A stretch of DNA of 54,372 bases, taken from positions 1-54,372 of the forward strand of contig CALXYM010000014.1 of assembly GCA_944392965.1 (NCBI GenBank), given 5' to 3'. Origin of the DNA: an uncultured Spirochaetaceae bacterium (GTDB lineage: Bacteria; Spirochaetota; Spirochaetia; Sphaerochaetales; Sphaerochaetaceae). A program made the position numbers and the translations under genes. A model generated the notes under the pieces. That model was not told the DNA's origin, did not search any database, and saw only the letters and a list, made by a program, of their open reading frames with translations. The stretch's first letter is position 1, and each line of letters begins with the position of its first letter. Positions 1 to 54,372 of the stretch are shown in pieces.

Positions 1-93
1 CGGCCAACTACCGTGGACAATTCCTCTTAATGCTAATTAACTTAATGGCATTGGGCTTGTCCTGAAGGTCGTTGACTCGCCGATGACATTGAA

Positions 94-2127
94 ATGGAAG
101 GGATTGTATATGGTCGTCCTCTCCTCTTTGAGATCCCTCATGGTGAGATTCTGTCGCTTGATACAAGTGAGGCAGAGAAGGTGCCTGGAGTCATAAGAAT
201 CTATACAGCACATGATGTGAAAGGAATCAACGGCTTTGGTATGGCTGTTCCCGATTGGCCTGTATTCGTTAATAAGGAGATTAATTTCAGGGGAGATGTC
301 ATTGCTTTAGTCGTTGCTGAAAGTGCTGATATAGCATCGGAAGCTCTAGCATTGATAAAAGTGGAAATGAAACCACTTAAGCCGGTACAAGTGAAGGATG
401 CGGTTGAAAAAGGAGACCTTATCCGGGAGATAAATTATAGTTATAAGGATGTGGATGTTGTGAAAAGAGAGCCGGATCTTATAGTCATTAGGAGGCACTT
501 TGAAACATCCCTTGTTGAGCATGGCTATCTTGAACCCGAATGTGTCGTCGCATATCCAGATGATGATGGAATTGTAATCTGTACTCCGACACAAGCCCCT
601 TTTGAGCATAGGAATCAGATGGCATCTGTTCTTAATCTCGATGTGTCTAAAGTACATTATATTGTTACTCCTTTAGGTGGAGGCTTCGGGGGAAAGGGGG
701 ATATGACGATACAGCCTATGGCGGCCATTGCCGCATTTGATCTTAAAAGACCTGTGAAGATTACGTTATCACGGCGGGAATCCCTTCTTATCAGTACGAA
801 AAAACACCCATATTCTCTTGATTATGAAGTAGGCTTTACAGCCGATGGTCTTATCCGGTATGTGGATGCGGACATAATCTCTGATGGAGGTGCTTATTCT
901 GCACTCAGCCCACATGTGATAGACCAGAGTTGTATATTTGCTGTCGGTCCGTACAGGATAGGAGCTGGCAGGGTAAGAGGGCGATCGGTAAGAACGAACA
1001 ATCTTATTTCCAGTGCAATGAGGGGATTTGGTATAAATCAGGTATCATTTGCAATGGAAAGCATTCTTGATGAGGCTGCTGAAAAGCTAGGCATGGATCC
1101 TTTTGACATGAGGGAAAGGAATATATTCGTAAAAGGGGATGAGACATTCAGCGGGGAGCGTCTTTTCGATAGTGTTGCGGCACTTGAAAGCGTGAGAGTT
1201 TGTCGGACGAAACTTAGAGAATGCCTGCAAAAATATGAACACCGTTATCCAGATGGCGATAAGGTTCTTGGGTATGGAATGGCTTCCTGCTTTAAGAATG
1301 TCGGTGCGGGAAAAGGCCGTGTGGATAACGCAGGGGCAAGAATCAAAAAACTGAAAGATGACTCTTTTGTCCTTTATGTCTCTGGAGTGGACATGGGGCA
1401 GGGCTTTCGGACTGCGATGCGGGCGATTGCTGCAGAGATTCTTGATCTTGATGCAGAGCAGATAGAGGTGGTCAATGGCGATACTACCCTTACGATGGTA
1501 CATGGCAGTGCTGTTGGGGAAAGACAGACACTGGTTTCTGGTATGGCGGTAAAGGTCGCATCTGAGATGATGAGAGAGGAGCTTAGGAAAAGTGGAGATA
1601 AGCAAGAGGTGGAAGTCTCCTATTTCCATACCGCGCCCCGCACATTCAGCCTTGGAGATGAGGAGGGGAGGAAAGCTGTTCCTCCTGAGGAGTATAAGAA
1701 TTATCCGGCATATGCATATGGAACTCAGGCTGCGATTGTTGAAGTCGATAGAGCTACGGGAGCTGTGAAGGTCTTAGATGTCATTGCGGTTAATGATACG
1801 GGAAAGGTCATAAATCCGATGATTCTTGAAGGTCAGATTGAAGGCAGTTGCTCAATGGGAATCGGATATGCCCTTTCTGAACATGTGAATATGGATTTCC
1901 TTGATTACGGGCATCTCGGAATTCCCCGTATTAACACAACACCTTTCTATCATATCGTGTTTATTGAGGACCCGGAACCTTCTGGACCCTTTGGAGCCAA
2001 GGGGATATCAGAGATAGGAACAATTCCAATGACTACGGCGATAACAAATGCGATTTACAATGCCACTGGCGTTAGAATATGTAAATTACCTTATGACCCG
2101 GATCAAATAAAAAAGGCGACAAATTGA
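94..2127 (+). CDS. Xanthine dehydrogenase-family molybdopterin-binding subunit, 5' end damaged
   Basis: This is the large, molybdenum-cofactor-binding subunit of a xanthine dehydrogenase/aldehyde oxidase-type hydroxylase. The cofactor loop GGGFGGK lies at residues 195-201. The C-terminal GPFGAKGISEIG block (from residue 631) carries the Glu (E640) that acts as catalytic base in the family. Family members normally have a further 20-30 N-terminal residues. In-frame codons just upstream (from 79) still read ADDIE, as in relatives, but stops lie at 28-30, 34-36, 43-45 and 73-75. A short family-like stretch (VVDSPM) sits in the next frame at about 67-90. The 5' end therefore looks frameshifted or deleted, or the window starts at a rearrangement. 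No FAD or 2Fe-2S subunit is visible. The last codons overlap the ffs RNA gene on the other strand. The substrate cannot be told from sequence; purines or N-heterocycles are likely. Confidence 0.85.
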   Translation: MEGIVYGRPLLFEIPHGEILSLDTSEAEKVPGVIRIYTAHDVKGINGFGMAVPDWPVFVNKEINFRGDVIALVVAESADIASEALALIKVEMKPLKPVQVKDAVEKGDLIREINYSYKDVDVVKREPDLIVIRRHFETSLVEHGYLEPECVVAYPDDDGIVICTPTQAPFEHRNQMASVLNLDVSKVHYIVTPLGGGFGGKGDMTIQPMAAIAAFDLKRPVKITLSRRESLLISTKKHPYSLDYEVGFTADGLIRYVDADIISDGGAYSALSPHVIDQSCIFAVGPYRIGAGRVRGRSVRTNNLISSAMRGFGINQVSFAMESILDEAAEKLGMDPFDMRERNIFVKGDETFSGERLFDSVAALESVRVCRTKLRECLQKYEHRYPDGDKVLGYGMASCFKNVGAGKGRVDNAGARIKKLKDDSFVLYVSGVDMGQGFRTAMRAIAAEILDLDAEQIEVVNGDTTLTMVHGSAVGERQTLVSGMAVKVASEMMREELRKSGDKQEVEVSYFHTAPRTFSLGDEEGRKAVPPEEYKNYPAYAYGTQAAIVEVDRATGAVKVLDVIAVNDTGKVINPMILEGQIEGSCSMGIGYALSEHVNMDFLDYGHLGIPRINTTPFYHIVFIEDPEPSGPFGAKGISEIGTIPMTTAITNAIYNATGVRICKLPYDPDQIKKATN

Positions 2128-2213
2128 CCGAGTCTCACGTGAAATCCACTTACCGCTGCTATCTTCCGATCCTGACGGGGTTGGGCGGCACACGTAGCTT
2201 GGGATCTGTCGCC
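2115..2213 (-). ncRNA. ffs: Signal recognition particle RNA (4.5S, small bacterial type)
   Basis: Read leftward, the RNA contains the SRP domain IV signature: UCAGG, a three-base-pair helix AUC/GAU closed by a GGAA tetraloop, then AGCAG, flanked by CCG/CGG. The ends pair perfectly (GGCGACA at 2213-2207 with UGUCGCC at 2121-2115). The next bases leftward are T-rich, giving a U tract, so the terminal helix probably doubles as the terminator. It is about 99 nt, the size of E. coli 4.5S RNA. It starts only 3 nt after tRNA-Ser(GGA) and overlaps the last 13 nt of the convergent hydroxylase gene. It binds Ffh and targets membrane proteins co-translationally. Confidence 0.95.
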
Positions 2214-2216
2214 GTT

Positions 2217-2302
<86 letters not shown>

Positions 2303-2319
2303 AAAGATGTTGCTATAAC

Positions 2320-2349
2320 ATTAGAAAATAAAAGGTTGCTTTTTGTCAA
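2320..2349 (-). promoter_or_regulatory. Sigma-70-type promoter for tRNA-Ser(GGA)-ffs
   Basis: Reading leftward, a perfect TTGACA (2349-2344) is followed by an 18-base spacer and TCTAAT (2325-2320). The expected start is about 10 nt before the mature tRNA 5' end. No separate promoter fits in the 3-nt gap before ffs, so both RNAs should come from here. Confidence 0.75.
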
Positions 2350-2540
2350 CGGATAAAAGTGAATAATGATCCATTAAAAGGCATATTATCTCAACCATCA
2401 TGGTATTCCCATCATTTTTTTCACTCTGTAAAAGTTCACTATGAGAGATTCTTCTCTTAATGAAGGTGCAGAAATTTTTCATTCTTTTTATCTTCTTTCC
2501 CATCCTGCTATGATAAACTACAGAAAAGAAGGAGCTTGAA

Positions 2541-3164
2541 ATGTATTTTAAGACTGAAATTGTTACAGGAAAACAAAACTTGCTGGATCTTATCAAGAAT
2601 ACCGTGAAAGTTCCCGACTTTTCGAAAATCGGGGAAAACGTATTCGATGAAGATTATAATCTGGTTCCATACAAACCAGAGAATGTCGTAGTTCATAACA
2701 TCGCTGTTATCCCTGGTGATACTTCGATTTCTCTTGGAGGATCAGGACACTACAGTACGATGTGGTATACAACTTCCCAGACTCTAAACGGCCATGCAAT
2801 CGATAAGGATGCAACATATGTCGTTACCTTTGCTGTTTACGAGGAAGATGATCTCCTAGGTTCTCAGAAAATCAAGAATGAGATATCGGGCATGCATGAA
2901 ACCCTAACAAGGTTTTACGGTTCATTTTCCAAAACACTAAGCCTATATGAAACTTTTCTACGTGTTTTTGATGCGCTGGAAAACCGCAACGAGAGGAAAA
3001 TGGCAATTGCAGCAGATTGCATGATTGCCGATATACGGGCAATGCTCCAAGGTGATTTTGATAATTCCTATGCAACCGAAAATAATTGTAACCAAGCAAT
3101 GGAAAGCAATGATGATTCTGAAGAAGATGATGAGTCTGATGAAGATGATGATTCTGATGAATAA
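2541..3164 (+). CDS. Hypothetical protein with acidic C-terminal tail
   Basis: I do not recognise a family in this 207-residue soluble protein. The first 170 residues look like an ordinary mixed fold without membrane segments. The last 25 are almost entirely Asp, Glu and Ser, a DNA-mimic-like or low-complexity tail. The start is supported by AAGGAG about 8 nt upstream. The next gene starts 27 nt downstream on the same strand, so the two are probably one transcript. The neighbour is ImmA/IrrE-like, which suggests a regulatory, stress or toxin-antitoxin-like pair, but nothing in this protein shows a specific function. Confidence 0.75.
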   Translation: MYFKTEIVTGKQNLLDLIKNTVKVPDFSKIGENVFDEDYNLVPYKPENVVVHNIAVIPGDTSISLGGSGHYSTMWYTTSQTLNGHAIDKDATYVVTFAVYEEDDLLGSQKIKNEISGMHETLTRFYGSFSKTLSLYETFLRVFDALENRNERKMAIAADCMIADIRAMLQGDFDNSYATENNCNQAMESNDDSEEDDESDEDDDSDE

Positions 3165-3191
3165 AAGACAGCAAGAACAGGAGGATACGAA

Positions 3192-3740
3192 ATGCTGCTG
3201 GATAAGGCTTTCATAAAACATCTCGTTGAGTACGAGCTCGTGCTCTGTCCCAAACTTGAAAACGGGGCTGTCGATATCGTAAAATTAGTTAGTTCGTTCG
3301 GTTATATTGTCACGAGTTCAGCACTTCCGGATGATGTAATCGCTACTCTCTCCATCAGCTCTGACGGGAAAAAGGTCATCACAGCCAACAGCAGTCTTCC
3401 TCTTCCCGTCCAACGCATAGGAATTGCAAATGAATATGAGCTGCCTTCAAGCGAGTATGAGGGGGCGAAAGCGGGGACTGTCGCCCATACCTTCAAAGGC
3501 CCTAATAAGCACTACCTATATGACGCATATTATCATGCCTGCTGTCTTCTGATGCCTGAAAAGGAACTGATAGAAGAGATCTCCAAAGCTTTTGTAACAC
3601 TTCGCCAAAAAGGTATGGAAAAACTTAATCAGGAAGCTTTCGACATGTTGACGGATATGATCATGGATCGATTCATTGTTCCTCGAGGACCGGCTCTCGA
3701 GATGTTGACGGAGCAGTTGCAAGCGATTATAAAAGCATGA
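3192..3740 (+). CDS. Degenerate ImmA/IrrE-like (COG2856) protein
   Basis: This 182-residue protein has the layout of ImmA/IrrE metallopeptidases: a hydrophobic lead-in, the region where the family has R-x-R-F-x-x-AHELGH, then the family-like segment ACCLLMPEKEL (residues 116-126). The zinc motif is degenerate: residues 75-84 read RIGIANEYEL, so both metal-binding histidines appear lost while one Glu remains. It is therefore unlikely to be an active peptidase of the usual kind. It follows the acidic protein by 27 nt with an AGGAGG-like site upstream. A bidirectional terminator follows at 3780-3801. The family assignment is by eye and moderate. Confidence 0.6.
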   Translation: MLLDKAFIKHLVEYELVLCPKLENGAVDIVKLVSSFGYIVTSSALPDDVIATLSISSDGKKVITANSSLPLPVQRIGIANEYELPSSEYEGAKAGTVAHTFKGPNKHYLYDAYYHACCLLMPEKELIEEISKAFVTLRQKGMEKLNQEAFDMLTDMIMDRFIVPRGPALEMLTEQLQAIIKA

Positions 3741-3779
3741 AAATATTGCCGTCGCTTTTTTCTGAAAAAGGTAGAAAAA

Positions 3780-3801
3780 TACCGGGATGCAGATCCCGGT
3801 A
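3780..3801. terminator. Bidirectional intrinsic terminator
   Basis: A perfect 9-bp inverted repeat (taccgggat / atcccggta) with a 4-base loop. It is followed by a T-rich run on the plus strand and preceded by A-rich sequence that gives a U tract on the minus strand. It separates the convergent ImmA/IrrE-like and flavodoxin genes. Confidence 0.85.
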
Positions 3802-3831
3802 CTTCTCTTTTTGGCAGACATTTAAAAATAT

Positions 3832-4245
3832 TTACAACAAGCTGTTTGCAAGTCCTTCCAGCTCATTAAGTGCTACGTCATCCGGTGCATCCTGACAGAT
3901 GACGGTTCCTACGACATCGATTCCGTCCGTCTTGCACCTCTCTTCCCATGTGCGCATCCACTCTCCATCTCCCCATCCGTAAGAGCCGAAGAGTACGACC
4001 TTTTTCCCTTTCAGAGAGCCTTCTATGGATGTGAACATAGGCTCAAAAGTCTCCTCTTCGAGTACTTCCGCTCCCATCGCGGGACAACCGAAGGCGAATG
4101 CATCATAAGCTTCCACATCATCTGGGGAGAACGAATCGGATGTGATCTGGCTCACATCGGCCTTCCCATTTAAGGTCTCTGCAATCTTATTCGCCATTGC
4201 CTCGGTATTTCCCGTTCCTGAATAGTAGACGATTGCGATTTTCAT
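3832..4245 (-). CDS. Flavodoxin (short chain)
   Basis: This is a 137-residue flavodoxin, a small FMN electron carrier that replaces ferredoxin when iron is scarce. The phosphate-binding loop SGTGNTE is at residues 9-15, after the first beta strand. Segments around YGWGDGEW supply the second flavin-contacting loop. The start has a strong AAGGAGG site. It lies 12 nt after the DUF3793 gene, so both share a transcript. A DtxR-type box before the operon supports iron control. It ends at the bidirectional terminator. Assignment is secure; the redox partner is unknown. Confidence 0.93.
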   Translation of the reverse strand: MKIAIVYYSGTGNTEAMANKIAETLNGKADVSQITSDSFSPDDVEAYDAFAFGCPAMGAEVLEEETFEPMFTSIEGSLKGKKVVLFGSYGWGDGEWMRTWEERCKTDGIDVVGTVICQDAPDDVALNELEGLANSLL

Positions 4246-4257
4246 TTATTTTCCTCC

Positions 4258-4791
4258 TTATGCTGTTATGCACAGCTGTAGAATGTTCTTTCCTTTCTCA
4301 TAACAGGATGTGTAGATCCTCCTGCATTTCTCATATCGTCTGAAGAGGTCTCTTGCTTCCTCCTCATCTCCATATACCTTCCATAATCCTGATAGTTTGA
4401 AATTCTTTCCTTTGTTCTCTATGAATCCCTTCACGTCCTGCGCTGGATAGTTTAGAAAGAGTCCTATCTCATGAGGACAATCCTCTTCAAGGAACCTTTC
4501 TCTCAGTCTGACGAGGGCTTTATGAAGATCCTCTTCATATCCTAGTGTTAGCAGGACCTCTCTTGCATTCTCCTCTGCCAATGCTTTCCTCAGCATTTTA
4601 GGACGATATACTAAAAGAAGCGCCATACCTTTTTTGTTTCTCAAAGGAAAGAATCTGAGGCCTTTCTTCGCGAGGGGAACCATCAATTCCTCTGCCGGGG
4701 TACTGAGAGATTTCAGAGAAACCAGGCAAGCACATTTCAATCCTGCGAGAGTAGGGGATGCGTGTTCTGTCAGCAACCTAGAGAAGGTCAT
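4258..4791 (-). CDS. DUF3793 family protein
   Basis: This 177-residue protein matches the DUF3793 family found in many anaerobes, typically beside flavodoxin or iron-transport genes. The most characteristic part is HEIGLFLNYP (about residues 107-116), followed by a block with VKGFIENKGKNFKL and WKVYGD. No enzyme motif or membrane segment is visible. It is the first gene of a two-gene leftward operon with flavodoxin. The ATG follows AAGGAGAG. The DtxR-like palindrome at 4808-4826 overlaps the promoter region. A role in iron-limitation metabolism is inferred from context only. Confidence 0.85.
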   Translation of the reverse strand: MTFSRLLTEHASPTLAGLKCACLVSLKSLSTPAEELMVPLAKKGLRFFPLRNKKGMALLLVYRPKMLRKALAEENAREVLLTLGYEEDLHKALVRLRERFLEEDCPHEIGLFLNYPAQDVKGFIENKGKNFKLSGLWKVYGDEEEARDLFRRYEKCRRIYTSCYEKGKNILQLCITA

Positions 4792-4807
4792 ATTCTCTCC
4801 TTTGTTG

Positions 4808-4826
4808 TTAGATTAAGCTAACTTAT
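4808..4826 (-). promoter_or_regulatory. DtxR/MntR-type metalloregulator box
   Basis: The sequence ttagattaagctaacttat closely resembles the DtxR/IdeR/MntR consensus, in which TTAGGTTA and TAACCTAA half-sites flank a GC centre. It lies 17-35 bases before the DUF3793 start and overlaps a possible -10 element (TATAAG on the minus strand), a position suited to repression. A second partial palindrome, GTTAG-6 nt-CTAAC, lies at 4887-4902. Confidence 0.6.
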
Positions 4827-4961
4827 AACAAAAGCCTTTTTCCTCACATAAATGAAAAAAGATGAGAGTTTCGTTTATTGTCTATAGTTAGCTATAACTA
4901 ACAATAAAGGAAAGTATTATCTATTTCAACCCCTTTTTTCAAATTGTTGGTATTGTTTTGA

Positions 4962-4995
4962 GAAAAAAATAAGCACCTTCTCTTTCGGTGCTTAT
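4962..4995 (-). terminator. Terminator of the tRNA operon
   Basis: Reading leftward, a 9-bp perfect stem (ATAAGCACC / GGTGCTTAT) is followed by a seven-base U tract. It starts just 4 nt after tRNA-Ser(CGA). Confidence 0.9.
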
Positions 4996-4998
4996 CAA

Positions 4999-5087
4999 CG
5001 GAAAGAGAGGGATTCGAACCCTCGGTAACCAAAAAAGGCTACAACGGATTTCGAGTCCGTCTCCTTCGACCACTCGGACATCTTTCC
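4999..5087 (-). tRNA. tRNA-Ser(CGA)
   Basis: Class II tRNA with a long variable arm. Acceptor GGAAAGA/UCUUUCC, anticodon stem ACGGA/UCCGU, loop CUCGAAA giving anticodon CGA (reads UCG). Discriminator G. CCA not encoded. Last gene of the four-tRNA operon. Confidence 0.95.
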
Positions 5088-5095
5088 TTCTTTTT

Positions 5096-5169
5096 CGAGA
5101 CCAAGAGGATTCGAACCTCCGACCCTCAGTTCCGCAAACTGATGCTCTATCCAGCTGAGCTATGGTCTC
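5096..5169 (-). tRNA. tRNA-Arg(GCG)
   Basis: A 74-nt class I tRNA with acceptor GAGACCA/UGGUCUC, D arm containing AGCUCAGCUGGAUAGAGC, anticodon stem UCAGU/ACUGA and loop UUGCGGA. The anticodon is GCG, reading CGC and CGU for arginine. Most bacteria instead use ACG, edited to inosine by TadA. Confidence 0.93.
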
Positions 5170-5173
5170 ATTT

Positions 5174-5260
5174 CGGAAAGGGGGGGATTCGAACCCCCGG
5201 ACCCGTTACCAGGTCAACTCCTTAGCAGGGAGCCCGATTCGGCCGCTCTCGCACCTTTCC
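5174..5260 (-). tRNA. tRNA-Ser(GCT)
   Basis: Class II tRNA. Acceptor GGAAAGG/CCUUUCC, anticodon stem GCUCC/GGAGU, loop CUGCUAA giving anticodon GCU (reads AGC/AGU). Discriminator G. CCA not encoded. Confidence 0.95.
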
Positions 5261-5269
5261 AAAATTCCT

Positions 5270-5354
5270 CGGAGAGAGAGGGATTCGAACCCCCGGTGAG
5301 TTTCCCCACAGCAGTTTTCAAGACTGCCACCATCGACCACTCGGACATCTCTCC
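5270..5354 (-). tRNA. tRNA-Ser(TGA)
   Basis: Class II tRNA. Acceptor GGAGAGA/UCUCUCC, anticodon stem GCAGU/ACUGC, loop CUUGAAA giving anticodon UGA (reads UCA and, by wobble, other UCN). First gene of the four-tRNA operon. Confidence 0.95.
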
Positions 5355-5371
5355 AGTAAATCAGCTCTATC

Positions 5372-5400
5372 AATATAAGAAACAGAGTTTTGTTTGTCAA
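5372..5400 (-). promoter_or_regulatory. Strong sigma-70 promoter for the tRNA operon
   Basis: Reading leftward, a perfect TTGACA (5400-5395), an exact 17-base spacer and TATATT (5377-5372). It lies about 18 nt before the mature tRNA-Ser(UGA) 5' end. Confidence 0.88.
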
Positions 5401-5600
5401 TATGTTTTTGCTTTCTAAAAATACTTTTTCTTATAGCTAAAGAAGATATGAAAAGCTGTTAAGTCTTTATCAGCATAGAACTTTTCACATAGATAAGAAA
5501 TTTTGCTTTTTTGATGAATTATTTTGTTCATTTCTTGAAGGTTTTAAAGTAAGCTTTAGTTATATAAAATTAGTCTATTAGAAAAGAAAATGAGGGTAGC

Positions 5601-8600
5601 GTGATGAAAAAGGCCAAGTACGTATTCTTTATTGTTTTATGTTTTCTATTTCTTTTTACGGGATGTCCTTCCTCTCCTGAAATGGAAAACAAAGAACCAA
5701 TAGAAATGAATGAGAATGAGATAAAGGCGGTTGCAGATTATATTGAGGCATTCGCATATGGGGCTCAAAGTGAGTTTCTGAAAAACCTTTCTAATTCCTT
5801 AGGCGAGTCGAGTAATGGCTTGACAGCAGAATGTACTTCTTCTCCTGACACAATGGAAATATCCCTTGTTTTTACTTCTTATGACTATGATGGAGATGAT
5901 GGAAATAGATTGGTATCAGGAGAGGTTACCTTATCCCTCTCTGGAAAATATGAAGAAGGGACAACTCTTAAATCCTCTTCTCCTACCGCTTCTTCTGATA
6001 CTCTGCCGTATTTTAAAGCAACATCCTATACCGCTTCTTCTGATGCTCTGACACTGACAGGAGGAGAACAGAATGTGGTTTTGAAGCTTGAAGAGGTTTC
6101 CGGTGTGTTCTCAGATGATGCATATGAAGGGGAGGAAACGCCATTAGTATTTGAAATATCAGAAGGAAAGATATCAATAAGCCAAACATCCATATCTTCT
6201 ACTGTTTTTAGAAATGCAGATAGTGGAAATATTACTGCAGAAGGACGTAATCCCCTTCCAGTTTCAAGCTTCATGCAGGTTGTGAATGAGAATGTACCAG
6301 CTAAGGAGATGGATCAGGAAATAATCTCTTTAATACAGGGGATTATCAAAACTGTGTTTGAGAGCATTAAGACATCTTATTCTGGTGATTTCAGTTCCAA
6401 TGGTTATACGGGAACTTATAGCTTATCTGTCGGATATGGTAAGACATGGACTCTCCAATTAAATGCTAAGGATGATACGGAGAACCAATTATATTTTAGT
6501 GTTTCTTCATCTGCAGTAGAAGGAAATGAAGGTGATTTTTCCGCCTATTTCAATGAAAGATGTTACAGCACTCCTTATTCTTCTATTTTTGATGGAAGCA
6601 TTACTATTCCTGAAATAGGATATAAGAAATTAGAGGATAGCGATGTCGCTCTGCTTAACGGGCTTCTCAAGGAGATCTTCTCAACATATGCATCTTCCAT
6701 TTCCAATGGTACTTTCTCCTATGACGGAGGGGAATGCCTCTTTACTTATAACTGTATGGATTCCTTTTGGGATATTCACATAACGCAATATAAGAAGGAT
6801 GGCGTAAGCTATGGAAATCTTTCAGTATCATCTTCAGAAGTTGGACAGAATAAATATACGACTGTCAATAAATCGGGTGATGGTTTTGATGAATATTATG
6901 AGGTTTCTGTAGATGAATTGCTCGCTGATACGGGTTATCCAGAGTTTTTCAATTGGAATATAACTGCTAGAGTCGCAAAAGACAGTCTTAACAATTGGGA
7001 AAAGGTCGATTTTGTCAGCTATGATTCCTCTTCAAACAAGATAACGATTAATGCCAGACTTGGAGAAATGAAGGAGGATACGGAAGGAAATAAGAGTATA
7101 GCACTTCTGATTGGAACTGGTGCGAATTATGAAGATATTCTGCTTAATGGCAATCACGTAGAAAAGGCGGATTTACCCGCAGAGGATGACAGTATTGCCG
7201 AAGATGATGAGTTTATCATTTATGTAAAGGATGCTGTTACGTATACCTTGTCATATAAAGATCCTTCAACTTCAATGCCTCTTATCATATCGTTGAATGA
7301 TACCACCCCTATTACACCTCCTGAACCTTTTGATTGGGCTTTCTCAGTTCGTCTTGCAAAGGAAAACGGAGCGGCGAACGGTAATCTTGATTATGTGAAA
7401 TCCATAGAGCTTACAGGAAATACAAATGCACCGTGTATTTCGATTAAAGCTTATGTGGATGCCATGGAGAGAAGTTCTCCTGATGGAGTAGAAGGTAAGT
7501 GGATTGCCCTTTTAATTGGAACAGGTGCAGATGATATAAGTAGACTTACCCTCATCGATGGAGGAGATTACATTAATTTAAGCGATGAGCATAAGGCAGA
7601 AAGGGATGGAATGGTAGCCTATGAGGATGGCTCTCCCGCAAAGGAGGATGAATTTGTCTATTATCTGAATCTTGAAGCTGAACCAGAACCTGGTCAAAGT
7701 CTGAATATAAGTCTTTTGAAAGATGATAGAGACATGGTGACGATAACTTTTGATATTGAGAATTTGGAAGTCGTCACGATTGAAGAGCCAAACTGGACTG
7801 ATGTGAAGAGTGATTTGACTGATTTCATAAAGGCTTTGGCCTCTGTATATAGCAGTACGGATTTTGAGGAAAACGTTACTTATCTTAATTCAGCGGAAGT
7901 AAAAGCACTTCCTTCTTGGACTTATGAAGGTTCTGCGTACTATGATTTCGGTAAGCCTCTTATACCTGTTAATAGCGTTAAGATGCTTAACGACGAAGAG
8001 TTCTCTGCAGATACGACTTTTGAAATATATATCGGAGGAAACAGGGTATATAAGGATTTAGGATGGTATATTGATGAGGCCACAGACTCTCTGATGATTA
8101 ACAAGGCCGCTCTTTACATAACGTTCTTATTCAACGATTATTTCGAGATAAACGGAGAGCGTCTGTCTTATGGAATGGACTCCTATAAGGATTTGGCCGT
8201 AGAGGATATAAGTTGGCATACTGATTTTAGCCTTTCTGAAGGTAATGCGATTTACAATAAAGATGATAAGAGAAGTGATGGCAGTTATGATATTGAAGTA
8301 GCTACAACAGATATTCCTCTCTTGTATCAGCATGAAAACAGGGAGGAAGGGGATATCATGTTCTCCTTTGTCTCTATAGAGGAAAATGGAAGCACCAGTA
8401 ATGTAATCGTCATGAGAAGGGGTTCTTCTAGTGGTTTTGCTGTCTATCCATATGGATATGATGAGATGACCAGCAGTGAGCCTGAAGGTATTCTTACAGC
8501 TGTTGAGGACAGGATGATAAGAGAGGATGGAATAGTACTTTCTTCCAATGCCGAAGTTAAAGGCAACTTTAAACCTGTAATGAACGTTTCTTCCGTATAT

Positions 8601-9164
8601 GTCCAGAGTGACAGGTATGATATAATCAAAAAGTACTTCATCTCTTTGGATTTTGTTAGCCTGATTAAAGCCATTAATGAAAGGACTGTAACATCAGGTA
8701 ATGGTGGAACGCTTTCTGTCGAAGAGGGGTGGTATGGTTGGTATGAATTTAATCAAGCTACTGACCTTACCGTATATCTCTATGCAGATAATTGGGAATA
8801 TCAGAATAATGATCAGTCACATACTCTAACAGGTGATTTTAGTGTTAAATTTACTGGTTATATGGATGAAACAGGTAATACATTCTCCTCTACAGCATGG
8901 ATGATACAGAGCGATCAAAGGTCTACAAATGGTTCCCACGACCTTTCAATAGATGGTTCTGAGCACAATCTTAAAACGTTCAGTATGTGGGGTAATTTCT
9001 CTGAGCCTCTGGCTATCGGACTTATAACTAATAGTAGTGGAGAGTTGGATTGGAACAAGGAAATAAATATGGGTACTAGCTGCTCCTTTGTCTCTCCTTC
9101 TGTTTCAACTTTTATAGATGATAAATTTCTGACTAGGAATATGTTCCAGGAAATGATGAAGTAG
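5601..9164 (+). CDS. Large surface lipoprotein with internally repeated modules
   Basis: This 1187-codon lipoprotein has a basic N-terminus, a hydrophobic stretch and the lipobox LFTGC near residue 21, so it should be lipidated and exported. The body is acidic and Ser/Asp/Asn-rich with beta-type alternation and no catalytic motif I recognise. Two kinds of imperfect tandem repeat are visible. One is encoded at about 6315-6600 and again at 6640-6880 (both near a GI or GLLKE helix followed by YSG or FSYDG strands). The other is at 6945-7280 and 7327-7740 (both F-x-W-x-x-x-x-R-x-AK ... IALLIGTGA ... EDDEF or KEDEF). The frame opens at GTG 5601, but ATG 5604 sits better behind GAGGG. It stands alone before a terminator. 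An adhesin or carbohydrate-binding surface protein is possible but unproven. Confidence 0.85.
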   Translation: MMKKAKYVFFIVLCFLFLFTGCPSSPEMENKEPIEMNENEIKAVADYIEAFAYGAQSEFLKNLSNSLGESSNGLTAECTSSPDTMEISLVFTSYDYDGDDGNRLVSGEVTLSLSGKYEEGTTLKSSSPTASSDTLPYFKATSYTASSDALTLTGGEQNVVLKLEEVSGVFSDDAYEGEETPLVFEISEGKISISQTSISSTVFRNADSGNITAEGRNPLPVSSFMQVVNENVPAKEMDQEIISLIQGIIKTVFESIKTSYSGDFSSNGYTGTYSLSVGYGKTWTLQLNAKDDTENQLYFSVSSSAVEGNEGDFSAYFNERCYSTPYSSIFDGSITIPEIGYKKLEDSDVALLNGLLKEIFSTYASSISNGTFSYDGGECLFTYNCMDSFWDIHITQYKKDGVSYGNLSVSSSEVGQNKYTTVNKSGDGFDEYYEVSVDELLADTGYPEFFNWNITARVAKDSLNNWEKVDFVSYDSSSNKITINARLGEMKEDTEGNKSIALLIGTGANYEDILLNGNHVEKADLPAEDDSIAEDDEFIIYVKDAVTYTLSYKDPSTSMPLIISLNDTTPITPPEPFDWAFSVRLAKENGAANGNLDYVKSIELTGNTNAPCISIKAYVDAMERSSPDGVEGKWIALLIGTGADDISRLTLIDGGDYINLSDEHKAERDGMVAYEDGSPAKEDEFVYYLNLEAEPEPGQSLNISLLKDDRDMVTITFDIENLEVVTIEEPNWTDVKSDLTDFIKALASVYSSTDFEENVTYLNSAEVKALPSWTYEGSAYYDFGKPLIPVNSVKMLNDEEFSADTTFEIYIGGNRVYKDLGWYIDEATDSLMINKAALYITFLFNDYFEINGERLSYGMDSYKDLAVEDISWHTDFSLSEGNAIYNKDDKRSDGSYDIEVATTDIPLLYQHENREEGDIMFSFVSIEENGSTSNVIVMRRGSSSGFAVYPYGYDEMTSSEPEGILTAVEDRMIREDGIVLSSNAEVKGNFKPVMNVSSVYVQSDRYDIIKKYFISLDFVSLIKAINERTVTSGNGGTLSVEEGWYGWYEFNQATDLTVYLYADNWEYQNNDQSHTLTGDFSVKFTGYMDETGNTFSSTAWMIQSDQRSTNGSHDLSIDGSEHNLKTFSMWGNFSEPLAIGLITNSSGELDWNKEINMGTSCSFVSPSVSTFIDDKFLTRNMFQEMMK

Positions 9165-9186
9165 GGAAGGAGATATTGTATTTGGG

Positions 9187-9225
9187 GCTACTTTCTGCCT
9201 TTTGTGTGGAAAGTAGCTTTTCTTT
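9187..9225 (+). terminator. Intrinsic terminator after the lipoprotein gene
   Basis: Perfect 9-bp stem gctactttc (9187-9195) / gaaagtagc (9209-9217), followed by a T-rich tract. It ends the lipoprotein transcript 23 nt after its stop codon. Confidence 0.85.
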
Positions 9226-9281
9226 GTTTGCTACCCTCCCCCCTAATATGGTAGAATATGATCGTCCTTTGGGAGGAGATC

Positions 9282-9989
9282 ATGCTGGCAAAAAGTATTA
9301 GTTATGCGGAAAAGCTCTTGGGTGATGATTACGATTACTCTGGATTTGAGATCGCAGCTAAGGTTTATGATGGACTTTATGTAGAGAATAACGATGCTGC
9401 AATGGAAAAGAAGTTCATAGATAAGTTCTATCGTGGTTTTATGGATCGTCCATCAGTGAAGAAATCCCTTCCAACAAAGACTGTATTTGATTATTCAACG
9501 GACTCCATTCTCTCAGCCCTTCTTCCTGAGATCGATGTGAATATGTTAAATCTCATCAGGTATGGTCATAAGATATCCATGGCGGCTGACAGCATAATAG
9601 GAATGATGCTTGACGAGTATATCCACATCAACCTGAGACCATATGGCTGGACATGCTGTTGGGGAAATGCTATGCAGGGTGTGGATGTATGCTCCTCTTC
9701 TGGGGACATGATTCATGTCAGAAATAAAAGTAACACAGAGGTGAGCAACAACGATAGGAACCGTACTCAGCAGAGTGTGAAGAAGTGGTTCAGGATCAAT
9801 GCCTACACGGGTAAGACTAAATGGGATGATCTAAATCTTCTTGTCGGGAAGATCGATCTTTTCTCGGAGGATGGATTCAGGGATTTCGTCTATGACATCA
9901 CCAGAAGGAATCCTTCCTGTCTTTATACGGGAGAAGAGGATGTTCTATCCCTTTCTTCTGCGATTTCCAATTGTAAAGGTCAAGCATAA
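9282..9989 (+). CDS. SinI-like type II restriction endonuclease (solitary)
   Basis: About 235 residues. It resembles SinI-family type II endonucleases (SinI cuts GGWCC): a Cys/Trp-rich block WTCCWGNAMQGVDV, then a short strand IHVRNKSNTEVSNN followed by KKWFRINA and TGKTKWDDLN. The GxD...HVRNK region could supply the metal-binding PD-(D/E)xK-like site. An open frame begins at 9258, but ATG 9282 is preferred because GGGAGGAG lies just upstream. No methyltransferase is encoded beside it or elsewhere in the window, which is unusual for a restriction enzyme. The M28 peptidase starts 3 nt downstream. The family call is from memory of the motif and is moderate. Confidence 0.55.
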   Translation: MLAKSISYAEKLLGDDYDYSGFEIAAKVYDGLYVENNDAAMEKKFIDKFYRGFMDRPSVKKSLPTKTVFDYSTDSILSALLPEIDVNMLNLIRYGHKISMAADSIIGMMLDEYIHINLRPYGWTCCWGNAMQGVDVCSSSGDMIHVRNKSNTEVSNNDRNRTQQSVKKWFRINAYTGKTKWDDLNLLVGKIDLFSEDGFRDFVYDITRRNPSCLYTGEEDVLSLSSAISNCKGQA

Positions 9990-9992
9990 CCC

Positions 9993-11324
9993 ATGATGTT
10001 CAAAATCCCTTTCTTTGGTAAAAAGGAGAAAAAAGAGAAGAAGGAGGAGAAGCCTGTATATGTTTTCGAGGACAGCCTCAGTTCAAATGCTCTGGCAAAT
10101 AGGGCTTATGAAGCTGTAAGCAGGCTTTCAGAGATTGGTCCCCGTCTTGCTGCAACAAAGAATGCGAGGATGGCTGCGAATAATATCGCATCCCGCCTTG
10201 AGTCTTTTGCCGATGACGTCGAGATTCTTCCTTTCCTGGCAGATAGGAGCAGGGCATATCTTTGGACCAGGATACTTGCATTCCTGCTTTCCATTTCCTC
10301 CATCTTCCTTCTCTTTGGACTGCCGTATATCTCTTTAATCTTGAATGCTCTTTCCTTTCTTCTCATATACTTTGAGGCGATAGAGGCCCGTGGCCTTTTC
10401 TCTCGGTTTTTCAAGAAGGAGGAAGGGGAGAATGTCAAAGCGAGCATAAGGCCGGAGCTTGAGGAGGAGAGTGTGGTAATCCTCAGCGCCCATCATGATT
10501 CGGCGTTCCTGTATAACAGGAAGGATGCCGTGAAGGATATCTATGTTCCTCTTTTCTCACTGTGCTATCTGACGGTGTTATCCCTCTTCCTCATTCTTCA
10601 TGAGGCCCTTTCTGGGACACTGTTTTCCTTTAATCTGCCTTCCCTTTTTCCTTTCATCTTCATTGCATTCGGCATCGTCCTCTCCGTTTTCTCTTTTAGG
10701 CTGTTTTCCCTTTTTTCCACATCTGGAAGTCCCGGAGTTGGTGATAACCTTTCTGGAGTAGGGGTACTTATCGCGCTGTCAGAATATTTTTCGAAGCGGA
10801 AGCTTAAGAGGACGAGGATAGAGATTGTCTCATTTGATGCGGAGGAGGCTGGATGCCAGGGATCAAGGGATTATTATGGCATGACTACATATCCTGAGAA
10901 TACCATAAACATAAATATCGATGGTTTGTATAATGCCGAAGAACTTTCAATATTGACCCGTGACGGTAATGGACTGGTAGGCCTTGATGAACCGCTTGCC
11001 ATGGAACTCTCTGCTCTGGCTAAGAGTATGGGATACAAGTTCAGGGTAGGCAAGCTCTCCTTCTTTGCCGGGGCAACCGATTCTTCCAGCGCTTCCTTGG
11101 CAGGAGTACGTTCTGTCTGCATAACCGGAATGGCTCCTGGATTTGATACCGCTGCACATACTTCGAAAGATACAATCGATAAAGTGGAGAAGAAGAGTCT
11201 TGAAGCTGTCATTTCCCTCATAATCAAATACATAGAGTCGAAGGACAAGTCCCCATTGGATGAAAAAGAGGGGGAGAGGAACCTTTTTGATGGGAGAAAG
11301 TATAAGCTCAGTCCCAGGGAGTGA
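9993..11324 (+). CDS. Membrane-associated M28-family metallopeptidase
   Basis: A 443-residue zinc peptidase of family M28 (aminopeptidase-like). Zinc and catalytic motifs are in order: HHDSAF (first His ligand), GDNLSGVG (bridging Asp), DAEEAG (catalytic Glu and ligand), a later Asp in FAGATDSSS, and a C-terminal His in TAAHTSKD. Hydrophobic segments between the N-terminal region and the metal motifs (encoded about 10266-10370 and 10545-10710) should insert in the membrane. The N-terminus is very Lys-rich and cytoplasmic-looking. It follows the SinI-like gene by 3 nt. The substrate is unknown. The pairing with the nuclease may be accidental. Confidence 0.88.
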   Translation: MMFKIPFFGKKEKKEKKEEKPVYVFEDSLSSNALANRAYEAVSRLSEIGPRLAATKNARMAANNIASRLESFADDVEILPFLADRSRAYLWTRILAFLLSISSIFLLFGLPYISLILNALSFLLIYFEAIEARGLFSRFFKKEEGENVKASIRPELEEESVVILSAHHDSAFLYNRKDAVKDIYVPLFSLCYLTVLSLFLILHEALSGTLFSFNLPSLFPFIFIAFGIVLSVFSFRLFSLFSTSGSPGVGDNLSGVGVLIALSEYFSKRKLKRTRIEIVSFDAEEAGCQGSRDYYGMTTYPENTININIDGLYNAEELSILTRDGNGLVGLDEPLAMELSALAKSMGYKFRVGKLSFFAGATDSSSASLAGVRSVCITGMAPGFDTAAHTSKDTIDKVEKKSLEAVISLIIKYIESKDKSPLDEKEGERNLFDGRKYKLSPRE

Positions 11325-11388
11325 ACTTTTCTTTCCCTCGCCGATCAATCGGTAGATATGGTATTTTTGAAGGAACAGGTCTGTTAAG

Positions 11389-12684
11389 GTGATTATGATG
11401 ACTTCCGCTTTAATGCTTTTCAGAATCTTTGCTGTGATATTGACCCATGCTGTCACACTCTATCTGATGTCTGAACCGAAACTGCTCAGGCCTAAGCATA
11501 TTCTTGTCTGGACGATAGCCCTTGTCGTGACGCTCTTACTTGGGATTGTTTTCACCTTCACCATCGGATGGACTCCTATTTTCCTCTTTTCCTATTATCT
11601 TATTACACTAGCCTATTGTGTTATCGCTTTCTTCCTCACTTCCCGAGGGCCTGTATTGAAGAACCTATTCCTCATAATGATCTATTTTGCATACTTCATG
11701 TTCTCCGTCAGCCTTTCCCAGTACATCTCAATAATCTTTTTCGATTCCAACCAGTTTGCGATGGCCCTCATAAGACTGATGATATCCCTTTTGTACATAA
11801 TCCTTCTGAAGCTGAAACTCCGCAGGATCTTCATTGGAGCGACAAGCGGTATAGATAAGGGATGGGGGATAATGGCGTTCTTCAGTTCCATTGCATTCTT
11901 CACGACGTCCCTGCTCTCTCTTTCATCTGTTTTCATGTTTGAAGAGAGGGAAAGGATGTTCGCATGGCTTCTTGTCCTCTTTGTCCTGATAACAGCCGCT
12001 TTCGCAGTGGAATTCCAGATGGTGAAGCTCCTTAATGAACGTAACAGGATACGTCAGATTGAGGCTTTCCAGAATCTTCTGGAGAGCGAACTTGAAGCGG
12101 AGAAGGCGTTTGTCGAGAATGCCCGGATCTACCGTCATGATATGAGGCATCATAATCTCGTTCTTCTGGAATATCTGGAACATGATGATGTCGAAGGGGC
12201 GAAGGATTATATCAGGGAGTATGATATATCTCTTTCTCAGATAAGGCCTATGGACTGGTGTGAGAATAAGGTTGTCAATGCTCTCCTTAGGATAAATGCG
12301 AGGAGGGCTTTCTCCTATGGGATATCATTTGGAGGGGAAGTCCGTATTCCGGAAGAGATATCCCTTTCTGGTCCAGAGTTGGTTGCTCTTTTCGGTAATA
12401 TTCTGGAAAACGCCATTGAATCGTCCATGGGATGCATGGAGGCTTTCATATTCCTGAAAGTCAGCACGGATGAGAAAAGGATCCTGATTGATCTGCGTAA
12501 CAGCATTTTAAAGCCCGTCATCTTCGATGGAGAATTCCCTATAAGCAGTAAACGTGGCGGAGGAACGGGACTTAAGAGCGTAAAGGAGGTTATTTCTCGT
12601 CATAATGGCATGATGAAGTTAAGTCAGGAAGATGGTGTTTTCCTTACCAGGATAATCATTCCTCTCTCATCTAAGATTCGTTGA
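11389..12684 (+). CDS. AgrC/CitA-like sensor histidine kinase (GHKL type), orphan
   Basis: 431 codons with several N-terminal transmembrane segments (about residues 1-210) and a C-terminal kinase. The phosphoacceptor region is YRHDMRHHN (encoded near 12129), typical of AgrC-like HPK10 kinases. The ATPase lobe has NILENAIESS (N box) and GGGTGLKSVKE (G box). The frame opens at GTG 11389; ATG 11395 and 11398 are alternatives. No response regulator is adjacent, so the partner must lie elsewhere. The gene ends 14 nt inside the convergent yigZ-like gene. Kinases of this type often sense peptides, but the ligand is unknown here. Confidence 0.88.
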   Translation: MIMMTSALMLFRIFAVILTHAVTLYLMSEPKLLRPKHILVWTIALVVTLLLGIVFTFTIGWTPIFLFSYYLITLAYCVIAFFLTSRGPVLKNLFLIMIYFAYFMFSVSLSQYISIIFFDSNQFAMALIRLMISLLYIILLKLKLRRIFIGATSGIDKGWGIMAFFSSIAFFTTSLLSLSSVFMFEERERMFAWLLVLFVLITAAFAVEFQMVKLLNERNRIRQIEAFQNLLESELEAEKAFVENARIYRHDMRHHNLVLLEYLEHDDVEGAKDYIREYDISLSQIRPMDWCENKVVNALLRINARRAFSYGISFGGEVRIPEEISLSGPELVALFGNILENAIESSMGCMEAFIFLKVSTDEKRILIDLRNSILKPVIFDGEFPISSKRGGGTGLKSVKEVISRHNGMMKLSQEDGVFLTRIIIPLSSKIR

Positions 12685-13267
12685 TGACGTTGATATAGGG
12701 ATCCGTCTCTCTTACCTCTTTCAAGAAATCATCCATCTTATCCTTATCTATCGTAAAGGATATCTTGATATCCGTAGAAAAATCCTCGTTATCGACTTTG
12801 ACGGAGAACTTATCGAAAAGGCGTTTGAGAAGGGTATAGTACTCATATGTGAAATTCAGAACCATTCTCTCTTTCTCCTTAAGTTCTTCTGTCCTTACCT
12901 TTTCCAATACGCTTTTAACCGCATCCCCATAAGCCTTTACAAGTCCTCCTGTTCCAAGGAGCGTTCCTCCGAAATAGCGCACGATGCATACTGTTATGTT
13001 CGTTATTCCTGAACCTTTGAGAACTTCAAGAGCAGGGCGGCCTGCGGTGTTCTTCGGTTCCTTGTCATCTGATGATGAATAAAGTGTGCCGCTTTTTCCG
13101 ATTACCGCAGCATGCACTACGTGATTCGCCTTTGGATGTTCGTCTCTGACGGATTTTACGATATCTTTTACCTCTTCAAGGCTGCCGGCATATCGGGCGA
13201 TGGCGATGAATCTCGATTTCTTTACGATGATTTCACTCTCAGCGTTTTCAAGAAGAACCTTTATCAT
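12671..13267 (-). CDS. YigZ/IMPACT family protein (UPF0029)
   Basis: About 198 residues. The IMPACT N-terminal fold is clear: SRFIAIA near the start, DEHPKANHVVHA, a DKEPKNTAGRP loop and VRYFGGTLLGTGGLVKAYGDA, the hallmark motif. A C-terminal ferredoxin-like domain follows. The start at 13267 is chosen because AGGAAGG lies just upstream and homology begins there; the open frame extends further upstream. It overlaps the end of the preceding membrane gene by 20 nt, so they are translationally coupled. The family is widespread and linked to translation or ribosome-associated regulation; the precise role in bacteria is uncertain. Confidence 0.92.
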   Translation of the reverse strand: MIKVLLENAESEIIVKKSRFIAIARYAGSLEEVKDIVKSVRDEHPKANHVVHAAVIGKSGTLYSSSDDKEPKNTAGRPALEVLKGSGITNITVCIVRYFGGTLLGTGGLVKAYGDAVKSVLEKVRTEELKEKERMVLNFTYEYYTLLKRLFDKFSVKVDNEDFSTDIKISFTIDKDKMDDFLKEVRETDPYINVINES

Positions 13268-13679
13268 CTGCACCTTCCTTCCTATGAATGATGGCATACA
13301 GTATTCCAGATACAAGAGATAGGATTATGCCAAGTCCTATCATGAAAGAGCCGCGGTCAAAACTTATTAGGGCAAGAAGATCTTTCAGCTCCATTTTTGC
13401 CGTCAGGTACGAAAGCCCTAGTAAGACGGCGATGATCAATGGTGTTGCGATTATCTCCTTCTCTCCATGTTTTCTTATCCTGAGGACTGCAATGAGGGAA
13501 AGAAGTAGGGCAAGAAGCACCATTATGATGGAGAATACAAGACCTGATGAGCCATATTTGAAACTTAGCTCCGTAATCTCAGGACCAGAGAAGCCACATG
13601 CGACGGGTTGAAAGAATCCGAATATGACGAGCAGGAGAGTAAGACGGGCTGTTATCCTGAGGATTCTGCTTTTTCTCAT
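13248..13679 (-). CDS. Small membrane protein, unknown function
   Basis: About 143 residues with four likely transmembrane helices: one at the N-terminus, one after the FKYGSSG segment, then two separated by a loop containing FDRGSF. The C-terminus is charged and cytoplasmic-looking. ATG 13679 is preferred over an upstream TTG because GGAAGGG lies in front. It starts 3 nt after the aldo/keto reductase stop and overlaps the YigZ gene, so it belongs to the same operon. I recognise no family. Confidence 0.75.
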   Translation of the reverse strand: MRKSRILRITARLTLLLVIFGFFQPVACGFSGPEITELSFKYGSSGLVFSIIMVLLALLLSLIAVLRIRKHGEKEIIATPLIIAVLLGLSYLTAKMELKDLLALISFDRGSFMIGLGIILSLVSGILYAIIHRKEGADDKGSS

Positions 13680-13681
13680 TT

Positions 13682-14545
13682 TTATCGTCCCTTCCAATCA
13701 TGAGAGAATATGTTGTCGTTTTTATTGTAGCCTGAAAGAGCTTCAGCTTTTTCCATTATCGCAAGATAATCTTCTTTTTCCAATACATCCTCCTCCAGCT
13801 GTTCTATATGCTCCTTTTTTCCTGCTCCTGTTATTACCCTGTAGGGGTTATCGGAAAGGGCAAAGGAGAAGAGTATCTGTTTTACGCTTTTTCCTTTCTT
13901 TTGCGCAATCTCCCTCACTGTGTTCTTAAGGGCTATGAAATGAGGATATGCCTCCTTGCCATAATAGAAGAGGTTTCTCCTCTCATCCTGAGGACTATCA
14001 TCATGAAGGAGAGAACCGAAAGAGTATATCCCATATTTAAGATTCCGGCAGTCCTTCTCAGGAGGGGTGATGTAGGTGGGAGCGGAGAAATACTCATTGT
14101 AGCGGATATCAAAATCCTTTTTTATCTTCTCAAAAAGATAATGGGGGAAATTACTTAATCCAAGAGAGAGGAATTTTCCCTCTTCGACCAGGTTTTCAGC
14201 ATCCCTTAATGCTGCATATACCTCTTCCTCTTCTCGTGGCCAATGCATGATAACAGCCTCAACTCCTTCCGTCTTGAGTGCCCTGAGGGAGGCCTCGGCT
14301 TTTCTTCTCAGAGTCTTATAAGGCATTATCTTCTCGAAGATCTCGACGCTTTCTGTTCTTATTCCGATCTCCTTTAATGCCGAGTATAGTATGCTGTCCG
14401 TATTATATGAGAAAGCGCTGTCGAAGGAACGGATTCCCTTTTTATATGCGGTTTTTATGATATCTTTTGCCTCTCGGGGGCTTATTTTATTATGAAAGCC
14501 CCCGGCGTTGCCGAAGGCCCATAATCCCAGGGTGATCTTACTCAT
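13682..14545 (-). CDS. Aldo/keto reductase
   Basis: About 287 residues with the NAD(P)H-dependent TIM-barrel fold. The catalytic tetrad is recognisable: Asp and Tyr in FDSAFSYN, Lys in the EIFEKIMP strand and His in VIMHWPREEEE. LGLSNFP and a terminal coenzyme-binding block (VITGAGKKEHIEQ) follow. It is shorter than the usual 310-330 residues. The start at 14545 overlaps nothing; a TTG frame extends to 14578. It is second in the leftward Nudix-AKR-membrane-YigZ operon. The substrate is unknown. Confidence 0.9.
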   Translation of the reverse strand: MSKITLGLWAFGNAGGFHNKISPREAKDIIKTAYKKGIRSFDSAFSYNTDSILYSALKEIGIRTESVEIFEKIMPYKTLRRKAEASLRALKTEGVEAVIMHWPREEEEVYAALRDAENLVEEGKFLSLGLSNFPHYLFEKIKKDFDIRYNEYFSAPTYITPPEKDCRNLKYGIYSFGSLLHDDSPQDERRNLFYYGKEAYPHFIALKNTVREIAQKKGKSVKQILFSFALSDNPYRVITGAGKKEHIEQLEEDVLEKEDYLAIMEKAEALSGYNKNDNIFSHDWKGR

Positions 14546-14549
14546 CCTT

Positions 14550-15485
14550 TCAGAGGTATTCCTTATCCTCAAGATCAAGCTTGTAGTCTAACATGTTGTT
14601 ATCATTGTCGAAGATGAAATACCCATCGACACTCTTACCTTCAAGCATTTTCCCAAGCCATAACCTGTCATCTTTCCACATTCTTGAGTAATCGAGAGTA
14701 TCAAGATCATACCATCCTGGTCTTGCCTCATCACACTCCTTGAGTTCTCCTGAGAAGCTCTCCGTGTAGAAGATGTAGCCTATCATTGAAGTGCCTTCCT
14801 TGAACTGGAAGCGGAGGATTCCCCTGTTTTCAAGATCTGTAACATCAAGGCCTGTCTCCTCCTTTGTCTCCCTGATGGCGGCTTCCACACTTGTCTCCTC
14901 AAGTTCAATGTGTCCTCCAGGTCCGTTGAGATATCCGGTTCCCATGCCTCTTTTCTTCTCAATCAGCAGAATCTTGTTGTTGACCTTGTCAACGACGTAG
15001 CAGAGGGTACATCTTTCCTCGGCCTCCCAGAGATCCCAGTCGATCTCCTCGACCTTTTCCGCATGGCTCATTTCAACTCTCTTCTGATCCTCTGTTTTCG
15101 GCTTCTTCTCCTCGGCTTTCTTCTTTTCATCAGGATGCTTCTCATAGAAGCAGTCCATACAGAGGTTCTCATCTATTCCTAGCCATTCATCGAACTTCAG
15201 CTTCTTTCCACAGTTCTGACATTTTCTTTTGAAAGGAAAACATGTCTTTCTGAATATCACGAACAATATGATTCCGATTAAGAGTGCGATCCACTCTGTC
15301 CATACGGGAAGGCCTGTCGTTCCTGTAAGTATCACGAGGATGTAGATTGTCAGGTAGAGGCATCCTATTACGAGGACGGCCTTTTTTTTCTTACTTCCAT
15401 AAGAGTATTTCCTCTGCTGCATGTTTATCAGCAGGACAAGGAGCATTACCCATGTAAACGATTCATTAAAAAAACGTAGTAGCAT
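14550..15485 (-). CDS. Membrane-anchored Nudix hydrolase with zinc-ribbon-like insert
   Basis: 311 residues with an unusual layout. Two or three transmembrane helices occupy about residues 8-85. A four-Cys treble-clef/zinc-ribbon-like element follows (CQNCG ... CMDC), then a charged Lys/Glu-rich linker. The C-terminal Nudix domain has the box GHIELEE...RETKEETGL, matching GX5EX7REUXEEXGU, preceded by NGPGG as in MutT/MTH1-type 8-oxo-purine enzymes. The catalytic domain should face the cytoplasm. It is first in a leftward operon. Substrate specificity cannot be read from sequence. Confidence 0.88.
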   Translation of the reverse strand: MLLRFFNESFTWVMLLVLLINMQQRKYSYGSKKKKAVLVIGCLYLTIYILVILTGTTGLPVWTEWIALLIGIILFVIFRKTCFPFKRKCQNCGKKLKFDEWLGIDENLCMDCFYEKHPDEKKKAEEKKPKTEDQKRVEMSHAEKVEEIDWDLWEAEERCTLCYVVDKVNNKILLIEKKRGMGTGYLNGPGGHIELEETSVEAAIRETKEETGLDVTDLENRGILRFQFKEGTSMIGYIFYTESFSGELKECDEARPGWYDLDTLDYSRMWKDDRLWLGKMLEGKSVDGYFIFDNDNNMLDYKLDLEDKEYL

Positions 15486-15603
15486 GATAGTAGATTATTA
15501 ATAAAGTCACTTATAATCAATCAAAAATGATAGAGTTGGATGTTTTCTCTCTTTAGAGGGATTCTCGTTTGATCAGGGATTTTCTGAAGGGCATTCATTC
15601 TTA

Positions 15604-15633
15604 TTGTCACCTTCAACTATACTAGGCTATTAT
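15604..15633 (+). promoter_or_regulatory. Sigma-70-type promoter for deoC
   Basis: TTGTCA (15604-15609) and TATTAT (15628-15633) with an 18-base spacer. A GGAGGAG ribosome site and the deoC ATG follow within 25 nt. Confidence 0.65.
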
Positions 15634-15653
15634 AAAAAGACGGAGGAGATGAT

Positions 15654-16316
15654 ATGGATTTAGCGAAATACATAGATCATACGGTACTTGCCGCAGATGC
15701 AACGAAGGATAAGATAGAGAAACTCTGTCAGGAGGCACGCGGTGCAGGATTTGCTTCAGTCTGCGTGAACAGCTGTTGGGTACGTTATGCGAAAGAGCTA
15801 TTGAGAGGAAGCGGTGTGAATGTATGTACTGTTGTCGGATTCCCCCTCGGTGCGATGTCTTCCAGGGCAAAAGCCGCGGAGACTGCCATTGCGATTGAAG
15901 ATGGTGCTGATGAGATTGACATGGTGATAAACGTCGGATATCTCAAAAGCGGGATGTATGCAGAATGTCTTGATGATATAAAAGAGGTCAGAAAAGCCTC
16001 AGAAGGAAAAGTCTTGAAGGTTATAATCGAAACATGTCTTTTAACGGATGAGGAAAAGGTCAAGGCATGTGAGCTCTCTGCTCAGGCGAAAGCCGATTTC
16101 GTAAAGACGAGTACGGGATTCTCAAAGGGGGGTGCTACGAAGGAGGATGTCGCTCTCATGAGACGGAGTATCCCTTCCAATATGAAGGTCAAGGCTTCGG
16201 GGGGGATAAGAAGCTACGAAAGCGCTATGGAGATGATAAGTGCAGGAGCTGAGAGGCTTGGATGTAGCAGTGGTATGGCGATAATCAATGGGGAAAAGAG
16301 CAATGCCTCATATTGA
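15654..16316 (+). CDS. deoC: Deoxyribose-phosphate aldolase
   Basis: 220 residues, full length for bacterial DeoC, which cleaves 2-deoxyribose-5-phosphate to glyceraldehyde-3-phosphate and acetaldehyde. Diagnostic segments: [12 protein letters not shown] at the N-terminus, [19 protein letters not shown], the strand before the Schiff-base Lys ([15 protein letters not shown]) and [13 protein letters not shown] with the second catalytic Lys. GGAGGAG lies upstream. It overlaps the thymidine-kinase-like gene by 14 nt, consistent with joint deoxynucleoside salvage. Confidence 0.97.
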
Positions 16317-17445
16317 GAAGAAGATGGAAGGTGAGGACTTTTTAAAAAGTCTCGGATTTCCTACTGTTACCATTCATGATACTTTCACCCATTTTGATTT
16401 CTTAAGCCCTGGACGCAGGGTTCTTCTGATCGGGCCGATGGGATCGGGTAAGACCGAGTTCGCAGCCCGCGTGTGGCGGGATGCGGCCATTGCCCAGAAG
16501 AAGAGCGACAAGGTAAAAGCCATGACCAGTACGGGATCTCTGGATCGAAGAAAGGTGTTCTTCATCAGAAGCGAAATAGATTCTGCTCGTTTTGAGGACT
16601 ACCCGGATGATGCTCTCTGTTACAGGAGCGGGTATGTCAGATGTGGAGAGAACATCGCCAAGATCCGGGACTCTTTCGGTCTGGAAGAGGTTCTGAAGGA
16701 CAATCCTGAAGTTGGAACATACATCATAGATGAGGCTTCGTTCTTCGATGAGCGTCTTGCATATGTGGTTCGCAACTATTCCCTTGAGAGGGGGTGTATG
16801 TTCATATTCCCGACTTTGATTCTCAATTTCAGGAGGGATATCTTCAATTCCACTGCCCGACTGATGCTCGATATCGCAACTGATGTAATACCTCTTACCG
16901 CGTACTGTGAGCATCCTGACTGCATGGATTCCGCTTTCTATACCTATAGGTATTATCAGGTGGGAGGGAAGGAGTGTCCCGCTCTTTATTTCGATCCTCT
17001 CATCGTTGTAGGAGGGGACAGGTTGAAAGACGGTTCTCTTGAGCCCAATTATGCATCACGCTGTGACCGGCATCACTTCCTTCCTGCAAAGGAGTATACG
17101 TTCTTTACCTTAAAGCCTCTTGGAGAGGAGGCTGGCAAGGGGAATATTGAACCGCTTTACAGGGAGATCAGAGCCCTAAATGAAGATAAGGAGCACAGTG
17201 AGCTTTACAGGAGTCTCATGCTGCGCTATGGCAATGATCCTGACGGGGAGATCTATACCAATTCGATAGTTCCTAATCATATTGCGGAAAAGGCGCTCTG
17301 CTATCTCTTCTCTGAGCAGAACCTGATCGGGGAGACTTTACTTTTGAAGATGGCCCGTGATCTTGAACTTGATACGACTTATATGAGCAAGACCTTGTCG
17401 GATAACAGGCATCCTGTTTCTTTTGAACAAGGCGCGTTGCTTTGA
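16303..17445 (+). CDS. Thymidine-kinase-like P-loop protein, enlarged
   Basis: About 380 residues, twice the usual TK1 length. The N-terminal half has the TK1 pattern: Walker [20 protein letters not shown] in the place of the TK1 IDEAQFF, a CxxxxC zinc-type pair (CEHPDC), and [10 protein letters not shown] in the place of the lasso-loop Cys/His motif. The C-terminal 110 residues are extra and look helical, possibly a winged-helix-like tail. ATG 16303 is preferred; a frame from 16288 has no ribosome site. It overlaps deoC, supporting thymidine salvage, but the basic kinase core is divergent and activity is not certain. Confidence 0.65.
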
Positions 17446-17463
17446 ATAAGAGCGATTATAAGA

Positions 17464-17492
17464 TTGAGTTTTCATATTCCCTACCATATAAT
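17464..17492 (+). promoter_or_regulatory. Promoter predicting a leaderless yesN transcript
   Basis: TTGAGT (17464-17469), an exact 17-base spacer and a perfect TATAAT (17487-17492). The ATG of the response regulator is at 17501, about where transcription should start (near 17499). No Shine-Dalgarno sequence is present. Confidence 0.75.
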
Positions 17493-17500
17493 CTTGACTT

Positions 17501-18991
17501 ATGGAAAGGATTACGGCGGTTGTTCTCGATGATGAGAAGCACATTGTCAATCTCATAAAGGTTCTTGTCCCTTGGGATTCTGTCGGTATAGAACTCGCAG
17601 GGGAGGCCTATAATGGAATTGATGGGTTTTCTCTTATAGAAAAGGTCCATCCTGATATCGTCATAACCGACATAATGATGCCGGGAAAGGGTGGACTGGA
17701 TCTCATCCGGGATGTTCATAGCCGTTTCCCAGATACTGAATTTGTGATCATCTCCGGCTACAGGGAGTTTGATTATGCGCAGACTGCGATACGCTCGGGG
17801 GTGGAGAACTATCTTTTAAAGCCGATTGATAAGGAAGAGCTCGTCGCATCCCTGACGAAACTGCGATCATCCATTCTTACAAAAAGAGATGTCCTTAAAA
17901 GATTGAAGGAAAGCGAGGAAGAAAGGAGGATCCGGGAGCTTTCTACTTTTATTCACAAGGATGAGGGTCCTCTTAACAGGAGCATAATACTCATCAAGAT
18001 CGACAGCACAAGCCTATATCTTTCACAGGAGGAGTATCGGGTTATCCATGATAAGACGAGATCTCTTGTCATGAAAACAGGATATGCCGATGCTCTTTAT
18101 GCGGAGAATGACATCATCACGATATTATTATCTGAGGATATTCCAGCTATGGAGGCCGCAGATAACATAAACTATTCATTGAACGAGCTCAGGACTCTCT
18201 TCTCCCGATTCTTCTTTTCTTTTTTCCTTGCCATTAAGGAGGAGGGGAAAACCATCTTCTCTCTTTATCAGGATCTAAAAGAGATGCTCATATTGCGTTT
18301 TACGGAAAAGGGGATTATCCAGCGTCGTCCTTTCATAAGCGGAAAGATAGATGACAAGGTTATGGATGCATGGGCTTCCAATGTAGACAGGATGCTTGAC
18401 TCCCTGGATAACTCCGTCATCGCTGAAGCCCTAGACTCTTTTGAGAAGAATGTTGATAAGGAATTCGCTCTTTTCAAATCGCTGGAAAAGGCGGGATGGA
18501 TTCTTGGATTAAAAGCATTGAACCGTGTAGCAGGAGGTGATTCCTGGTACAGGGAGAAGCTCATGCCATCCCTCTCCATAGCTCCCGATGTGGAAAGTCT
18601 TCTAATGCGCTTCAGACTGATATGCATGTCTTTCCTGATAGGTATTGCCAAGGAGAAGAGAACAGCTGAAAGTCGTCCCATCCGAGAGGCGATCAGGTAT
18701 ATTGATTCACATTTCAGCGATTCTGATTTCTCTTTGGAGACTGTCAGTTCTGTAGTTGGGCTGAGTGCTTCATATTTCAGTCAGCTGTTCAGAAAGGAGA
18801 CGGGAAAGGGTTTTCAGGAGTTTCTTCTGGATGTAAGGGTGCAGAAGGCGAAGGAGCTTTTACGGGATACTAAGAAAACTATCTATACGGTTGCTCAGAG
18901 CGTGGGGTATTCCGATGCGAAACATTTTTCTAAGATCTTTTATAAGAAGACGGGAGTAAAGCCCAATGAGTTCAGACGGTTATATGGATAG
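17501..18991 (+). CDS. YesN-type response regulator (REC plus AraC HTH)
   Basis: 496 residues. The N-terminal receiver domain has acidic residues D10/D11, phosphoacceptor D57 in DIVITDIMMP and a conserved Lys in LLKPIDKEE. A long middle region carries no clear motif. The C-terminal 100 residues form a two-helix-turn-helix AraC domain (LSASYFSQLFRKETGKGF, VAQSVGYSDAKHFSKIF). The start is fixed because the receiver domain begins within a few residues; the mRNA is probably leaderless. It overlaps the YesM kinase and precedes the RbsACB-type genes, which it probably controls. Confidence 0.95.
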   Translation: MERITAVVLDDEKHIVNLIKVLVPWDSVGIELAGEAYNGIDGFSLIEKVHPDIVITDIMMPGKGGLDLIRDVHSRFPDTEFVIISGYREFDYAQTAIRSGVENYLLKPIDKEELVASLTKLRSSILTKRDVLKRLKESEEERRIRELSTFIHKDEGPLNRSIILIKIDSTSLYLSQEEYRVIHDKTRSLVMKTGYADALYAENDIITILLSEDIPAMEAADNINYSLNELRTLFSRFFFSFFLAIKEEGKTIFSLYQDLKEMLILRFTEKGIIQRRPFISGKIDDKVMDAWASNVDRMLDSLDNSVIAEALDSFEKNVDKEFALFKSLEKAGWILGLKALNRVAGGDSWYREKLMPSLSIAPDVESLLMRFRLICMSFLIGIAKEKRTAESRPIREAIRYIDSHFSDSDFSLETVSSVVGLSASYFSQLFRKETGKGFQEFLLDVRVQKAKELLRDTKKTIYTVAQSVGYSDAKHFSKIFYKKTGVKPNEFRRLYG

Positions 18992-19955
18992 GCGTGTCAC
19001 CTTACGGCTATTATGGCTGATTCTTGTCATCTTCCTCTGCACTCTGCTCACCACATCCTCCATTGTTCTCATAATCAACGGATCTGTATTCTGGGGATGT
19101 GTTTTCCTTCTCTCTTTACTCATTTGCATTTCTTCAACTATTGTGATCATGCTCCTTTCTATCCGCAAGGATAAGCTGATGGAGAAGGCAAGATGCGAAC
19201 ACTGGAAGGAACCGATAGACCGGATACCTCTTTTTTATAGCCGGCAGGAGGAGATCTTTCTTTCTCAATTTGCAAGTGAGGGCCTAGGCCGAAATCTTTG
19301 GGAGGAAAACAGGAGGCAGGCGCAGTACAAGGCATTGCAGAACCAGATAAATCCTCATTTCTTATATAACACTCTTGAAGCGATAAGATCGGAGGCCCTT
19401 GTTGGGGGGCTTGTAGAGGTTGCCGAGATGTCTGAATCCCTTGCGAAATTCTTTCGCTATACGATATCGAATATGGAGGATTTCGTAAGCATCGCGGATG
19501 AGATCAGAAATGTCAGGGATTACATAAGAATACAGCAATACAGGTTTGGAGACAGGATCAGGCTGGAACTGCCGATTCTTGAGGATGAGGAGGCTCTTAA
19601 GACGGAGATTCCAAAGCTCATACTTCAACCGATAGTCGAGAATGCGATAATCCATGGTCTTGAAGAAAAGGTCGAGGGTGGAAGAATAACGATATCCTCA
19701 GAGGTTTTTGATGATGTGATAGAGATAAGCGTGAAAGATGACGGGGTAGGCATCGATTCCAAGACTCTGATATCCATAAATAAAAACCTCTCCCTTTTCT
19801 CTTCAGAGAAGGAAGGCAGGCATGGAGGAATCGCGATATACAACGTGAATAACCGTCTCCATCTTCTTTTCGGGGGAGACTCCGGACTTGCCTATTACAG
19901 CATCAAAGGGAGGGGAACGACAGCGGTCATCCGGATTCCAAGGAGGAGAACATGA
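18966..19955 (+). CDS. YesM-type histidine kinase with minimal sensor region
   Basis: 329 residues. Two transmembrane helices (about 11-37 and 41-66) are separated by only a few residues, so there is almost no extracytoplasmic sensor and no clear HAMP. The kinase core has phosphoacceptor H131 in NQINPHFLYNT, N box PIVENAIIHG and G boxes DDGVGI and HGGIAIYNV. A GGGAG site supports ATG 18966, which overlaps the yesN end. Its stop overlaps the start of the next gene by 4 nt. It probably phosphorylates the adjacent YesN. With no sensor of its own, it probably gets its signal from a partner protein. Confidence 0.93.
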   Translation: MSSDGYMDRRVTLRLLWLILVIFLCTLLTTSSIVLIINGSVFWGCVFLLSLLICISSTIVIMLLSIRKDKLMEKARCEHWKEPIDRIPLFYSRQEEIFLSQFASEGLGRNLWEENRRQAQYKALQNQINPHFLYNTLEAIRSEALVGGLVEVAEMSESLAKFFRYTISNMEDFVSIADEIRNVRDYIRIQQYRFGDRIRLELPILEDEEALKTEIPKLILQPIVENAIIHGLEEKVEGGRITISSEVFDDVIEISVKDDGVGIDSKTLISINKNLSLFSSEKEGRHGGIAIYNVNNRLHLLFGGDSGLAYYSIKGRGTTAVIRIPRRRT

Positions 19956-21358
19956 ATGAACTTCTCTCTGCCTTTCATATTTCCTCCTCAAAAAATGGGA
20001 AGCAGCTGCTTGAGGACATAACCTTCACCTTGCATAAAGGTGAGATAATGGGCTTCATTCCCCTTGATAATCAGGGCTTTGACGAGTTTTTCCACCTTCT
20101 TGATACGGGAAACGGCATAGAGAGGGGTAAACTTACATTCTATTCACAGAGAAAGGGTTTTAAGAATTCCAACATCGCATTTATTGGCAAAAGGCCACGT
20201 CTTATTCCCGCACTCAGCCTTGAGGAGAATTTTTATGTAATCAGGAGGAATGCTCCCTACCTTGTCAGGAAGAAGCAGATGAGGATGGCATTGAGTGCCA
20301 TAAGAGCTGAGTATGGAATAGATGCAGAGTGTGGGAAAGTCGCATCATCAATAGATGAAAAAACGCGATGCAAGGTGGAGATGATCAAGGCGGTGGAACT
20401 TGGTTATCCTCTGGTTGTACTGTTTGATCTCGCATCATTCCTTGGCCCGAAGGATGCCAGGGAGATTCAGAGTCTGATGAAGAGGCTCTCTTCTGAGAGG
20501 GCAACGACGTTCATATATGTCTCCCGCCATCATGAGGAGCTTGTCGGGTTCTGCGACCGTATCATGATGATGAGCAACGGATCAATAATCTACATAGGGT
20601 CCCCGGATGAATATGATGATCGGCTCATAAACGCGGTCTCAGGCAGGTTTCTCGGAACCTATCAGAGACTCAGGAAAGAGCATCATAAAGAGGAAGGGAA
20701 GGCAATAGGTTCTGTGGCAATAGGAAAAAACGTCATCCCTCTCATGGAGGGAAGCTGTTCTGTAATTCTTGATTTCGACAATCATGCACCGAAAGATGCC
20801 TATGACAGCCTTTGTGGAAAATCCTCTCCCGTTTCCTTCTTCATAAAGGAGAAGAGATGTACCCTCTCTGACCGGAGAATCTCGTTCATCCCTTCAAATC
20901 CACTTCTTTCCCTGTGTCCTGAGATGAGCTATTTTGACAACCTCTGTCTCAGGGCCTCTGAGAAGATTCCATTTTTCTGGCAGAGAAAGGGGAGGTTCTT
21001 AAAAAACATAAGGATGGAATACGGCAATCCTGATGTTCTGGACGAGGCCAATCTTTACAACCTTTCTGAGGATGAACTGTATGAACTCGTCTATAGAAGA
21101 GTAGGAATGGAGACGCCTGATGTCGTTGTGATAATCCAGCCGTTTCTCGGGCTTGATCTTGAGGGAAGGGAAAACATCGTGAGACATATCAATACCCTGA
21201 TGCGAAAGAAGATAGCCGTGGTCATATTCGCAATTTCCCTTTCTGATACTCTGAAGGTAGCAGATAGGCTTTATGTCTTTCAGAATGGAAACATGCTCCT
21301 CTCCGCTCTTCCTGATGAGTTTTCCTCCATTCAGGAAGTCCTCCCTCTTATCAGGTAA
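19952..21358 (+). CDS. Degenerate ABC-ATPase-like protein (double NBD, probably inactive)
   Basis: 468 residues with the two-NBD outline of sugar ABC ATPases (RbsA/MglA), about 40 residues shorter. The Walker A position of the first half reads GFIPLDNQGFDEF, without GxxGxGKS/T. LSGGQ is not recognisable in either half. The Walker B positions are altered (VVLFDLASF and VVVIIQPFLG). The D-loop and H-loop neighbourhoods can still be traced (YVSRHHEEL, FAISLSDTLKVADRLYV). It overlaps the YesM gene by 4 nt and precedes the active RbsA-type ATPase. It is best read as a non-hydrolysing paralogue, possibly a signalling subunit linking transporter and kinase. Confidence 0.75.
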   Translation: MNELLSAFHISSSKNGKQLLEDITFTLHKGEIMGFIPLDNQGFDEFFHLLDTGNGIERGKLTFYSQRKGFKNSNIAFIGKRPRLIPALSLEENFYVIRRNAPYLVRKKQMRMALSAIRAEYGIDAECGKVASSIDEKTRCKVEMIKAVELGYPLVVLFDLASFLGPKDAREIQSLMKRLSSERATTFIYVSRHHEELVGFCDRIMMMSNGSIIYIGSPDEYDDRLINAVSGRFLGTYQRLRKEHHKEEGKAIGSVAIGKNVIPLMEGSCSVILDFDNHAPKDAYDSLCGKSSPVSFFIKEKRCTLSDRRISFIPSNPLLSLCPEMSYFDNLCLRASEKIPFFWQRKGRFLKNIRMEYGNPDVLDEANLYNLSEDELYELVYRRVGMETPDVVVIIQPFLGLDLEGRENIVRHINTLMRKKIAVVIFAISLSDTLKVADRLYVFQNGNMLLSALPDEFSSIQEVLPLIR

Positions 21359-21439
21359 AAAAATCACACTTTTTCTTAAATCTTTCACACTATCGGGAGT
21401 GGAAAACCAGATCCTATACTTTAAAAAAAGGAGTTCAGA

Positions 21440-22963
21440 ATGGAAGAAAAGGAAAGACCCGTTGTCGAGATGGAGCACATCACGAAGATATTTCCGGGAG
21501 TTGTTGCCCTTGATGACGTCTCCTTTGAACTTAGGAAAGGGGAGGTCATGGCGCTTTTAGGCGAGAACGGCGCAGGAAAGTCCACACTGGTGAAAATCCT
21601 CTCTGGGGTTTATACGAAAGATGAGGGAACGATAAAGATCGATGGTGTCGATGTCGGGGACGTCACACCGCAGAGTGCCAGAAAGCATGGTATCGCAATA
21701 ATCCATCAGGAACTTAACATGTGTCGGCATCTGTCGGTTGCTGAGAACATCTTCCTTGGCAGGGAGTTGTCCAAACACGGTATTCTCTCCTCTAAGGAAA
21801 TGGAAAAAGAGGCAGAACGCATACTCTCTTCCCTTAAGATAGATATATCTCCATCAACGATTGTAGGGGATCTTCCTGTTTCCAAGCAGCAGATGGTCGA
21901 GATTGCAAAAGCCCTTTCTACGAATGCACGGATTCTTATAATGGATGAACCGACATCGGCTCTTTCTGATAAGGAGATAAATGAGCTATTCAGGATAATA
22001 AGGGATTTAAAGGAGCATGGGCACTCGATAATCTATATATCTCATAGGTTGGAGGAGCTTAAACATATAGTTGATCGAGTGACGATAATGCGAGATGGGC
22101 ATTTTATTACCCGTGCAGATTTCTCTTCCCTTTCAATGGATCAGATAATCTCTTACATGGTAGGCAGGGAGATAAAGGAGAAGTTCCCCCATGTTGAGAC
22201 CCCTGTTGGAGAGACTGTTTTCTCCGTGAAGAATCTCAATGCTGGAAAGATGGTCAGAAATGTCTCTTTTGATGTGAGAAAGGGAGAGATTCTTGGAATC
22301 GCAGGTCTGATGGGAGCAGGAAGAACAGAGACGACACGGGCTATATTCGGAGTTGATCCGAAAGAGGGTGGAAACATCCATCTTGATGGAAAGGAGATTG
22401 TCATACGACGTCCTAAGGATGCTATTAAAGCTGGCGTCGTCCTCGTTCCGGAAGATAGGAAGAAGGATGGGCTTTGTACAAAACTCTCAATACGGGAGAA
22501 CATAGCTCTTCCTAATCTTGACATGCTCTCAGATAAGGCCAGTGTGATACACTCCAGGAAGGAGCACAAAATGGTAGGCGATGCCATATCATCCCTTTCC
22601 GTGAAGCTCTCAAGTGCGGAAGCTAATGCCGCATCCCTTTCGGGGGGTAACCAGCAGAAGATAGTGGTCGGAAAGTGGCTTGCGAGACGGAGCCGTGTCG
22701 TTATCTTTGATGAACCGACACGGGGTATAGACGTAGCTGCGAAAGTCGAGATCTATAACCTCATGAACAGGCTGAAGGAGAACGGCATAGCCGTAGTTTT
22801 CGTCTCTTCTGAACTGCCTGAGATTCTTGGAATGGCAGACAGGATCGCTGTCATGTGTGATGGAGAGATAAAAGGTTTTCTCCAGAGAGGAGAGGCGACT
22901 CAGGAGAAGATAATGGCACTTGCAACGCAGTTCGAAAAGAAAATAGTAGAGGTGGAACTATGA
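21440..22963 (+). CDS. Sugar ABC transporter ATP-binding protein (RbsA/MglA type)
   Basis: 507 residues with two ABC domains, energising an importer of the ribose/galactose class. The first NBD has Walker A GENGAGKST and a Walker B ending MDEPTSAL. The second has the usual altered Walker A of this class (GLMGAGRTE), a full LSGGNQQK signature and FDEPTRGID. It starts 82 nt after the degenerate paralogue with an AAAGGAG site, and overlaps the permease start by 4 nt. Substrate: a pentose, hexose or similar small sugar, unknown. Confidence 0.96.
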   Translation: MEEKERPVVEMEHITKIFPGVVALDDVSFELRKGEVMALLGENGAGKSTLVKILSGVYTKDEGTIKIDGVDVGDVTPQSARKHGIAIIHQELNMCRHLSVAENIFLGRELSKHGILSSKEMEKEAERILSSLKIDISPSTIVGDLPVSKQQMVEIAKALSTNARILIMDEPTSALSDKEINELFRIIRDLKEHGHSIIYISHRLEELKHIVDRVTIMRDGHFITRADFSSLSMDQIISYMVGREIKEKFPHVETPVGETVFSVKNLNAGKMVRNVSFDVRKGEILGIAGLMGAGRTETTRAIFGVDPKEGGNIHLDGKEIVIRRPKDAIKAGVVLVPEDRKKDGLCTKLSIRENIALPNLDMLSDKASVIHSRKEHKMVGDAISSLSVKLSSAEANAASLSGGNQQKIVVGKWLARRSRVVIFDEPTRGIDVAAKVEIYNLMNRLKENGIAVVFVSSELPEILGMADRIAVMCDGEIKGFLQRGEATQEKIMALATQFEKKIVEVEL

Positions 22964-23967
22964 ATGGGAATGTGAAGAATAATCCTTTAAAGAAAGTTTT
23001 ACAGATAAGGGGAATGGGGCAGGTTCTTACCGTCACTGTCGGTTTGATAATCCTTTGTATCGTGTTCGGTATTATAAACCCGACCTTCTTCTCTTTCAGG
23101 AATATAAATAATCTGCTAAGACAGATTGCACCGATTCTCCTGATAGGAATTGGACAGAGCTATGTCCTCATAACTGGAAACATCGATCTTTCCATTGGAT
23201 CCGTCGTTGGTATGTCCACCATGATAAGTGCAACTCTCATGACGCATGGAATGAATCCGTGGCTATCCGTTATCATAACGCTCATATGCTGTATTGCAGT
23301 AGGGCTTGCCAATGGTCTGCTTGTGGCAGGTTGTAAGCTGCCTCCTTTTATCGCGACTCTTGGAACGATGACGATTGCAAGAGGAATAGCACAGATTGCT
23401 AATGGAAACTACAATACGGACAGTATCGGAGCGGCAGCGGAAGGTTTCAGGAACTTCTTCTATTATGGACGTTTCCTAGGCATATTCTCCACTGTATGGA
23501 TCGCCATAGTACTCTGGGTGATATTCAATTTCATCCTTTCCAGAACACGTACCGGTCGTCATATCTATGCGGTCGGATCGAATCCTGATGCAGCAAAGCT
23601 CTCAGGAGTGAGCATACTTGGAACCACGACGAAGGTCTATGTTGTTGCTTCCATCTGTTCCTGTATCGTCGGTCTTACACAGTGTGCTTCTGCCGGAATG
23701 GGTGCTATGGATGCAGGGAACAGCTATGAACTCTATGCAGTGGCCGCGTCCGTAATCGGAGGAGTGTCAACACTTGGCGGGCAGGGTATTCTTCTTGGAA
23801 CCGTAATCGGTGCTGCAATATGGGGAGTTCTTCAGAATGGATTGCAGTTCGCGGGAGCTCCTGTTGCAATCAGGAATATCGTAATTGGTGTCATCGTAGT
23901 TCTTTCTGTTCTTCTTGATGTCGTCGTAAGAGGTGGAAAGAAGATAAAGATACAAAAAAATAAATGA
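22960..23967 (+). CDS. Sugar ABC transporter permease (RbsC type)
   Basis: 335 residues, eight to ten transmembrane helices. Characteristic BPD_transp_2 segments are ITGNIDLSIGSVVGMS near helix 3, LGTMTIARGIA, and AVGSNPDAAKLSGV before the coupling region. AASVIGGVSTLGGQG lies near the C-terminus. It overlaps RbsA by 4 nt; the binding-protein gene follows after 23 nt. Confidence 0.96.
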   Translation: MNGNVKNNPLKKVLQIRGMGQVLTVTVGLIILCIVFGIINPTFFSFRNINNLLRQIAPILLIGIGQSYVLITGNIDLSIGSVVGMSTMISATLMTHGMNPWLSVIITLICCIAVGLANGLLVAGCKLPPFIATLGTMTIARGIAQIANGNYNTDSIGAAAEGFRNFFYYGRFLGIFSTVWIAIVLWVIFNFILSRTRTGRHIYAVGSNPDAAKLSGVSILGTTTKVYVVASICSCIVGLTQCASAGMGAMDAGNSYELYAVAASVIGGVSTLGGQGILLGTVIGAAIWGVLQNGLQFAGAPVAIRNIVIGVIVVLSVLLDVVVRGGKKIKIQKNK

Positions 23968-23990
23968 TTCATAGGAAAAGGAGGAAAACT

Positions 23991-24884
23991 ATGAAAAAGG
24001 TTTTATTGGTTGCTCTCACTCTCGTCCTCGTTCTCACACCTGTGATGGCAAGGGATTGGAACATCCAGTTGATTACGATGGATCAGATGGATCAGCACTG
24101 GGCTAACGTTAATAAGGGCGCAGAACAGGCTGTAGCAGAGCTTGGCAATGTTAATTACAGATGGAATGCCCCTTCGGTAAAGGATGATGCTCAGCAGATT
24201 GAGTGTATCAACAACGCGATTGCACAGGGAGCGGATGCAATACTTCTTGCTGCTAATGGTCCGGATGCTGTTACGGCAACACTCAGAGAAGCACAGAGCT
24301 ATGGAATAAAGATCATATATATCGATTCTCCGGCAAACTTCCCTGCAGAGGCTACATTCGCAACTAATAACGAGGCTGCGGGAACGACTGCAGGCAATGA
24401 GCTTATCGCAGCTTTGAATGCAAAGGGAATCACATCTGGAACAATCGGTATCGTCAGCGTGAACACGGCTACACAGTCCACCGTTGACCGTGAAGCAGGA
24501 TTCAGGAAGGCTTTCGAAGGAACCGATTTCACGATTCTCGAGACTCAGTATTGTGATGGTGATGCTTCCCGTTCAAAGGATGCTGCGGCTAATTTCATCA
24601 CGCAGGGCGTAGTCGGTCTGTTTGGAGCCAACGAGGGATCTACGGTTGGAGTAGGTAATGCGATTCATGAAAGCGGTACTGACGTCTTAGGCGTAGGATT
24701 CGACAAGTCCGACATGATTCTTCAGCTCATCAGAGATGGATATCTCCTCTGCACGATGGCACAGAATCCGGATGTTATGGGTTATGAGGGAATGAAGGCT
24801 GCTGTCACGGTTCTTGAGGGAGGAACTCTCGCAGAGACCAATGTTGACACAGGCGTATCCGTACTGACCAAAGACACAATCTGA
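23991..24884 (+). CDS. Periplasmic sugar-binding protein (RbsB type)
   Basis: About 297 residues. ATG 23991 is chosen because AAAGGAGGAAAAC lies just before it and a signal peptide (KKVLLVALTLVLVLTPVMA) begins there. Cleavage after VMA leaves a soluble periplasmic protein with no lipobox Cys. The body matches Peripla_BP_4: INNAIAQGADAILL, a hinge near IIYIDSP, ATNNEAAG and a second lobe with GVGFDKSD. It probably delivers substrate to the adjacent RbsA/RbsC. Ligand unknown. Confidence 0.95.
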   Translation: MKKVLLVALTLVLVLTPVMARDWNIQLITMDQMDQHWANVNKGAEQAVAELGNVNYRWNAPSVKDDAQQIECINNAIAQGADAILLAANGPDAVTATLREAQSYGIKIIYIDSPANFPAEATFATNNEAAGTTAGNELIAALNAKGITSGTIGIVSVNTATQSTVDREAGFRKAFEGTDFTILETQYCDGDASRSKDAAANFITQGVVGLFGANEGSTVGVGNAIHESGTDVLGVGFDKSDMILQLIRDGYLLCTMAQNPDVMGYEGMKAAVTVLEGGTLAETNVDTGVSVLTKDTI

Positions 24885-24909
24885 TTGATTGTATTTGACA
24901 AAAAAGATG

Positions 24910-24936
24910 CCCCGGACTGGAAATCCGGGGTTTTCT
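24910..24936 (+). terminator. Intrinsic terminator after the RbsACB operon
   Basis: Stem CCCCGGA (24910-24916) / TCCGGGG (24924-24930), then a T-rich tract. It lies between the convergent binding-protein and SIS genes. Confidence 0.88.
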
Positions 24937-24940
24937 TTTA

Positions 24941-25555
24941 TCATTTAGAGAAGAAATGGCGTTCAACTTCTGCACAGATATGATGATATATCGGGAGATG
25001 ATATTCTTGAACCCTGTATGTTTCCGTAGACGGAGGCATCAATGTGATATCTGCGATATTCCTGATTTTCCCTCCGCTTCTACCTGTCATGGCTATGACT
25101 TTTATCCCTTTCGCTTTCGCCATCATTGCTGCATAGAGTACGTTTTTTGAATTTCCCGACGTTGTTAAGGCGATCAGCACATCCCCATTCTTTCCCAGAG
25201 CATTGACCCCCTGAGCAAACACGGTTTCAGGATTCCTGTCATTGCTGAAAGCCGTTGAGAGAGAAGTGAGGGAGATTAGTGGAATTGCGGGAAGCCCCAT
25301 CTCCAAGGTATCGGCAATGCTTTCTTCCATTCCAAGTTCGACAAGACTTCTTTTGAGTTCTTTTCCTATCGGGCGAGGAATGGTAAAGCTCTTAAGGAGT
25401 TCTCCTGAGATGTGCTCAGCATCCGCTGCGCTTCCTCCGTTGCCACATATGAGGAGCTTATTGCCTTTTTCATAGCATTTGATGATTATTTTTACTGCCT
25501 CATCGATATCTGAGGCTATTGTCAGTAATTCCGGATATGCTTCATAGATTGCCAT
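24941..25555 (-). CDS. SIS-domain sugar-phosphate isomerase (GmhA-like)
   Basis: 204 residues with one SIS fold. CGNGGSAADAEHISGELLK and LIALTTSGNSKNVLYA are the sugar-phosphate binding loops of the GmhA/DiaA group; GmhA isomerises sedoheptulose-7-phosphate. The gene overlaps the upstream ROK kinase by 14 nt (its ATG lies inside the ROK reading frame), so the kinase and isomerase are co-translated. In this setting a role in amino-sugar or hexose phosphate metabolism is at least as likely as heptose synthesis, since no other heptose gene is visible. Confidence 0.88.
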   Translation of the reverse strand: MAIYEAYPELLTIASDIDEAVKIIIKCYEKGNKLLICGNGGSAADAEHISGELLKSFTIPRPIGKELKRSLVELGMEESIADTLEMGLPAIPLISLTSLSTAFSNDRNPETVFAQGVNALGKNGDVLIALTTSGNSKNVLYAAMMAKAKGIKVIAMTGRSGGKIRNIADITLMPPSTETYRVQEYHLPIYHHICAEVERHFFSK

Positions 25556-26471
25556 TGTATCCCTCCTCTGCGATGCTTAATGCCGCGATATCCCCGATAT
25601 TCTCCCCATTTTGTGCAGGAAAAACGGGACAGATGTTCCGCTTCAGTGTTTCCTTCTCTATTACCTTCTCCATCTCCGGCCTGAGAAGTTTTTCCGCCCT
25701 TACAAAGAGGCTTCCGAGTATTATTGCATCAGGATTTATCATGTCCATTATGATGGAGAGTGAGGATCCAAGATGCTTTGCACACTCCTTGATGATCTCC
25801 AATGCAGCCACATCTTCCTTATAAGCATTCTCTATAACGGTCTTGGCAGTGGTCTGGCCTCTTTTAAACCATGGTATTTCAATTCCTTTCTGCAGATAGG
25901 ATGATGCTATGATATCTGTCAGATGGGATATGCCGCTGCCACTTGCCCAACCTTCAACAGAACCGATTTTCCCGTATCCGGATGGGCCATGCTCTGTTAG
26001 CCTGACATGACCGATTTCTCCAGCTCCGTCATTTCTGCCTCTCCAGAGCTTTCCGTTGATGATTAGTCCTGCTCCCATTCCCGTGCCGAAGGTACAGAAT
26101 ACAATATTCTCATACTCCTTTCCCTTTCCATATCTGTACTCTGCAAGGGCTCCTGCATCCGCATCATTCAAAAGGAAGGACGGACGATTCAACCTTTCCG
26201 TCAATATCTTTACAATTGGAACATTATCCCAGGAGGGAAGGTTAGGAGGTGAGAGGATAAGACCCCTTCTGCTATTTAGGGGGCCTCCTGCGGAGATCCC
26301 TATCGCCTTTGCCTCCATGCAAAATGGTGATGCGGCGTCAATTATCTTTTCCACGGCATCTTCCCATGATGGGGAGGTTTCTGTCAAAAATACTTTTTTC
26401 TCTAGAACCTCTCCATGCTCTCCCTTTGAGACGGCTATCTTCGTACCGCCGATATCTACACCGATGAACAT
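25542..26471 (-). CDS. ROK family sugar kinase without the Cys zinc motif
   Basis: 309 residues. The phosphate-binding DIGGTK lies at the N-terminus, FGTGMGAGLIING in the middle, and GEIGHVRLTE leads into the zinc region. That region normally has CxCGxxGC. Here it reads GYGKIGS, so the zinc cysteines are missing, as in a minority of ROK proteins. No N-terminal HTH, so it is a kinase rather than a repressor. It is first in a leftward pair with the SIS isomerase. A strong terminator for the convergent upstream gene lies just outside. Confidence 0.88.
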   Translation of the reverse strand: MFIGVDIGGTKIAVSKGEHGEVLEKKVFLTETSPSWEDAVEKIIDAASPFCMEAKAIGISAGGPLNSRRGLILSPPNLPSWDNVPIVKILTERLNRPSFLLNDADAGALAEYRYGKGKEYENIVFCTFGTGMGAGLIINGKLWRGRNDGAGEIGHVRLTEHGPSGYGKIGSVEGWASGSGISHLTDIIASSYLQKGIEIPWFKRGQTTAKTVIENAYKEDVAALEIIKECAKHLGSSLSIIMDMINPDAIILGSLFVRAEKLLRPEMEKVIEKETLKRNICPVFPAQNGENIGDIAALSIAEEGYNGNL

Positions 26472-26487
26472 GAGCCCATTATATCAT

Positions 26488-26522
26488 GAAAAAAGCGGTA
26501 CATAGGAGTACTACATACCGCT
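26488..26522 (-). terminator. Intrinsic terminator after the KDPG aldolase-VOC gene
   Basis: Reading leftward, stem AGCGGTA / TACCGCT (26522-26516 with 26500-26494) with a further partial inner stem, then a six-base U tract. It ends the leftward aldolase transcript before the ROK gene. Confidence 0.85.
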
Positions 26523-26542
26523 CATTGCATTTTGAATACCTG

Positions 26543-27505
26543 TTATTTTACAACGTGGAATGCAAAGCCGCCGATTTCCTCATTGAAATATGCGACCTTC
26601 ATGGCACCCTTTGCATCATACTTTACAGTGCTCTCATTTACTGTGAATCCCCTCTGCTTGAGGAAGTATACGGTCCTATCCACGTCATAGCACTTGAATG
26701 CGAGATGTCCGTTCTTTCCAAGATACATGCTCTTCATGATCTCGATGTCCTTGCCCATGAAGATCGAGGAATTTCCAGGAAGTGTCTCATAGCCGAGTTT
26801 TGCGAAATCCTCAGCTACTTTGAATGCATCCTTTTCGCTTGGCATGTTGATTCCGACATGTACTAGCTGTAAGCCCTGGAGCTTGATGACTGCTTCCCTG
26901 CAGAGCCTTGTGATCTCATCCCACTGCTCATTCGCGATTAAGTCAGCCTTCACCATCCAGCTTCCACCGATTGCGAGTACGTTCTGTGCTTTCGCATAAT
27001 CAGGGAGGTTGTTGATATTGATTCCCCCTGTTGTCATGAACTTCACCTGGCTGAAAGGACCTGAGAGGTCTTTGAGCATCGCAACTCCACCAGATGCTTC
27101 TGCTGGGAAGAATTTCAGGACATTGAGACCATAGCTCAAGCCTTTTTCAATCTCGCTTGGTGTCGTGACTCCCGGAGTTACCGGTACATCATGTTCAAGA
27201 CACCATTCCACTGTTGCAGGATTCAGACCTGCGCTTACGATGAACTTTGCACCTGCATTTACAGCCTTTTCTGCAAGTTTTGGATTGATGACGGTTCCTG
27301 CTCCTACGAGCATTTCCGGATATGCCTCCGTCATCCTCTTTATAGCCTCTTCCGCTGCGTCGGTTCTAAATGTGACCTCTGCGCAAGGAAGCCCTCCGTC
27401 TATCATGGCCTTTGCGAGCCTTTCTGCTTTTGACGCATCGTCGATTTTCACTACTGGAACAAGTCCGATGTCATGGAATGTCTTAAAAAGTTCTTCCTTT
27501 GTCAT
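26543..27505 (-). CDS. eda: KDPG/KHG aldolase fused to a VOC (glyoxalase-like) domain
   Basis: 320 residues. Residues 1-210 are a complete KDPG aldolase cleaving 2-keto-3-deoxy-6-phosphogluconate to pyruvate and glyceraldehyde-3-phosphate: E43 in CAEVTFRTDA, GAGTV, and the Schiff-base K131 in VLKFFPAEASGG. Residues 215-320 form a VOC/glyoxalase-like domain (HVGINMPSEKDAF, GHLAFKCYDVDRTVYFLKQRG, FNEEIGGFAFHV), absent from standard Eda proteins. AAGGAGAAAG precedes the ATG. It is divergent from the KDG kinase; operators lie between them. Together they finish uronate/KDG breakdown. The VOC role is unknown. Confidence 0.95.
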   Translation of the reverse strand: MTKEELFKTFHDIGLVPVVKIDDASKAERLAKAMIDGGLPCAEVTFRTDAAEEAIKRMTEAYPEMLVGAGTVINPKLAEKAVNAGAKFIVSAGLNPATVEWCLEHDVPVTPGVTTPSEIEKGLSYGLNVLKFFPAEASGGVAMLKDLSGPFSQVKFMTTGGININNLPDYAKAQNVLAIGGSWMVKADLIANEQWDEITRLCREAVIKLQGLQLVHVGINMPSEKDAFKVAEDFAKLGYETLPGNSSIFMGKDIEIMKSMYLGKNGHLAFKCYDVDRTVYFLKQRGFTVNESTVKYDAKGAMKVAYFNEEIGGFAFHVVK

Positions 27506-27542
27506 TTCTTTCTCCTTGTTTTTACCGGATGGTATTTCCGCA

Positions 27543-27562
27543 TGGTATAAGCAAGTATACCA
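27543..27562 (-). promoter_or_regulatory. Inverted repeat overlapping the eda promoter
   Basis: TGGTATA (27543-27549), 6 nt, TATACCA (27556-27562): a perfect 7-bp inverted repeat. On the minus strand it contains a -10-like TATACT with TTCCAA 17 bases upstream, so it is probably an operator that covers the aldolase promoter. The half-sites resemble those of UxuR/ExuR-type boxes but are spaced further apart. Confidence 0.55.
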
Positions 27563-27600
27563 CGGCTTTTTTCAGATTGGAATAGTAAAAATTCAGAAAA

Positions 27601-27651
27601 TGAAACATTGTTCCAAAAATTCTTGACTAATGATTCCTATGACCTTAGAAT
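27601..27651 (+). promoter_or_regulatory. kdgK promoter with a KdgR-like box upstream
   Basis: TTGACT (27623-27628), exact 17-base spacer and TAGAAT (27646-27651). Directly upstream, TGAAACATTGTTCCA (27601-27615) is a near-perfect palindrome close to the KdgR box of enterobacteria. An activator or repressor that responds to KDG is inferred; no KdgR gene is in the window. Confidence 0.6.
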
Positions 27652-27683
27652 GGTTTATGATTCAAATAGGAGGAAATATTTCC

Positions 27684-28718
27684 ATGGCTAATAAGTACGT
27701 TACATTTGGTGAGATTATGCTTCGTCTGAGAAGCAATGAGAGAGAGCGCCTTTTCCAGAAACCAGAACTTGAGGCTACGTTCGGAGGCGGAGAGGCGAAC
27801 GTTGCAGTATCCCTTTCCATTTTCGGAGAGAAGGCGGAGTTCGTTTCAGCTCTTCCTGATAACGCAGTAGGTGAAGCTGCTGAGAGAGAATTGATGAAAT
27901 ATGGTGTTGAGACGGATCATATTAATAAGGTGAAGGGTTCAAGACTCGGAATCTATTTCCTTGAGACAGGTGCGAACCAGAGACCAAGTCTGGTCGTATA
28001 CGATAGGGCAGAGTCCGCTATTGCAACGGCAAAGCCTGAGGATTTCAACTTTGATGAGATCATGAAGGATGCCACATGGTTCCACACGACGGGAATCACA
28101 CCGGCTATCAGCCAGGGTGCAGCTGATTCAGCACTTGCCGCTATGAAGGCAGCAAAGAAGGCGGGAGCTACGGTCTCAATCGATCTTAACTACCGCAAGA
28201 AGCTCTGGAACTATGGAAAGAAGGCACCAGAGGTGATGAGAGAGCTTGCAAAGTATGCGGATGTCATCATCGCAAATGAAGAGGATATCCAGATGTGTCT
28301 TGGTATTGAAGCGGACAGCGATGTTACTAAGGGTGAGCTCAATACGAAGGTTTATGAGGATCTCTGCGCAGAAGTAAAGAAGCAGTTCCCGAACGTTAAG
28401 TATGTCGCAGTAACTCTCCGTGAGAGTAAGAGCGCTGACCACAACGGCTGGTCTGCAGCCCTTTCTGGAACAAAGGGATTCTATCTTTCCAAGCATTATG
28501 AGATTCATAACATCGTTGACAGAGTCGGTGGTGGAGACAGCTTCGCAGCTGGTATCATCTATGGACTCAGCCATTATGATGACGAGGAGTATGCAATCAA
28601 TTTCGCTGTTGCATCATCCTGCCTCAAGCACTCAATCAGCGGAGATTTCAACCTTACAAGAAAGAGTGAGGTTGAGGCTCTTGCAAAGGGAGATGGAAGC
28701 GGAAGAGTTCAGCGCTAA
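27684..28718 (+). CDS. kdgK: 2-keto-3-deoxygluconate kinase (PfkB family)
   Basis: About 344 residues of the PfkB/ribokinase fold. ATG 27684 follows AGGAGGAAATATTTCC; the earlier frame has no support. FGGGEANVAVSL lies in the sugar-binding N-terminal part, and DRVGGGDSFAAGIIYG carries the catalytic Asp and anion hole. Family and proximity to the KDPG aldolase point to KDG phosphorylation. It is slightly longer than the typical 310 residues. It converges on the GntR/LacI-type regulator. Confidence 0.9.
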   Translation: MANKYVTFGEIMLRLRSNERERLFQKPELEATFGGGEANVAVSLSIFGEKAEFVSALPDNAVGEAAERELMKYGVETDHINKVKGSRLGIYFLETGANQRPSLVVYDRAESAIATAKPEDFNFDEIMKDATWFHTTGITPAISQGAADSALAAMKAAKKAGATVSIDLNYRKKLWNYGKKAPEVMRELAKYADVIIANEEDIQMCLGIEADSDVTKGELNTKVYEDLCAEVKKQFPNVKYVAVTLRESKSADHNGWSAALSGTKGFYLSKHYEIHNIVDRVGGGDSFAAGIIYGLSHYDDEEYAINFAVASSCLKHSISGDFNLTRKSEVEALAKGDGSGRVQR

Positions 28719-28740
28719 GCATATGAACTTGAAAACTGTA

Positions 28741-28773
28741 GAGGGGCGGGGCTTTTGGCCTGCGTCCCTTTTT
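28741..28773 (+). terminator. Probable terminator after kdgK
   Basis: GC-rich imperfect hairpin (about aggggcggggc / ggcctgcgtccct) followed by TTTTTAAA. It lies in the 53-nt gap between convergent kdgK and the GntR-type gene. Confidence 0.6.
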
Positions 28774-29767
28774 AAATCTTAATCTGTAATGGTTCTGGAT
28801 AATTCCCGTTCTGCCATTTATATACGAGATAATAACAGAGTTTTTGCCCTAAAACTTTAAAAGATGGAGCTACAGCTTTTATCGGAGGAAGATAATTTGC
28901 CCGGAAGTATTCCGTGTCCGTGTCGTATATGAGGATGTGTTTTGGTTTCAACATCTGTCTCATGCAAAGGGAGTCGATTACATAAGCGGAAGAATAATCT
29001 CCGATGAAAAGGCCGGTATCATCTGTGCAGTTTCTAAGGATTTCCGCAGTTTCCGTGATTCCTGATATCGAGGAAATCTCGATGTAGGTCGCTTTCATGC
29101 CCGCTTCTCTCACTGCATCTTCAAAACCGAGGAATCTTTTGTTCTGTTTTTTATAATAGCCGAATACATAAAATTCCGTACATCCGCTTTCAAGTAGTTC
29201 TTTTCCTGCTTCGTATGAGTGTTTATAGTTATATGTCTGTACGGCAGGAAGGGTAGGCAGGTTATCTAAGATTATGTCAGAAACGATATCCACGCCTTCC
29301 CTCATTGCATGGTAGAAGGGGAGTTCTGAATTTGGAAATGACAGCATTACCAGGCCATCCGCTTTCAGGGATGTGAGGTACTTTCCGAATTCAAGAGAAC
29401 TTGTGTTTTTAAATGTGTTCAATCTGAATTCTGTCTGGATGCCAAAATTAGATGCGTAATCTGTAACGCCATCGAAGAAGGAAGAGAAGAAGTGACCGTC
29501 CTGCATGTTGGATATCACGTAGATCTTTTTCCCGTTCAGTTTTTTTATATTATAGTTTTTGGATGTCACGATTATCCCGGAGTTCGGCTTGCTTGTCACA
29601 AGGCCGCTTTCTTTCAATTCCTTCACGCCTTTCTGTGCGGTCTGCAGGGAAACGGAAAAGTTCTTGCTTATTTCCCTGACGCTCAGATACTTTTCCCCGC
29701 TTGAGTAATTCGTAACTATATCTCTATACAGGGCTCTGATGAAATCATTATAAACTTTCTTAGGCAT
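28772..29767 (-). CDS. GntR-HTH / LacI-type effector regulator (AraR-like)
   Basis: 331 residues. Residues 1-70 are a GntR winged helix (YLSVREISKNFSVSLQTAQKGVKELKESGLV). Residues 75-331 are a periplasmic-binding-protein-like sugar-sensing domain (KIYVISNMQDGHFFSSFFDGV, LKADGLVMLSF, CTEFYVFGYY). This AraR-like architecture fits regulation of the adjacent divergent sugar transporter-GH172 operon. An almost palindromic site lies just before its ATG. The inducer is unknown. Confidence 0.9.
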   Translation of the reverse strand: MPKKVYNDFIRALYRDIVTNYSSGEKYLSVREISKNFSVSLQTAQKGVKELKESGLVTSKPNSGIIVTSKNYNIKKLNGKKIYVISNMQDGHFFSSFFDGVTDYASNFGIQTEFRLNTFKNTSSLEFGKYLTSLKADGLVMLSFPNSELPFYHAMREGVDIVSDIILDNLPTLPAVQTYNYKHSYEAGKELLESGCTEFYVFGYYKKQNKRFLGFEDAVREAGMKATYIEISSISGITETAEILRNCTDDTGLFIGDYSSAYVIDSLCMRQMLKPKHILIYDTDTEYFRANYLPPIKAVAPSFKVLGQKLCYYLVYKWQNGNYPEPLQIKI

Positions 29768-29773
29768 ATATAA

Positions 29774-29797
29774 TTATTATGATACGTATGCTTATAA
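29774..29797. promoter_or_regulatory. Candidate operator of the GntR/LacI-type regulator
   Basis: A 24-bp imperfect palindrome centred between 29785 and 29786 (9 of 12 positions pair), with core ATACGTAT and outer TTAT/ATAA. It lies 7 bases upstream of the regulator gene and in the divergent intergenic region. AraR sites are also centred on an ACGT core. Confidence 0.5.
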
Positions 29798-29939
29798 GTC
29801 AATCTTATTCTATCGAAAACGGATATATATTATGAATACTGTAATGAAATAGCAAAATTCTTATCTTTTTACCATAATATTTTCCTTTACAGTTCAAAAA
29901 TTTCATTCTTATACTGAAATTATCCTAAAGGAGGAACAT

Positions 29940-31250
29940 ATGAAGAAACTTTTCGTGATATGTTTAATGATTCTTTCTGTTTCTTTCGCTTTTGCAGGGG
30001 GTGCATCAGAGGAAAATGAACAGATTACGCTTGTATGGTATCAATGGTTTGATGCTGAGACACATGAGAATGAGCTTACTCCTATAATTGAAGCTTTTGA
30101 AGAGACTCATCCTAATGTCCATATTGAACTTGCGGCATTCTCTTCCGAAGCCTATTGGGATCGTCTTGCTCTTGATATCGCAAGTGGTGTGGAAGGAGAC
30201 ATAATAACCTTGGACACCGGAGCTGGTCTTGAAGGGTATTATTCCCAGAGGGAAGGTGGAGCGTTCATTCCTATTGATGATTATATAAAAGGATACGTCC
30301 TTGAGGATGGAACAAGCCTGGAAGAGGATATTTACCTGATTGACTCCGTCAAGAAGGACGGACACATCGTCGCTCTTCCCTATATCATGTTCACAGCTCC
30401 TATGACAGCTTATAACAAGGCATATCTTGAAGAGGCAGGAATAGATCCTTCTGCTCTTTCCACATGGGAAGGTTATCTGGAAGCGGCAAAGGCATTGACC
30501 CGTGATACAAATGGAGATGGAACCATAGACGTTTACGGATGGGGACATCCTACATATGTTGAAACCCTTTCAAGATGGTGGCATATGCATTGGCTCTGGA
30601 CAGCAGGTGGAGGAATTTTCCCGAATGAGGAAGGCCCATATACTGCGGACAGGCTGATATTCAACAGTGAGGAGAATATCCGTGCCGTTACATTCCTTAA
30701 GGAAATGCTTGATGCGACAGCGCCTACAGGCCTTAGGACGGTAAGTGACATTCATGCGATGTTTGCCAATGGTTCAATCGCAACCTGTCAGGCTGCAATC
30801 TGGACACTTGCGAATTTCCAGGCAATGATGGGTCCTGATTATGCTGATGAGGTTGGTTTCGTTCCTTTCCCTGCAGACGGGGATAATCAGCCTGTTCTTG
30901 TAAGCTGGGGAAATCCGGTTGCAATCTCCTCTAACTGTGAGCATCCTGATGAGGCTTTTGAATTCATCGCATTCCTCCATTCTGAGTTTGCACAGAAACT
31001 CGCAATGAGAAGGGCTGCTCCTACGAATAAGAACGTATATGACGATTATGCTGTGTCAAATCCGAATGAGGCTGCCTTTGTTCAGAACTGCCAGCAGTTT
31101 GAGATGAGGATCGTTCCAGATATCGTACAGTGGAATGAGATAGATCATATTGTCCAGCAGTCAATATCCGATGCCTTACTTGGTACACGTACGGTTGAAG
31201 ATGCGTTGAACTGGGGACAGGCTGAGATGGAAAGGGTTCTTTCCAGATAA
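29940..31250 (+). CDS. Carbohydrate ABC transporter substrate-binding protein (family 1)
   Basis: 436 residues of the MalE/UgpB type. The signal peptide (KKLFVICLMILSVSFAFA) ends in AGGASEE without a lipobox Cys. The body has DIITLDTGAG-like hinge segments and a C-terminal EFIAFLHSEFAQK. Strong AAAGGAGG before the ATG. It is first in the operon SBP-permease-permease-GH172. A strong hairpin just after it probably makes it the most abundant product. Ligand: probably an oligosaccharide handled by GH172. Confidence 0.94.
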   Translation: MKKLFVICLMILSVSFAFAGGASEENEQITLVWYQWFDAETHENELTPIIEAFEETHPNVHIELAAFSSEAYWDRLALDIASGVEGDIITLDTGAGLEGYYSQREGGAFIPIDDYIKGYVLEDGTSLEEDIYLIDSVKKDGHIVALPYIMFTAPMTAYNKAYLEEAGIDPSALSTWEGYLEAAKALTRDTNGDGTIDVYGWGHPTYVETLSRWWHMHWLWTAGGGIFPNEEGPYTADRLIFNSEENIRAVTFLKEMLDATAPTGLRTVSDIHAMFANGSIATCQAAIWTLANFQAMMGPDYADEVGFVPFPADGDNQPVLVSWGNPVAISSNCEHPDEAFEFIAFLHSEFAQKLAMRRAAPTNKNVYDDYAVSNPNEAAFVQNCQQFEMRIVPDIVQWNEIDHIVQQSISDALLGTRTVEDALNWGQAEMERVLSR

Positions 31251-31271
31251 GATAGTTTTCATTTATGAAAT

Positions 31272-31296
31272 GGTGCCAAAGGTAGACCTTGGCACC
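31272..31296 (+). other. Intercistronic stem-loop after the binding-protein gene
   Basis: GGTGCCAA-A-GG / CC-TTGGCACC with a 4-base loop and one bulged A. There is no U tract, so it is more likely a processing or 3'-stabilising element that raises binding-protein mRNA than a full terminator. Confidence 0.7.
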
Positions 31297-31314
31297 GATA
31301 TAAAAGGAGGAAAC

Positions 31315-32211
31315 ATGGCAAAAACGATTTCCCCAAAATTCAGAGAACGCATAATAATTGCAGAATTTGCATTGCCTGCGATTATTATCTTGACAGTTCT
31401 TGTTTTCTTCCCAATAGTCAAGACGGTGATTATGTCATTTCAGGAGTGGCAACTGACTTCCCCGTCTGCCGATCATCCCTTTGTAGGACTGGATAACTAT
31501 CGCGATGTCGTCACCTTGTCCCATTTCTCTCAGATGGTATCCACTACACTCATATATACTTTTTTCAGTGTCGCAGGAAAGATGGTTGTCGGACTTCTTG
31601 TAGCCCTTCTTTTTAACAGGCCTTTTAAGGGAAGGGCAATAGCCAGAGGACTCATGCTCATTCCTTGGGCTATGCCAACAGTTGTTGCTTGTAATGTTTT
31701 CCTGATTTCACTTGATCCCAATTATGGAATTCTTACGGCTTTCATAGAAAAAATATTTAATATTGCCGGTCTTGACGTGTTCTCATCGACGACAAGCAGT
31801 CTTGTTGCCGTAATACTTATAGGAATATGGAAAAACTTCCCATTCATTTCTTTGATGCTTCTTGCTGCTTTAAGTGGAATACCCCAGGATTATTATGATG
31901 CGGCAAGCATAGACGGAGCAAATGCATTTACGAAGTTTAAAAGCGTCACATGGCCACAGATAAAACCGATTTGGAATACTCTTCTCGTCTTACAGTTCCT
32001 CTGGACTGTCAAGGAGTTTGAACTCATCTATCTTATTACACGTGGCGGCCCGAACAACGCAACTAACGTAATGGGTATAGATATATATCTTAATGCATTC
32101 AGATATTACCACGTAGGAACGGCAAGCGCTGAGGGTGTGATCCTTTTACTGATCTGTGTTGTTTTCTCTCTTGTATATTTCCGTGGATTGAACAAGGAGG
32201 AGTCGTTATGA
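31315..32211 (+). CDS. Sugar ABC permease (MalF/UgpA type)
   Basis: About 298 residues, six transmembrane helices. The coupling loop is AASIDGANAFTKFKSVTWPQIKP (EAA-type). ATG 31315 is chosen because AAAAGGAGGAAAC lies directly before it and the earlier frame would run through the stem-loop. It overlaps the next permease by 4 nt. The operon has no ATPase, so a shared MsmK-like ATPase elsewhere is expected. Confidence 0.93.
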   Translation: MAKTISPKFRERIIIAEFALPAIIILTVLVFFPIVKTVIMSFQEWQLTSPSADHPFVGLDNYRDVVTLSHFSQMVSTTLIYTFFSVAGKMVVGLLVALLFNRPFKGRAIARGLMLIPWAMPTVVACNVFLISLDPNYGILTAFIEKIFNIAGLDVFSSTTSSLVAVILIGIWKNFPFISLMLLAALSGIPQDYYDAASIDGANAFTKFKSVTWPQIKPIWNTLLVLQFLWTVKEFELIYLITRGGPNNATNVMGIDIYLNAFRYYHVGTASAEGVILLLICVVFSLVYFRGLNKEESL

Positions 32212-33053
32212 CGATAAAAAGAAGAATAAATAAAATCGTATTTTATATCGCTGTTTTATTTGTCTGTGTGATTGTCGCAACTCCTTTTGTGATCATGATC
32301 TCCTATTCGTTGCGCTCCACGCAGGAGATATTCTCCCTCTCTCAGAGCCTGATACCATCCGATGTCACGTTGGAGGCTTATCGAAATGCTCTTTTTGATT
32401 ACTCTTATAGCGGTGTGGGCTTTGGAACATGGTCTGTAAACAGTCTATGGGTATGTGGAATTGCGACATTTCTCGCTATTTTCTTCTCTGCAATGCTTGG
32501 TTATGCGATATCAAGATTCAAATTCACGGGAAGAAAATCCCTTTTGTTCATGATAGCTCTCACTCAGACAATACCCTGGATAATAATTCTGATCCCATAT
32601 TATATGACGATATCCCGTTTTGGAATGACAAATAATCTGTGGATCCTGATGATAACCTATATGGCGGTATTCATGCCGACAAGTGCTTGGCTTTTCGTTG
32701 GATTTTTCAACAAGATTGGTATAGAGGTGGAGGAAGCGGCTAAGATAGACGGCTGTTCTCATTGGGGAGTGTTCTTCCGTATCATAATTCCTCTTTCCAT
32801 ATCTTCGATATCCGCGATTGCCCTTGTGGCCTTTGTGACAGGGTGGGGAGATTATCTTTTCTCTTCAACATTCATAAGGCGGGCTGCTCTCTGGACTCTT
32901 CCTTTGGGTCTTACGAGTTTCAGAGGTGAATTCTTTATTCAATGGGCTGAGATTATGGCGATGAGCGCGATCGTTACCATTCCGATTGTCGCATTATTCA
33001 TATTCTTACAGAGATATCTGGTTGACATGATGAGTGGAAGTGTCAAACAGTGA
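32208..33053 (+). CDS. Sugar ABC permease (MalG/UgpE type)
   Basis: 281 residues, six transmembrane helices. The EAA coupling loop reads EAAKIDGCSHWGVFFRIIIPLS, close to consensus. It pairs with the permease just upstream (4-nt overlap). GH172 follows after 15 nt. Confidence 0.94.
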   Translation: MTIKRRINKIVFYIAVLFVCVIVATPFVIMISYSLRSTQEIFSLSQSLIPSDVTLEAYRNALFDYSYSGVGFGTWSVNSLWVCGIATFLAIFFSAMLGYAISRFKFTGRKSLLFMIALTQTIPWIIILIPYYMTISRFGMTNNLWILMITYMAVFMPTSAWLFVGFFNKIGIEVEEAAKIDGCSHWGVFFRIIIPLSISSISAIALVAFVTGWGDYLFSSTFIRRAALWTLPLGLTSFRGEFFIQWAEIMAMSAIVTIPIVALFIFLQRYLVDMMSGSVKQ

Positions 33054-33068
33054 GAAGGAGGAGTTGCT

Positions 33069-34166
33069 ATGTTGTTCAAGAATCTTTCAAATATTGCAGA
33101 AATAGAGAGACGGGATTCCAGATCCATAACGGCTGAAAACCCCACAGGGGAAAGGGGCAAAGGAGGAATGGCTTCCGGAGAGTTGGGGCCTGGTAGAAAA
33201 GGGAAAGCCTTCCTGGATCTTGAACCGGGATTAGAGACTGTGATTGCTGATATCCACGGTATGGGGGTGATAAACCATATCTGGATCACCGTGCAGGACA
33301 GCTCTCCCAAGGGGGAGTTCGTTCTTCGTGATCTTGTATTGCGCATGTATTGGGACGATTCTCCAATTCCCTCCGTCGAAACTCCTCTTGGAGATTTTTT
33401 CTGTTGCGGTTTTTCCGCGAAGTGCCAGGTCAATTCCCTCCCAATAGTGGTTGCCCCTTATGGAGGATTCAATTCCTTCTTCCCGATGCCGTTTAAAAAG
33501 AGGGCGAGAATCACTATTGAAAATCAGCATGGTGGATTGATTCATGCTTTTTTCTATACGGTCAATTATGCTTTACTTGATTCTCTTCCGGAGAATATCG
33601 GATATTTCCATGCCCAGTGGAGAAGGACGAAATATTCATCTCTCAAAGAAGATCATGTGATTCTTGATGGGATCAATGGAGAGGGACAGTATGTCGGAAC
33701 ATATCTCGCATGGAGTGCTCTGGAGAGGTACTGGTGGGGAGAAGGCGAGGTGAAGATGTTCATCGATGATGATGAGGAATTCCCCACGATTTGCGGAACG
33801 GGTGTTGAGGATTATGTCGGAGGAGCCTGGGGATTCTTTGAAAAAGATGAATACGGTAAGGCATCCAGAAATGAAACCACGTATTGCACACCGTATATGG
33901 GTTATCCATATAACTGTCATCACAGTGGAACGGTGTCAATTTATGGATATGATGCGGTTCCGATGCATGGGCTCTATCGCTGGCATATCGTGGATCCTGT
34001 TTATTTCAAGAATAGGATAAAGGTGACCATCCAGCAGATAGGACATAATGGCGATCATCTTTTCGAACGAGCTGATGATGTTGCTTCTGTGGCTTACTGG
34101 TATCAAAAGAATATAAACCAGAACCTTCCAAAGCTGTTAGACAGGGAACAGAGGCTTCCTAGATGA
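33069..34166 (+). CDS. GH172 (DUF2961) glycoside hydrolase
   Basis: 365 residues of DUF2961, now GH172, whose characterised members include bifidobacterial alpha-D-fructofuranosidase/difructose-anhydride synthase and mycobacterial arabinanases. Family segments: RISTxxS-like RRDSRSITAENPTG near the N-terminus, SVETPLGDFFCCGF, and the acidic motif CGTGVEDYVGGAWGF with a conserved Glu expected in the active site. No signal peptide, so it should act in the cytoplasm on imported oligosaccharide. AAGGAGGAG precedes the ATG. It is last in the operon. Confidence 0.9.
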   Translation: MLFKNLSNIAEIERRDSRSITAENPTGERGKGGMASGELGPGRKGKAFLDLEPGLETVIADIHGMGVINHIWITVQDSSPKGEFVLRDLVLRMYWDDSPIPSVETPLGDFFCCGFSAKCQVNSLPIVVAPYGGFNSFFPMPFKKRARITIENQHGGLIHAFFYTVNYALLDSLPENIGYFHAQWRRTKYSSLKEDHVILDGINGEGQYVGTYLAWSALERYWWGEGEVKMFIDDDEEFPTICGTGVEDYVGGAWGFFEKDEYGKASRNETTYCTPYMGYPYNCHHSGTVSIYGYDAVPMHGLYRWHIVDPVYFKNRIKVTIQQIGHNGDHLFERADDVASVAYWYQKNINQNLPKLLDREQRLPR

Positions 34167-34283
34167 TGAATAATTGATCCCCTATATCAAAAGGGGATCG
34201 TGAACAGGAATCCTTTTCGTTGAAGCAATGATTGATCTCAGTGAAGGTTATTTCTTTCTGAGATGAGAAAAGTTTTGTTTACT

Positions 34284-34322
34284 CGGGCCGTCGCAATTTT
34301 GCGACAGCTCCGGGTTTCCTTA
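34284..34322 (+). terminator. Probable terminator after the GH172 operon
   Basis: Stem GTCGCA / TGCGAC (34290-34305) with an outer CGG/CCG pairing, followed by T-rich sequence. A second hairpin without a U tract (gatcccc / ggggatc, 34176-34199) lies upstream. Confidence 0.65.
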
Positions 34323-34356
34323 TTTCTTCGCTCTTTATTTTTAACCAGAAAATTTG

Positions 34357-34385
34357 TTTAAAAATATAAAAATACCTGTTATTAT
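34357..34385 (+). promoter_or_regulatory. Promoter predicting leaderless transcript of the AAA ATPase gene
   Basis: TTTAAA (34357-34362), 17-base spacer and TATTAT (34380-34385). The ATG is at 34392, about the expected transcription start. No purine-rich ribosome site occurs upstream. Confidence 0.5.
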
Positions 34386-34391
34386 ATTTAT

Positions 34392-35528
34392 ATGTTTAGA
34401 TTACTACGATTAGAATTTAAAAAAATAAAGAATTTCGAGGATCCTTTTATTTTAGATTTTACCGCATCTGATCGTATTATACAGGAAGAGAATGTCTCCT
34501 TGGTTTCTAAACCTATTTATTCTCAGAATGTAATGGCATTTGTCGGTATCAATGCGAGTGGAAAGACGACGGCATTAAGATTGATTAAAATGGCACTTTC
34601 CATTATCTGTGATAATAAAAGTATAGATCAGCTTGGAGCCATAAAAGATCTTTTTTCTGATGATTCTGTCATGGTAGCAGATTTCTTCCTAGATAGAGAT
34701 TTTTATAGGCTTTCTTCTCTCTTTGGAATACATAAAAGTGGTAATCTTATATTTAAAGATGAGAAAATATATAAAAAGAAAAGAAAGACATACAGGAAAT
34801 CCGATAGGTTTTCCTTTAAAGAAGATGAACTTTTTCTGTCACGTAGTCAGTTCTCTTCTTCTGTACTTTCTTTCCTAAAAGATGATGACAGTATTGTTAC
34901 TTCTTTGACAAAAGATGTTTCATGTATCCATCTTGATACACTGAATATTACAAATTTCAATTTTTTATTTTCCGATGGGCCTGTAAATCCTCTATACCTT
35001 TCTTTGCTGGATAAGTCTATTGAAAGTATTCAGCTAACCAACCATCAACAGCTGGATATCAAATTTAAAAACAGTGAGGAGATTCGGCAACTGGCCTCTC
35101 CGATAGGAGCGGAATTATATATCTCTTCTGGTACTATACGAGGAAGCCAGCTTTTGGACATGGCATCCTCTGTTCTATCTGAGGGTGGTTATCTTATCGT
35201 TGATGAGATAGAAAACCATTTAAATAAAAAACTTGTTCAGCTTCTGATTGATCTCTTTCAGGATAATGAGATAAATACGATAGGGGCGGTTTTAATATTC
35301 ACTACACATTACTCAGAACTTTTAGATTATGTTATCAGAAAAGATAGCATATATGTATTTCTTAAATCTGATTCAGGGAAATGTCTGCTATCAAGATACT
35401 CAGACCGTATAAAACGTAATGATATTAAAAAGAGTGATGTTCTTCTTTCAAATTTTATAGAAGGGACGGCTCCTTCTTATGAGGACATTCAAGAGATAAA
35501 GGAGTATATGTGCAGACAAAAGAAGTAA
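34392..35528 (+). CDS. AAA/ABC-type ATPase, first gene of a defence-like pair
   Basis: 378 residues of the SMC/RecF/OLD-like ATPases used in many anti-phage systems. Walker A GINASGKTT (about residues 52-60) follows an N-terminal strand pair (LEFKKIKNFEDPFILDF). Walker B is YLIVDEIENH, followed by a His-loop TTHYSELL. The C-terminus ends with a GTAPSYEDI segment, a feature I associate with RloB-linked ATPases. The stop overlaps the next gene by 19 nt. No nuclease or TOPRIM domain is fused; that role is probably taken by the partner. Confidence 0.8.
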   Translation: MFRLLRLEFKKIKNFEDPFILDFTASDRIIQEENVSLVSKPIYSQNVMAFVGINASGKTTALRLIKMALSIICDNKSIDQLGAIKDLFSDDSVMVADFFLDRDFYRLSSLFGIHKSGNLIFKDEKIYKKKRKTYRKSDRFSFKEDELFLSRSQFSSSVLSFLKDDDSIVTSLTKDVSCIHLDTLNITNFNFLFSDGPVNPLYLSLLDKSIESIQLTNHQQLDIKFKNSEEIRQLASPIGAELYISSGTIRGSQLLDMASSVLSEGGYLIVDEIENHLNKKLVQLLIDLFQDNEINTIGAVLIFTTHYSELLDYVIRKDSIYVFLKSDSGKCLLSRYSDRIKRNDIKKSDVLLSNFIEGTAPSYEDIQEIKEYMCRQKK

Positions 35529-36040
35529 GTTTTTCTGGTAAATATGTTCTCTGTCTTGCGGAAGGAGCTGCAGAAAGAGAGGTGATGGATATGCTGCTGG
35601 AACTAGATTTACTTCCATTTAATAGGGAGGATCTGGTAGGAAAGAAAATTCAGCGTCGCATGAGTGTTTCCGCAGTAGAAGAGAAATTCCTCTCTTTGAG
35701 TTACAAAAAACCTGTTGTGATTTTACGTATAATCGATTCTAGAAAAGAGTCTTTCAAATTAAGACGACAATATAAGGATAGATTTGAAGTCATAACAGTT
35801 ACTACTCATCCGGAAATAGAGATATTGTTGATATTAAGTAAGGGGGACTATAAGGATTACAGTAAGACTAAATCCCGAGAAAAACCGAGCGCTTACTGTA
35901 GTCGGTGTTATGGATATAAGAAAAATCAGGATGCTTTCTCTTCTTATATCATGCCAAACGACCTTGTAGAAGCAATAAGAAAGTATTCAAAAATGCGTGA
36001 ATTTAAAGATTTTTCATTAAGGTGGCTTCTGAACATATGA
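35510..36040 (+). CDS. RloB/TOPRIM-like partner protein
   Basis: 176 residues starting at GTG 35510, with AAAGGAG just upstream inside the ATPase gene. The N-terminal YVLCLAEGAAEREVMDML recalls the TOPRIM Glu motif, and ILRIIDSRKESFKL may supply the acidic Asp motif. TTHPEIEILLIL and a Cys-containing KPSAYCSRCYG follow. The layout matches small partners of AAA ATPases in RloB/AbiL/PARIS-like systems. The tight overlap argues that the two proteins act together. The family name is moderate; the gene-pair architecture is what is seen. Confidence 0.6.
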   Translation: MQTKEVSFSGKYVLCLAEGAAEREVMDMLLELDLLPFNREDLVGKKIQRRMSVSAVEEKFLSLSYKKPVVILRIIDSRKESFKLRRQYKDRFEVITVTTHPEIEILLILSKGDYKDYSKTKSREKPSAYCSRCYGYKKNQDAFSSYIMPNDLVEAIRKYSKMREFKDFSLRWLLNI

Positions 36041-36043
36041 TTT

Positions 36044-37810
36044 TTATTGTTCGGTTAACATCCTCCATAACGTTGTTCTACTGATTTGCAATCTTTTTGC
36101 TGTCGCTGACTGATTGCCACCTTCTTCTTCCAGAACCTTTTTTGCTATTTCTTTTTCAATTGACTTTAAACTTTGGTTCAGGGAGATAGGCTTATTCATT
36201 TCACTGTCGGAAACATAAAGAGCAAGCTTTTCTTTTTCTATCGTTTCTTTTACTGTTTGCGCATTTGCAATAGGTTCATTGGAATTGATTATCAGTTCTT
36301 TTGTAAACCGTTTGAATTGAGAGAAATTATTTGGCCAAGGATATTCTTTAATAATGTCCAGAGCTTCATTTGTCGCTCCAACCAATTGATGTGGAAACTC
36401 CATATTAAGAAGGCTGAGCAATCGATTGAACAATGAGGGTATACTATCTTTTTGGCTTCTTAATTCAGGTGTTTTTATGGAAACAGCGTTAAGGACATCC
36501 AAAAAAAGAGAATCGGTTTCTGATATCAGTTTTTCTGTCGTAGAGGAGAATATTATTCTATTCCTATTGCTTTCGTTTATGTCTCGCAGAATAGAAAGTA
36601 GGCTAGAGATTTTCTTTTTATCAAGTTTGTTTATATTTGATAGATACAGGGTCTGATCCAGTGTGGAGAGAGGTGATGTTGTATGATTCATCAGATAATC
36701 CCAGCTTTTATCGTTTATGAGAGAACAATCAATGTGGATGAATGGGTTGTATTTTAGATTGCAATTCAGATAAATATAGTATGCAAGGGACTCTTTTCCC
36801 GTTCCATTCTCTCCATATATTAAAATAGGAATATTGTTTGATAATGTTTTTTCTATTTTTGTTTTGATTAGATTTGCTGTGCCGGCAAGGAAAAACAGAC
36901 TACTGTAGTATTTACTTTCAATTTCCTGGGTTGCGAGAAACTTTATCCCAGGTTTTTCCATCTGATATGCATTTTTCCTTTCCGTATAAAAAAAAGCATA
37001 GTAAATATTACTATCGATTAGAATTGATTTTGCCCTTATTGAATAAATGATTCCATCTCTTATTCGCACGAGTTTTTTTTCACTTATGGAAGAAAGATCT
37101 TCAATCTCAGGCTTCAGCATATCAATGATTTTGGAATTCATATCCTCTAGAGATGAAAGTAGTACATGCTTATTGCTGTCAAATACAATTGTTTTCCCGA
37201 TCTGGCTTATGAACAGTGTCCGAAGCAGGGAATTCTCGTTTTTCAATGTCCTCATTGATTTATATAAGTCTATTGCTTTTATGAATGTATTTCGGACACT
37301 GCTGTCACTAGAGGTGATTAAAAAGGAATTAAGTCCTAATTCCCTTGCAGCCTTGTCTGCAAACATATCACAGAGAACAGCATGGTAGTTTTTGCATTTT
37401 TTCAGTATTTCTGTGGCTTCCTGTGATGATGGAATTCTATAGCATTCCAAGGTACACCCTATTATTGATGCAATTTGTGTGGCTCTTTGACTTACATCTG
37501 CAACAGATACGATTGCAACTTTTTTATTTGATGCATTTGCAAGATTCATCGCATGAAGGATGTCGTCTGTCGAGATTTCAACACCTATGACAGGAATGCT
37601 GAGTTCTTCTCTTAGCAGATCTGCAGTCGCTCCCCTTGAAATCACCATGTCGAAGTTTCCGTGGAAATTTGCTTGGGCTATTTCTAACCCTTCCTGTAAG
37701 TCTCCTGTGAATGGAATCAGGTCAATTTCTTTAAACTCTTCCACGAGTTTTATCATTTGCATTTTCATTGCTTCATATGGCGCGATACCTAAGATTCTAA
37801 TTTTTTCCAT
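36044..37810 (-). CDS. PrpR-like regulator with degenerate sigma-54 ATPase domain
   Basis: 588 residues. Residues 1-185 are a PrpR_N-type sensory domain (FDMVISRGATADLL, IPVIGVEIS). A coiled or PAS-like middle follows. The AAA+ domain keeps Walker A GENGTGKE (333-340), but the GAFTGA loop that contacts sigma-54 is absent and the Walker B position reads TLYLSN (387-392) instead of LFLDE. The C-terminus (about 555-588) is a Fis-type HTH (GNQSATAKRLQISRTTLWRM). It is divergent from the DUF1537-LarA operon and probably controls it without sigma-54. No -24/-12 promoter was found there. Confidence 0.88.
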   Translation of the reverse strand: MEKIRILGIAPYEAMKMQMIKLVEEFKEIDLIPFTGDLQEGLEIAQANFHGNFDMVISRGATADLLREELSIPVIGVEISTDDILHAMNLANASNKKVAIVSVADVSQRATQIASIIGCTLECYRIPSSQEATEILKKCKNYHAVLCDMFADKAARELGLNSFLITSSDSSVRNTFIKAIDLYKSMRTLKNENSLLRTLFISQIGKTIVFDSNKHVLLSSLEDMNSKIIDMLKPEIEDLSSISEKKLVRIRDGIIYSIRAKSILIDSNIYYAFFYTERKNAYQMEKPGIKFLATQEIESKYYSSLFFLAGTANLIKTKIEKTLSNNIPILIYGENGTGKESLAYYIYLNCNLKYNPFIHIDCSLINDKSWDYLMNHTTSPLSTLDQTLYLSNINKLDKKKISSLLSILRDINESNRNRIIFSSTTEKLISETDSLFLDVLNAVSIKTPELRSQKDSIPSLFNRLLSLLNMEFPHQLVGATNEALDIIKEYPWPNNFSQFKRFTKELIINSNEPIANAQTVKETIEKEKLALYVSDSEMNKPISLNQSLKSIEKEIAKKVLEEEGGNQSATAKRLQISRTTLWRMLTEQ

Positions 37811-37894
37811 ATATTCCTTTTTGTTTTAGTTTATCAGGATTTATATAAAAAACCAAGTTTTGTTTCAAAATTAAACATAAATTTTTAAAATTCG

Positions 37895-37923
37895 TTGCTG
37901 TATGCTCTAAAAACGGCTGTTAT
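37895..37923 (+). promoter_or_regulatory. Possible sigma-70 promoter of the DUF1537-LarA operon
   Basis: TTGCTG (37895-37900), 17-base spacer, TGTTAT (37918-37923). No sigma-54 consensus (GG-10 nt-GC) is seen in the gap. Confidence 0.45.
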
Positions 37924-37973
37924 CATAATTTTTAAAGAGAAACTGTTTATTTTTACAACAAAGGAGAGATGCA

Positions 37974-39215
37974 ATGGTAAGGCTTTTAATAATTGCAGAT
38001 GACTTTACTGGTGCTTTAGATACAGGGGTGCAGTTTGCTCATTATGATGGAGAAGTGAAAATTATTGCTAATCCCGACTGCAGTTTTTCTTCTATTTCCC
38101 CCAATATACCTGTTGTTGTAATAAATGCAGATACGAGACATCTGAATAAAGATGACTCTTATAAGGTTGTATTTGATATAGCAAAAAGAGCTAGCGATAG
38201 CGGATTCACACATTTTTACAAGAAAGTTGATTCTGGACTCAGGGGAAACATCGGTAGTGAATTAAGTGCCCTGCTTGATGCCCTTGATGTCAAATCTCTT
38301 TATTTTGCACCGGCTTATCCAAAATTGAAAAGAGTTACTGTAGATGGCTATCAGTATATTGATGGAAGACTGCTTTCCCAGAGTGTTTTTGCAAAGGATC
38401 TATTTAATCCTCCTTCTTCTGACAATGTCATAGAAATCATTGCAACCCAAACCGATAAGAACATTGTATTGGATTCCTTTGATGGAGAGGGGATTCATGT
38501 ATTTAATGCAAAGAATGATGAGGAACTTGAGCATATTGCGAAAAAACTTGGAACTGATGGGTTGAGAGCTAGTGCGGGATGTGCTGGTTTTGCATCTCAT
38601 ATGGCGAAAATTCTAGGATTTAAGGAGACTCCAAAAGTCACTCCAGTCATTAATAGTCCGATTCTAATCGTATGTGGAAGTATCAATCCGATATCTATGA
38701 GACAGATGGATAGGGTCATGGAGTCGGGAGTTATGCGTTTTTCCCTCTCGACATCACAGAAAACAGATCCTGACTGGATAAGAAGCGAGGAGTGTTCTTC
38801 TTTGATTTCTGATTGCGTTGATGAAGTTTCCAAAAATGGATGTGCGATTATTGATGTGAATGGAAGTAAGAAAATAACAGAAGAGGATGAAGAGGCACAG
38901 AAATATGGGCTTACCATCAATACATTAAGGCAGAATATTGCCAATCTTCTCGGCAACCTTACCAAACGTTTAATCGATAGTGGTCTTGATATAATTGTTT
39001 ATTCAATTGGGGGAGATACATTAAAAGCAATCATTAATGCTTTATCCATAAATGAGATCAATGCGGTATGTGAACTTGATGCAGGTGTTGTCCTTAACAG
39101 TATCTCCTATGAGGATAAGTCTTTATTTGTAATCTCAAAATCAGGTGGTTTTGGAGATGAAAATACCGTTCTTAATTTTTTAAATGCTTTAAAGGGGGCA
39201 AGGAATGTTGTCTAG
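37974..39215 (+). CDS. Four-carbon acid sugar kinase (DUF1537/OtnK type)
   Basis: 413 residues. DUF1537 kinases phosphorylate four-carbon acids such as D-threonate or D-erythronate at C4. Family motifs: LLIIADDFTGALDTG at the N-terminus, KVDSGLRGNIGSEL in the substrate site, and GGDTLKAIIN near the ATP site. GGAGAG lies before the ATG. It is the first gene of the 12-gene operon and overlaps the next by 11 nt. With the PdxA2 homologue four genes on, it would form the DtnK-PdxA2 pair. Confidence 0.93.
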   Translation: MVRLLIIADDFTGALDTGVQFAHYDGEVKIIANPDCSFSSISPNIPVVVINADTRHLNKDDSYKVVFDIAKRASDSGFTHFYKKVDSGLRGNIGSELSALLDALDVKSLYFAPAYPKLKRVTVDGYQYIDGRLLSQSVFAKDLFNPPSSDNVIEIIATQTDKNIVLDSFDGEGIHVFNAKNDEELEHIAKKLGTDGLRASAGCAGFASHMAKILGFKETPKVTPVINSPILIVCGSINPISMRQMDRVMESGVMRFSLSTSQKTDPDWIRSEECSSLISDCVDEVSKNGCAIIDVNGSKKITEEDEEAQKYGLTINTLRQNIANLLGNLTKRLIDSGLDIIVYSIGGDTLKAIINALSINEINAVCELDAGVVLNSISYEDKSLFVISKSGGFGDENTVLNFLNALKGARNVV

Positions 39216-40362
39216 TTATAGTTTGGTTCTTCCTAATAAGGTCTTTTCCGGAGAAGAGGCGCTTTCTCAGCTTTGTGGAATCTTAGCATCCGAAAAATCA
39301 AAAAAGGTTGCAGTGTTCACAGACTCTGGAATAAAGAAAGCTGGTGTCCTCGAATTGGTTCTGAATTATTTGGACAAGGCCGAGGTTGTGTATGAAATCT
39401 TTGATGATATAGTACCAGAGCCGACTTATATGCAGGTTCAGCAGATTGTATCCAACTGCGAGTCTTATGGTGCAGATTTTATCATTGCAATCGGAGGGGG
39501 AAGTGTCATGGACACAGCAAAACTTGCAAGTGTACTCTCTGGCAGTTCTTATACTGTGAAAGATCTCCTTCAGAATCCCTTGTCCTCATCGAAAAAGATT
39601 AAGACACTTATGATTCCTACAACAGCTGGAACGGGTGCGGAAGCAACTCCAAATGCAATTGTCGCGGTTCCCGAAGAACAATTAAAGGTTGGAATTGTAA
39701 ATCCTGATATGGTAAGTGACTACGTGATCCTTGATTATAGAATGGTTGAGAATCTACCATTACCAATTGCAGCCTCTACGGGGATTGATGCTCTTTGTCA
39801 TGCCATTGAGTGCTTTACAAGTAATAAAGCAAACCCATTCAGCGATTTGTTTGCTCTGAATTCTCTGTCCTTGATTTTGAAGAATATAGAAAAAGCCTCC
39901 CTCGACAGAGAAGCAAAGAAAGAGAAAGAAAATATGCTTATCGCAAGTTTTTATGCGGGGATAGCTATAACGAGTTCTGGGACAACTGCTGTACATGCTC
40001 TTAGTTACCCTCTTGGAGGTCGTTATCATATTGCACATGGGATATCAAATGCGATCCTGCTGATGCCTGTCATGAGATTCAATGAAGATGTATGTTCCCC
40101 TCGTCTTGCAGACGCTTATGATTTTTGTTTTGGAGAAGCATCAGGAAAGGATGAAAAATGGAAGAGTAGTTATATGCTCTCACGAATGGGAGAGATTGTA
40201 AAAAATCTTAATATTCCGACGTCTTTAGCTGGGTTTGGTGTAACTTTAGACGATCTTGATGATCTGGTCGATGCAGGAATGAAGGTGACTCGTTTGCTTA
40301 ATAACAATATGAAAAAAGTCTCGAAAGAAGATGCAAGAAAAATTTATATGGAGGTATTGTGA
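39205..40362 (+). CDS. Iron-containing alcohol dehydrogenase
   Basis: 385 residues, group III ADH. NAD(P) loop GGGSVMDTAKL, TTAGTGAEATPNA, and the metal-binding Asp/His set in GIDALCHAIE and ALSYPLGGRYHIAHG. AGGGGGCAAGG precedes the ATG. It overlaps the following DapA-like gene. It probably reduces an aldehyde released in the pathway, or oxidises an alcohol. Confidence 0.94.
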   Translation: MLSSYSLVLPNKVFSGEEALSQLCGILASEKSKKVAVFTDSGIKKAGVLELVLNYLDKAEVVYEIFDDIVPEPTYMQVQQIVSNCESYGADFIIAIGGGSVMDTAKLASVLSGSSYTVKDLLQNPLSSSKKIKTLMIPTTAGTGAEATPNAIVAVPEEQLKVGIVNPDMVSDYVILDYRMVENLPLPIAASTGIDALCHAIECFTSNKANPFSDLFALNSLSLILKNIEKASLDREAKKEKENMLIASFYAGIAITSSGTTAVHALSYPLGGRYHIAHGISNAILLMPVMRFNEDVCSPRLADAYDFCFGEASGKDEKWKSSYMLSRMGEIVKNLNIPTSLAGFGVTLDDLDDLVDAGMKVTRLLNNNMKKVSKEDARKIYMEVL

Positions 40363-41270
40363 TGAAGGCAGAAGATATTAAAGGAATAATCTGTCCTGTT
40401 CTTACTCCGATGAATGCGGATGAGAGCATTAACTATGATGGATTAAGAAGTGAGATTGACAGACTGATCAATGCTGGAATATATGGGATTTTCTGTTTCG
40501 GTACAAATGGAGAAAACTACGCCCTTAATGAGGAAGAAAAGATAAAGATTCTGGAAGTTACGATTGAACATGTTAAAGGTAGGGTTCCTGTTTATGCTGG
40601 AACTGGTTGTATTACAACTTCTGATACAGTTCGTCTCAGCAGGAAGGCACAGAGCTTAGGTGCAGATGCCCTTTCAATCATTACTCCTAGTTTCGCAGCT
40701 GCTTCACAAGAGGAACTTTATCGGCATTATGTGGAAGTTGGAAAAAATGTTGATATTCCAATTGTTATTTATAATATTCCCGCAAGAACAGGGAACAAGG
40801 TTCTTCCTGAAACCCTTAGAAGACTTGCCAAAGATGTTGATGTCATAATGGGAGCTAAGGATTCCAGTGGAGATTGGGATAACCTTCTCTCTTACATAGA
40901 AATGACAAAGGATCTTGATAAGGATTTCAGGGTTCTTTCAGGTAATGATTCTCTTATCCTTAAATGCCTGGAGAACGGAGGAAAGGGGGGTATTGCAGGC
41001 TGTGCAAATGTTTATCCCAAGACGCTTCTTTCAATTTATAACAAGTTTAAAGAGGGTGATTTGGCTGGTGCAAAGGAGGCACAGGAAGCCATTGTTCCTT
41101 TCCGAGCTGTATTCAAATATGGAAATCCGAATACGATTATCAAGAAAGCAGCTGCATTGCTTGGCTATCCTGTCGGAGATTTAAGAAAACCGTTCAACTA
41201 TCTTTCAGAAGAGGGGATGACTGCTCTTCGTGCTGTTCTTGAAGAGAATGAAAAGAGAGGTCTTAAATGA
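40362..41270 (+). CDS. DapA-family lyase (dihydrodipicolinate synthase-like)
   Basis: About 302 residues, a class I aldolase fold. Schiff-base K167 in MGAKDSSGDW (numbering from the GTG at 40359), catalytic Y138 in IVIYNIPART, and GTNGENYAL in the pyruvate-binding region. ATG 40362 is favoured over the GTG three bases earlier. In a catabolic operon like this it is more likely an aldolase or dehydratase of a keto-acid than a lysine gene. Overlaps PdxA2 by 4 nt. Confidence 0.92.
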   Translation: MKAEDIKGIICPVLTPMNADESINYDGLRSEIDRLINAGIYGIFCFGTNGENYALNEEEKIKILEVTIEHVKGRVPVYAGTGCITTSDTVRLSRKAQSLGADALSIITPSFAAASQEELYRHYVEVGKNVDIPIVIYNIPARTGNKVLPETLRRLAKDVDVIMGAKDSSGDWDNLLSYIEMTKDLDKDFRVLSGNDSLILKCLENGGKGGIAGCANVYPKTLLSIYNKFKEGDLAGAKEAQEAIVPFRAVFKYGNPNTIIKKAAALLGYPVGDLRKPFNYLSEEGMTALRAVLEENEKRGLK

Positions 41271-42346
41271 GCAAGATAGGAAAACCGATACTTGGAATCA
41301 CAATGGGGGATCCGTTTGGCAATGGACCGGAGATAACAGTTAAGGCTCTTTCTCATAAGGATTTATATGATAGATGCAGACCTTTGGTGATTGGTGATTT
41401 GGCAAGTATGAACTATGCTGTGGCCGTAAGCGGACTTGAGCTGACTGTAAATCCTGTCAAAGAGGTTTGTGAGGCAAAATTCCAATATGGCGTTATTGAT
41501 GTATTGGATCTTGCTCTTGTAAAGCTTTCTGATATCCCCGGAGATGCAAAGGAGCGAAAACCTTTTCATTTGGGAGCAACGGTCCTTGGAGGAGAAGCTG
41601 CTTTTCAGTATGTTGTCAAAGTTATAGACCTTGCTATGGCAGGAAAGGTGGATGCAACTGTTACCAATGCTTTAAGTAAAGAAGCAATAAACATGGCAGG
41701 ACATCATTATAGTGGTCATACCGAGATTTATGCCGATTATACCCATACAAAAAAGTACACGATGATGCTTGCTCATGAGGAATTGAGGGTTGTACATGTC
41801 AGTACCCATGTCTCAATGAGAGAAGCTTGTGACAGGGTGAAAAAGGATAGGGTTCTTGATGTAATCAGAATAGCGAATGATGGTTGTAAGTCGCTTGGTA
41901 TAAAAGAGCCGAAAATCGCAGTAGCGGGATTAAATCCCCACTGTGGAGAGAATGGAATGTTCGGCAGAGAAGAAATCGAGGAGATACAACCAGCAATAGA
42001 TGAAGCATTGAAAGAAGGAATAATTATTCCTGATAAGGCGCCGACTCCGGCCGATAGTGTTTTCTCAAAAGCATTAGGCGGGTGGTATGACATCGTTGTA
42101 TGCATGTATCATGATCAGGGGCATATCCCTTTGAAAGTCAAAGGATTTGTTTATAATAAGGAACTTAAAAAGTGGGATGCTGTCGCTGGGGTTAATGTTA
42201 CACTCGGGCTTCCCATTATTCGAGCCAGTGTCGACCATGGTACAGGATATGGACATGCTGGAAGTGGGGATGCAAATGAGATTAGCCTGATAAATGCAAT
42301 GGATTATGCTATTAGGATGGCAAATGCAAGGAGTGAGAATGAGTAA
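41267..42346 (+). CDS. PdxA2-type 4-phospho-hydroxyacid dehydrogenase
   Basis: 359 residues of the PdxA family. GITMGDPFGNGPE at the N-terminus, metal-binding His in MAGHHYSGHTE, GLNPHCGENGMFG, and HDQGHIPLKV near the C-terminus. PdxA2 next to a DUF1537 kinase typically oxidises and decarboxylates D-threonate 4-phosphate (or a similar acid) to dihydroxyacetone phosphate. No other pyridoxal synthesis gene is nearby, supporting a catabolic role. Confidence 0.93.
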   Translation: MSKIGKPILGITMGDPFGNGPEITVKALSHKDLYDRCRPLVIGDLASMNYAVAVSGLELTVNPVKEVCEAKFQYGVIDVLDLALVKLSDIPGDAKERKPFHLGATVLGGEAAFQYVVKVIDLAMAGKVDATVTNALSKEAINMAGHHYSGHTEIYADYTHTKKYTMMLAHEELRVVHVSTHVSMREACDRVKKDRVLDVIRIANDGCKSLGIKEPKIAVAGLNPHCGENGMFGREEIEEIQPAIDEALKEGIIIPDKAPTPADSVFSKALGGWYDIVVCMYHDQGHIPLKVKGFVYNKELKKWDAVAGVNVTLGLPIIRASVDHGTGYGHAGSGDANEISLINAMDYAIRMANARSENE

Positions 42347-43316
42347 GTTCGTATTAACTCAGGCCCTCTGCCAGGAAGGAATGGATTTTCTGAAAGGCAA
42401 GGTAGATATTTATATTGCAGATAATCCTGATCCCAATAACTATTTATCTGAAATGAGAGATGCCGATGCCATTATCGTAAGAATAGCAAAATGTGATGCG
42501 AATGCTATTGAGAATAGTCCTAACCTGAAAGTCATTGGGCGTACCGGTGTTGGCTATGATTCTGTTGATGTGAAAAAAGCTACGGAAAGGGGCATTCCGG
42601 TTGTTATAACGCCTGGGGCAAATTCCAGAAGTGTCGCAGAGCATACAATTGCTTTTATACTCGCGCTTTCAAAGAATCTTGTAGAAGCACAAAATCAGAT
42701 GGTTTTGGGTAATTGGCAAATCAGGGATGCTGGAAAGGCTTCTGAAATAGAGGGCAAGTACGTTGGTATTGTCGGGCTTGGTGCGATTGGAAAGATTGTT
42801 GCAGATCTTTGTAAGGCTCTGGGAATGGAAACTATCGCTTATGATCCTGTTCTTAGTAAAGATGATATAGAGGGACGGGGATGCCACTATTGCAAGGATC
42901 TTGATGAGCTTCTTTGCAAATCGGATTTTGTTACAATACATGTTCCTTTGTTGCCTTCCACGGAAAACTTAATCACTTTATCTGAGATTAAGAAAATGAA
43001 GAGTAGTGCCTTTCTGATTAATTGTAGCAGAGGAGGTATCATAAACGAGACAGATCTTGTAGAGGCACTGAAAGATGGAATAATCAGAGGAGCTGCCTTG
43101 GATGCGTTCAAAGAGGAACCACCTAAAGCGGACAGCCCATTGCTGTCATGTCCCAATCTTTTATTGTCCCCGCATTCTGCAGCTCAGACAAAAGAGGCCG
43201 TAATCAAAATGGCGAGGATGTGTGTCGAAGGCTGTTTTGCCGTATTAAATGGAGAAAAATGGCCTTATGTTGCAAATCCAGAGGTATATCAAACTTCAAA
43301 ATGGAGGGAAAAATGA
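42339..43316 (+). CDS. D-2-hydroxyacid dehydrogenase (PGDH-like)
   Basis: About 325 residues. ATG 42339 overlaps the pdxA end. NAD fold GLGAIGKIVADLCKALG. The catalytic Arg/Glu/His triad appears in NCSRGGIIN, FKEEPP and SPHSAAQT. The family interconverts 2-hydroxy and 2-keto acids. Next to a LarA homologue it may act after racemisation. Its stop overlaps the next start. Confidence 0.94.
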   Translation: MSKFVLTQALCQEGMDFLKGKVDIYIADNPDPNNYLSEMRDADAIIVRIAKCDANAIENSPNLKVIGRTGVGYDSVDVKKATERGIPVVITPGANSRSVAEHTIAFILALSKNLVEAQNQMVLGNWQIRDAGKASEIEGKYVGIVGLGAIGKIVADLCKALGMETIAYDPVLSKDDIEGRGCHYCKDLDELLCKSDFVTIHVPLLPSTENLITLSEIKKMKSSAFLINCSRGGIINETDLVEALKDGIIRGAALDAFKEEPPKADSPLLSCPNLLLSPHSAAQTKEAVIKMARMCVEGCFAVLNGEKWPYVANPEVYQTSKWREK

Positions 43317-44143
43317 TTCATAAAAGAATAAATTTAAGAGAAGATGGGAAGGTTTATCTTGTCACTTATATTCATGAGAAATATGAACCATTCTGGGAAG
43401 GCGAACGTCCTTGGCAACCTGAATTACGACCAGCGATAATTTTTGCTCCTGGAGGAGCTTTCCGAAAATGTACGCCAAGGGCAGGTGATCCAATGGCGGT
43501 CAATTTTCTTACTGCAGGATTCAATGTATTTACTCTTTATTATTCATTGGGTGAAGATGCTCTTTATCCTCAAGTTCTTGAGGATGCGTGTCTAGCGGTA
43601 TGGACAGTCAGAAAGAATGCTGCGGAATGGCATATTGATCCAGATAAGATAGCAATGGGAGGCTTTTCTGCTGGAGGTTGTATTACAACGATGCTTGGAA
43701 CCCAATGGAATACTTTAGGGCTTTGCTCAAGATTAGGAATCCCAGAAGGAGGAAATAAACCTAATGCTTTGATTATTGGATATGCTCCAACAGTTTCAGA
43801 CGATTCAAGAGCAAAGGCGGGGAATACTAATCTTACTCCTGGTGCAATTATGAAACAGAACCCACCCGAGTTGAATACATATAAGATGGTTTCTTCTGAT
43901 ACCCCACCAGCTTTTATTTGGCATACATATGAAGATGAGAAAGTACCGTGCATTAATGCCTTGAAATTTGCTTCTTCCTGTGTAGAAAAAGGTGTCCCTG
44001 TTGAGTTGCACTTATTCCAACATGGGAAACATGGATTAAATACAGCAACTGATTTGTCTATGTATGGGGAACCCATTCCCACAAATACAAATTATTGGAT
44101 TCCTATGTGTATTAAGTGGTTAAGGAGTTTATTCCAATTTTAA
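43313..44143 (+). CDS. Alpha/beta hydrolase, BD-FAE/acetyl-esterase-like
   Basis: About 276 residues. ATG 43313 overlaps the dehydrogenase stop; an upstream open frame to 43148 has no ribosome site. PGGAF oxyanion region, nucleophile in GFSAGG, Asp in YEDEKVP and His in HGKHGLN. No signal peptide, so cytoplasmic. It could release a hydroxy acid from an imported ester or lactone, or remove an acyl group from a sugar derivative. Confidence 0.9.
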   Translation: MIHKRINLREDGKVYLVTYIHEKYEPFWEGERPWQPELRPAIIFAPGGAFRKCTPRAGDPMAVNFLTAGFNVFTLYYSLGEDALYPQVLEDACLAVWTVRKNAAEWHIDPDKIAMGGFSAGGCITTMLGTQWNTLGLCSRLGIPEGGNKPNALIIGYAPTVSDDSRAKAGNTNLTPGAIMKQNPPELNTYKMVSSDTPPAFIWHTYEDEKVPCINALKFASSCVEKGVPVELHLFQHGKHGLNTATDLSMYGEPIPTNTNYWIPMCIKWLRSLFQF

Positions 44144-44171
44144 AAATAAAAAAGGAAAAAGGAGGAAAAGT

Positions 44172-45719
44172 ATGAAAAAAACTTTTACATTCATTGCGTT
44201 ATTAATGTTTTGTATGGCTCTTTTTGCTGGTGGTAGTAATGAGCAGTCATCTGACATTCCCGCTTCCGTTAGTCTTAGTGATAAGAGTGAGGTAACTGTT
44301 GCGGTCACACAGAATCTTGTTTCTCTCGATGTTGGAACCACCCCAAGTGGGGCATCTCTAGCTGTTTTTGACATGATTTATGATTATCTCGTAGATAGTG
44401 ATCATAATGGCAATTTAATGCCACAATTGGCTACAAGTTGGGAAGTTTCTGAAGATAACCTGACTTGGACATTCCATCTAAGAGAAGGTGTTAAGTTTCA
44501 TAATGGGGAAGATTTTACATCTGATGATGTTGTTTTCACATTTGAAAGAATGCAGGAGAATCCATCGAAGTATCCACTTTATTCTGCAAACAATTTTTCT
44601 TTGATTGTAAGTGTAGATGCAATCGATGATTATACTGTTACCTTTACTACTTCTGAACCTTTCGGTGCTTTGCTTACATCTCTTTCTGGTATGGCGATCA
44701 TACCTGCGGATACTGTTAGAGAGCTGGGGGATGCCTTTTTTACAGAAGGATATTGTTATGGTACAGGACCATGGAAATTTGAGGAATGGATAGATGGTCA
44801 GTATATATCATTTACAAGAAATGATGAGTATTGGGCAGGGCAGACTTCCAATGTTGATAGGTTGGTAATGAGGTTTATCACGGAATCTTCTTCAATTGTT
44901 GCAGGCCTTATTTCTGGTACGATCGATGCAACAGGACGTGTTCCTAGTGATATGCTTTCTCAATTTGATGGGCATCCAGAAATTATATTAGATACAGTAG
45001 ATACATCTCAAATACTGATAATAGGACTTCAGTGTGGGGATTATAGTCCTTTCCATGATGAGAATGTAAGAAAAGCTTTCTCCTATGCGATAGATAGGCA
45101 ACTTCTTTGTGATGCGATTATGGGAGGAGGAAAAGCTTCTAACAGCATAATGTCTGAAGGAACTCTTGGATATGATGCTAATGTTAAGATGCCATATGAT
45201 CCAGAATTAGCGAAACAATTACTTTCTGAATCTGATTATAATGGTGAACCTATTACACTGTATGTTAACACCGCTGTTGTTCAGGGGGAGGAAATCATGC
45301 TTGCAGTTTGTGATATGGTTAATTCTGTAGGATTTAATTGTAATATCCAGATGGTAGAGCAGGCATATATTAATGAAGTAAGAGTCAGTGGCGATTATGA
45401 TGCCTATGTCGTGACTGCATCATTTACAGGAGGAGATCCCTATGGATATTTGAATCAAAGGGTTCTTTCTGATTCTCATCATCATAATTATGCAGATCCT
45501 GAGATTAATGACTATATTACTCTTTCTAATCGGGAGACTGATCAGACTCAGAGAAATGAGTATTTAAAATCTGCAGTAGGATTGATGTCAGAGCATTGTG
45601 CTCCTCAGATCGCTCTTTTCTGTTATGAATACAATACTGCAATCAGAGATGGTGTGGAAGGAATCGAATATAGTCCTGAAGGTCTCTACTACTTTGACGA
45701 TGTGTACATCGATAAATAA
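44172..45719 (+). CDS. ABC substrate-binding protein, family 5 (peptide/nickel type)
   Basis: 515 residues of the DppA/OppA class. Signal peptide KKTFTFIALLMFCMALFA then GGSNEQ, without a mature-site Cys, as in other binding proteins of this window. Family blocks: LATSWEVSEDNLTWTFHLREGVKFHNG and YGTGPWKFEEW, followed by RKAFSYAIDRQLL. AAAGGAGGAAAAG precedes the ATG. Family 5 proteins bind peptides, but also oligosaccharides, opines and other ligands. Confidence 0.95.
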   Translation: MKKTFTFIALLMFCMALFAGGSNEQSSDIPASVSLSDKSEVTVAVTQNLVSLDVGTTPSGASLAVFDMIYDYLVDSDHNGNLMPQLATSWEVSEDNLTWTFHLREGVKFHNGEDFTSDDVVFTFERMQENPSKYPLYSANNFSLIVSVDAIDDYTVTFTTSEPFGALLTSLSGMAIIPADTVRELGDAFFTEGYCYGTGPWKFEEWIDGQYISFTRNDEYWAGQTSNVDRLVMRFITESSSIVAGLISGTIDATGRVPSDMLSQFDGHPEIILDTVDTSQILIIGLQCGDYSPFHDENVRKAFSYAIDRQLLCDAIMGGGKASNSIMSEGTLGYDANVKMPYDPELAKQLLSESDYNGEPITLYVNTAVVQGEEIMLAVCDMVNSVGFNCNIQMVEQAYINEVRVSGDYDAYVVTASFTGGDPYGYLNQRVLSDSHHHNYADPEINDYITLSNRETDQTQRNEYLKSAVGLMSEHCAPQIALFCYEYNTAIRDGVEGIEYSPEGLYYFDDVYIDK

Positions 45720-45760
45720 TGAATAAGAGCATAATGATGAGGAATATCGGAGGTTAATTT

Positions 45761-46681
45761 ATGGGAAAATATATTTTAAGGAGATTAGGGGCTACTATAG
45801 TTGTACTATTTTTTGCTACTTTAATTACATTTATTCTTATTCGATTAGCTCCCGGGAATCCTGCGTTAATGATGCTGGCTGATTCTGCAACTCCAGAAGA
45901 GATAGCAGCCATGGAAGCATATCTTGGCCTCGATAAACCTGTCATTGTGCAGTATCTAATTTACATTGCAGGGATTTTTAAAGGTGACTTTGGTACATCA
46001 ATTATGTATCAAAGGCCCTGCATTGATATCATTCTAAGCCGTCTTCCTGCAACTGCTTTATTAACATTTGCAGGATGTACGGTTGGGTTACTTGTTGCAA
46101 TTCCTTTAGGTGTTCTTGCTGGAGTTAAACAAGGAAGCATGGTAGACCTTTCGGCGATGACATTTGCTCTTCTTGGACAGTCAATGGCTACTGTTTGGCT
46201 TGCCGTTTTACTTGTATTGATTTTTTCCGTTCATTTAGGATGGCTGCCAGCTTTAGGGTATGGAACTTTTAAGCATCTTATTTTACCTGCCATTACAATA
46301 GGCTTTCCTCTTGCGAGCCAGACAACTCGACTTGCTCGATCTGGTATGGTTGATGTTTTAAAAGAGGACTATATTACTTCAACTTACGCAAAAGGAATCA
46401 GTCGTAGGCAAGTATATACAAAGTATGCATTTAAAAATGCGATGCTACCGGTTATCACAATTGTCGGACTACAGATTGCTGGGTATTTAGGTGGAGCGGT
46501 TGTTACGGAGCAGGTTTTTAGCTGGCCCGGGTTAGGAGCCTTAATGGTTTCTGCAATTGGAAATAGGGACTATCCATTGGTACAATCGACCTTGCTTGTC
46601 GTGGCTGTAATGGTATCTTTGGTTAATCTGATTGTAGATATCATAAACTGTCTTGTTGATAGGCGTATGACTTTAAACTAA
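45761..46681 (+). CDS. ABC permease, DppB type
   Basis: 306 residues, about six transmembrane helices. N-terminal RRLGATIVVLFFATLITFILIR, LAPGNPA, and the coupling segment YAKGISRRQVYTKYAFKNAM. CGGAGG site before the ATG. Followed at 15 nt by its DppC partner. Confidence 0.96.
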   Translation: MGKYILRRLGATIVVLFFATLITFILIRLAPGNPALMMLADSATPEEIAAMEAYLGLDKPVIVQYLIYIAGIFKGDFGTSIMYQRPCIDIILSRLPATALLTFAGCTVGLLVAIPLGVLAGVKQGSMVDLSAMTFALLGQSMATVWLAVLLVLIFSVHLGWLPALGYGTFKHLILPAITIGFPLASQTTRLARSGMVDVLKEDYITSTYAKGISRRQVYTKYAFKNAMLPVITIVGLQIAGYLGGAVVTEQVFSWPGLGALMVSAIGNRDYPLVQSTLLVVAVMVSLVNLIVDIINCLVDRRMTLN

Positions 46682-46696
46682 GGAGCGGGGAAGAAT

Positions 46697-47548
46697 ATGG
46701 ACAAGAAATTACTTTTTGGAAGAATAAAGAGAAGTAAATTTTTTATTGTTGGTGGTATTGGTGTTTTTTTCATCATAATTTTAGCTTTTACCTCTCCTCT
46801 GTTTGTAAGTTTTGATGGAACAACTAGTTCTTTAATGGAAAGATTTACACCTCCAGAAGGGTTTTCAAAAGGCCTTGCTGGTCATATTTTAGGAACAGAT
46901 CAGTTGGGAAGAGATATTCTGACAAGGATTCTTTTAGGGGCGAGAATATCTTTATCTATTGCAATTATTTGTGTGGCTCTTTCTGCTTTTATTGGTACTG
47001 TCTTGGGATTAATTGCAGGGTATTTTGGAGGAGCTGTTGACAAGATTATTATGAGAACATGTGATGTATTTCTTTCTATTCCATCTTTGATTCTTGCAAT
47101 AGCTATTATGGCGGTTTTAGGAACAAGTATAATTAATTTGATAACAGTCATGGTCATTTCCCGGTGGGTGCAGTATGCACGGCTTATGAGAAATCAGGTA
47201 ATGGTCATTAGAAATAAGGAATTTGTTTTAGCCTCTAAAGCATTCGGGGCCTCACATTGGCATATTATGTTCAAACAGATATTCGTGAATATTACTACTC
47301 CATTGATCATTTTATTGAGTCAGCAGATTGGGCAGATGATTCTTATGGAATCTTCATTGAGTTTTCTTAATATGGGAATTCAGCCTCCTCTTCCTTCTTG
47401 GGGGAGCATGATAGCTAATGGACGTTCTTATATAGCTAGTTATCCTTGGGTTGTAGTTGCTCCAGGAATTGCATTGATGCTTACAGTCCTCTCTTTTAAT
47501 TTCCTTGGTGATGGACTTAGAGATATCTTGGATCCTAAACAGAAATAA
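46697..47548 (+). CDS. ABC permease, DppC type
   Basis: 283 residues. N-terminal helix, then HILGTDQLGRDILTRILLGARISL, the DppC hallmark, and coupling segment KAFGASHWHIMFKQIF. The C-terminus ends NFLGDGLRDILDPKQK. Forms the pore with the DppB-type subunit. Confidence 0.96.
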   Translation: MDKKLLFGRIKRSKFFIVGGIGVFFIIILAFTSPLFVSFDGTTSSLMERFTPPEGFSKGLAGHILGTDQLGRDILTRILLGARISLSIAIICVALSAFIGTVLGLIAGYFGGAVDKIIMRTCDVFLSIPSLILAIAIMAVLGTSIINLITVMVISRWVQYARLMRNQVMVIRNKEFVLASKAFGASHWHIMFKQIFVNITTPLIILLSQQIGQMILMESSLSFLNMGIQPPLPSWGSMIANGRSYIASYPWVVVAPGIALMLTVLSFNFLGDGLRDILDPKQK

Positions 47549-47560
47549 TGGGAGAAAGCT

Positions 47561-48532
47561 ATGGAACATGCATTAATTGAAATAAAAGATTTAAAAGTTG
47601 AGTTTAAAACAGAACGTGCCACAGCCTATGCTCTTAATGGAGTGAATTTAGAGATAAAAAAAGGTGAATCTCTTGGACTGGTAGGAGAAGCAGGTGCTGG
47701 AAAAACTACGACGGCGCTTTCTATATTGAATTTGCTTGCAAAACCTGCTGCACATATAATGGGTGGAGATGTCTTATATAAAGGGACTTCTGTATTCTCG
47801 ATGAGTGAAAAAAAATTACGGGATATCAGGGGGAAGGAAATTTCAATGATCTTTCAGAATCCTCTTACTTCTCTTAACCCTGTTTTCACTGTTGGTGAAC
47901 AGATTGCCATGGTGTTAAGGACACACAAGAATCTGGGAAAAAAAGAAGCATTTCAGGAGGCTGGTAAATTACTCGAGACGGTAGGTATAGCCAGTTATAG
48001 ACTTTCAGATTATCCTCATCAGTTTTCGGGGGGAATGCGTCAAAGAGTTGGAATAGCAGCAAGTCTCGCATGTAATCCAGAGCTCTTGATTGCAGATGAA
48101 CCGACAACAGCATTGGATGTAACCATTCAGGCACAGATTCTTGAGTTAATGAAAGATTTGCAGGATAAGTATTCTACATCTCTTTTAATGATCACACATA
48201 ATCTAGGTATTATTTCAGAACTTTGTCAGAAAGTAGCCGTAATGTATGCTGGAAGAATAATTGAATATGGAACAGTGAAGGAAGTTTTCAAGTATCCTGC
48301 TCATCCTTATACGAAAGGACTGCTTGGTGCCATACCGCGGCTTGATGTTGATAGTGATCATCTTGAAGTTATTCCTGGGAATATAGCAAATGTTCATCAC
48401 CTTCCAAGTGGATGTAAGTTCCATCCCAGATGTGCATTCTGTAAAAAAGAATGTGAACAGGAAGAACCTGCGATGAATAGGATTAATGATAACCATTATG
48501 TAGCTTGCTATATAAATGAGGGGGGATTATGA
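47561..48532 (+). CDS. ABC ATPase, DppD type
   Basis: 323 residues. Walker A GEAGAGKTT (Glu-Ala rather than Glu-Ser), signature FSGGMRQRVGIA, Walker B LLIADEPTTALD, then the C-terminal oligopeptide-transport Cys cluster (CKFHPRCAFCKKEC), which may bind an iron-sulfur cluster. Overlaps DppF by 4 nt. Confidence 0.95.
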   Translation: MEHALIEIKDLKVEFKTERATAYALNGVNLEIKKGESLGLVGEAGAGKTTTALSILNLLAKPAAHIMGGDVLYKGTSVFSMSEKKLRDIRGKEISMIFQNPLTSLNPVFTVGEQIAMVLRTHKNLGKKEAFQEAGKLLETVGIASYRLSDYPHQFSGGMRQRVGIAASLACNPELLIADEPTTALDVTIQAQILELMKDLQDKYSTSLLMITHNLGIISELCQKVAVMYAGRIIEYGTVKEVFKYPAHPYTKGLLGAIPRLDVDSDHLEVIPGNIANVHHLPSGCKFHPRCAFCKKECEQEEPAMNRINDNHYVACYINEGGL

Positions 48533-49545
48533 TGAGAGAGAAAGAGCCATTATTAGTTGTTAATCATTTAAAAAAATACTTTGATACAAGTCGGGGTACA
48601 TTGCATGCTGTTGATGATGTATCCTTTGAGGTTTATCCGGGAGAAACACTTGGTCTGGTTGGCGAGTCAGGTTGTGGGAAAAGTACCGTCGGTAATGTTT
48701 TGATGAGGTTCTTAAATAAAACAGGAGGAGATGTCTTTTATCAGGGGGTTGAGATATTTACTAAAGATAAAAATGTGAAAACCGATTTAAGCCGAAAAAT
48801 GCAGATCATCTTTCAGGATCCCTATTCTTCACTAAATCCGAAATATACAATTAAATCTATACTGAGTGAACCTTTTAACATTCAGAAGATTGCAAAAGGA
48901 GAAGAGCTTGAATCTATCTTAAAAAGATTATGTGCGGATACGGGCATTGAAGAGGATTTGCTGGATCATTATCCTCATGAGCTTGATGGCGGGAAGCGTC
49001 AGATTGTTGGTATCGCCCGTGCTCTTTCTCTAGATCCAGAGTTCATAATTTGTGATGAGCCTGTTTCTTCTTTGGATGTTTCTGTGCAGGCAAAGATCAT
49101 TAATTTACTTATGACTCTACAAAAGAAGAAAAACTTATCATATTTATTTATTTCTCATGATTTATCTGTAGTGAGACATATCTCAGATAGGATTGCTGTT
49201 ATGTATCTTGGTCAGATTGTAGAGATTGCAGATAAAAATACAATCTTCTCCAATACAAGGCATCCTTATTCCATAGCACTGATTTCCGCTGTTCCTAAAG
49301 TTGATGTTGATCATAAAGTATCAAGGATTGTCCTGAAAGGTGATGTCCCCAGTCCTGTCGATCCCAAACCCGGATGTCGCTTTGCTCCTCGGTGTTGGAT
49401 GGCCCAAGAGAGATGTTTTACAGAAGAACCCTCTTTGACAGAAATTGAAAAAGGGCATTGTGTTGCCTGTCATTTTTGGAGGGAATCGCGTGAAAAATCG
49501 CTTACCGCTCAGCATGTAGGAATAAAAGAAAATGAAGGCTTCTGA
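48529..49545 (+). CDS. ABC ATPase, DppF type
   Basis: 338 residues. Walker A GESGCGKST, Walker B FIICDEPVSSLD, and C-terminal Cys motif (CRFAPRC...C) of the oligopeptide family. The signature reads LDGGKRQIVGIA, with Asp in place of the usual Ser. The ATG lies 4 nt inside DppD, and the gene ends 14 nt inside the LarA-like gene. Confidence 0.95.
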   Translation: MMREKEPLLVVNHLKKYFDTSRGTLHAVDDVSFEVYPGETLGLVGESGCGKSTVGNVLMRFLNKTGGDVFYQGVEIFTKDKNVKTDLSRKMQIIFQDPYSSLNPKYTIKSILSEPFNIQKIAKGEELESILKRLCADTGIEEDLLDHYPHELDGGKRQIVGIARALSLDPEFIICDEPVSSLDVSVQAKIINLLMTLQKKKNLSYLFISHDLSVVRHISDRIAVMYLGQIVEIADKNTIFSNTRHPYSIALISAVPKVDVDHKVSRIVLKGDVPSPVDPKPGCRFAPRCWMAQERCFTEEPSLTEIEKGHCVACHFWRESREKSLTAQHVGIKENEGF

Positions 49546-50842
49546 ATTATTATTTGATGATTATCGTACACTTGATGGAATTTTGGCAAAAACGACAATC
49601 CCTAAAATGTTTCGTGTTTCTGAGCATTTTCAATCGGATGTGATTGAAAATGCTTATAAGGAAACTATGAGACAATTGGAGAGTTCCGGGATAAGTAGTA
49701 CAAAAATCCTTCCTGATATGAGAATTTGTATTACTGCATCATCCCGTGGAATAGATTGCCAGAAAGAGATTCTTAAAGCAATTGTGGATTTCGTGAAACT
49801 TAAGGGAGCAAAACCTTTTGTTATACCTGCTATGGGTAGCCATGGCGGGGCGACAGCGGAAGGACAGAAAGCGATACTTGAAGAATACGGAATAACAGAA
49901 GAATATCTGGGATGTCCCATAATATCATCAATGGAAACCATCTCTCTCGGGTATGTGGAAGATGAGGGAAAACGTCTCGAAGTCAGAGTGGACGCTGCGT
50001 CAGCGAGTGCAGATGGTATAATTGTTTTTAATAGGATTAAACCTCATTCTGCTTTTCGTGGTCCATACGAATCAGGACTCATGAAAATGATGGCTATCGG
50101 AATGGGCAAGCAGTATGGGGCTGAAAGCTTACATAATGATGGTTTTGGCACTTTTAAAAGAAGAATTTTTTTATTTGGAAATTTTGTTAGAACACATCTG
50201 AATGTCCTTTTTGGAGTTTCCACAGTTGAAAATGCTTATGATAAATGTAATAGGATCGATGTGATTTCGTCTGATGAAATTCCTGAGAGGGAAAAGGAGC
50301 TATTATCTTACGCATTTACCATGATGCCTCATTTACCTGTAAAGAAAGCTGATGTTCTAGTTGTGAATCAGATTGGGAAAGATTTTTCTGGTAGTGGTAT
50401 GGATCCGAATATCACAGGAACATGGGCAACCCCATATGGGGGAGGAGGACTGGAAAAGCAAAGGGTTGTTGTTCTGGATCTTTCAGATGCAAGCCATGGA
50501 AATGCCCTTGGCATGGGAAATGCTGATATTATACCTGTCCGATTATTTGATAAAATTGATTTTATGGAAATGTATCCAAATGTCCTAACTAATACAGTTT
50601 TTCAAACTATTAAAGTACCCATGGTGTTAAAGGATGATGAAATGGCAATCAAAGCGGCGATAAAAACCTGTAATAATATTGACTTTAGAAATCCCCGAAT
50701 AGTTTTAATTAAAAATTCTCTTGATTTAGGGTGTGTCTATCTTTCTGAGGCATATTGGAAAGAAATGAATAAAAGAAAAGATGTAGAAATTCTGAGTAAG
50801 CCTGAGTATTTAAATTTTAAAAATGGACATTTGTTGTTTTAG
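49532..50842 (+). CDS. LarA-like nickel-pincer racemase homologue (DUF2088)
   Basis: 436 residues. The N-terminal DUF2088 fold is that of lactate racemase LarA, a 2-hydroxyacid racemase/epimerase with a nickel-pincer nucleotide. The key residues align closely with L. plantarum LarA: H104 (LarA H108), H172 in KPHSAF (H174), K185 in ESGLMKMM (K184) and H201 (H200, nickel ligand). Only a few residues separate the two numberings. The C-terminal domain has little resemblance I can judge. Last gene of the operon, overlapping DppF. The LarBCE cofactor genes are not in the window. Substrate unknown; a 2-hydroxy acid is likely. Confidence 0.85.
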   Translation: MKASELLFDDYRTLDGILAKTTIPKMFRVSEHFQSDVIENAYKETMRQLESSGISSTKILPDMRICITASSRGIDCQKEILKAIVDFVKLKGAKPFVIPAMGSHGGATAEGQKAILEEYGITEEYLGCPIISSMETISLGYVEDEGKRLEVRVDAASASADGIIVFNRIKPHSAFRGPYESGLMKMMAIGMGKQYGAESLHNDGFGTFKRRIFLFGNFVRTHLNVLFGVSTVENAYDKCNRIDVISSDEIPEREKELLSYAFTMMPHLPVKKADVLVVNQIGKDFSGSGMDPNITGTWATPYGGGGLEKQRVVVLDLSDASHGNALGMGNADIIPVRLFDKIDFMEMYPNVLTNTVFQTIKVPMVLKDDEMAIKAAIKTCNNIDFRNPRIVLIKNSLDLGCVYLSEAYWKEMNKRKDVEILSKPEYLNFKNGHLLF

Positions 50843-50946
50843 TGATAGATTTACTTGATAATAATGCACTATATTCCCTTTTATTAATGCTAATTTATTT
50901 ACATATAAATAATAATTTTCTTGACTGTTTCTTGATAATTGGTTGA

Positions 50947-50976
50947 TTGTATCCCTCTTTCGATTAGTTTTATAAT
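50947..50976 (+). promoter_or_regulatory. Possible promoter for the DUF6788-AAA gene
   Basis: TTGTAT (50947-50952), 18-base spacer and TATAAT (50971-50976). A second TATAAT-like element lies at 51006-51011, closer to the preferred start. Confidence 0.5.
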
Positions 50977-51029
50977 TATACCCTATGATTATGGATATAA
51001 TCGGGTATAATAGAATAAAGAGGTTTTGG

Positions 51030-52793
51030 ATGAATAATGTTTCCAGAATAAAGGAGCTTGAGACTATTATCGATTCTCTTCCTCCCGGATCCATAACAAA
51101 GAAGAAGATAAACAATAAGGTTTATTTCTATTATAGGTGGAAAGATGGAGAGAGGAGACGGGAGAAATATCTTCCATTTGAAGAAGTTGATACCTTACGG
51201 AATCAGATAGCTCATCGTAAGGCACTGGAAAAGGAACTGAAAGAACTTGGAGAGAAAAGGAAGAAAACTTCCTTAGGGCCTTCTAGTAGCCTTTTTAATA
51301 TTCTTACTGGAAATGAATTAAGGGCTTTCTCTTCTCCTGTCTCGGATTTTAAGAAGAGAGAATGCTTTAAAGAACTTAATGATTTCATTCTTGGAGACAA
51401 TTGCGATAAGGTTTTCATCCTGTATGGATTAAGAAGGACGGGAAAGACCACATTAATACGTCAGATTCTTTTTGAGATGTCAGATATTGAGTTGGAGAAA
51501 ACGGCTTTTATCCAGATAACCCCAAAAGATACACTATATAATTTATTTCAGATATTGAATGATCTTAAAACGAAGGGATTTATATATGTTTTCGTTGATG
51601 AGGTCACATTGCTTGATGATTTCATAGGAGGTTCAGCTCTTCTTTCAGATGTTTTTGCCTCCTGTGGAATGAAGATTGTTCTCTCTGGAACGGATTCTTT
51701 GAGTTTCCTTTTTGCCGAGGATGAACAGCTTTATGACAGATGCGTGATATTGCATACGACATTCATTCCTTATAGGGAATTTGAGCGTGTTCTTGGAGTC
51801 AAGGGAATAGATGAATATATCCGTTATGGAGGGACGATGAGCCTCAGTGGGGAATTGTATAATCAAAATTCCATATTCGTTAATGTCAGAAGTGCTTATG
51901 AATATGTAAATTCCGCAATTGCTAATAATATTCAGCATTCATTGAAGAATTATAAGAATGGAGGGCATTTTAGAAATCTTGTTGAATTATATGAAAAAAA
52001 TGAGTTAACCAGTGCCATAAACAGGGTTGTGGAGGATATAAATCATCGTTTTACCGTGGAAGTTCTGACAAGGGATTTCAAATCAAATGATTTATCTCTT
52101 TCCCAAAGGAATCTCAGGAAAGATACGACAGTTCTTGATAAAGTACACATAGATGATGTGACAAAAGCTCTTCGTGTGCTTCTTGAGATAAAGAATAAGG
52201 ATAGGCAATCCGTTACCATAACGGATGCTCATATTCATGAGATAGAGGAGTATTTATATCTACTTGAACTCATTGACTATGTTGATGTCATCAGTTTATC
52301 AGACATAGCAGAGAAAAAGAGACGGGTTATCATAACTCAGCCGGGGTTACGCTATACGCAGGCAGAAGCCTTGATTAAAAGCCTCATGATGGATCCCGTT
52401 TTTTCTTCTCTTTCCATCTATGAGTTGGAAGATGTCAGGAAGAGAATACTTAATGAGATTAAAGGGCGAATGTTGGAAGATATCGTATTACTTGAGACGA
52501 AAAGAGCGAATCCAGATAAGGAGGTATTCGTATTGAAATTCCCTGTAGGAGAGTTTGATATGGTGGTCTTTGATTCACAGGCCCTAACATCCGCGATCTT
52601 TGAAATAAAGTATAGTGCGGATGTGTTCCCATCTCATTACCGGCATCTTATTGATGAGGAGAAATGTCAGCAGACGGAACATAGATACGGTAAGATCACA
52701 CAGAAAGCTGTTCTTTATAGGGGAAAGGGCAGGAGTATTGAAGATGTTGAATATATTAATGTTGAAGAATATTTAAAGGGCCTGAGAAGATAG
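51030..52793 (+). CDS. AAA ATPase with DUF6788-like N-terminus and nuclease-like C-terminus
   Basis: About 587 residues. The N-terminal 80 residues match a DUF6788-like module (IKELETIIDSLPPGSITKKK, YFYYRWKDGERRREKYL). The AAA+ core follows with Walker A GLRRTGKTT and Walker B VFVDEVTLL. Near the C-terminus, EFDMVVFDSQAL ... AIFEIKYS resembles the PD-(D/E)xK-type nuclease of DUF4143-like ATPases. ATG 51030 has AAAGAGG upstream; the frame opens at 50985. Function unknown; these ATPases are mobile and repeated in many genomes. A second, broken AAA gene follows. Confidence 0.75.
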   Translation: MNNVSRIKELETIIDSLPPGSITKKKINNKVYFYYRWKDGERRREKYLPFEEVDTLRNQIAHRKALEKELKELGEKRKKTSLGPSSSLFNILTGNELRAFSSPVSDFKKRECFKELNDFILGDNCDKVFILYGLRRTGKTTLIRQILFEMSDIELEKTAFIQITPKDTLYNLFQILNDLKTKGFIYVFVDEVTLLDDFIGGSALLSDVFASCGMKIVLSGTDSLSFLFAEDEQLYDRCVILHTTFIPYREFERVLGVKGIDEYIRYGGTMSLSGELYNQNSIFVNVRSAYEYVNSAIANNIQHSLKNYKNGGHFRNLVELYEKNELTSAINRVVEDINHRFTVEVLTRDFKSNDLSLSQRNLRKDTTVLDKVHIDDVTKALRVLLEIKNKDRQSVTITDAHIHEIEEYLYLLELIDYVDVISLSDIAEKKRRVIITQPGLRYTQAEALIKSLMMDPVFSSLSIYELEDVRKRILNEIKGRMLEDIVLLETKRANPDKEVFVLKFPVGEFDMVVFDSQALTSAIFEIKYSADVFPSHYRHLIDEEKCQQTEHRYGKITQKAVLYRGKGRSIEDVEYINVEEYLKGLRR

Positions 52794-52883
52794 TTACTTA
52801 AGAATCATCGTTGACTGGGGAAATGTAATTTTACTCTTATCAGATTAAGTACTATCAATTATACTATAATTAATTGTAGTTAA

Positions 52884-53216
52884 TCGGAACTTGCTAATCT
52901 TAATAAACAGTATGAGAGCAGTTCTTATGGCTGTGTAATACTGTATGGACGCCGACGTGTTGGAAAAACAGCCTTGATTAACGAGTTCTGTAAAAATAAG
53001 CCGTCAATTTTGTTCAGTGCAATCAAAGGTAGTGAGAAAGATAATCTAAATGAGCTTTCTCGAGTCATATCAGAATACCAATATGGTATGGATGAAAACA
53101 TTCAATTTTCATTTTCTGATCTTCGATCGGCATTAATTCCCATAAGCAGGGTGGCAAAAGGTAAGCATCTGGTATTTTGTATCGATGAACTGCCTTATCT
53201 TGCTGTGACGGTACCA
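52884..53216 (+). pseudogene. AAA ATPase remnant, disrupted at both ends
   Basis: In frame, residues ELANLNKQYESSS lead into Walker A YGRRRVGKTALI and then CIDELPYLA near 53196, the Walker B region of the same ATPase class. A stop (52881-52883) directly precedes ELANL, while a VNR-like start appears in the next frame, so the 5' end looks frameshifted. The 3' part is lost where the TnpB element begins, near 53206-53217. No start codon is visible upstream. Confidence 0.8.
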
Positions 53217-53232
53217 TTCAGGCAAGCCTGAA
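53217..53232. repeat. Right-end hairpin of the IS200/IS605-type element
   Basis: Perfect stem TTCAGGC / GCCTGAA with a 2-base loop, overlapping the tnpB stop. IS200/IS605 ends carry such subterminal hairpins, and the TnpB omega-RNA extends over this end. Confidence 0.7.
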
Positions 53233-54372
53233 GGCTTCCATGGAGTATCCATGATCTTTTTCCTCGTTCACTGATGCCATGCTTCTTAGGTGCATTTCTG
53301 CACGTCCGTCCACAGTGGGCATCTCCGGAGGCTTAACTTCGCCGGCGTCCCCGGCTAGGGCTTTCAGGCCAAAGGATTCAAGATTGAGGGCAGCGTTCCT
53401 GTCCCGATCCTGTCTGGTATGGCATACCTTGCACTCCCACTCCCTGTCACTGAGTGTCAGCTCCGCATTATGCCAGCCACATATATGGCAGGTTCTCGAC
53501 GATGCGAAGAACCTGTCCGCTGTCATAAGTGTTTTCCCATAAAAGAGGCTCTTGTATTCAAGCTGCCTCCTTATCTCAAAGAATGACGCATCCTGTATGT
53601 GCTTCGAGAGCTTCCTGTTCTTCATCATTCCAGCTACGTTAAGATCCTCGATGACTATGACCTCCGCTTGGCTGTCGCAGACTATCTTCTTCGTCATCTT
53701 GTGGATGCTGTCCTTCCTGGTGTTGGATATCTTCTCATGAAGTACTGCCATCTCATGTCTGAGTTTCTTCCAGTTTTCTGAACCTTTCTTCTTTTTTGAA
53801 AGGAGTTTCTGTAAATGCCTGAGCCTCTTCTCATACTGCTTCAGTGCTCTCGGATTCTCATACTCCCTTCCATCAGAGCAGACGGCAAGTCGATCAAGGT
53901 TGAGGTCGATGCCGATCACCTTGGGCTTTTCCGGCAGTTCAGGGACGGGAGCTTCAAGGCCGTCGTCGAAGAGGCATGAGGCATATACTGTTCCTGAAGG
54001 ATTCACAGTCACCGTGATGTTCTTCAGCTTCCCGATAGGCTTCCTGTGTATGACAGCATCGACCCAGCCGATACCCTGCACATAGATACGACTGTTATTT
54101 ACATCGACCTTGCCTTTCTGCGGAATCCTGAAGCTCTTCTTCGAGCGGTGCTTTGTCTTGAATTTGGGATAAGCTGCATCCTTGCGGAAGAAGGCCTTGA
54201 AAGCTGCACTCAGGTCAGCCGACACACACTGAAGCGTCTGGGCAGGAGCATCTGTAAGCCAGGGGAAAGCAGGCTTGAGGGAATGAGCTATGAAGTTGTT
54301 GAGGTCGAAGGCCGTATGGCTCTCTTTCCTCCTCTCATAAGACTTGGAAGAGTATTCCAGAAGGCGGTTCCA
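53218..54372 (-). CDS. tnpB: TnpB (IS605 OrfB), N-terminus beyond window
   Basis: The frame runs without a stop from 53218 to the right edge, so the first part lies outside. The RuvC triad is intact: Asp in IGIDLNLD, Glu in VIEDLNV and Asp in RDRNAALN, with a zinc ribbon (CHICG ... CKVCH). The N-terminal part seen (WNRLLEYSSKSY, SADLSAAFKAFFR) matches family HTH and RBD segments. TnpB is an RNA-guided nuclease; its omega-RNA overlaps the tnpB 3' end and the right end. No tnpA is in view. The element adjoins a broken AAA gene. Confidence 0.95.
   Translation of the reverse strand, partial: WNRLLEYSSKSYERRKESHTAFDLNNFIAHSLKPAFPWLTDAPAQTLQCVSADLSAAFKAFFRKDAAYPKFKTKHRSKKSFRIPQKGKVDVNNSRIYVQGIGWVDAVIHRKPIGKLKNITVTVNPSGTVYASCLFDDGLEAPVPELPEKPKVIGIDLNLDRLAVCSDGREYENPRALKQYEKRLRHLQKLLSKKKKGSENWKKLRHEMAVLHEKISNTRKDSIHKMTKKIVCDSQAEVIVIEDLNVAGMMKNRKLSKHIQDASFFEIRRQLEYKSLFYGKTLMTADRFFASSRTCHICGWHNAELTLSDREWECKVCHTRQDRDRNAALNLESFGLKALAGDAGEVKPPEMPTVDGRAEMHLRSMASVNEEKDHGYSMEAFRLA

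Follow-up and report, generated by a model that had tools for sequence, protein, structure and literature searches.

PrpR is an activator of sigma-54 promoters and bears the GAFTGA motif. TyrR, DhaR, HupR and the NtrC proteins of R. capsulatus and Caulobacter no longer have GAFTGA and work with sigma-70 promoters, and VpsR is listed alongside them (PMC3162934, PMC10274813). A survey of Clostridiales counts 490 activators, of which 355 plus 100 carry GAFTGA or a working variant of it, and the section of that survey considered here does not discuss a group like the one described below (PMC6615313).

Here we analyze a regulator gene from an uncultured Spirochaetaceae bacterium. It lies in a contig of 54,372 nucleotides (CALXYM010000014.1 of assembly GCA_944392965.1), and this whole stretch of DNA is referred to as the window. 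Our results suggest that the encoded protein is rather likely a one-component, ligand-gated regulator of a divergent acid-sugar operon, descended from sigma-54 activators and acting at sigma-70 promoters.

The regulator keeps its sensor and DNA-binding domains and has lost the sigma-54 loop

The regulator gene lies on the minus strand, with the following features.

36044..37810, minus strand: regulator with PrpR_N, degenerate AAA and Fis HTH domains, 588 aa, ATG start (open reading frame, Pfam, alignment)
37250..37729, minus strand: PrpR_N ligand-sensor domain, residues 28-187 (Pfam, E 3.6e-40)
36791..36814, minus strand: Walker A motif GENGTGKE, residues 333-340, kept (alignment, invariant columns)
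36653..36685, minus strand: shortened L1 region, residues 376-386, from which ELFG..GAFTGA is deleted (alignment)
36635..36640, minus strand: Ser391-Asn392 in place of the Walker B acids (alignment; in the model, a beta strand ends here)
36062..36169, minus strand: Fis-type HTH_8 DNA-binding domain, residues 548-583 (Pfam)

Scores of 137.7 bits for PrpR_N (cut-off 29.1) and 42.3 bits for HTH_8 (cut-off 22) give the protein the architecture of a PrpR_N one-component regulator, and its PrpR_N domain carries the SRGAT motif that is common to intact relatives in the alignment. An AAA+ sigma-54 interaction domain was recognized by homology: Sigma54_activ_2 matched residues 315-426 (E 2.1e-12), Sigma54_activat matched partially (E 1.5e-9) and AAA_lid_14 matched residues 451-528. 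The best NCBIfam match was PrpR (TIGR02329) at 104 bits, below the cut-off of 499, and the second best was DhaR (E 2.5e-28; 99 bits against a cut-off of 551).

Motif losses were read by aligning the protein to intact activators encoded in its own genome and in related ones. The ELFG..GAFTGA..G stretch is absent, with 14 alignment columns missing in L1 and about 9 more in the L2 region. In Walker B, TIFLDEI of intact relatives reads TLYLSNI, with S-N in place of D-E. SLFLDVLNAV replaces the arginine-finger block FRxDLYYRL, and WPGNVREL of sensor II has become WPNNFSQF. An earlier note on this DNA had described a PrpR-like regulator devoid of GAFTGA and of the Walker B acids, and the alignment bears this out. 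The same note held that only the PrpR sensor, Walker A and the Fis HTH remain; all three are kept, but "only" was too strong, since an AAA+ fold and its lid remain as well. The AlphaFold model retains the AAA+ fold with a mean pLDDT of 85, while its pTM of only 0.47 leaves the arrangement of the domains unsure. Foldseek searches with this model returned the AAA+ domains of NtrC1 (TM score to the target of about 0.7), NtrX and VpsR, and matched PrpR_N in 2q5c and 2pju.

The regulator belongs to a clade of degenerate proteins in two phyla

A query of genome contigs with the single sequence returned no relative; an alignment query returned relatives. Genomes of the same genus or family contain two orthologues at 50-56% identity, which show the same losses, and five relatives at 27-29%. 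The losses recur in 15 aligned members, all of one clade, and among 25 further family proteins none has GAFTGA or the D-E pair of Walker B, and 24 have Walker A. Named carriers are Clostridium symbiosum, C. ragsdalei, C. citroniae and Marinilactibacillus piezotolerans, and uncultured Lachnospiraceae carry the regulator too; among 397 genomes from the C. symbiosum family, 39 have it.

Since catalytic residues have been lost, the gene could be a decaying pseudogene or the product of a sequencing error. However, the frame is full length, the two close orthologues share the losses, Walker A, the HTH, synteny and the operator described below are conserved, and the subfamily has tens of members in two phyla. 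Decay or error is thus exceedingly improbable, and the degenerate regulator is, as judged from this conservation, a conserved subfamily.

In a tree computed without the columns from L1 to the arginine finger, the 15 degenerate members formed one clade (100/100), whose sister is a partly degenerate Paenibacillus protein (100/99). GAFTGA, L1 and the Walker B acids have also been lost, and Walker A kept, in PrpR_N proteins outside this main clade, namely L040 and L041 (genomes G167 and G179) and L066. Because L040/L041 and L066 branch apart, among intact proteins, these losses appear to be separate ones, although L066 is a long branch of unsure placement. The intact or degenerate label changes three times on the tree, and the well-supported branches force two of these changes. 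Judged from lipoprotein style and genome sizes, the genus of the source bacterium probably falls within the spirochaetes, so the regulator was likely transferred between phyla.

The regulator faces an acid-sugar operon

The target operon and the region that separates it from the regulator gene are composed as follows.

37811..37973, no strand: divergent promoter region between the regulator gene and dtnK, 163 bp, without GG-N10-GC
37974..39215, plus strand: dtnK, kinase of four-carbon acid sugars (DUF1537; DtnK-like), with which the target operon begins
39205..40362, plus strand: iron-containing alcohol dehydrogenase
40359..41270, plus strand: DapA-family aldolase/lyase
41267..42346, plus strand: PdxA2-like 4-phosphate dehydrogenase

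A role in the catabolism of four-carbon acid sugars is assigned to this operon because its kinase and PdxA2 families are known. The same four genes are divergent to the regulator at the loci of the two nearest orthologues and also in three clostridia, C. symbiosum, C. ragsdalei and C. citroniae; more distant members of the same family are linked to the same genes plus extra ones, and many clade members are, like the regulator of the window, divergent to a DUF1537-kinase operon. Two loci of the G035 subclade (L013 and L016) have additional genes inserted after dtnK and before the alcohol dehydrogenase. These include ORFs that resemble lipoproteins and permeases, as well as a shared one of about 390 aa, which suggests import of a larger sugar-acid compound.

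On the other side, convergent with the regulator gene, the plus strand at 34392-36040 holds an AAA_21 ATPase gene with an AbiLi match (E 1.5e-33), followed by an overlapping 176-aa ORF that matches no family. The two are probably an AbiL-like abortive-infection pair.

Sigma-54 promoters are absent from the target region

The earlier note had seen no sigma-54 promoter before the target operon. We looked for a -24/-12 promoter upstream of 37974 and found none: GG-N9..11-GC does not occur on either strand of 37811-37973. This holds more widely, as intact GAFTGA-bearing relatives are mostly flanked by -24/-12 promoters, whereas the degenerate clade is not. Scored with an approximate -24/-12 matrix over loci that are related, the best site near the gene had a median of 13.2 bits for canonical PrpR_N regulators and 5.0 bits for degenerate ones (Mann-Whitney p 1e-4). 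Two scores above 11 bits were set aside, one at L060 that lies inside the dtnK coding sequence and one at L058 that lies downstream of the regulator.

The earlier note had also proposed a search for rpoN, and the genome of the window proved to contain an intact gene whose product has all three domains, AID, CBD and DBD. The same genome encodes four intact activator ATPase domains, one of which adjoins an 18-bit sigma-54 promoter. With this machinery in the cell, the regulator might still be a sigma-54 activator that tolerates the loss of GAFTGA, or might form hetero-oligomers with one of the intact activators. Against this stand the missing -24/-12 promoter at the target and the loss of L1, Walker B and the arginine fingers together. 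Moreover, of 49 carrier genomes, 24 lack any rpoN match, 3 give short fragments only and 22 a full match; some of the genomes without a match may be incomplete, but one of them measures 6.9 Mb with a contig of more than 4.9 Mb. We therefore regard continued service at sigma-54 promoters as very unlikely.

A predicted palindromic operator accompanies the regulator

Phylogenetic footprinting of divergent promoter regions revealed the palindrome GTTTCANNNTRAAAC, and a 15-bp palindromic operator, GTTTCANNNTGAAAC, was predicted at the loci of the degenerate clade. In the window, it was mapped together with a candidate promoter.

37862..37876, no strand: operator O1 GTTTCAAAATTAAAC, best match of the window, centered at about -64 from the predicted start and conserved in relatives
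37945..37959, no strand: possible weak second operator GTTTATTTTTACAAC, with 4 mismatches, at about +19
37898..37926, plus strand: candidate sigma-70 promoter CTGTAT-N17-TATCAT with an extended -10 (TGT) and a weak -35, its -10 lying 52 bp from the O1 center

The operator pattern was fixed before the Firmicutes loci were fetched. Thirteen loci contained 21 sites at no more than 2 mismatches, compared to 0.37 in shuffles, and held-out loci (fetched later or unused for reading the motif) contained 7 sites at no more than 1 mismatch, compared to 0.03 by chance. At least one site was found in 35 of 40 clade loci. Sites numbered 71 in 11.5 kb at loci of the degenerate clade and 6 in 12.8 kb at those of canonical relatives. 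The regulator very probably binds such 15-bp palindromes, as far as sequence conservation can tell.

Across the genome of the window, a strict operator search gave 22 matches and a reversed-pattern control gave 20. As the operator is not enriched, the regulon appears to be local and no wider one is claimed. Since the operator is not unique in the genome, the site could serve another regulator, with the degenerate protein acting elsewhere. Yet the site tracks the regulator gene across two phyla and in front of different target operons (L061, L062, L015). Apart from the two nearest, canonical relatives seldom have it, and we saw no second regulator gene that the loci share. We consider this explanation improbable, if less so than continued action at sigma-54 promoters.

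Individual loci differ in how many operators they hold. The clade member L062, which faces a different operon with no DUF1537 kinase match, has three operator copies. Up to three are found upstream in a subclade composed of L013, L014, L016 and L036, in which one operator falls within the first dtnK codons (about nucleotides 5-22), so that the N-terminus of the kinase there encodes an operator. Another exact match to GTTTCANNNTRAAAC in the genome of the window (G000), at positions 206-220 of contig C18 (L146), lies inside the opening codons of a 366-aa ORF close to the contig end and is possibly a second target.

The operator is shared with GAFTGA-bearing relatives

The nearest canonical PrpR_N relatives, L140 (genome G261) and L141 (genome G116), bear GAFTGA and have paired operator sites at their loci. 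Measured from the -12 of clear sigma-54 promoters, TGGCATAATTATTGCA and TGGCACCCTTATTGCA, the two pairs are located 134/212 and 151/169 bp upstream, and the second promoter precedes a PdxA2-like gene. One of the two genomes has only 10 operator sites in 3.1 Mb, two of them at the locus of the regulator. These sequences are most simply explained by an ancestral operator and sensor, with the class of the core promoter exchanged as the motor was lost. The operator would then be older than the switch to sigma-70, and the nearest GAFTGA-bearing relatives would use it as an upstream enhancer.

Operator and predicted promoter are held at a fixed distance

Sigma-70 promoters were predicted with matrices drawn from general knowledge, and since the loci are related, the p values overstate their independence. 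In the first set of loci, a distance of 51 bp from the operator center to the start of the predicted -10 scored above every other offset, and 0 of 300 rotated nulls reached its value. The same offset came out on top when 23 new loci were scanned, with a score of 82 at 50-52 bp compared to at most 20 in 200 nulls; as the null maximum over all offsets reached up to 94, this test concerns the offset named beforehand. Peaks at -3, 24 and -13 were set aside, since the operator itself holds promoter-like hexamers.

When each locus was represented by its best promoter that does not overlap an operator, 13 of 27 lay at 50-52 bp (null 3%) and 19 of 27 at 41, 51 or 62 bp, give or take 1 bp (null mean 12%, maximum 33%). 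These three offsets place the operator center at about -52, -62 or -73, in steps of one helical turn. Several of the promoters at a fixed distance are near consensus (TTGAAA-N17-TATTAT), and of the 30 loci whose promoter is phase-locked, 16 have a downstream operator at no more than 2 mismatches. The predicted promoter of the window itself is weak (7.3 bits with the extended -10) and falls below the cut-off of the best-promoter and downstream-operator counts. The G035 subclade fits another layout, with sites at about -69, -17 and +37.

Helical phasing is a mark of proteins that touch RNA polymerase, such as class I activators and GalR. The earlier note had proposed that the protein has probably become a sigma-70 regulator or a ligand-gated repressor. 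Three independent lines favor the sigma-70 part of this proposal: the phased operator, the lack of -24/-12 promoters at the regulator and its orthologues, as opposed to most intact relatives, and the carriers without an rpoN match.

Proposed mode of action

We propose that the regulator binds ATP without hydrolyzing it, the nucleotide serving the assembly of an oligomer, and that a pathway metabolite bound by PrpR_N would act as the switch. Placed at about -62, or one turn off at -52 or -73, it would touch the sigma-70 RNA polymerase and most likely activate. Where another operator is present at about +30 to +75, the protein may bridge both sites and repress in the absence of ligand.

The sign of regulation is probably that of an activator or a dual regulator, as predicted from the layout of the sites. 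The fixed operator position favors activation through contact with RNA polymerase and ranks it above the pure repression that is suggested by operators near the dtnK start, while the downstream operators make looping repression possible, additionally or instead. A pure repressor, relieved by ligand, would bridge -62 and about +30 to +75 or cover the sigma-70 promoter. The 16 phase-locked loci with downstream sites, some inside the first dtnK codons, are in line with it, as are the G035 subclade with a site between -35 and -10 and the many promoters near consensus, a strength that an activated promoter would not need; TyrR, moreover, is a known repressor of sigma-54-activator descent. However, about half of the phase-locked loci have upstream sites only, which offer no steric block to the polymerase, and contact activation requires just such an exact -62 position and whole turns to the -10. 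Whole-turn spacing is also seen in contact repression of the GalR type. Pure repression is possible, and we rather doubt it.

A wider scenario is promoter-class switching within one regulator family, in which sensor and DNA site are kept and the polymerase is changed. The sigma-54 enhancer would have become an operator phased at sigma-70 promoters, and the AAA+ domain, still binding ATP but dead for hydrolysis, would be kept for assembly; we give this scenario somewhat better than even chances. Because the intact sisters share the operator at sigma-54 promoters, the shift from ATP-driven activation to recruitment or repression becomes testable, and so does the reason for which an AAA+ domain dead for hydrolysis is retained. 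The operator permits regulon prediction for the degenerate PrpR_N clade. Domain-based naming easily yields "sigma-54 dependent", which would be wrong for this clade.

Comparison with known systems

Our literature searches found no description of this PrpR_N subfamily, its operator, the phased sigma-70 layout or an operator-conserved promoter switch, and no paper that names DUF1537 and PrpR together. The kind of regulator is already known; these four elements, not found described, appear to be new.

The regulator resembles PrpR of E. coli and Salmonella in its PrpR_N sensor, AAA+ domain and Fis HTH, and differs from it in the loss of GAFTGA. DhaR has another sensor architecture, and the regulator described here differs from it in carrying PrpR_N. 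The likeness to DhaR extends to function, as DhaR at dhaKLM controls the uptake and phosphorylation of a small sugar. E. coli DhaR has likewise lost GAFTGA and is described as sigma-70 dependent (PMC3162934).

With TyrR, HupR, VpsR and NtrC of R. capsulatus and Caulobacter, the regulator shares the loss of the sigma-54 loop, and these proteins act or are thought to act at sigma-70 promoters. They have other sensors and another operator, and the likeness covers the loss of the loop. L040/L041 and L066 share PrpR_N, the losses of GAFTGA and Walker B and the retained Walker A, but they branch elsewhere in the tree.

In layout, GalR at gal and CRP at class I promoters offer a parallel, since the centers of their operators lie near -61, in helical register with the promoter, and GalR also has a downstream operator. 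This is an analogy of layout only, as the protein families are unrelated to the regulator. Whereas the earlier cases of loop loss are single regulators, here a whole subfamily in two phyla combines loss of the loop and of the hydrolysis motifs with a recognizable operator and promoter layout, and its intact sisters have the same operator at sigma-54 promoters.
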